A stretch of 32,187 nt of DNA from Bacteroidota bacterium. Lineage in GTDB: Bacteria; Bacteroidota; Rhodothermia; Rhodothermales; Bin80. The stretch covers positions 1-32,187 of the forward strand of contig JAPOTE010000100.1 of NCBI GenBank assembly GCA_026709335.1, read 5' to 3'. Each line of letters starts with the position of its first letter. Positions within the stretch are counted from its first letter, which is position 1. The position numbers were made by a program, and so were the translations under genes. Of this stretch, positions 1 through 32,187 are shown one piece after another. Below the pieces are notes generated by a model. That model did not search any database, was not told where the DNA came from, and was given only the letters and a program-made list of their open reading frames with translations.

Positions 1-1
1 G

Positions 2-100
2 ATCAAAACCATCGGAAGAGGATACAGAAGGTTTGAAAACTTCAGAGTCGCAATTCTCTTTTTCTGCGGAGATTTAGCGCTTTATCCACAACAATCGTAG
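2..100 (+). mobile_element. ISL3-family-type transposase, C-terminal fragment (cut by window edge)
   Basis: The window opens inside a reading frame that runs for 32 codons to a TAG stop at 98-100. The visible residues include IKTIGRGYRRFENF followed by RVAILFFCG. This matches the end of DDE transposases of the ISL3 (IS204/IS1001/IS1165) family, where a K-x-I-x-R-x-x-x-G-[FY]-x-x-[FN]-x-N-[FY] stretch precedes a short hydrophobic tail with a CG. The upstream part lies outside the window, so it is not possible to say whether the element is intact. I could not identify the right-hand inverted repeat between here and 204. Confidence 0.7.
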
Positions 101-203
101 TAGTACCGTATTGAAATATTACAGCAGAGAGAAATATTCTTGAGAGTGTGATAGAATTTTTCTACATGAGGGTTGAAATGTGGGGGTATGATGAACAACT
201 CAT

Positions 204-2054
204 TCAATTGCCAAGGTAATGGAGTAGGCGCTGTGCAGTCACGTCTCCGGTTAATTTATAGAGATAGATGCCTTTACTGAGTCCTTTTGCCTGCAATTCA
301 GCAGTGTATAAACCAATTTGATGATGGGAATTTGCGAGAGTGCGAATGTGTTGACCAAGCGGATTGAACAATTCAAGAACGACATGTCCTGGTTTGCCAA
401 TTCTGTAATCTATGGTTGTTGAAGTTGTAAAAGGGTTAGGATAATTTCCTAGAAGGTCTGTCTCACCATATTCAGGAAGTTCTTCTGTATCGGTGGGAGA
501 TCTCAATCGAAAATGTAGCCAGTTAACATTCGGCGTACCATTATGAAAATGAAGTTTCATAATTTGGGTTCCCTCTTCCAGTTCAATTCCGTTCTCGGTA
601 ATGATCCGGGCGGTTTGAAAATTAGGCGTTCGGCTAGAGTACAGAATCATGCCAGTTTTATCTACGCCATCAAATTCAAGGGAAAAAGAGATCTGGCTTG
701 CTCGGCTTGCCAATCTCACCTGTAGATCATAAATGCCCCCCTGATCTACGTGTACTGTGTAAGCAACCCATTCCCGTCGGGAGGTTGCCCCAACATGGTA
801 TCCAATCCCATCTGTTGTCGGATATACGTCCACTCCCTCATCAAGCCGAATTCCTCGGCCATCATTTGTGGATGAAAGATCTCGGTAGGCAACCCCTGGC
901 CCGCCCAAGTCAAAATATTCTGCCTCTATTCGTTCACTGATAGGGTGAGGGCGCATTAGATAGGGGGCATTCTGAGCACAGGAATTTCCGACAGTAATCG
1001 ATCTGGTAGCTGAGTAAGTACTCCAGCCACCGTTATCAACAGTTCGGGCACGCACTGAATAACAGCCTTCTGCAACATTTTCAGTAGACCAGCTCCACTG
1101 ATCTAATCCAGATCGAATTGTTTCCATTAAACCATCACCTTGATAGAGTTCTACTCTTAGTATTCGGCCATCGGAGTCAGTTGCGGTACCTGAAAAAGTA
1201 ACTGCTCCTCCTACTTCGACATTGGTTGGTGTTTCAAGCGTTATCTGAGGAGTATCCACATAGCGATAAACGCGTACATAGTCAACTAGCATTTGTTGTG
1301 GGAAGATACTGTTATCAATACCTTGGGCTCCTCCCCATGATCCCCCGATCGCAATATTCAGAATTAAGTGAAAAGCTCTGTCAAATGGCCAGCCTTGCCA
1401 ATTATTGAGGGATTTCGTATAAGTCCAGTAGGAGTTTTCATTTACTGAAAACGTCAATTTGTTTGGAGTCCATTCGAGGGCATAAACGTGTAGTGCACTG
1501 GATACATCTGAAATGATGGTTTTACCGCCTTTTTGTGTGTTGCTGAGGTGATTGAATGAATCCGTATGAATTGTGGCATGAATATGTCCAGGGTTGTGGC
1601 CCACATGCTCCATAATATCAATTTCTCCTGTATCAGGCCATCCCCCGTTCCCATACGAACTGTTTGTAGGAAGCATCCAGATTGCTGGCCAAGTGCCTCT
1701 ACCAGAAGGGAGTTGAGCACGGATTTCTATACGGCCGTACGTCCAATCGCCTTTTGATTTTGAGATCAACCTGGCCGATGTATAGTCACGGCCTCCCCAA
1801 GATTCTTTTCTGGCTTCAATCACAAGATGGTTCCCATCAACTCTCGCATTCTCCTCACGCTTCTCGGTATAATATTGACTTTCAGAATTTCCCCATCCAT
1901 TTCCACCAACGTCATAGGACCAAAGTGTAGAATCAGGAAGGCCTGTATAGTCAAATTCGTCACTCCAGGCCAACTCCCATGATGATTGTGCATACAGGTT
2001 AGTTTTTATGAGAAAACATAAGCAGAATATCAGAGAATAGGCAATACGTATCAT
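204..2054 (-). CDS. Secreted GH16 beta-glucanase (laminarinase-like) with CBM6-like and T9SS sorting domains
   Basis: This is a modular secreted glycoside hydrolase of about 616 residues. The start at 2054 is preferred because MIRIAYSLIFCLCFLIK then reads as a signal peptide ending near YAQ/SS; an in-frame ATG at 2147 would add 31 residues in front of it. The GH16 catalytic domain spans about residues 25-265 and carries the family signature EIDIME (E144, D146, E149 from this start): nucleophile, helper Asp and acid/base. The substrate is therefore probably a beta-1,3- or mixed-linkage glucan. An Ig-like linker with a DSDG motif follows (about 270-357), then a CBM6-like beta-sandwich beginning RIEAEYFDLGGPGVAYRD (about 375-520), and a C-terminal sorting domain beginning LLGNYPNPF (from about 535) that should direct type IX secretion and surface attachment. 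It lies 279 bases downstream of the receptor operon on the same strand. Exact substrate is inference. Confidence 0.9.
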   Translation of the reverse strand: MIRIAYSLIFCLCFLIKTNLYAQSSWELAWSDEFDYTGLPDSTLWSYDVGGNGWGNSESQYYTEKREENARVDGNHLVIEARKESWGGRDYTSARLISKSKGDWTYGRIEIRAQLPSGRGTWPAIWMLPTNSSYGNGGWPDTGEIDIMEHVGHNPGHIHATIHTDSFNHLSNTQKGGKTIISDVSSALHVYALEWTPNKLTFSVNENSYWTYTKSLNNWQGWPFDRAFHLILNIAIGGSWGGAQGIDNSIFPQQMLVDYVRVYRYVDTPQITLETPTNVEVGGAVTFSGTATDSDGRILRVELYQGDGLMETIRSGLDQWSWSTENVAEGCYSVRARTVDNGGWSTYSATRSITVGNSCAQNAPYLMRPHPISERIEAEYFDLGGPGVAYRDLSSTNDGRGIRLDEGVDVYPTTDGIGYHVGATSRREWVAYTVHVDQGGIYDLQVRLASRASQISFSLEFDGVDKTGMILYSSRTPNFQTARIITENGIELEEGTQIMKLHFHNGTPNVNWLHFRLRSPTDTEELPEYGETDLLGNYPNPFTTSTTIDYRIGKPGHVVLELFNPLGQHIRTLANSHHQIGLYTAELQAKGLSKGIYLYKLTGDVTAQRLLHYLGN

Positions 2055-2333
2055 ATGATGAGGTTTGTGATTTGAATTTAAAAAGTGTGAGAACTGTAGC
2101 AATGTTCTGTTAAGAAATTGAATTATGTGTGCGTAGAAAATATTCATTTGAAATTTTGTTCAGCGCCTGCCCGTAAGCAGAATATGCAATCCAAGTTATA
2201 TGGTTTTTATTACATCAACCGCGTCAAGATGCTGGTAATAACTGAACTCTGGTTTTCATATTCGTTGTGCTAGATCTATGTTAGGCGGAAATTACATCCA
2301 CGAGAACTAAAATGAAGGGGATGCTCGAGAAAA

Positions 2334-3638
2334 TCAGTCAAGCATAATTTGGCGAAAGAGAGTAGTATCAATATGAATGGATGCGACTGAACGAAGCGCA
2401 TCCAGCAGGGTGGTATCAGGTCTCAATTGTCGCATAGAGTTGGCTAGATATGTTCTTGTAGAACTCGTGACATCCTCTTGGACAATTTTGTCGTTTTCAA
2501 GGCCCAGATTCATCCCTGTCAATGCAAAAGCTTCGTTGCGAATGGCGCGTCCAATAGATGCGGCCGGATTTGATATTGCCTCGGAAAAAGGAAGTACTGG
2601 GAACCAGAAAAAATAATCTTCGGCAGTGAAGGCTTGGATGGTTCCATTCATCCGAAAGGTTGCAAGCGGAGTTTCGGGGATCAAGGGTAGAGGGGAGGTA
2701 TCGGACGAATGATCTAAGGCAAGAGAAGTGTTAGTCAGACGTTTGAGTGCTACGCTAAGTGACCGAACTCCTTCGGGGATGACCTGAACATCTCGACCTT
2801 CCATGAATGTGCGTACAAAACGATCTCCCTCCAATCGCCTTCTACGGATACGGAGCAGGCCTGAAATTCCAGATTTTCTGGTTTGATACTCCGATTCCGT
2901 GATGATTGGAGATTCGATGCGATCTTCAACTTTGATGATATGCCATCCTTGCCTGCTCCGCACGGGATCCGAATAACTTCCTGTCGACAGTGCAAAGGCT
3001 ACGTCGGCAAAGGCATCATCAACCTGAAAATATCGAATTTCACCAAGCCATCCTGCTGTTGAATCGAACGTTGCAGTTTGGAATGAACGCTGTGCCTCGT
3101 CAAGGAATGAGTGCCCGGATTTTAATCGCTCATGAGCTTTCCGAACTTCGGACTCGGCGCGATAAAAGAGATGACGGACGACAATCGGTTGTTTGTATCG
3201 CGCGAAAGCTTGGCGAATCTCTACATCATTTAGTGGAGGTAGTTTTTCAACAAATTCAAGTTCGTAATAGCGTCCACCTATGGCTTGTCTAAGAGCCAGT
3301 TCTCTATGCCTAATGAGTGAAGAGTCCATGTCCAGGTTGCGACGTAGAGCTTCCTCATACCAGAGATGTTCTTCAATTAACAGATTAAGCTGGGTATAAC
3401 GGGCTTTCGGAGTATCATTTTGACCGGTCTGAATCAGCGTTTGTACGTAAGAACGTTCAAATGCTCCAACCGTAATCGTATACCCGTTGACGGAAGCCAG
3501 TTTTTGATCCTGCTCGTTCAGATACCCCGAGCACCCGATGAACACGAACAGGACTAGGCAGGTGCCCCAAGATTTAGAAATAGACCCGAAAATCGACCAC
3601 CTGCGTTTGTCCAAGAAGTTCAAATGGTGTGTACGCAT
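2334..3638 (-). CDS. Parvulin-type peptidyl-prolyl isomerase lipoprotein (PpiC/SurA-like)
   Basis: This encodes a probable periplasmic foldase of about 434 residues. A hydrophobic stretch ending in the lipobox FIGC (Cys36) predicts a lipoprotein. A helical N-domain is followed by a parvulin PPIase domain at about residues 151-241, recognised from VVRHLFYRAE, the GWLGEI loop and the closing SRQGWHIIKVEDR, which is the usual F/W-H-[IV]-[IV]-K-[VL] end of the fold. The C-terminal 190 residues are unassigned. The start is uncertain: ATG 3638 has a weak GGGA upstream and leaves a 65-base overlap with the PorV-like gene, while ATG 3689 would overlap by 116 bases. Coming last in an operon with a TonB receptor and a PorV-like barrel, it may help fold those outer-membrane proteins (inference). 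Confidence 0.85.
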   Translation of the reverse strand: MRTHHLNFLDKRRWSIFGSISKSWGTCLVLFVFIGCSGYLNEQDQKLASVNGYTITVGAFERSYVQTLIQTGQNDTPKARYTQLNLLIEEHLWYEEALRRNLDMDSSLIRHRELALRQAIGGRYYELEFVEKLPPLNDVEIRQAFARYKQPIVVRHLFYRAESEVRKAHERLKSGHSFLDEAQRSFQTATFDSTAGWLGEIRYFQVDDAFADVAFALSTGSYSDPVRSRQGWHIIKVEDRIESPIITESEYQTRKSGISGLLRIRRRRLEGDRFVRTFMEGRDVQVIPEGVRSLSVALKRLTNTSLALDHSSDTSPLPLIPETPLATFRMNGTIQAFTAEDYFFWFPVLPFSEAISNPAASIGRAIRNEAFALTGMNLGLENDKIVQEDVTSSTRTYLANSMRQLRPDTTLLDALRSVASIHIDTTLFRQIMLD

Positions 3639-4629
3639 AATCAAATCCCAGCCGGACGCCGAAAGCACGCACATCGATCCCTGTTCCAAATGTGAGATGA
3701 CTGTCTACATTGTCTATGAAAAGATCCTTGTATCCTCCACGAAGGTCAAAATTGAAAGTCCTGTTGTGAATTCGTAATTGAGCTCCTGCATCACTGTTAA
3801 GGCTGTTGTCGTTACTCTGTTGGATGTCAGCCAGAGCGGAAAGTTCAATCATACCTGCCTGTATAATAGGCATGGCGAGGCCAAACTTGAATGAAAGTGG
3901 CAGGTCCCATGAATCCATTTCAATGCGGGCAGGGATGTTGGGATTGTTTCCAGTGGTGGTCTCGTCAATATCCACGAAGACAATGCTGTTAACGCCAGTC
4001 ATTTGCATTTTGCCACCAAAATTCTGGATCGATGCAGCCAGAATCAATCCACGCAGGTATTCGGATTTAAGAATAAATCCAAAGTCAAATCCAATGGTGC
4101 TGGCAGTCATATCCCTAATCTGTTGACGCACATATTTGGCAGTGCCCCCAAAATAAAATGACTCAGTCAGAGGTTGTGCATAGCTGAGGCCCAGGCTGAA
4201 ATCACTCGCACGGAAGGTTTCGCCCGTTCCCTCGGGGAAAGCAACTGTACGAACAAGCATGTCACCGTAGTTTACTGAGGCCACGCTAAGGCCTAAAACA
4301 CGGTCACCAAAAACAGGAACTACAACAGCGGCCGCGTTATATTCAATATCTGCGAACCAGCGGGAATGCGATAAAAATATCCCACCAGCTGAATTATTTC
4401 CGTAAGAGCGGGCGGCACCAGCCGGGTTCCAAAAAAGTGCATCTGCACCAGTTGCAACAGCGGTATATGCATGACCCAGTGCTTGCCCGCGTGCGCCGGT
4501 CCCGATTGTCAGGAAGCTAGCCGCTGTTGTTCCTGCGCGGCTTTGTGCAAACGCAATCTCGGGGCCTGCATTGATCATCATCAACAGCAGAACGAACAGA
4601 TAGATTGTTGTACGCACTGACTGCCTCAT
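3574..4629 (-). CDS. PorV/PorQ-family outer-membrane beta-barrel protein
   Basis: This 351-residue protein has a signal peptide (cleavage near AFA/QS) followed by the PorV/PorQ/UPF0164 hallmark: FLTIGTGARGQALGHAYTA, then ADALFWNPAG. The rest alternates in beta-strand fashion, and it ends in phenylalanine (FRVYF), as outer-membrane barrels do. In type IX secretion PorV accepts cargo from the translocon and hands it to the attachment complex; PorQ-like paralogues are less well understood. Its start overlaps the stop of the 1127-residue secreted protein by 4 bases, which implies translational coupling, so this copy may be dedicated to that cargo rather than being the general secretion shuttle (inference). 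FadL-like transport is a less likely alternative. Confidence 0.85.
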   Translation of the reverse strand: MRQSVRTTIYLFVLLLMMINAGPEIAFAQSRAGTTAASFLTIGTGARGQALGHAYTAVATGADALFWNPAGAARSYGNNSAGGIFLSHSRWFADIEYNAAAVVVPVFGDRVLGLSVASVNYGDMLVRTVAFPEGTGETFRASDFSLGLSYAQPLTESFYFGGTAKYVRQQIRDMTASTIGFDFGFILKSEYLRGLILAASIQNFGGKMQMTGVNSIVFVDIDETTTGNNPNIPARIEMDSWDLPLSFKFGLAMPIIQAGMIELSALADIQQSNDNSLNSDAGAQLRIHNRTFNFDLRGGYKDLFIDNVDSHLTFGTGIDVRAFGVRLGFDYAYTPFELLGQTQVVDFRVYF

Positions 4630-7600
4630 TTAACAAGGGCAAATTTGTCCACATGTTCGCCAATTCCGGGAGCATCAACATGAAATACATACACTCCGAA
4701 TGCAATATCCTGCTGTTCTTCCGTACGGAGATCCCACCATACGGATCCATCGCTGGAGGCACTATCATGATACAGTGTACGAATTAATTCCCCTCGAAGG
4801 TTGAAGATGCGAATGGTGCATAGAGGAGGAAGGTGGATAAACTGTACTCGCCGTTCGCCTCGTCCTTCAATTTGACTTCTTGGCTCAAATGAGGAGGTGC
4901 CAACATAGGGGTTTGGAACAACTGCAATTCGATCAAGCTCATTGCGCGCTTTATTCACATCAATCTGCGAAGAGCGAAGAGTAAACTGGAAGAAATCGCC
5001 GGTTGCAAAAGGTTTCTTGCTAGAGATATGAAAAGAATTGCCAGCAGAAGGAGCAACTGAACCGCCACCGTCAGCAGAACTGAATTGGATCCGATAACGA
5101 AATCGCCAGGGGCCGCGTCCAGTTGGGCGCTCAGCAATGATTGCATGATCCCCGGCGTCAAAAGCACCACTGCCATTCACATCTTGCATTAAGAGCTCGG
5201 CAGGAGTATTTTTTGTTTTATTGACGGTGAAGACAGGGACCGGATCTCGTAAATATCCGAAGAATCGTGGTGGGCGATATAGAGAATCACTCGGGGAAAC
5301 CCAGATCAACTGATAGTCATCGGGAGAAGCACGAAATGCAGAGGTTGTATCCCGTTCTACCGTCGCAATCCAGTTTGTAGAGTGGCCATCCAGCGTTCGC
5401 GGGTCCAGGTCATAGATTTCATTTTCTGTCCCCTCATTGGCGAGATATCCTGTATTTAATGGATCTAGTTCGCAACCTGCGGGGGCTGGGCAATCAACAT
5501 TGGTGATGTCAATGACAAACCCATCTGAGGGGGGAGTGGAATCAATAATTGGGGACGACTGAATCAGCGTTTCGCCGGAAGCAATGTTGGTGATCTCGTA
5601 TGCTCTTGTCCGATAGAGATCAGAAACAGCAGAGATCGGTTCGCTAAAGAAGGATATATGGTAGATCGCATCAAAATCTGCGAGTGTTTCCTGGATCAAT
5701 CTCACACTGATTGACCCGGAGCCAATCCCGCTGGTCACGCGGCTCAAATCTTCATTTGCACCGCCCTCAATATAGCCTACGGGGACGGATCTTGGTGTCA
5801 CGGCAGCTGCATTTTGAGAAAATCCAGTCAAACGCCCTGCCTGGTTCACGCTAATATTGAAGGAGTTTTCTTGTGGATCAATGGGTTCTTTGGTCGGGTT
5901 GTCTGGATCCCGGAATCCCCGATCATAGGCTACCAGTGCGTAATAATATGTGATGCCGTTGGTCACGTCTTCATCAATATAGTAGAACTGGAGTCCGGTG
6001 TTATCTCCGAGGGAGTAAACTGCTTCACCCTCCAGTACGGTAACGGGGCCTTGAATATCATTGGCGAGATCCCACTGGGCTATGGGTTTGAAGAAGGTCG
6101 CTGTCCCGTCAAGGTCGGTAATGGTGCGGGCATCAAAGAGCAGGGGGTCCGTCCCTTTGTAGAGTTTGAATCCTTCAAAGTCAAATTCCTGTGTAAAACG
6201 GTCAAAACTTCTAACAGCAACAGTATCCCAACTAAGAACTACGCGTTCATCACCGGCAACCGCAGTAAGCTTAGGAAGAAACGGGGGTTGAGCGAAGTTG
6301 TAATCAGCATTGAATATACTTTGTGCAGTACGGCGGTTTTTGAAAAAATCACGCTCATCTTCACCAAATATCCAGGCAGTAGAGAAAAAGTCAGTTCCCT
6401 GAGGTTCAAGGCCAATCGGTCCAGAGGAAAACAGAATAAACGGTTCCAGATCGGCTTTGAAGGCATCCGGTTTGGTTCCAAGAGGGAATTGGGCATTATT
6501 GATAATCCTGTCCCACATCCAGGAGTCATCTCGCAGGTTATCACCACTTTCATAGAATGGTCGGGTCTGTAAATCAAAACCGGTTAACCCAACCTGGTCG
6601 GATTCATCAACATCGAGTTCATCAAAGTTAGGCTCTCCAAGTGTGGGAATTCCATCGGCCTCTCCGTCATCAGGGCCCGGGTAGCCGAGGTCGAATGGTC
6701 CTTGGCCATCTCTTCCCACATCATTGTTAAGTGCTTCCCCTGGATCCAGGGTTCCATTTTCATTTTCATCGGAAAAGCCGACCCAATCCAAGTTTTCATC
6801 TCCTGTCCACCAACGTCCGGCTGTATAGGCAGGGCGGGATTCAATAGGACCATAATAGGCTTCAAAATCGGCAAGATTGTACATGGAAGCAGCAGTGCTG
6901 AGAATTTGCTGCTGTCCCTGAATAAGCGTGCCCGCGCCGTTGAACCTGGATTCATCTGTCATTCCGTCTTCATCGTTGTCCAATCCATCCATTGCTCTGG
7001 CTGGGCTTTCAAGAAATGCAAACCCGGTATATCCAAGTGGATAGTTTCCACCGGTGGGGCGAGTCCCAATCCCATCCTGATCCCAACCGTAGGCCACATC
7101 CTGCTGCGGGTTAAATGCAGCGTTTTCATCTCCCTCCTCATTGCCCAGGCCATAATCCATAATTTGTCCCAGGTACAAATCAGAATGAGTTTTATTCGTC
7201 ACATTTGTAATCCGATAAAGAATGAACATCAGATCTTCTGCAAGCACATTGGCCCACTGGAAGAGGCGAACTTGTGTCTGAAGTCCCATTCCACCAATTG
7301 TAGAATCTTGGCTACTTGCGTAAAACACTCCGTATTCACTGTTTGGTCGTCGGGTTTCTGGATCAATGGCATATTCCTGATCTGTAAAATCATCCATTAC
7401 ATAGAAGCTTTCCAGATCTGCGTTAAAGACACCTCTGCCAAAAAAGCCATTCCAGTTGCCGGACCATCCAGGATCATCGGGATTATTCAATCGATCGGGC
7501 CAGAATTGGGGCCAGGAAGTCGGATCGTCACTGAGTGCAGGGGTAGGGGTTCTCTGTCCTGTGATGGGGTCCAATCGGTTCACATTCATGAACCCTGGAA

Positions 7601-8009
7601 GAGGTGTCCATCCCCATAATGATCCATCCGGGCTTAAACGTTTCCCGAAGTCCCGATAGGTAAGGATTACGGGATTCAGGGTGGTATCCTCGCTGGCCCC
7701 CGGGAAAAATCTTGACCATTTCAGGCGTTCTCCCGGGACCTGCCCAGCTACCATAATGCCCACTCCATCAATATGGCGCCCTCCGATGCCTCGAGGCCAG
7801 ATGCCCCATGGAAGATCATTCCAGCGGGCCAGTTCGCCGTGATTACGGAAGTTGGTTTCGATAAGGTTCCCATCCATAATCCCGCGCGCAATCAGATCCT
7901 CGTCTCCTCGAAGGTCAGAGGAAATATTCTGTCCGTACAGAGTATTTGGCAACATCGTCAAGATGCCCAGACCTATCAGGAGGAAACGGCTGTATACACT
8001 CTGCATCAA
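4626..8009 (-). CDS. Large secreted FnIII protein with acidic Ca-binding-like motifs and T9SS-type C-terminus
   Basis: This 1127-residue protein starts with a signal peptide (cleavage near LYG/QN). The N-terminal 500 residues are rich in W, G, P and D and are not a fold I can name. They carry several acidic loops resembling EF-hand/dockerin or thrombospondin-3 calcium sites, such as DGLDNDEDGMTDE (about 341-353) and DENENGTLDPGE (about 414-425); another, DVNGSGAFDAGD, lies near the C-terminal third. A fibronectin-III-like module sits at about 590-720 (VVLSWDTVAV, FEGFKLYKG, YYYALVAYDRGF). The last 100 residues (VVPNPYVGTSSFE to the end) look like a type IX sorting domain. It lies between a TonB receptor and a PorV-like gene with 4-base overlaps on both sides. 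I infer a surface-exposed partner of the receptor, in the place SusD would occupy; its ligand is unknown. Confidence 0.75.
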   Translation of the reverse strand: MMQSVYSRFLLIGLGILTMLPNTLYGQNISSDLRGDEDLIARGIMDGNLIETNFRNHGELARWNDLPWGIWPRGIGGRHIDGVGIMVAGQVPGERLKWSRFFPGASEDTTLNPVILTYRDFGKRLSPDGSLWGWTPLPGFMNVNRLDPITGQRTPTPALSDDPTSWPQFWPDRLNNPDDPGWSGNWNGFFGRGVFNADLESFYVMDDFTDQEYAIDPETRRPNSEYGVFYASSQDSTIGGMGLQTQVRLFQWANVLAEDLMFILYRITNVTNKTHSDLYLGQIMDYGLGNEEGDENAAFNPQQDVAYGWDQDGIGTRPTGGNYPLGYTGFAFLESPARAMDGLDNDEDGMTDESRFNGAGTLIQGQQQILSTAASMYNLADFEAYYGPIESRPAYTAGRWWTGDENLDWVGFSDENENGTLDPGEALNNDVGRDGQGPFDLGYPGPDDGEADGIPTLGEPNFDELDVDESDQVGLTGFDLQTRPFYESGDNLRDDSWMWDRIINNAQFPLGTKPDAFKADLEPFILFSSGPIGLEPQGTDFFSTAWIFGEDERDFFKNRRTAQSIFNADYNFAQPPFLPKLTAVAGDERVVLSWDTVAVRSFDRFTQEFDFEGFKLYKGTDPLLFDARTITDLDGTATFFKPIAQWDLANDIQGPVTVLEGEAVYSLGDNTGLQFYYIDEDVTNGITYYYALVAYDRGFRDPDNPTKEPIDPQENSFNISVNQAGRLTGFSQNAAAVTPRSVPVGYIEGGANEDLSRVTSGIGSGSISVRLIQETLADFDAIYHISFFSEPISAVSDLYRTRAYEITNIASGETLIQSSPIIDSTPPSDGFVIDITNVDCPAPAGCELDPLNTGYLANEGTENEIYDLDPRTLDGHSTNWIATVERDTTSAFRASPDDYQLIWVSPSDSLYRPPRFFGYLRDPVPVFTVNKTKNTPAELLMQDVNGSGAFDAGDHAIIAERPTGRGPWRFRYRIQFSSADGGGSVAPSAGNSFHISSKKPFATGDFFQFTLRSSQIDVNKARNELDRIAVVPNPYVGTSSFEPRSQIEGRGERRVQFIHLPPLCTIRIFNLRGELIRTLYHDSASSDGSVWWDLRTEEQQDIAFGVYVFHVDAPGIGEHVDKFALVK

Positions 8010-10774
8010 AAGCGGTAGTTGAGTCCGATGCTTATTTTACGGGGTGCTCCAAAGTTTTCTTGACGATAGAAAAATTCATCCAGGCTGTTGATTCCACCCA
8101 CTTGGGCACCCGTTCGCCGGAAGAGCTCCAGTGTCACAGATTCGTCGGCCCGTCCAGTGTCTTCATATACACCGACTTCCTGTATCGTATCAAAGAGATT
8201 TTGTGCTTGAAAGAATAGCTGTATGTTGGGGCGTAGTCCGGGAATCCGGTAATACATACGAATATCCGTGCCGAAGATAAGGGGTTTGGTGGCATTATTC
8301 TTTTTCCCTGATCGGATGAATTCTCGGACAGTCGTATACGGTGTGCCACTCTGTATGCGATTAATCAGAGTAACAGACAAGCCTGAGACTGGCTGTAAAG
8401 TAATCGTATTGTTGAGGACATGCCTCCTATCCCAATCCAGTCGTACTAGGGAAAGAATTTCATCTAGGCCTGCCTGTTGACGACCAAAGGCTTCTCCCGG
8501 ACTTGAAGATGTTCCTTCTGCAAATTGAAGAGTGTAGTCCAAAGTCCAGCTCAGTGGGCCGCCGGGACGCTGGAACAGTGAAAATGTAAGCCCTCGAATC
8601 GTGCCATAGTCTCGATTGATCCACCGAATTACAAAGTCGCCTTGTGGGGTTCTGGAGATTTCTTGCCCTGTCAGATTTCGTACATCCCTCGAAAAGACTG
8701 TGATTTCCATTCCAATGCGATCGGTGAATCCCTGTTGCAGTCCAATTTCGAAGGAAAGTGTACGTTCAGGATTGATTCCCGGGTTCCCGAACGAGTTGGA
8801 GAGTGAAGCTGGATTGACTTCATACTCGGGATTCGTATATAGCAATCCAAATGAAGGAATCTGGAAGAACAGGCCTGCCGAAAAACGCATGACGCCTGTA
8901 TCAGAAATGGGAAAAGCCACGCCCAAGCGTGGACTGAGTTGCATGTCAATTTTTGCCGGTTCCCGATTGGAGCGAGTGCTACCGGGGTTATCGAGATCGG
9001 GGATTTCTTCAAGTTCGCCTTGCCCCCAGACAATTGGAGTCAGGTAATCTGGATCAAAGTAGTCAAAGCGCAGTCCCGCATTCACAATCAATCCCGTAAA
9101 CTCCATCTTATCCTGGATGTATGCTGATAGCTCTACCGGCTTTGCCTGGAGAAGATTGTCGGAGAATTGATCGGGAGACGGTTGTGGCAGGTTAAGTGTT
9201 CGGAAGGAGCGTTCAATCCCAAAATCTCGGTTGTCCAGAGAATGCAAGCGGGCCTGGGCACCAATTTTCACCAAGTGAACACGGTTAAGTTGATGAGAAT
9301 AATCAGCAACAATCGTGTGGGTCGCTGTGAGTTGATCACTTTGAAACAAATCATTCCCTCCAACTGCAAATGCATTCGCTCCCTGGAGGAAGCCAAAGTC
9401 ACTACTCACATGTCTGAGGTCAAAGGGGGACTCGTAGAGATATACGTCTGTCTTGTCATGCAGATAGCTGTATGACAGGTTTGCAAAAGCATTACTACCA
9501 ATCGTGTATCGTATTCCAAGTATATGCGTCTGATTAAAAAAATGTACCGTATTGATTCCGTCGGGAGTGTATTTGCGAAAATGATTATACGGTTGAAATG
9601 TACCTGATTGAAGAAAGACGTTATAGTCAAGATTCAGTCGAGGCGTCACTGAGTAGCCAAGTGAGGCATTCACGGAGATTCGATCAGTTCTGTTACGGGG
9701 GACAAAGTTGCCATTTCCCGAAGAAGCAATGATCCAGGCACTTGGTGGGAGGCCAGTATTCAGGTTCTGTGATGAATCTGATGGAGCGAACAGGTTTCGT
9801 CCGATGAAATGTGAATTATCTTGCAGATATCGAACTGTTGTCTGAAATCCAAAACGGTCACGAATCAGTGGACCTCCCAAGGAAGCCTGTAAGTCAACCA
9901 GGTTGGGGAGACTGGCTGCTTCAGCAAAGGATACGGTGTCAGTAGAAAAATCCGAGACAGAAAGTGATGTGCCGGGATCCACCGATCGATTGACAAACTC
10001 AAGATCCCGATTACTTGCAATCGCTCCGGCATATGTCAGCAGGGAGCCACTCCACTCATCTGGCACATCCTTGGTAACTATATTGACGACTCCACTGGTT
10101 GCCTGGCCATACTCCGCATTGAATACCCCACTGATCACTTCCAGGCTTTGAACCATATTTTGTTCAATATCGAAGGCAGCTTCTTTGCTGAAAGCATTGG
10201 TAATCGGGACACCGTTGACCAGATAAGTGACTTCGCCAATTCGGCCTCCTCGGAAATGACCATCAACCACGCCTGCTTGCAGGTTGATGGCATCCTGTAC
10301 ATTGGTAACAGGCAATACTTCAAGTTGCTCAGCATCAATTACAGAAGTCGTCGTAGTGCGGTCCATTTCCACGATAGGGCGTTCAGCTATCACCACGATC
10401 TCCTCGCCTTGGATCGTCTCTTCACGCAGTTCAAAGTTAACAGTAGATGTTTGATCCTGAACCACGCGAACATTTTGCGTGGTCACGGTTGCAAAACCGA
10501 TGAAAGAAGCACGAACATCATAAATCCCGGGTGGAATATTCAAGATGTGATAAAACCCATCCTCGTCGGTCACGCCACCAATAGATGTTCCTGCAACGAC
10601 CACGTTGACTCCCGGTAGTCCAAAATCCGTACCTGCTTCCACAACTCTGCCAGCAACCTTGCCGGTTGGGCCACCGATTGGATGGGCAGATAGAACTTCT
10701 ACCCACCCTATACAAAGTATGATGAGGATTACAAGTAATCCAAAATTCCTGCGCTTTGACGAATTCTGTATTAT
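8006..10774 (-). CDS. TonB-dependent receptor with N-terminal regulatory-like domain; start codon non-canonical or lost
   Basis: This is an outer-membrane active transporter of about 922 residues if read from 10774. In order: a signal peptide (SSKRRNFGLLVILIILCIG, cleavage near LSA/HP), a carboxypeptidase-regulatory-like domain (GKVAGRVVEAG to IGFATVTTQNV), a plug domain (INLQAGVV, VTYLVNGVPI, VFNAEYGQATSGVVNIVTKD) and a 22-strand-type barrel ending in NYRF. The first ATG/GTG/TTG in this frame is a GTG at 10642, which would remove the signal peptide and the first strand of the regulatory domain. Between it and the upstream in-frame stop at 10814 there is no standard start. Two ATA codons at 10774-10769 overlap the stop of the preceding gene and are the best-placed candidates. 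No SusD gene is adjacent. It presumably imports the oligosaccharides released by the GH16 enzyme. Confidence 0.9.
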   Translation of the reverse strand: MIQNSSKRRNFGLLVILIILCIGWVEVLSAHPIGGPTGKVAGRVVEAGTDFGLPGVNVVVAGTSIGGVTDEDGFYHILNIPPGIYDVRASFIGFATVTTQNVRVVQDQTSTVNFELREETIQGEEIVVIAERPIVEMDRTTTTSVIDAEQLEVLPVTNVQDAINLQAGVVDGHFRGGRIGEVTYLVNGVPITNAFSKEAAFDIEQNMVQSLEVISGVFNAEYGQATSGVVNIVTKDVPDEWSGSLLTYAGAIASNRDLEFVNRSVDPGTSLSVSDFSTDTVSFAEAASLPNLVDLQASLGGPLIRDRFGFQTTVRYLQDNSHFIGRNLFAPSDSSQNLNTGLPPSAWIIASSGNGNFVPRNRTDRISVNASLGYSVTPRLNLDYNVFLQSGTFQPYNHFRKYTPDGINTVHFFNQTHILGIRYTIGSNAFANLSYSYLHDKTDVYLYESPFDLRHVSSDFGFLQGANAFAVGGNDLFQSDQLTATHTIVADYSHQLNRVHLVKIGAQARLHSLDNRDFGIERSFRTLNLPQPSPDQFSDNLLQAKPVELSAYIQDKMEFTGLIVNAGLRFDYFDPDYLTPIVWGQGELEEIPDLDNPGSTRSNREPAKIDMQLSPRLGVAFPISDTGVMRFSAGLFFQIPSFGLLYTNPEYEVNPASLSNSFGNPGINPERTLSFEIGLQQGFTDRIGMEITVFSRDVRNLTGQEISRTPQGDFVIRWINRDYGTIRGLTFSLFQRPGGPLSWTLDYTLQFAEGTSSSPGEAFGRQQAGLDEILSLVRLDWDRRHVLNNTITLQPVSGLSVTLINRIQSGTPYTTVREFIRSGKKNNATKPLIFGTDIRMYYRIPGLRPNIQLFFQAQNLFDTIQEVGVYEDTGRADESVTLELFRRTGAQVGGINSLDEFFYRQENFGAPRKISIGLNYRF

Positions 10775-13341
10775 TTGACTAAGAGCATGGTTCGGGTCAT
10801 GAGCACTGACGATTCAGCTTCAAGTCTATACAGGTACACACCCGATGCCAATCCAGAGGCATCAAACTGAACGGTATGTGTACCCGCCGTATGGGGTTTT
10901 TGATTCAAGAGGGTTGTAACAGTTCGTCCCATTGAATCAAAGACACGCAATGTAATAACTTCAGAAGCAGGGAGTGCGAATTCAATGACGGTGGTTGGGT
11001 TGAAGGGATTTGGATAATTCTGTTCCAGCGTGATTTCCTTGGGAAGTTCTTCACCATCTATGCTTGTTTGAGTGACATCTGTCACGGTTACCAGAACGGT
11101 CTGGGTCAGGCCGTCATATGCGCTATCACTGCTGGTTGCCGTATGTGTAAGCGTTACCTCGTCATCGTCACCATCTCCATCAATCGCTGCCATCACTACA
11201 ACTCCCTGTGCAGTATTCCAGTTATCCATCGTGAACGTTAGTCCCGAGAAGGCCGTACTCGTATCTCCATCGTTATCCAGCGTGAGATCCGTCCCATCCT
11301 GCCCCGTAATAGCTATCATTACATCTGCGGATGGCTTTGAGTTCAATTTGATATAATAGGTCTGGCTATCAGCCTCGGCAACGGATAGATCAGATATCTG
11401 TGAACCATCCGCCATCGCAGAAAGTCCGATTCCAGGCATCGCCATCATTTCCTGTGCATCCAGGCCGACGAGTGCCACAGCGGGCCATTGTGCCGGTGTA
11501 TTCCACCATTGTCCACCAGCATTTGGCTTGATGGACCACTGAATCTGGGCGTCACGGTTTCCACCATCTCCATCATTCAGGACAAAGTTGAAAGGAAAAT
11601 AATCAATTTCATCGCCAGTGGGTAAAGGAGTGATTGCGTCCATCATTTCATCATTTTGAATCTGATCCATGGGAATCACGGCAAGCATTTTATAACCAAT
11701 CGCTTGGTTGTCGGCATTCATAAGTTGATCGTAAATTGCCCCTGCCCCTTGAGGCACTGCTTCTATGCTCCAGCCTACGAATATATATCCTTCCGTACCC
11801 GCCTTCGAGCCATCTCCCAGTCCACCAAGGCGGAACTGATAGTCAGCAAACTCTCCACGCTCCATATTTTGATGAGGAGAGCCAGTAAAAATTCCTCCAC
11901 CTGCTACGTCTTGTACATCATAATTTCCCCAGCCAAACTCAATACTATCATGCTGCCATCCATCAGCAGGGTTACTACCTGATGCTGGTAACGAAATTTG
12001 ATCATCCGTGACTTCTACATATAAATAGAGCTCCATAGGCTCCGAACTGTAGCCAGCCCATAGTTTACCGCTTAAGTCTTCGTCGCTATCCGGCAACCCA
12101 GCATCTGCCTGCTTGAAGTGTGCCATGTTGAGTTCAAAAGGCGTGTAGTTTTCAGGGAATCCGTTTCCTATATTTTCAAATGAATCGTCAAACAGTAGAT
12201 TAGATAAATGTTCTACTTGAGTTTCACTGAGTTCCGGGATGTGAGACTGTAGAGGAAGGTTTTCATTTGCGACGCTGGCCATGCTCATGGAAATATCCTC
12301 GTTCTCAACACCAGAGCTACTGATCGTGGTAACAGCGTAGTTCAGAGTAAGGGGAGCTAGGCTCGAGTGAGGAATTTCAATCTGGTGACCTATCGAAGTA
12401 TCATCGCTATCCAAAGTTGCTAATAGCGCTACACCTGCATCTGAAATATTCGTAAACTCTTCAAGGCTATAGTATACCTTATATCCACCTGCATTAGCCA
12501 CAGTCGCCCAAGAAATCGTGTTGCTGTCGGCTGTTGCTGTTGCCGATACGCCCATCGCTGGATCAGCTGCAGTGTTTTGATCAGAGAGATCCAGTCCCTC
12601 CGCCCCGATGTAGAAATCATCTACATAGATCGGACCCCCGCCTTGGTTGTTATCAAATTGAATTCCTACGTTCTGAACATTGGTCCACTCAAATTCTTTC
12701 CATAGATCAGGGTTGTGTGTAGTATTCGGGCCTTTTCGATCATCGATGCCTACTCCGAAGCCTCCGCTGGACCATGCACCAGCATACACCCAGAGGCTAT
12801 CCAGTCCGTCAAGTTCTCCGGCAGCTTTGGCATTTTCCAATTCAGTGTAGGTCGGAGGGGGGAACGGCACAGAGATTTTATGCCACTGACCATCCCGCAT
12901 ACTGTCGGGGATCTGCCAGACTAAACGGAAGGGGAGGTCCGCAGACCCATCCATTTCACCGCTTCCATCAGTTTTATCTTCAAACATAAAATGGAGTCGG
13001 CCCTTTCCGGCATTTTCAGGATCAACCCAGATTCTGGCATGCAGGACATCCCCGTCCATTCGATTTTGTGTCATATCCACTCCCATATCGGGGTTCTCTG
13101 AAAAACTGAACGTATAGAAGTCAAAATTTCCCATGTATGTATACTCCAATACCTTGTTTGAAGGATCAGTAGGATCATCAACAACACCTATTCTGGTGTC
13201 ATATTCTGGGATATCCGTGTTGATACCATTTACAAAAAATATAAAATCATCCCCGAAGGGTGGACCGGCTTGTCCGTTCACTTGTGTTACTCCTGCAAGC
13301 AGCAACATGAGTGAAAGAAAAGGAGTAAGTATGTGTTTCAT
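10771..13341 (-). CDS. Secreted multidomain protein with CBM9-like and Calx-beta-like regions and T9SS sorting domain
   Basis: This is the first gene of the operon, about 856 residues from the ATG at 13341, which begins the signal peptide MKHILTPFLSLMLLLAGVT; an ATG-equivalent 8 codons upstream is less likely. The N-terminal 260 residues look like a carbohydrate-binding beta-sandwich (IYVDDFYIGAEG near its end). A FnIII-like segment follows (about 270-365). Then comes a region of about 200 residues resembling CBM9-type sugar-binding domains of secreted enzymes (LYLYVEVTDDQI, DSIEFGWGNYD). Next is a Calx-beta-like repeat (VAEADSQTYYIKLNSKPSAD, DGDGDDDEVTLTHTATS), then a sorting domain starting LEQNYPNPFNPTTVIEF. 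No catalytic residues are recognised, so it is probably a surface glycan-binding protein feeding the downstream receptor. Domain names here are judgement by eye. Confidence 0.75.
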   Translation of the reverse strand: MKHILTPFLSLMLLLAGVTQVNGQAGPPFGDDFIFFVNGINTDIPEYDTRIGVVDDPTDPSNKVLEYTYMGNFDFYTFSFSENPDMGVDMTQNRMDGDVLHARIWVDPENAGKGRLHFMFEDKTDGSGEMDGSADLPFRLVWQIPDSMRDGQWHKISVPFPPPTYTELENAKAAGELDGLDSLWVYAGAWSSGGFGVGIDDRKGPNTTHNPDLWKEFEWTNVQNVGIQFDNNQGGGPIYVDDFYIGAEGLDLSDQNTAADPAMGVSATATADSNTISWATVANAGGYKVYYSLEEFTNISDAGVALLATLDSDDTSIGHQIEIPHSSLAPLTLNYAVTTISSSGVENEDISMSMASVANENLPLQSHIPELSETQVEHLSNLLFDDSFENIGNGFPENYTPFELNMAHFKQADAGLPDSDEDLSGKLWAGYSSEPMELYLYVEVTDDQISLPASGSNPADGWQHDSIEFGWGNYDVQDVAGGGIFTGSPHQNMERGEFADYQFRLGGLGDGSKAGTEGYIFVGWSIEAVPQGAGAIYDQLMNADNQAIGYKMLAVIPMDQIQNDEMMDAITPLPTGDEIDYFPFNFVLNDGDGGNRDAQIQWSIKPNAGGQWWNTPAQWPAVALVGLDAQEMMAMPGIGLSAMADGSQISDLSVAEADSQTYYIKLNSKPSADVMIAITGQDGTDLTLDNDGDTSTAFSGLTFTMDNWNTAQGVVVMAAIDGDGDDDEVTLTHTATSSDSAYDGLTQTVLVTVTDVTQTSIDGEELPKEITLEQNYPNPFNPTTVIEFALPASEVITLRVFDSMGRTVTTLLNQKPHTAGTHTVQFDASGLASGVYLYRLEAESSVLMTRTMLLVK

Positions 13342-13377
13342 GAATTTATAAGTCTGGTGACACAAAATTAGAATCGA

Positions 13378-13392
13378 GAAGCCTCAGGCTTC
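13378..13392. promoter_or_regulatory. Palindrome in the leader of the receptor operon (possible operator)
   Basis: GAAGCCTCAGGCTTC is a perfect 7-bp inverted repeat with a 1-base centre, 37 bases before the first gene of the operon. The half-site AAGCCTGA occurs again at 13505 and 13607 on the plus strand. It could be a binding site for a regulator such as the LacI-family protein encoded at 17413-18420, although LacI operators usually have an even centre with CG. Function is inference. Confidence 0.3.
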
Positions 13393-13848
13393 AGTTAGGA
13401 GAATACAAATCTAAGCCTACAAGTAACCTCACGATCCGGGGGGCACACAAAAGTACCTTCAAAAGCAATACAATTTGAATCTGGATTATCGGTTTGTAAG
13501 CAATAAGCCTGAAGTATACAAAAAAATCTCAAGAAAAGGTTTTCATAAACTATTTGAATCAACCCAATCTCTTCTATTGTATGAGGTATGAATAGTCATG
13601 GTCCGCAAGCCTGAATATCATCGAGCTTTTAGCGCGTGGGAATTCAGGTCAAGAATAACTGGGGCGAATTAACGATCAAAGTGGGGTAGCATCAAACCGA
13701 TACACGAGAAGATCTCGGCAGAATATGAATGGATATCCTCCCATCCAGATGGATTTGGGGATATGGGGCTTAATCGAGCAAACCAAGGCGACCGAGGAAA
13801 TGGCAACAATCAATACCGTTCCGATCTATACAATCGTCATATGATGCG
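13393..13848. other. Intergenic stretch upstream of the receptor operon
   Basis: This gap of about 460 bases should hold the operon promoter. Minus-strand matches to the Bacteroidota -7 pattern TAnnTTTG occur at 13407-13414 and around 13445, but neither has a convincing -33 TTG at the right spacing. A 39-codon plus-strand frame ending at 13844 has no support. No RNA gene or repeat was recognised beyond the AAGCCTGA half-sites. Confidence 0.4.
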
Positions 13849-14280
13849 TCACTTACAATGCTTTTCCCGCAGCGAATGATATTGTGTCAGACGCCAACTC
13901 CAACTGAAGACATTCTCTTCGTACCAATCAAAGCCTATGCTAAGCTCCTCTCTCGAATTAAGCAAATGCAACCACTCAACTCGTTGATCTTCACTACGTG
14001 GGTATAGGTAAATATTCTCTCTTACACCCGCAGTATCTGCTACAGAAACGATTTGTCCATCTGTTGGGCCCACAGACATACGGATTGGAATGCCCTTTTC
14101 ACTGCAATAGCCGTTGTCTTCTTTACAGGGCATGTGTACTGCGAGTGAGTCATAAGTTTCTAAAGGAGGAAACAAAAAATAAGGCATGGGCGGTGTCTCC
14201 TCTCCACAACGAACGAATAAAACACTATGCGCCAAGGATGAAGATTCATTCACGGGTGTACTGTTAACCGGAATGTTCAC
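13849..14280 (-). CDS. Hypothetical protein, 143 residues, GTG start overlapping an upstream small frame
   Basis: This 143-residue frame starts with GTG at 14280, whose bases overlap the stop of the 41-codon frame upstream as GTGA. There is no signal peptide. The middle contains SVLFVRCGEET, then several aromatic and acidic segments (ENIYLYPRSEDQRVEWLHLL, SIGFDWYEENVF). The pattern of a strand ending VRC, followed 70 residues later by a Y/F-L-x-P segment and an amphipathic helix, is loosely like the VasI/'LxLRC' beta-sandwich family; that is a weak guess. The N-terminus reads like the middle of a protein, so this could be the 3' part of a frameshifted gene. It is downstream of, and on the same strand as, the TPR lipoprotein gene. 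Confidence 0.45.
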   Translation of the reverse strand: MNIPVNSTPVNESSSLAHSVLFVRCGEETPPMPYFLFPPLETYDSLAVHMPCKEDNGYCSEKGIPIRMSVGPTDGQIVSVADTAGVRENIYLYPRSEDQRVEWLHLLNSREELSIGFDWYEENVFSWSWRLTQYHSLREKHCK

Positions 14281-14402
14281 TCTCGCATAAAATATCTAGT
14301 GCTAAACCTCCAAGGTCTTTCCATTTGTTGATCGTATAAATCCATATGATTGCGTCCCATGTCATCTGTAGATTTTCGTTCATGTTGGTTTTCATATGTC
14401 AT
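14277..14402 (-). CDS. Small frame, 41 codons, linked by 4-base overlaps on both sides
   Basis: ATG at 14402 begins a 41-residue frame, MTYENQHERKSTDDMG and onward to RPWRFSTRYFMRE. It is hydrophilic with Met, Arg and Asp in abundance. Its ATG overlaps the stop of a 25-codon frame (ATGA) and its stop overlaps the GTG of the 143-residue frame (GTGA). There is no Shine-Dalgarno. Either it is a translationally coupled small gene or a segment of one gene broken by two frameshifts. I do not recognise the protein. Confidence 0.3.
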   Translation of the reverse strand: MTYENQHERKSTDDMGRNHMDLYDQQMERPWRFSTRYFMRE

Positions 14403-14476
14403 GTTGTTTGGCTGGTAGTTCTAGTTCTTCTTTTGGTTGGAGTATTTTGGTATCTGTCCTCGTCAATTTCGTCCAT
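14399..14476 (-). CDS. Very small frame, 25 codons, upstream of the 41-codon frame
   Basis: ATG at 14476 begins MDEIDEDRYQNTPTKRRTRT and ends in a TGA that overlaps the next ATG. An in-frame GTG 8 codons earlier is an alternative start. It is reported only because the chain of 4-base overlaps with the next two frames is unusual. On its own it is not distinguishable from chance. Confidence 0.15.
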   Translation of the reverse strand: MDEIDEDRYQNTPTKRRTRTTSQTT

Positions 14477-14566
14477 TATCTGGTAAAGTTTAACATGCAC
14501 TATAGCTGTTGCATCGTGTTATAGGGGGTATTTTGGATAAATCAGCTCAAATCGGTTGCCCGTATA

Positions 14567-15730
14567 CTAGGGTTGTTCCAGAAATTGGCGTATTGCCGGA
14601 TGATCAGGATTGAGTTGCACAGCCTGCTTCACTGCATTTTCTGCCAAGGTAAGACGATCGGTTTTCGTATAAATCTGCCCAAGTCCCAACCAAGCAAGTA
14701 CGTAGTTCGAATCAGCGTTCAAAATGCGTGTCAACCTCTCTTCGGCACGCTCAAGGTCATCAAGATCTATTTCGAGTGTGGCAATGTGAAATTGTAGATC
14801 TACATTATCTGGACGAAGGGCCTGGGCAATCAAATATCGAGTCATCGCTTTTTCGAGATTCCCTGAACGACGCAATGCTGTTGCATAATGAATCTGTGCC
14901 TGAAAGTTCGTGGGTTGATTTTCCACTACATTGGCCAATTGGCCCTCTTTCTGGATAATAACTCTCAACGATTCTGCCTCTGTGGTCAATCTAGATGACT
15001 CTGCAGAGAGTCCTAATCGTGCCAATGCTTGCCCCAGGATGTGTCGAGGTTCAGCATGGTAAGGGTGTTCAGTAATCAGGTGCCTTACGAGAGCAACGGT
15101 TTTATCTATTTGATCCAGGCGTAACAGAAGTCTTGCCTGTCGAAGTTGATTAGGAAAATGATTCGGTTGCAGATTGAGCGCAATCTCATTTCTCTTCAGA
15201 GATTCGAAATAATTCCCCTGTTGCTCATGCAGATCAGCGAGGCTGCTATGCGCAGGTCCGTATAGTGAGTCTAATTCAATGGCTTTTCTGAATGCAACCG
15301 CCGCACGGTCTGGTTGCCCCAGAGCATTATACGCTCCTCCTGTTGCGTGCCAAGACATCGGAGTTGGATGGTTTTGTGTAGCCTGAATAAACTCATTGAG
15401 GGCGTTTTGAAATTGCCTCTGACCAAAATAAATATTTCCAAGGTTGTGTCGAACGCCTCGATAGTCAGGTGTCAGATTAATCACGGCCAGATATGCAGTT
15501 TCCGCGTTTTCCCATTGCTGAAGCTCAAAATAGATCCGTCCACGCATGAAATGTGCATCGGAGGAATTCTTATTGAGAACCAGTGCACTGTCAGCAAGAG
15601 CCAATGCGCTATGGTAGTCTCTCTCCTGGAATGCCTGGTTGCTTTGCTGGATCAAGTGAGATACATCAGTATCCACTTCTGAGCCGCACCCACAGACCAA
15701 GAGTAAAATTCCCGGAATCAAGGCTTTCAT
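14567..15730 (-). CDS. TPR-repeat lipoprotein
   Basis: This 387-residue protein has the lipobox LVCGC, with Cys15 as the likely lipidated residue. It consists almost wholly of tetratricopeptide repeats, including WENAETAYLAVINLTPDYRG, QPDRAAVAFRKAIELDSLYG, NLEKAMTRYLIAQALRPDN and LTLAENAVKQAVQLNPDHPA, about nine in all. TPR arrays are protein-binding scaffolds. Its ATG overlaps the stop of the CRTAC lipoprotein by 4 bases, so the two are coupled and probably act together at the envelope. The specific partner is unknown. Confidence 0.88.
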   Translation of the reverse strand: MKALIPGILLLVCGCGSEVDTDVSHLIQQSNQAFQERDYHSALALADSALVLNKNSSDAHFMRGRIYFELQQWENAETAYLAVINLTPDYRGVRHNLGNIYFGQRQFQNALNEFIQATQNHPTPMSWHATGGAYNALGQPDRAAVAFRKAIELDSLYGPAHSSLADLHEQQGNYFESLKRNEIALNLQPNHFPNQLRQARLLLRLDQIDKTVALVRHLITEHPYHAEPRHILGQALARLGLSAESSRLTTEAESLRVIIQKEGQLANVVENQPTNFQAQIHYATALRRSGNLEKAMTRYLIAQALRPDNVDLQFHIATLEIDLDDLERAEERLTRILNADSNYVLAWLGLGQIYTKTDRLTLAENAVKQAVQLNPDHPAIRQFLEQP

Positions 15731-17358
15731 GGATCTGTCTCTTGTAAATGAAGGATTTGATTTGCAGGTACATGGGATTTTTGAGTGATGCTGCCACTGG
15801 GCCAGTATACGGTGATTGTATCTGCGAATTGTCTTGTCCCGAGTCCAAAAGTTACCGTTGATTCGGATTGAGAAGCATAGCTGTGTCCGGCTCGAATCCG
15901 ACGGAATTGCTTGTTGTCCATCACCTGGACAACAATGGTTGCGTCTACAGCTGCACCCAACAATTTGATACGCAAAAAGTTTACATTGGAGTGGATGTCA
16001 TTACGAAATAAATGAACGGGTCCATTATTCTCAGTTATCAGCAGATCTATGTCCCCATCCTGGTCAATATCTGCAGTTAGCGCGCCTCGCCCCACCATTG
16101 GGAGGGAAAGTCCCAGGTCTACTGCCTTTTCGATAAATGTGCCATTACCATTATTCAGGAAAAATTGCATGGGCTGTCTATAACTGGCAATATCACTGCG
16201 TTCATTTGCCTGAGGGTTGATATGCCCATTAGCTGCCACCAGATCCAGATCTCCATCCAGCTCAGCATCAAATAACACCATGCCAAATGTCAGTGCAGGG
16301 AGGCTGGCCGGGCCAATTCCACTTGCTGCTCCTCGTTCTTCAAAAAAACCTAATCTTGAGTGCCGATAGACTCCGTTCATTTGATCCTCAAAGTGGCCGA
16401 TGAAGAGAGTTGGCTCTCCGGTCGAATCTACGACTCCCGCATCAATTCCCATTCCCGCTCGTGCCCGGCCCCGGGAATCTAATGCCATTCCCGTAGAGAG
16501 TCCCACTTCTTGGAAGGATCCATCTCCTGTATTCAGAAAATACTGGTCAGGATCTGTATCATTTGCCAGGATAATGTCTGGCCACTGATCTCGGTTTGCA
16601 TCGATCGTAATAGCCCCCAATGTTTTTCCAGACTCCGCAAGTCCTGTTTCTTTGGTGCGGTCAACAAACGTTCCATCCCCGCGATTTTCATAAAAGCGTC
16701 CAGGTCTTCCTTGGTAGAGTTCAGGCGTACAATATCGTTTTTGAGTACCGTCACGGGTGCAAAAGAGGTCCGTTTCCGGGGTCCAGTAAACATATCCTGT
16801 TACGTATAAATCTAGCCAGCCGTCACGGTTTGCATCGAGGAAGGTTGCCGCAACATTCCATTCGGAGGGACTATCCAGGCCAGCTTCAAGTGTTCCGTCC
16901 CGAAACCCATTCCCATCATTGATCAGAAGAAAATTCTTTTCAAGCGTAGTCAGATATAGGTCTTTATCTCCATCAAGATCAATATCTCCTGCGATGACTC
17001 CCATTCCATAACCGGTGATGGAAGATAAATTCATTTCCTCGGTCATATCCTCAAAAGTCCCATTCCCGAATCCTTGATACAGCTGCAGAGCAGGAACAGA
17101 GTTGTTCGTCCATGTTGCCCCTCCAACGAGAGCGAGGTCAATGAAGTCGTCTTCATTGTAATCTAGGAATGCGCCGCCAGCTCCGAATGTTTCTGGTAAA
17201 TACCAATCGCCTTCTGCACCATTGGTATGCCTGAACTCTCCAAGTCCTGCCTGCTGTGTGATTTCGACGAACTGCCATTTCGGTTCTTCGGGAGTACAAC
17301 CAATAGATAGGGTTGCAAGAATCAAAAGCGCAAGGATCAGAGGAGACTGTTCAGACAT
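15727..17358 (-). CDS. CRTAC1-family lipoprotein: FG-GAP/VCBS repeats plus ASPIC/UnbV domain
   Basis: This 543-residue protein has a lipobox LSIGC (Cys21). Residues of about 40-440 form FG-GAP/VCBS repeats of a beta-propeller with calcium-type loops such as DYNEDDFIDLALVGG, DIDLDGDKDLYL, DANRDGWLDLYV and DIDQDGDIDLLI. The C-terminal 90 residues are an ASPIC/UnbV domain, with the hallmark SYASQSESTVTFGLGTRQ followed by DTITVYWPSG. Family members are secreted or surface proteins, often found beside TPR proteins as here; their molecular role is not established. It lies 54 bases downstream of the LacI-family gene on the same strand, so co-transcription is possible. Confidence 0.9.
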   Translation of the reverse strand: MSEQSPLILALLILATLSIGCTPEEPKWQFVEITQQAGLGEFRHTNGAEGDWYLPETFGAGGAFLDYNEDDFIDLALVGGATWTNNSVPALQLYQGFGNGTFEDMTEEMNLSSITGYGMGVIAGDIDLDGDKDLYLTTLEKNFLLINDGNGFRDGTLEAGLDSPSEWNVAATFLDANRDGWLDLYVTGYVYWTPETDLFCTRDGTQKRYCTPELYQGRPGRFYENRGDGTFVDRTKETGLAESGKTLGAITIDANRDQWPDIILANDTDPDQYFLNTGDGSFQEVGLSTGMALDSRGRARAGMGIDAGVVDSTGEPTLFIGHFEDQMNGVYRHSRLGFFEERGAASGIGPASLPALTFGMVLFDAELDGDLDLVAANGHINPQANERSDIASYRQPMQFFLNNGNGTFIEKAVDLGLSLPMVGRGALTADIDQDGDIDLLITENNGPVHLFRNDIHSNVNFLRIKLLGAAVDATIVVQVMDNKQFRRIRAGHSYASQSESTVTFGLGTRQFADTITVYWPSGSITQKSHVPANQILHLQETDP

Positions 17359-17412
17359 GCGACGGGGAACAGGGATAGCAGGTTTGGAAGGAGCCCTGAA
17401 AATGATCGTAAG

Positions 17413-18420
17413 TCAAGGTGTAGGGATTGCAGGGTTGACTTGGGAAGATTCACGAATAATGAGCTCCATGGGTACAACATTATCAGGTAGTTTCGCAGAG
17501 GATTTACCAGAAAGCTGATCCGCGAGAAGTGCGACTGCATTCTTGGCTAAAAGTCCAATTGGCACATTCACAGTGGTGAGCGAAGGGGTTGAAAAGAAAG
17601 CACTCCGGGTTCCGTCAAAGCCGGTGACTGCCATTTCTTCGGGGACACTGATTTTATTTTCAAGAAGGGCCCGCATTGCGCCAAGTGCACTCAAGTCATT
17701 GGCTGCCACGATGATTGTCGGTTTAGGCGAGGAGTTTAGTATTTTGAGAGCATTATAGTATCCACATTCAAATGTGAAATCTCCAACATAGTGTGTTACT
17801 TTCAGTCCATCCGGAACGGCTTCAAGAAACCCCTGTTGTCGTTCTTGAGCGTCAAAAGCATCACTTGGGCCACTGATAAATGCGGCATGGGTATGTCCCC
17901 GTTCTGCAATATGTTGAGCTATTTTTACCATCCCGTCACGGTTGTCAAAATTCACTGAATGGATGGCAGCTGTGGTCGTTTTTGTGTTCAGAAAAACGAT
18001 AGGGATTGCAGGGTCAATCAGTGAAAGCACTCGTTCTGCAGTTAGTTCGGGAGCCATAACGATGAGCCCGTCAACCCGTTTGTACATACCCCGAAGTGCG
18101 GTGATAAAGTCCAGTTCCACACGTCTTGATGCGCTAACCATAAGTAAATACTTGTGTTGCCTGATAGCAGCATCTAGTCCGCTTAGCAGATCAGCAAAAA
18201 ACTCCCCGGTGATATGAGGCAATATGGCTCCAATTGCGCCAGTGTCCTGCCCCAGTAGGTTTCTGGCAGCAGGGTTTGGGGTAAATCGCAGTACTTTGAT
18301 GGCTTCCAGGACACGCCCTCGTTTCTCAGCACTGACCGGAGCGGAATTGTTGAGTACGCGAGATACCGTAGAAATGGATACATTAGCATGACGCGCTACA
18401 TCATGAACGGTCGAATTCAT
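17413..18420 (-). CDS. LacI-family transcriptional regulator
   Basis: This 335-residue protein has the LacI/GalR architecture. The N-terminal helix-turn-helix with hinge helix spans residues 1-60 (TVHDVARHANVSISTVSRVL, then RFTPNPAARNL), and a periplasmic-binding-protein-like effector domain begins at about 62 (GAIGAILPHITGEFFADLL) and includes VAANDLSALGAMRAL and the MAVTGFDGT segment. Such proteins repress carbohydrate genes until a sugar binds. The nearby GH16 enzyme and TonB receptor operon make them plausible targets, as do its own gene and the divergent SGNH hydrolase gene. The effector is unknown. Confidence 0.93.
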   Translation of the reverse strand: MNSTVHDVARHANVSISTVSRVLNNSAPVSAEKRGRVLEAIKVLRFTPNPAARNLLGQDTGAIGAILPHITGEFFADLLSGLDAAIRQHKYLLMVSASRRVELDFITALRGMYKRVDGLIVMAPELTAERVLSLIDPAIPIVFLNTKTTTAAIHSVNFDNRDGMVKIAQHIAERGHTHAAFISGPSDAFDAQERQQGFLEAVPDGLKVTHYVGDFTFECGYYNALKILNSSPKPTIIVAANDLSALGAMRALLENKISVPEEMAVTGFDGTRSAFFSTPSLTTVNVPIGLLAKNAVALLADQLSGKSSAKLPDNVVPMELIIRESSQVNPAIPTP

Positions 18421-18451
18421 AAATCTGTCAGTTCTTTCCTGTAAAACTTAA

Positions 18452-18470
18452 AGTGTGTGCATGACTCACT
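18452..18470. promoter_or_regulatory. Imperfect inverted repeat in the LacI/SGNH divergent promoter region
   Basis: Between the divergent genes lies AGTGTGTGCATGACTCACT, with arms AGTGnGT and ACnCACT around a 5-base centre (6 of 7 arm positions pair). It sits 32 bases upstream of the LacI-family start and 63 bases upstream of the SGNH gene. It is suitably placed for an autoregulatory operator, but the match is imperfect and not otherwise supported. Confidence 0.25.
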
Positions 18471-18532
18471 GCGACCTCAAAATTGGATACATATCACGCA
18501 ACAGAGTAAATTTAGCTATTCTGGGACATTAA

Positions 18533-20236
18533 ATGCGCACGATCTTTTTCAAGGTTTCAGCAGTGTTGTTACCGTTGTTGCTAATGATTGCAACGGAAGG
18601 AGTAATTCGGCTCTTTGGGCACACTGAATTCTTTATCCCGGTTCAGGGAAAGCCTGAATTTCAAACTGTGAATCCTGCCTATGCCGGACGATACTTCCGG
18701 GGATTCGTACCTCAACTCGCCTACAACCCGTTTCTCAAACAGAAGCCCGACAGCGTATTTCGAGTTGTAGCTCTTGGAGGGTCTTCCACCGCTGGATATC
18801 CCTACCTCTTCAATTCCGGATTTCCAGAGAGAGTTGCTGCAAGGTTGCGTTCAAGTGAACCCGTTCGTCAGGTTGAAATGATCAACTTGGGAATGACTGC
18901 GCTCAGCAGTCATGTGTTGCGAGATATGATTCCGCATGTGAAAAAGATAAGTCCGGATGTGGTTTTGATTTATGCAGGACACAATGAGTATTATGGAGCA
19001 TACGGTGCCGGTGGTATCGACCGCAATTTAGCATTTACTCGGACCCTTTTGTGGTTCAAAAAGAGCGTTTTGTTTCGAGGACTTGAGAAAATTATTTCAC
19101 CACCTGTGCAATCTAATCGTACAATGATGGCACAGTCGACCAGTGATGTCTCCGTCGTCATGGATGGCCCTGTGTATGATACTGGAATCCAGAATTTTGA
19201 GAAGAATTTAGGAGCAATTCTCCAGTCATTGAATCAGGCAGGTATACAAGTCTATATAGGTACATTGACATCTAATCTTCAGGGCCAGCCTCCTTTGGGC
19301 GTAAATACGAGTGCAAGTGAAGCATGGAAAGAAGGCATACAGAGCTGGGGAGTGGGGGATACAACCGCAGCCATGAATTCTTTTTTGCGAGCCAAAGAAT
19401 ACGATCCGGTTCGATTTCGAGCTCCGCAGATCATGAATGATGTTATCAAGCGTACGGCAGCCGCTCACGGTGCGATTGTAGTGGATATAGAAACGCACTT
19501 TAACTCCTCAGTAGGTGATTCTTTGTTTACGGATCACCTACATCCGACTGCGCTTGGTTATGATTTGATGGCTCAGGTATTTTTCGGCGCACTTGGAGAT
19601 AACTTCATGAATCAAAGTTCATATTTGAATGCTCCGGATCCATCTCGATTTGATGCTGCATACGCCAGGCTACTGATTGAAAGGCTTCGACTTGGATTTC
19701 CATTCATGGAGGGGCTCACAGAGGAAGAGGAGCTACAAATGTTTGGACGGATATTACAAGTTCATCTTGAATCAGAAAGGTCAGCAGATTCATTGGCAGC
19801 AATGGTAGTTCAGGGGAGTCTGCCAGTTTATGAGGCACTTCTGGAAACTCATAAGCATGATCTCATATCTTCGGATACAATGCAGGCGCTTGCGCATATG
19901 CGTTCACTATTGTACTGGCAACCATTCAATGAGCGATTACATTATCAGGCTGCGGAACTTGCTTCCAGACAATCAAGCAATCTAGCCGGAGAAGTTTTGC
20001 AACTAGTGGTTGCCAGGGATCCCTCAGAGCTCTATTTGAATACACTGGCCGCGTTGCGGCTACGTCAGGGGGCGATGAGAGCGTCAAAAACTTTGCTAAA
20101 TTGGGTCGAATCGGTTAATCCAGAATCATCCGTGATGCTCTACAACATGGCTCGATATCTGGTCCAGGCCGGGGATACGCTAAACGCTGAGAGGTATTTT
20201 CGCAGATATCAAAGAGCAATCGCATCAGACCCATAG
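18533..20236 (+). CDS. Membrane-anchored SGNH/GDSL-like hydrolase with helical-repeat C-terminus
   Basis: This 567-residue protein has an N-terminal membrane anchor or signal (about residues 4-25). The SGNH fold is shown by block I ALGGSSTAGYP (catalytic Ser84), block II NLG (118-120), block III GHNEYYGA (Asn151) and block V DHLHPT (Asp334, His337), so all four catalytic positions are present. Substrates are probably acyl or acetyl esters of a glycan or lipid. Residues of about 380-567 are helical and end in TPR-like units (NMARYLVQAGDTLNAERYFR). It is the only plus-strand gene between 204 and 28970 and is divergent from the LacI-family gene, which may control it. Deacetylation of a polysaccharide is inference. 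Confidence 0.85.
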   Translation: MRTIFFKVSAVLLPLLLMIATEGVIRLFGHTEFFIPVQGKPEFQTVNPAYAGRYFRGFVPQLAYNPFLKQKPDSVFRVVALGGSSTAGYPYLFNSGFPERVAARLRSSEPVRQVEMINLGMTALSSHVLRDMIPHVKKISPDVVLIYAGHNEYYGAYGAGGIDRNLAFTRTLLWFKKSVLFRGLEKIISPPVQSNRTMMAQSTSDVSVVMDGPVYDTGIQNFEKNLGAILQSLNQAGIQVYIGTLTSNLQGQPPLGVNTSASEAWKEGIQSWGVGDTTAAMNSFLRAKEYDPVRFRAPQIMNDVIKRTAAAHGAIVVDIETHFNSSVGDSLFTDHLHPTALGYDLMAQVFFGALGDNFMNQSSYLNAPDPSRFDAAYARLLIERLRLGFPFMEGLTEEEELQMFGRILQVHLESERSADSLAAMVVQGSLPVYEALLETHKHDLISSDTMQALAHMRSLLYWQPFNERLHYQAAELASRQSSNLAGEVLQLVVARDPSELYLNTLAALRLRQGAMRASKTLLNWVESVNPESSVMLYNMARYLVQAGDTLNAERYFRRYQRAIASDP

Positions 20237-20277
20237 AGGTTCGAATTACGTTCAATTACCAAGGATTTCAGGTATCA

Positions 20278-21036
20278 TTATTTTTTCTTTGCATCCAAGA
20301 GCTGGTCAACTACTTTTCCTCCTCGGACCGGATAAGTTCCCGGGATGTGATACTGTATGAAGCGAGTGATCAAGATTGAGAGGTTATTACGCTGTTTGGC
20401 CGTGAGTTGTAGGCGCATAGCCGCCTCAAAGTCAGCCCGGCATAAAGTTGCAAAAGCGCGAAGTACACTTCTTGATGCGTATGCTGTAGATTGATTGTCC
20501 ACCTCTTCATTAGTGATCGTGCCATCCTCCAATAACAAAAATCCTCCTGAAGTGTCAATTTCTCCCAGAGATTCTTGGCTGAACGCAGGTGCAAAGCCCA
20601 ACAAGTCGATAAAATGGAGTTGAAAATACATTTTTATCAGTTCTGCATCAGCATCTAGGGTGTCCAAGGCATTAATCATGCTAACGAGAAGATGAAAGAT
20701 TTCAACTGATCGTTGCCCTTCTTCTGTGAGGGACAGGACAAGCCCGCAAATATGCTGCCCGGTAGCAAGTTTTCCCAAATCTTTGGAGATTTTTGAATAG
20801 ATGTTTACATGTGAGCAATCGGAAAGAACTTGAATAGAACGTGTTGGGCGGGTGTAGAGTACTGCCTGTACATGTGCAAGTGGCTGAAGAGTACTTCCGA
20901 AGCGATTCTTAACGGACTGTGCGCCATGAGCAATTACAGTCAGTTTTCCAAGCTCACGGGTGTATAAGGTTACGAGGCGGGTCGTTTCTTTGTAGGGAAC
21001 TGATCGAAGAACAAAGCCTTCGGTACGTACCAACAT
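20278..21036 (-). CDS. recO: DNA repair protein RecO
   Basis: RecO helps RecR load RecA onto SSB-coated single-stranded DNA and anneals complementary strands. The 252-residue length is normal. The N-terminal OB-fold is clear: MLVRTEGFVLRSVPYKETTR, LVTLYTRELGKLTVIAHGA, then RFGSTLQPLAHVQ. The helical C-domain follows (LGKLATGQHICGLV, LIKMYFQLHFIDLLGFAP). It converges with the SGNH gene 41 bases away and is separated from the next minus-strand gene by 440 bases, so it is probably monocistronic. Confidence 0.93.
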   Translation of the reverse strand: MLVRTEGFVLRSVPYKETTRLVTLYTRELGKLTVIAHGAQSVKNRFGSTLQPLAHVQAVLYTRPTRSIQVLSDCSHVNIYSKISKDLGKLATGQHICGLVLSLTEEGQRSVEIFHLLVSMINALDTLDADAELIKMYFQLHFIDLLGFAPAFSQESLGEIDTSGGFLLLEDGTITNEEVDNQSTAYASRSVLRAFATLCRADFEAAMRLQLTAKQRNNLSILITRFIQYHIPGTYPVRGGKVVDQLLDAKKK

Positions 21037-21477
21037 TCTATACTATGGCTGATGAGTGTTTAGTAAAAATAGTGTTCTTCTGTGAATCTGGGCAAAAGCT
21101 GTGTTGCTTTTCAGTAGACAACGATCAAAAATTGCCAGATGTTTTGAATCTGTGCAGAATTGAGAAATGGTCACTTGTTTCTGCATTCTTCTACTATGAT
21201 ACGATGAAGAATGTGGCAGGATGTGGTTTCACGTTGGTTTTGCGAGAGTTAGCCATATTTTTCAGAACATTCAGCTTTATGTGTCTCTAAAATTTGAAGA
21301 CATGAATTGGCTGGAATAGAACTTATCCGGATTGTCGAGGTCATCTATATTCAAGTAGGGGGAGATTCTTGCAAAACCTCCGTTTTCAGGCAAAAAAGAC
21401 CTTCCTCAGATGCTGTCATAGCAATGTTTATGCCCAATTTCGGGGGTTTGCAAGAGGTTCAGGGTATAAGAAATTAT
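21037..21477. other. Intergenic region between recO and the TonB-like lipoprotein
   Basis: These 441 bases upstream of recO contain no convincing gene. A long-range inverted repeat pairs 21368-21382 with 21441-21454. Plus-strand frames here are antisense-type extensions out of recO with no recognisable protein. The recO promoter should be here but I could not assign it. Confidence 0.4.
21368..21454. other. Long-range stem with a 58-base loop (possible structured RNA)
   Basis: CTTGCAAAACCTCCG (21368-21382) can pair with CGGGGGTTTGCAAG (21441-21454): eight perfect pairs, a single bulged A, then six more pairs including one G-U. The intervening 58 bases include a run of six A. It is not followed by a T run in either direction at the stem base, so it is not a standard terminator. 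Confidence 0.35.
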
Positions 21478-22152
21478 TCAAGTCAACTTGAATATAAATG
21501 TCAGTGAGGTAATGACATTTACGGGACTTCCATCGAGTTGAGCAGGCAGGAAACGCATACTTTGAACTGCCTGCAAGGCCTCTTCGTCACACCCGGCTCC
21601 CAGCCTCTGGGTTACAGTAGGGAATCGAACATGTCCATTCTGGTCAATAATGAAGGCAATCGTGACCTGTCCTTCAAGGCCGGCTCGCCTTGCCCGTTCG
21701 GGATACTCAATTTTATTGACGAGTTGCTCTACGGTGCCAAGCAGGATTGGAATCTGATCCAGGAAATCAGAGAGAGCAGGCGAATTGTTTTTTCCACGAA
21801 AGGATACAGGCAGGGTCATCTCGAAATTAACAGGCTGTATTACAGATCTACCCGGTTCAAAGCGGATATGGTTGAGAGCCTGGAGAGCCTGTTGTCTTAT
21901 GTTCTCATCTGTTTTCTGAGTTACAACAGGATTGGCAATCTGTCCAGTTCCATCTACGAGAAAGGATACGAATACATGCAAATTATCAGCACCGGAGTAG
22001 GGGATAGCATGGTGCACCTCTTGTGACATGCTGATCACTTTCGGGGGATCGGTTTCGAGGTGAGATTTTTCCTGTAAAGTCACTTGTGTTTTGACACATG
22101 AGCTGGTCAATAAACCAAAGAGAATGCAGAACAATGTGGAAGAATGACGCAT
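21478..22152 (-). CDS. Lipoprotein with two TonB C-terminal-like domains
   Basis: This 224-residue protein begins with a lipoprotein signal (LFGLLTSSC, Cys19). It contains two TonB_C-type domains. The first, at about residues 55-118 (LHVFVSFLVDGTGQIANPVV to VNFEMTLPVSF), lacks the YP-x-x-A entry motif. The second, at about 148-224 (IEYPERARRAGLEGQVTIAF, VTQRLGAGCDEEALQAVQSM), is canonical and close in sequence to the C-domain of the tonB gene at 23139-23804. There is no cytoplasmic-membrane anchor or proline-rich spanner, so it cannot be a standard energy transducer. It may bind TonB boxes or act at the envelope as an adaptor (inference). Four phased hexamers lie just upstream. Confidence 0.85.
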   Translation of the reverse strand: MRHSSTLFCILFGLLTSSCVKTQVTLQEKSHLETDPPKVISMSQEVHHAIPYSGADNLHVFVSFLVDGTGQIANPVVTQKTDENIRQQALQALNHIRFEPGRSVIQPVNFEMTLPVSFRGKNNSPALSDFLDQIPILLGTVEQLVNKIEYPERARRAGLEGQVTIAFIIDQNGHVRFPTVTQRLGAGCDEEALQAVQSMRFLPAQLDGSPVNVITSLTFIFKLT

Positions 22153-22208
22153 GAGATTCTTTGAATAGGTCCCACCTAGGGAGCAGTTTTAAGTCATTTA
22201 AACAAATC

Positions 22209-22252
22209 TTTACAATTTTTTAACATTAAATTAACATTAGATTAATATGTTT
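22209..22252. promoter_or_regulatory. Four TTAACA-like hexamers at 11-bp spacing (PhoB/PhoP-type operator candidate)
   Basis: On the plus strand TTTACA, TTAACA, TTAACA and TTAATA begin at 22209, 22220, 22231 and 22242, an exact 11-bp period; a weaker TTAAAC begins at 22198. OmpR/PhoB-family response regulators bind tandem direct repeats of this period, and the Bacillus PhoP box is a series of TT(A/C/T)A(C/T)A hexamers. It ends 57 bases upstream of the two-domain TonB-like lipoprotein gene, which is read leftwards. Which regulator binds is inference. Confidence 0.45.
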
Positions 22253-23076
22253 CACCGAATTTATTCTGTCATGATTCAGAGTTGTTTTTTCAAGTGCTGA
22301 ATAAAAAAAATCTGGACGGAAAATGAGTATAGATCTGGCGTAGATTTTTGAATGCCATTAAGGCTATCACCTATGCAGTTTTCAAAATTTCCGAGGGTGT
22401 ATCAGGTTCAGAGAGGGGAGATGTGTCTATTGGAAATACAATCTCTGCCAACACACATCTTGAGGAGCCTTGGCTTACGAACGAGTTCAGCTATGAAAAA
22501 CCAATGCTATTTTTATGCATTCCGAGATCATTTTCAGAAGATGTTTCGCGAGCGGGAAAATCGAATTGGATTAATGGTAAAGACCGCTACTGCGAGAGTA
22601 TTTTTTGGTATTACTTCTCACTGAATCCAGTACCGGGCAGGTTTTGAAAAAAGCGATCATGGTCGTTTTTATCTTGTGGGTACTTGGCGATTTATACAGA
22701 AAAGACGTTCAGCCCCAAGATTTGAATTTGATAAAAAGGCAGGTAGCGAGAGCTTGGAATGAATTATTTTCTGCACGCCTCTGTATTTAATTTGAACTGA
22801 CTTACCCCCAAAAATTCCCTTCAGATCAATTCGGATGTCGACTCCCGGTTTTCGTCGATTTTATACGTCTCATCCAAAGCGAGGCAGGTAGGTTGAGATA
22901 TACCATGGAAGGTATTGAACTGGATGCATATGAAAAGAGCAATTGGTGCGAGTAGTCAGGTTATGTTGCAAGGCTCTCTGTTGCGTAGTTTAAATGGCGA
23001 GTACTACACAAAAACTTGTCATTTTGTACATCAATTTTCGACTGAACCCTTGCAGAGAGAGATACCAGTACGCACA
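22253..23076. other. Long stretch without a recognisable gene
   Basis: These 824 bases separate the two TonB-type genes. Plus-strand frames of 99 codons (22348-22647), 90 codons (22352-22624), 61 codons (22605-22790) and 61 codons (22915-23100) occur, overlapping one another in different frames. None has a recognisable motif, signal peptide or Shine-Dalgarno. The overlap could reflect a decayed gene, but I cannot support that. No tRNA or known RNA is visible. Confidence 0.4.
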
Positions 23077-23119
23077 AAAAAAATATGCTCTGTACCTTGA
23101 TTAGATGCAGAGCATATTA
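23077..23119 (-). terminator. Rho-independent terminator of tonB
   Basis: Reading leftwards, an 11-bp perfect stem (23109-23119 with 23083-23093, arms AATATGCTCTG and CAGAGCATATT) with a 15-base loop is followed by a run of eight T on the minus strand (complement of 23077-23084). It begins 20 bases after the tonB stop codon. Confidence 0.85.
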
Positions 23120-23138
23120 TCCAATCGATCTAGCAGGC

Positions 23139-23804
23139 TCAGTGGAGCCTGAAGTTGATTGAGAGATGATACTTGACAGATACTGGACGTCCTCGTTGAC
23201 GTCCGGGGATGAATTTTGCATGTTCTGTGAGGATCCGAATCGCCTCCTCATCACAGCCACCACCAATTCCACGAACAACCTCAGGATCCTTGACATCCCC
23301 ATTTTCGTCTACAACGAAGCTCAAAAATACTCGTCCTTCAACATTTGCCTTGCGCGCAATTTCCGGGTACTTGGCTTTCGCCTGCAACGAGGCAATGCCA
23401 CCGATCAACTCAGGCATCTGTTCCACAATCTCAAAGATCTCGGGCTCATCAATTTCCTCTTCTTCATCCGGTGGTGGAGGAGGTGGAGGTACATTGATTG
23501 GAGCATCCAAGTCCAAGGAGGCATCAAGATCCAAGTCATCGTCTTCCAGGATCTCATCATTCGGAACCTCAACAGGGACAGGTGGCCGCGGAGGAGGAGG
23601 AGGTTTTTGAATCTGCTTCGTTTGCAGAATCTCCTCCATCTGAACAACTTCCTGTTCGACCTGCTCAATTTCCATGGTATCTCCACGTTCCATGTTTGCA
23701 TTAAATGCAAGGATGAGCAGGAGGAGCGAAGCGATCATGCCAACCTGAACGAAGAATCCATATGTTCTTTTCAGATCGGCTGCAGGGGTTTTACGTAATG
23801 CCAT
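23139..23804 (-). CDS. tonB: Energy transducer TonB
   Basis: TonB couples the inner-membrane proton-motive complex ExbB/ExbD to outer-membrane receptors. This 221-residue protein has one N-terminal transmembrane helix (about residues 19-37, VGMIASLLLLILAF). A spanner follows with two proline tracts (about 68-76 PPPPPRPPV, and 106-112) separated by an acidic stretch, then a TonB_C domain at about 140-221 with KYPEIARKANVEGRVFLSFV and GGGCDEEAIRIL. No exbB or exbD is adjacent. It would energise the receptor at 8006-10774, among others. A clear terminator follows. Confidence 0.93.
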   Translation of the reverse strand: MALRKTPAADLKRTYGFFVQVGMIASLLLLILAFNANMERGDTMEIEQVEQEVVQMEEILQTKQIQKPPPPPRPPVPVEVPNDEILEDDDLDLDASLDLDAPINVPPPPPPPDEEEEIDEPEIFEIVEQMPELIGGIASLQAKAKYPEIARKANVEGRVFLSFVVDENGDVKDPEVVRGIGGGCDEEAIRILTEHAKFIPGRQRGRPVSVKYHLSINFRLH

Positions 23805-23902
23805 GATTTACCAAGTCTAGTGTTAACAAAAGTGATCAAACCCTATACAGAGATTAAGCATGCAAAATACTACATCGATAAATTAATCTGGTTCCCGGAA
23901 AA

Positions 23903-25504
23903 TCAAGTTTTTTTCAAGTGTGTAAGTGCGGCGACGATTTCGTCAATCAAATCTCCTGCAATCATTGTGGCCGGATGAGCTGTATCAGCATACAGATCGG
24001 CAGCTAAACCTCCAATGTGAGCAGCGTATATGGAAGCTGTTGAAGGAGTACATCCCTGCGCAACCATGCTCCCACATAAACCTGCAAGCACATCTCCTGT
24101 ACCTGCTGTTGCTAAGGCAGCGTTTCCTCTGCCACACACGACAACGTTACTTTGGGCATCAGATATAATCGTTGGAGATCCCTTGAGTACAAGCGTGCAG
24201 TTCCATTTGGATGACCAGTGGCGTGCCGAATCGAGCTTGTCAGAATGTTCTAAGTCGCCAACCATACGCTTGAATTCGCCTGCATGGGGTGTAAGGATCC
24301 AGTTTCTCTCCTGCTTTGAAGTAGTATTGAGCAATTCAACTGCGATCGTGAGAGCATCTGCGTCAATCACCATTGGAATCGTGGATTTCAACAGGATAGA
24401 GCGCACAAAATTCTGCGTTCTGAGGTTCTTACCCAGCCCCGGTCCAATAACCAAAGCATCTGCCTTGGTAAGCCATGGCTGGAGCGCTTGTAATGCAGCT
24501 TCCGCCTCAATTCCACCCTCTGGAGATTGAGCCAAACCGATGGATGGTATTTCAGTCATTGAAGTAGCCAATGTAGGCTGGATACTTTCTGGAACTGCAC
24601 AGGCCACATATCCTGCACCGGCACGTGCAGCAGCACGCGCCGCCAAGATAGGAGCTCCAGAAAATTCAGTAGATCCGCCAATCACCAGAACCATTCCCGC
24701 ACTGTATTTGTGTGCATGTACATCCCGGGAAGGCAGAGCCGCCGAAATGGCGGTATCTGTCGAAATCCAATGCACAGGGTAAGAGTCATTGAGGATTGCG
24801 GAGAGCGGAAGTCCAATATGGACAAGTTCAACTTGTCCAGAATATTCGGAGCTTTGCCCGAATAGCAACCCAGGCTTGTATGCACTGAATGTGATTGTAA
24901 GGTCAGCATGTACTGCTTTTCCAAAGGGAATTCCCGTATCTGCATGAAGCCCAGAAGGTAGATCGATTGCTACTACGGGTGAAGCACTCTCATTGATCTC
25001 ATCAACCAGATTCGCTACTCTGCCCTGAAGTGGACGGCTCAAGCCGACGCCAAAGAGAGCATCTATATAAAGATCTGCGGCAGGAGGGGAATTATGTGCA
25101 TCCTGAATAAGCTCTAGTCGACCTGATGTTTCAAGTGTTTCCAATTTTTGAAGGAAAGCAAAATTTTTTGCTGCATCAGGTGTTGAAGGCGGTTTTAGAG
25201 GAATAACACATACATGAGCTCCGTGGTTATAAAGGGTACGCGCAACGACATAACCATCCCCGCCGTTATTTCCACTTCCACAGTATATGACGACCTTCCG
25301 TCCACGCATTGGGCCGAATTCCCGCTCAATAATGAATACTGAACTTCTTCCTGCATTTTCCATGAGCGTCATTGAAGAAAATCCGAATTTCTCAATGGCC
25401 AATTGATCAAATTTCTGCTGTACATTACTACACAGCAGTGGGAGGAATCCAGCGTATATGGGATCCGGGTCAGGAGTGATTCTGTCACGAACTTGAGATT
25501 CCAT
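23903..25504 (-). CDS. nnr: Bifunctional NAD(P)H-hydrate repair enzyme (epimerase + ADP-dependent dehydratase)
   Basis: This enzyme repairs hydrated NADH and NADPH: the N-domain epimerises R- and S-NADHX and the C-domain dehydrates S-NADHX using ADP. The 533-residue length fits the fused form. The YjeF_N domain spans about 25-235 (FGFSSMTLMENAGRS, VVIYCGSGNNGGDGYVVAR, DALFGVGLSRPLQG). The ribokinase-like YjeF_C/NnrD domain covers about 250-525 (VIGGSTEFSGAPILAARAA, VIGPGLGKN, WILTPHAGEFKRM, LKGSPTII), with the catalytic AGTGDVLAG. It starts 7 bases after the stop of the Ig-like lipoprotein gene, so the two are in one operon. Confidence 0.95.
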   Translation of the reverse strand: MESQVRDRITPDPDPIYAGFLPLLCSNVQQKFDQLAIEKFGFSSMTLMENAGRSSVFIIEREFGPMRGRKVVIYCGSGNNGGDGYVVARTLYNHGAHVCVIPLKPPSTPDAAKNFAFLQKLETLETSGRLELIQDAHNSPPAADLYIDALFGVGLSRPLQGRVANLVDEINESASPVVAIDLPSGLHADTGIPFGKAVHADLTITFSAYKPGLLFGQSSEYSGQVELVHIGLPLSAILNDSYPVHWISTDTAISAALPSRDVHAHKYSAGMVLVIGGSTEFSGAPILAARAAARAGAGYVACAVPESIQPTLATSMTEIPSIGLAQSPEGGIEAEAALQALQPWLTKADALVIGPGLGKNLRTQNFVRSILLKSTIPMVIDADALTIAVELLNTTSKQERNWILTPHAGEFKRMVGDLEHSDKLDSARHWSSKWNCTLVLKGSPTIISDAQSNVVVCGRGNAALATAGTGDVLAGLCGSMVAQGCTPSTASIYAAHIGGLAADLYADTAHPATMIAGDLIDEIVAALTHLKKT

Positions 25505-25511
25505 CGAGTCT

Positions 25512-27170
25512 TTATTGACGGTCAGTAGGGGAAAATAGTGAAGATGAGGACTCGATTCTGAGTGTATCGGGTAGTTCAGTATCCCAGCGAGGACGAATTG
25601 TCAGTGGTTCGGGAGTCCAGGTAATCGGTTCTGCAGGTTGATATGGATGAATGAATCCACCATCCCATTGATCATTTTGGTTGCGATCAACAAATGCACG
25701 CAAGTGATAACTGTTTTCTGGAAGATCAGTGAAGATAAAGCTCCCCTGGGAGTCAGGTATTTTCGTTGCAAGGAGGCGCCCATCGGAATCTGTGAGTGCA
25801 ACCCTGATACTGTCTCCGGACGGAGTGATGTTCCCGCTCAAGCTTCCCAATGATCGAGGTCCAAGTCTTTCGAAAAATCGAACATAAGTGCTATCTGGTT
25901 GCTGTACGATGATTTGATATACTTGAGCTGGATCATTCAAGCCGGTTAGGGTGTAAGTGGTTCCGTTAGAAGATTGAATCTCGTAATCCACGGAAGAATC
26001 TGTTGAATCTTGGACAATTAACAGGCTATCAAGGATAGATCCTTGAATCGGCTGGTCAAAAACTAGGCCGGGTGATTCCCAAGGTGCCAATTGATATGGA
26101 TTTTCCATATCGTCTGGCAGAAATTTCTGAAACTTTGGCATTTCAAGAGTTTCTTCAAGCCGGCGTCCTGTAAAATAGACCGTGTCCATCCGTATGATAT
26201 TTCCGCTGGAATCTTGTACGGTGAGATCTGGAAGGAGAGTATATGACAGTTCTTGCAGAGATTCTGTCTTTAAGTAGATCACACGTGGATCTGAAGCTGA
26301 CTGATAGCTAGAATACACTTTCAGAGGAGAAGCGCCAAGAGAATCTGTAATGGTCCATAACTTGCCACTAAGATCAGATATGGATATTCCCTCACTGAAG
26401 CGGATTTCGATAAGCTGATCTGCAGTCATACGTACTCTTTGAATGGAGGGGCCCAGTGTGTCCACCTTTGTGTATACCCAGGTTAGAGATATCTCAATTG
26501 TATCAGGAGTTGCCGTGATTGCCGGATCGGGAGGAGAGGCGAACCATTCCTCAGGATCAGCGCTCAGGTTACGATTCATATCCCGTAAACCGATCACGAA
26601 GAAATCCGACTCTCTAACGTGGCTGAATTCAAATCGTCCCTCTGTATCGGTTTGCGTTTGATATGCGGGTGCCTCATTGATGGAAGTATGTGCAGGGTAA
26701 GCAAAGATCAAAAGGCCGGCAACTGGCAATCCTTGATCGCTGTCAATAACTCGGCCACGCAGGCGTCCTTGATCAATCACGGGGCCGGTCGAAAAGGCAA
26801 AGGACAAAGGTTGCTTTAATCGCACTCCATGCCAATCACGAAATTCATCATTGAGAGTGACTACATAAGTGGTTGAATCTTTCAATGGACTGGGCAGTCG
26901 CACAGTGACAGAGCGTCTTCGCCATTTGTATTCTAATCTACCTTGAGGGGCTGGTACGATAGATAGAGCACGTGTGAAGGATCCCTCATTGACGTACTCA
27001 GAAAAGGTCAATTTGATTTCGGTAGGGGATACTTCCACAGATTCATGCGGGGGATCAGTAAATACAATCGTGGGAGGGAGTTCATCACGAGGGCCACCGG
27101 TTGGGGGGCGTGGATCTGCACAGCCACAGATGATCAGAATATTAAAGATTATGATCTTACGAATCAACAC
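25512..27170 (-). CDS. Ig-like domain lipoprotein (Big_5 type)
   Basis: This 552-residue envelope lipoprotein has a lipobox ending in ICGC (Cys17), followed by PPTGGPRDELPPTI, a start typical of a widespread Bacteroidota lipoprotein family. A bacterial Ig-like (Big_5) domain covers about 32-130 (SPTEIKLTFSEYVNEGS, YVVTLNDEFRDWHG). A carboxypeptidase-regulatory-like domain follows (about 138-225, LRGRVIDSDQGLPVAG, TDTEGRFEFSHV). A second such unit lies near the C-terminus (ITPSGDSIRVALTDSDGR, FVDRNQNDQWDGG). The role is unknown; it is usually next to core genes, as with nnr here. The 27157-27780 gene overlaps its start by 14 bases. Confidence 0.85.
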   Translation of the reverse strand: MLIRKIIIFNILIICGCADPRPPTGGPRDELPPTIVFTDPPHESVEVSPTEIKLTFSEYVNEGSFTRALSIVPAPQGRLEYKWRRRSVTVRLPSPLKDSTTYVVTLNDEFRDWHGVRLKQPLSFAFSTGPVIDQGRLRGRVIDSDQGLPVAGLLIFAYPAHTSINEAPAYQTQTDTEGRFEFSHVRESDFFVIGLRDMNRNLSADPEEWFASPPDPAITATPDTIEISLTWVYTKVDTLGPSIQRVRMTADQLIEIRFSEGISISDLSGKLWTITDSLGASPLKVYSSYQSASDPRVIYLKTESLQELSYTLLPDLTVQDSSGNIIRMDTVYFTGRRLEETLEMPKFQKFLPDDMENPYQLAPWESPGLVFDQPIQGSILDSLLIVQDSTDSSVDYEIQSSNGTTYTLTGLNDPAQVYQIIVQQPDSTYVRFFERLGPRSLGSLSGNITPSGDSIRVALTDSDGRLLATKIPDSQGSFIFTDLPENSYHLRAFVDRNQNDQWDGGFIHPYQPAEPITWTPEPLTIRPRWDTELPDTLRIESSSSLFSPTDRQ

Positions 27171-27780
27171 TATCGTTCCGCAGATTAAAGAGGAGAAATG
27201 CCGCGAGACCAGTCGCAGCAGCTATGATAACTGGCTCTAGGTAGCGGCGGATCCAGCGGTCGGGAGGAAGTTCGGCCTGTGTTTCAGGGTATGCGATTGA
27301 CTCCAGATCAAGGACTGAATTCTTTGGTATCTCGTCCGAAAAAGACCGTTCACATATATCCTGAACAATAAGTTCCCCATGTTTCCCCAACAGGGTATAG
27401 TGTAGACTCAAAGTTGCAGAGCGAGAAAGAAAATTACGGTTTATTCGTGTATAGGAAATTACAGATTGAGTCACTTCCCAAGAAAGGGCAAAGTGTGCAT
27501 CTTGGGTGCGGAGAGAATCAGACAGGAAAAGATGTTTGCCCTGTTGTTGCCATCGATTGATTAAGGTGCTAATCACATATGGAGGGGTAGAAGAGTGCGA
27601 AAGCATCAGAGTATCTGCTTCCGCCGGTACAGATTCAAGACATGCAAGGCCAAGATTTTCGAAGATTTGCATGTTTGTCTGCAATTCCTGAGCTGATGAA
27701 ATTACAGGTCCATAACAGAAGAACAGATAACCGGAAAGCAGTATGGTCAGAAAATATCTGCAATGAAATGATCGAAGCAT
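27157..27780 (-). CDS. Hypothetical exported protein with C-terminal membrane helix
   Basis: This protein is about 207 residues from ATG 27780, chosen because MLRSFHCRYFLTILLSGYLF then forms a signal peptide ending near SSA/QE; an ATG at 27831 would add 17 residues in front. The mature part has no motif I recognise. It ends in a single transmembrane helix, PVIIAAATGLAAFLLFNL, followed by a short charged tail, so the bulk should face the periplasm. The stop overlaps the start of the Ig-like lipoprotein by 14 bases, and both probably form one operon with nnr. Confidence 0.75.
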   Translation of the reverse strand: MLRSFHCRYFLTILLSGYLFFCYGPVISSAQELQTNMQIFENLGLACLESVPAEADTLMLSHSSTPPYVISTLINRWQQQGKHLFLSDSLRTQDAHFALSWEVTQSVISYTRINRNFLSRSATLSLHYTLLGKHGELIVQDICERSFSDEIPKNSVLDLESIAYPETQAELPPDRWIRRYLEPVIIAAATGLAAFLLFNLRNDSVDS

Positions 27781-28160
27781 TCTGAATCCTGTTGATATTG
27801 GATCTGTAGATCCCTTCATGGCACGCATCAAGTTATTTAGAACTTGATATTTTCCAGTAAGAGGGCGGACCTAAGCTGCTGTTTTTGTACTTCTCCCATA
27901 GTTGGATCGCGGTTTATTAGTCGAGTGATTTAATAAACTTGGGCAGTTTAAGATGGGTTGAGCTGCAGATACATTTCGCTATTTGATTGTGTTGATGCGG
28001 TAACAACTATCTCTACGGCATTACAGAAAGGTTCTAATTCTCTTGTGAATTCAATGACAGCATAATCTCTGAGGGGCAAATTTTCAGATTCCACTATATG
28101 GCTACACATAGACAATCGACAGCGTTTGAAATGAACAATCTTCCGGGAGACATGGGGGTG
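27781..28160. other. Intergenic region downstream of moaB
   Basis: This gap of 380 bases holds one small minus-strand frame (27948-28109) and an 8-bp AT-rich inverted repeat (27912-27919 with 27931-27938) that lacks a T run. The promoter of the 27157-27780 operon should be near 27790-27900, but no clear elements are seen. Confidence 0.4.
27948..28109 (-). CDS. Possible small protein, 53 residues
   Basis: ATG at 28109 opens 53 codons: MCSHIVESENLPLRDYAVIE and onward to EPFCNAVEIVVTAS. The composition is protein-like, with mixed strand and helix potential and two Cys. The frame is the same as moaB and is open back to the moaB stop at 28161, so readthrough would join them; a simple independent small gene is as likely. 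No Shine-Dalgarno is seen. I do not recognise it. Confidence 0.25.
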   Translation of the reverse strand: MCSHIVESENLPLRDYAVIEFTRELEPFCNAVEIVVTASTQSNSEMYLQLNPS

Positions 28161-28658
28161 TTATTGTTTATATAATTCGGTAACCAGATGTCTGGCTTCG
28201 GGGAGTATCAATTTTTCCATGGCAAGTTTAGCTCCTTTTGGAGAGCCTGGGAGAGCAAAAATAATCAGGTTGGAGCATGTACCGGCAAGAGCTCTTGACA
28301 TCATACTCCTACTGCCAACCTGTTCCCAGGAAAGTAAGCGAAAGAGTTCTCCAAATCCAGATAATTCTTTATCTAATAATGGGCGAACTGCTTCATAGGT
28401 TTGATCTCGGGGACTTATACCAGTGCCTCCGCTCAGGCATACTACATCCGCATTCCCGGATTGATCATAGATGGCTTTCTGAATGCGTTCCGGTTCATCC
28501 GGAACGATGAGTTGTGAGATAATTTGATGTCCATTTTCTCGGACAAGTTGAGCCATAACGGGCCCACTTTCATCTGTAACCGGGGTTCGCGTATCACTGA
28601 TAGTAATCAGTGAAAATCGGACAACGGAACCCGTTTCGTTATAATTACATGTACTCAT
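28161..28658 (-). CDS. moaB: Molybdenum cofactor biosynthesis protein MoaB (MogA-like domain)
   Basis: Members of this family bind or adenylylate molybdopterin during cofactor synthesis. The 165-residue length fits MoaB. The MoCF-binding fold is marked by VVRFSLITISDTRT (12-25), DVVCLSGGTGISPRDQTYEA (71-90), the FGELFRLLSWEQVGSRSMMSRA segment starting at 102, and FALPGSPKGAKLAME (134-148). Its start overlaps the stop of yidD by 4 bases. No other Mo-cofactor genes are in the window. Confidence 0.9.
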   Translation of the reverse strand: MSTCNYNETGSVVRFSLITISDTRTPVTDESGPVMAQLVRENGHQIISQLIVPDEPERIQKAIYDQSGNADVVCLSGGTGISPRDQTYEAVRPLLDKELSGFGELFRLLSWEQVGSRSMMSRALAGTCSNLIIFALPGSPKGAKLAMEKLILPEARHLVTELYKQ

Positions 28659-28918
28659 TTGTCATGCTCATTTAATTCACCAAACCATCTAGGAGGATCA
28701 TATCCATACTTTCCCCCCGGATGACACCGTAACACGCGCCATACAGCCAATATAATTCCTTTAATAACCCCATACTTTTGGATGGCCTCAATTGCATAAT
28801 TGGAACATGAAGGGGTGTAGCGACATGCATTAGGAAGGTGGGGGGATAGAATCAATTGATAGGCACGTATGGGTAATATGAATAATTTTCGCACTATAAA
28901 TCTGCTTTTTCGTATCAT
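28655..28918 (-). CDS. yidD: Membrane protein insertion efficiency factor YidD
   Basis: YidD is a small amphipathic membrane-associated protein that assists YidC insertion. The 87-residue length is typical. It has the family signature RAYQLILSPHLPNACRYTPS, then CSNYAIEAIQKYGVIKG and RVLRCHPGGKYGYDP. It is normally found with rnpA, rpmH and yidC; here it is instead upstream of moaB with a 4-base overlap and is divergent from hisI. Confidence 0.95.
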   Translation of the reverse strand: MIRKSRFIVRKLFILPIRAYQLILSPHLPNACRYTPSCSNYAIEAIQKYGVIKGIILAVWRVLRCHPGGKYGYDPPRWFGELNEHDK

Positions 28919-28975
28919 GAGTAGCCAATCCTACATTCTTCGCGTATAAAGGTCCCCATAGGAATTGATTTGATC

Positions 28976-29317
28976 ATGAGCGAGCTAACGAGCAAAAAAA
29001 TAAGTGACGTTGCATTTAACAAGGACGGTCTTGTCCCAGCGATAGTTCAGGACAGCGTTACGTATGAGATATTAATGTTAGCATACATGAATCAGGATAC
29101 ATTAGATCAGACATTACGAACCGGGATCATGACCTATTGGAGTCGGTCAAGGAAATGCGTATGGGTAAAAGGAGAAACGAGCGGACAGTATCAGTTTGTA
29201 AAATCTGTAAAGCTAGATTGTGACGGAGATGCATTGTTGTTTATCGTTGATCAACAAGGAGGGGGAGCTTGTCATACTGGGGCCAGAACCTGTTTTTTCC
29301 GAGAGCTCAGTCGCTGA
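28976..29317 (+). CDS. hisI: Phosphoribosyl-AMP cyclohydrolase
   Basis: HisI opens the purine ring of phosphoribosyl-AMP in the third step of histidine synthesis. All landmarks are present: [28 protein letters not shown], the metal-binding DCDGD, and the zinc-site CHTGARTC. At about 113 residues it is the stand-alone form without the HisE pyrophosphohydrolase domain. A TTG two codons upstream (28970) has AGGA six bases before it and could be the true start. No other his genes are adjacent. Confidence 0.95.
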
Positions 29318-29469
29318 AGAGGTGTATGGAGGGAATCTCCGACTTATTCACCGAATCCAAGATGAACTGATAGGAGGTTTCCTAGTGGTGTCAAACAAAT
29401 GATCCGCTATGCAGGATCCGGAGTGCCGGCCAGACCCTAACGATGTGCGATTTTGGCAATTAGTGCGTT

Positions 29470-29661
29470 CTACTCTCGCAAGGATCCCTGCTTTAGCTGC
29501 AACTTACGAGCTTCCTCGTTTTCCACCTCACGACATACTTTTGCTGCAGCAATTTTCACTGCGGTTTCCTGATCTACTCCCAGATTGATCAACCGTTTCG
29601 CGTCACGCTCAATGCGTCCTGTCATATCCAGGAATTTTGGATCTTGTTTGATGCTGGACAT
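29470..29661 (-). CDS. Small hypothetical protein, 63 residues
   Basis: This short, highly charged and helical protein contains QDPKFLDMTGRIERDAKRLI, then GVDQETAVKIAAAKVCREVE. The segment GVDQETAVKIAAAKV looks like a small helix-turn-helix or UBA-like unit, but no family is recognised. It begins 80 bases after the NTPase gene stop and is on the same strand, so it might belong to the same operon. A 59-codon frame runs opposite to most of it (29409-29588, plus strand), so the strand choice is not certain. Confidence 0.5.
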   Translation of the reverse strand: MSSIKQDPKFLDMTGRIERDAKRLINLGVDQETAVKIAAAKVCREVENEEARKLQLKQGSLRE

Positions 29662-29741
29662 TTTTCAGAGGATTCGATGAGGTAATCAACCTGATTTTAT
29701 AACATTAAGCACAAGATGAAGAAAGTAGCAGAACCAAAAAA

Positions 29742-31991
29742 TCAAGAACTTGGCACGTTCGAAATGAAATGTTTGAACGTATTTCCTGATTTTTCCACAA
29801 GTTCATCTATCTCAGATAATGGTATTACTAAGCGAAATCGATTACCAGTAGGAACAATTAATTTTATTCTCTGAAGCTCTGGCAAGATGGTGCTAAAAAA
29901 ATAGTTGGCTTGTTTACCGATTCTATGACGTGCAGCATTTTTATCTACCGCCGTTGACCGGGCGAACATTCGAATAAAATTCAGCGCTATTTTCATATCC
30001 CTGTCCATTGTGACGGGATATGAACTTTCACGGATTATTTTCTGCTGTGATTTGAGTTTGAATCCGTTATTGATGAGTACCGCTCTTACTTGATCGGGAG
30101 TAAAGAATTTTTGATATTCCTTATCTGAATCGTTTTCGATAGTTACTGAGTCGAAGGAGCAATCCTCAAAAATTGTTCCATTCAGATTTTTTTTGCCATT
30201 CAGTGATAATCCCACAAAGCGACAGTTCAAAAAGGTGCAATTTTGAATTGATTCAGAAAATTCGGTGGGATTGAAAAGAGAATCCAATACTTTCAGGTTT
30301 TTTAATTTTCGTTGTTTTAAGGCATTTGAGGGAAAAATTACGCCTTTGATCAAATGACTATCATTTGTACGTTCTACTAATTCCAGCATCAATGCACCAC
30401 AATTTTCCCGAACGTAGGAAACATCTGCCTGGCCTCGTGTTAACTGATGCAGGTTTTTAATTATCTCCTTTGGTGACAGCGTAGATGTTTTTGATTTGGT
30501 AAGATAGCGGGCAGTTTCTTTAATCACTGGATCGGGTAGTTGTCTGGCATCAAGGATTAGCTTGGCATTTGAATCATCCCTTGAATTCAAGGCACGTGCC
30601 AAGGCCTGTCCCAAATAAAATGCTTGAAAATCTTCATGATCAAATCGAATCCGCCTAGCAGAACCTGCGGAATGATCAAGGTGCAGAAGTGAATGATCAT
30701 TGATACGATGGTTGATTTGTCTCAGAATGTTTGGGATCTTATTATTTTCCTCGGAGAAGATCTGAATGACAAGTCGGACGATATCCGTACCAATCGATTC
30801 CACTCCGTTAATCCACATTTCGAAGGCTATGAGTGAGAGCAATTCATGATGTTCATCTTTTGTAAGCAGGGGTTTTCCTGTGCCTGAGCTATCGATCCAC
30901 TTTAATGTGACTTCTCGGTCAACAATACTCTCAACAAAGTCGAAAAAATAATCCGTAGGCGACTCCCCTAATCGTCTTAAAAATTGATCAAGGTCATTTT
31001 CCTCTTCGGCTACATCAAGGAGCCTCCGAACAAGGACTGCTCTGGTAAGCACCGGATGCTTATTATTTAGTCTTCCTGCCACTTTGTGATATAATTTTTC
31101 GGGTGATGAGATATTTCGTTTCTCGGCATATCTGAGAAATACTTCCTTACTCCAGCGATCCAGTTCAAATTGGTAAATTTCCACATCACGGTGAGAGCGA
31201 ACAGGATCCAGCAATTTTGCTTGGAATTTCAGAGAAGAGTCAAAATATGCTTTTCGAGCGGCAACAAGAAGTGTTCCATGAGAAGACAGTTGATTTATCA
31301 AGTCACCAATTGCCGAAATAGCTTCACCTGATGTAGTTTCAGCAAGCATTTCTTCGTAGCCATCAAATGCGGGAATAATGACTCCCATTTTCACGAGTTC
31401 AAGAAATGAATCGTAGTATAGAAACGGGAATCGAAATTTGTTGGAAAGCGATGCAATGACAGCATCATCCAAACGTAAAAATGGAGCCCCTCCCAAGGGA
31501 ATTGGGAGAATCAGTGATTGAACTCGTTTTTCCTTGAACGCTTTTGCTTGATCAACAGATATTTTTCCAATCAGTGAGGTTTTTCCTTCACCTGCGTTGG
31601 ATGTCAAAAAATATATTGCAGTGGTGCCAACTGGAGGCTTGCTCAGTTGGCATAGAAGCTCCTGTTGTGCATTACGATATTCTTGCTCAGTTTGGCTTTT
31701 CCACTTCACAATTTTGCCGTTTGGAGATACGTAATGTTCGGGAGGATCAACAGAGCTGATTATTCGATCTGCAAGCCGATCTAATTTTGCGAGATGCAGA
31801 AAAATCCATTTTTTCGCACTCCATTTAGCACCATCCTGTTCAACCTGAATACCATCAGTGGTTTGATTTATTTTTACTTCAATCTCTATTCCCCGAATTC
31901 CCAGAAGAAGGGTTCCATCACTATCCCATGCCATCTCTGTTTCCTCATCTGCAAAAGTAGTGACAATACGTTTGAAATTATCAAATTGCAT
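29742..31991 (-). CDS. NACHT/STAND-like P-loop NTPase with pentapeptide-like patch
   Basis: This protein is about 749 residues from ATG 31991. A GTG at 32138 would add 49 residues, but that stretch overlaps the NYN-protein end in another frame, and ATG 31991 sits 17 bases after that stop. Residues 1-90 are a small alpha/beta N-domain of unknown type. The NTPase has a Walker A SNAGEGKT (131-138; the first Gly is replaced by Ser), a Walker B VIIPAFDGYEE (204-214) whose DGYEE resembles the NACHT 'DG-aromatic-(D/E)E', and sensor-like TLLVAARKAY (240-249). A long helical region follows, then pentapeptide-like units around 580-610 (NCTFLNCRF, GTIFEDCSF) and a possible winged-helix end (about 665-735). 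STAND NTPases act as signal-sensing switches, many in antiphage immunity; that role here is inferred. Confidence 0.75.
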   Translation of the reverse strand: MQFDNFKRIVTTFADEETEMAWDSDGTLLLGIRGIEIEVKINQTTDGIQVEQDGAKWSAKKWIFLHLAKLDRLADRIISSVDPPEHYVSPNGKIVKWKSQTEQEYRNAQQELLCQLSKPPVGTTAIYFLTSNAGEGKTSLIGKISVDQAKAFKEKRVQSLILPIPLGGAPFLRLDDAVIASLSNKFRFPFLYYDSFLELVKMGVIIPAFDGYEEMLAETTSGEAISAIGDLINQLSSHGTLLVAARKAYFDSSLKFQAKLLDPVRSHRDVEIYQFELDRWSKEVFLRYAEKRNISSPEKLYHKVAGRLNNKHPVLTRAVLVRRLLDVAEEENDLDQFLRRLGESPTDYFFDFVESIVDREVTLKWIDSSGTGKPLLTKDEHHELLSLIAFEMWINGVESIGTDIVRLVIQIFSEENNKIPNILRQINHRINDHSLLHLDHSAGSARRIRFDHEDFQAFYLGQALARALNSRDDSNAKLILDARQLPDPVIKETARYLTKSKTSTLSPKEIIKNLHQLTRGQADVSYVRENCGALMLELVERTNDSHLIKGVIFPSNALKQRKLKNLKVLDSLFNPTEFSESIQNCTFLNCRFVGLSLNGKKNLNGTIFEDCSFDSVTIENDSDKEYQKFFTPDQVRAVLINNGFKLKSQQKIIRESSYPVTMDRDMKIALNFIRMFARSTAVDKNAARHRIGKQANYFFSTILPELQRIKLIVPTGNRFRLVIPLSEIDELVEKSGNTFKHFISNVPSS

Positions 31992-32008
31992 CAGTTGAGA
32001 TTCTATGC

Positions 32009-32187
32009 TTAAAGTGTCATAAGCGTGTAATTTTGTGTGGAAAGTTGTTTGTATGGACTCTCTCGTCGATTTGAGGATTTTGGAAGTATATGCGTAATCA
32101 TGGCATTTTGCAACAAAGCATATCGGATACCTGGCCACATATCATCATCACCAGACACTAATACCAGATGCTCTTTGTGATGAATTG
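32009..32187 (-). CDS. NYN-domain (PIN-like nuclease) protein, C-terminal part (cut by window edge)
   Basis: The last 59 codons of a minus-strand frame enter from the window end and stop at TAA 32009-32011. The visible residues include HLVLVSGDDDMWPGIRYALL, then ITHILP and SPYKQLS. A hydrophobic strand followed by SGDxD and then a P-x-[IV] helix is the acidic core of NYN-domain (LabA/DUF88-like) metal-dependent ribonucleases; the D-x-D pattern supplies metal-binding residues. The frame is shorter than 60 codons inside the window. It is followed 17 bases later by the NTPase start, so the two are almost certainly co-transcribed. Confidence 0.65.
   Translation of the reverse strand, partial: IHHKEHLVLVSGDDDMWPGIRYALLQNAMITHILPKSSNRRESPYKQLSTQNYTLMTL

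Follow-up and report, generated by a model that had tools for sequence, protein, structure and literature searches.

The 32,187-base contig analyzed here in its entirety (the window; part of a 2.8 Mb draft genome) carries at its far end two genes on the minus strand, and these raise the question of whether a NYN-type nuclease and a NACHT-type NTPase form a single unit and whether that unit serves in defense against phages. A sequence-only reading had recognized the C terminus of a NYN protein with an SGDDD motif, followed 17 bases later on the shared strand by the NTPase gene, and had named the two a candidate immune system. The open reading frames, their coordinates, and the spacing were all confirmed. 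The codons of the NYN fragment span positions 32185-32009, and the stop codon is followed by a short spacer and by the ATG of the NTPase gene at 31991. The features of the locus are as follows.

32009..32187, minus strand: 3' end (58 codons and the stop) of the NYN-domain nuclease gene, the remainder lying off the contig
32141..32155, minus strand: SGDDD motif of the NYN protein, holding both family-invariant aspartates (D188 and D190 of A1), which are predicted active-site residues
31992..32008: spacer of 17 bases from the NYN stop to the NTPase ATG
29742..31991, minus strand: NACHT-type STAND NTPase of 749 residues (from sequence, alignment, and fold model)
31746..31991, minus strand: conserved N-terminal alpha/beta domain of the NTPase, residues 1-82, with no recognized effector enzyme (from alignment and model)
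31578..31601, minus strand: Walker A motif SNAGEGKT (from sequence and family alignment)
31350..31364, minus strand: Walker B motif DGYEE (from sequence and family alignment)
30618..30644, minus strand: winged-helix-domain motif FDHEDFQAF with an invariant histidine (from family alignment)
30102..30365, minus strand: pentapeptide-like beta-helix, residues about 543-630, a candidate sensor part (from profiles, PDB matches, and model)
29760..30002, minus strand: C-terminal alpha-beta-alpha-beta-beta domain, possibly a winged helix (from predicted secondary structure)

A 798-residue reading frame that opens at a GTG (32138) was rejected as a spurious N-terminal read-through overlapping the end of the NYN gene, with the relatives starting at the equivalent of the ATG. 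The N-terminal piece of the NYN protein had no match anywhere else in the same assembly, and the start of this gene has therefore been lost in an assembly gap. The 63-residue ORF at 29470-29661, previously suggested as a third component, is present in the window but had no homologue in 38 relatives, and no small gene resembling it was found beside the pair among the neighborhood ORFs listed; it is an apparent orphan among the relatives and may not be a gene, and its suggested role as a third component is not supported. Its match to HamB1 (E 9e-4) covers 40 residues and was taken as chance.

The Walker motifs of the NTPase, described earlier as an altered Walker A and a Walker B, are conserved in the family, for which the consensus is TSxAGEGK[TS] in the P-loop and PAFDG[YF]E[ED] in Walker B. 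The presence of a standard P-loop (GEAGSGKT) in the divergent homologue at locus L043 indicates that the missing first glycine of Walker A is a clade trait, and the consensus P-loop is probably a derived form in which the catalytic lysine and the threonine or serine are kept. No NACHT match at E < 1 was obtained for the window NTPase in Pfam, and the L043 homologue scored 35.0 bits against the NACHT profile (cut-off, 26.7 bits). Sub-threshold matches to nSTAND_NTPase5 and nSTAND3 (PF25199 and PF20720; E 2e-4) were found around the P-loop, but this region alone matches, below the curated cut-offs. The model of the NTPase (pLDDT 81.7) gave a Foldseek match at E 4e-11, and its residues 60-570 adopt the NBD-HD-WHD fold of NLRs, with Z scores of 15.6 for NLRC4, 15.2 for NOD2, and 15 for NLRP3. 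The L043 profile match and the NLR folds agree with each other and with the NACHT/STAND homology proposed from the letters.

The FDH.DF motif, which we take to be the winged-helix-domain histidine motif of NACHT/NLR proteins, is followed by a helical part, the short pentapeptide-like beta-helix, and the C-terminal domain. The pentapeptide-like patch noticed earlier was borne out by profile matches in the NTPases of relatives (E 5e-5 to 3e-7, below the Pfam cut-offs) and by matches of the coils to pentapeptide proteins in the PDB (E 2e-5). Matches of the NTPase to HalA are confined to these coils and were attributed to repeat similarity, not kinship; those to catalase/peroxidase (E 0.008-0.04) were regarded as chance. 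As for the possible winged helix at the end of the protein, the suggestion fits the predicted secondary structure but found no match of the domain among PDB sequences. The nucleotide-binding domain is the better conserved part, with a mean pairwise identity of 0.65 against 0.34-0.38 for the C-terminal regions, a drop of the kind expected of a sensor. No enzymatic domain was recognized by profiles in residues 1-120, and the NTPase itself was the sole enzymatic domain that profiles recognized in the whole chain. We propose that residues 1-82 may form a docking region for the NYN protein.

The NYN fragment of the window is by itself too short for scoring with PF01936, yet it aligns with the family and shares 74% identity with the corresponding segment of a complete 233-residue NYN protein in a congener. 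Full-length NYN proteins in related genomes have about 240 residues and a four-cysteine insert. Their alignment has the kept motifs LIDYDN, RLYGGW, EQK.VD, and SGDDD/SSDTD.WPG; D188, D190, W192, P193, and G194 are invariant, D6, D8, and D164 are nearly invariant, and the fragment holds only D188 and D190 of the conserved acidic residues. Four further nearly invariant residues, C122, C128, C142, and C147, lie within the insert, which splits the domain and is predicted to bind zinc, a guess for a region modeled at pLDDT under 50. The PF01936 profile exceeded its curated cut-off in the L013 protein (27.0 versus 24.2 bits), and other members score below that value. In the fold comparison the confident part of the model matched the NYN domain of MARF1 (6fdl; Z 12.1, 2.6 Å over 134 residues) and VPA0982 (2qip; Z 10.3), with unrelated structures at Z 7.0 or less; Foldseek alone gave nothing significant with the NYN model, and MARF1 emerged on VIA re-ranking. 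The profile match and the two folds agree on the NYN homology that had been claimed, and the family is best described as a predicted NYN domain with a PIN-like fold and putative RNase activity. The LabA/VPA0982 and MARF1 nucleases resemble it in fold and in acidic active-site residues, but the present NYN protein differs in its mid-domain four-cysteine insert and in its strict NACHT partner.

That partnership was examined from both genes. A whole-genome search of 59 genomes, comprising that of the window and those of its relatives, detected the NTPase in 8, all of one family. A scan limited to a single genome for each species returned 17 NTPase loci, one in a Rhodothermaceae MAG and 16 in Beta- or Gammaproteobacteria. 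Carriers include Burkholderia latens, Polaromonas sp. JS666, Thauera phenylacetica, Achromobacter aloeverae, Ramlibacter, Dyella, and Rhodanobacter. At all 17 scan loci a NYN-like ORF (233-283 codons, counted from the longest possible start) lies directly upstream on the same strand with a gap of 6-21 bases; among relatives whose NYN gene is unbroken the distance ranges from −11 to about 23 bases. A search with the NYN profile only gave 2 matches in 349 Burkholderiales and 6 in 345 genomes of the window's phylum, and the three new loci from the NYN side (L041, L042, and L043) each have the NTPase directly downstream. The two genes are thus adjacent and on one strand in 29/29 loci with a readable upstream region, a count that includes the relatives and five viral-collection contigs, leaves out L049, L050, and L053 (cut by contig ends), and corresponds to about 27 independent records, three loci (L020, L021, and L026) sharing an identical Nitrosomonas NYN sequence. 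This conservation excludes chance as the source of the pair, and the adjacency of homologues, which had been put forward as a check, holds at every assessable locus. The identity matrices of the two proteins are correlated (r 0.98), as shared ancestry alone would also make them. The module is rare and patchy: it was found in 8 of 245 genomes of the window's class, and the sole carrier among 369 sampled Gammaproteobacteria was the genome taken as the center. Searches of annotated phages and plasmids by tblastn and of E. coli genomes by blastn gave no match to the pair.

The neighborhoods of the pair connect it to defense. Defense genes were found in 5 of 23 neighborhoods, a minimum rather than a measure of enrichment, as the scan covered only hand-picked, promising-looking ORFs without a background rate. 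The pair adjoins type I restriction genes and PDC-S06 at L014, a type I restriction enzyme and Orf5/HEC-06 at L020, and HsdS, AriA/OLD-like, and HsdR at L043; at L044, DruE lies directly upstream on the same strand, and at L048 a DrmD-like helicase and a type IIG enzyme are about 7 kb away. The L044 locus belongs to a close relative (genome G006) whose NTPase is about 70% identical to that of the window and whose pair is located elsewhere than the prfA site described below. Within L044 (469-8264), a 959-residue ORF without a PADLOC match is followed by the 1650-residue DruE-like gene; the two are possibly a Druantia variant.

Five copies of the pair (L052-L056) came from a viral collection and were read as prophage cargo. 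At L054 the pair is flanked on one side by genes for tail sheath, head closure, tape measure, and a DNA invertase and on the other by those for tail-fiber assembly and endolysin; L053 and L055 adjoin or are near tail genes, and L056 is near an integrase. P2-like prophages carry anti-phage genes at hotspots (PMC9122126), to which the 3 kb cargo of L054 between phage structural genes may be comparable; its own position is between the tail-sheath/invertase and tail-fiber-assembly genes. In two congeners (G001 and G005) the pair forms a clean insertion of ~3 kb upstream of prfA, and on the other side of the insertion lies a gene called aroF-like from its sequence and not from a profile; in seven other congeners these genes are separated by 81-105 nt without the pair. 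The module is mobile. In the genome of the window (L062, contig C107) the 1.5 kb upstream of prfA contain a lipoprotein-like ORF in place of the aroF-like gene, the normal upstream neighbor of prfA in the genus, which suggests a rearrangement at the same prfA site where the two congeners carry the module.

The defense-gene neighbors, the prophage carriage, and the clean insertion site, together with the constant pairing, support the immune role that the sequence-only reading had proposed. A role outside defense, in which the two would be accessory genes for RNA processing or regulation that spread by transfer, would suit the window, where the neighbors of the pair are ordinary genes, and several other loci where the same is true. 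NYN/LabA proteins occur in non-defense roles, and NYN enzymes also work in ordinary RNA processing. Such a role accords poorly, however, with the rare and patchy spread, with the positions in prophages and defense islands, and with the NLR-like fold, and we consider it very improbable.

Several copies of the module are disrupted. In congener G009 a second copy (L048, contig C94) has an open NTPase frame and a NYN gene broken by in-frame stops, with remnants at 13585-13935 on the minus strand. The prophage NYN gene of L054 (7286-7998) is split into two overlapping frames beside an open NTPase gene, by mutation or sequencing error. At L047, in a genome of the same family (G012), the NYN gene is intact and a frame shift at about 11700 interrupts the NTPase after the pentapeptide region and before the C-terminal domain. 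The NYN frame is likewise open and the NTPase broken at L028, a locus that contains ambiguous bases.

The main rival to an immune module is a toxin-antitoxin-like arrangement, in which the NYN protein would be a constitutively harmful RNase held inactive by the NTPase and freed on stress or loss of the element, with phage defense as a secondary effect. Two adjacent genes with the nuclease first, found on mobile elements and prophages, have this organization, and the broken NYN genes beside open NTPase genes at L048 and L054 look as if the NTPase alone were harmless. The NTPase, however, has a full NLR-like sensor-switch build and is far larger than a usual antitoxin, L047 and L028 present the reverse case of an open NYN gene with an NTPase that is broken or of poor sequence, and the plasmid collection held no match. 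We regard this arrangement as unlikely.

A further alternative makes the NTPase both sensor and effector, for example by action of its C-terminal domain on nucleic acid, and has the NYN protein process or remove a trigger RNA and so set the threshold. The winged-helix-like secondary structure of that domain would allow this, and clade 14 bNACHT proteins, which have no discernible N-terminal effector domain, defend without a recognized one (PMC12169576). The alternative is nonetheless rather improbable in our estimation, given that no enzymatic domain other than the NTPase itself was recognized, that the pairing with NYN is strict, and that the NYN catalytic residues are kept.

We consider it probable that the pair is a mobile two-gene anti-phage module, namely a split bNACHT with a separate NYN ribonuclease that acts in trans. 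A split bNACHT is the simplest reading because the effector position of the NTPase holds no recognized enzyme and the adjacent gene always encodes a nuclease. From the domain identities, strict pairing, mobility, and defense and prophage context established above, a working scheme can be proposed. A phage component or an infection-induced change would be sensed through the C-terminal part of the NTPase, which would exchange nucleotide and oligomerize; its N-terminal domain would recruit or unleash the NYN protein in trans, and the latter would cleave RNA and halt phage growth, the cell probably being sacrificed in the process. We give about even chances to the more specific version, in which a separately encoded NYN ribonuclease, equipped with a zinc-binding insert and directed at RNA rather than DNA, is activated in trans by an NLR-like NACHT switch. 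Such an immune system would link, in bacteria, the counterparts of two antiviral modules of eukaryotes, NLR sensors and NYN/PIN RNases.

The earlier statement that no named system was known with this two-gene layout agrees with searches of PADLOC, NCBIfam, and the literature. In PADLOC-DB 2.0.0 the NTPase had no match at E ≤ 1 and the NYN protein no significant system model (best E 0.003), its matches being to the 'NYN' and 'HEC-09' models at only E 0.003-0.008; no NCBIfam system model fits either protein. The pair was not described in the literature on NYN with NACHT, STAND, or defense, a search with subscription papers and preprints outside its scope, so an earlier name is possible. In the Avs antiviral STAND systems the effector is fused in one protein. 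These and DS-8 (NACHT and metallophosphatase; PMC13092281) are similar to the present pair in coupling a STAND or NACHT switch to an effector, but the effector of DS-8 is fused in one protein and is a different enzyme. More generally, STAND proteins have sensor, NACHT switch, and effector in a single chain (PMC12169576). The closest likeness in arrangement is to bNACHT25/32 (PMC12169576), which share the central NACHT NTPase, the C-terminal sensor position, and a proposed nuclease output; they carry a PD-(D/E)XK DNase as an N-terminal fusion, whereas the nuclease here is a NYN protein with a gene to itself and the N terminus of the NTPase is non-enzymatic by profiles, in a comparison made with bNACHT by description. 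The NACHT switch and the NYN fold are already known, but their strict two-gene combination and the four-cysteine form of NYN appear to be undescribed. The pair is probably an unnamed anti-phage system that keeps nuclease and sensor as two proteins instead of a single fusion.

If this is true, a NYN ribonuclease joins the effectors already known for NLR-like proteins of bacteria, and an NLR-like sensor works via a separately encoded nuclease, so that trans activation would lend itself to reconstitution with two purified proteins. Cultivable bacteria such as Polaromonas sp. JS666, Thauera phenylacetica, and Ramlibacter montanisoli carry intact copies.

Elsewhere in the window, positions 207-13365 encode a glucanase-like protein and a second protein, both with type IX secretion tails, a PorV/PorQ-family protein, and a TonB-dependent receptor; this region looks like a secretion and polysaccharide-use locus.
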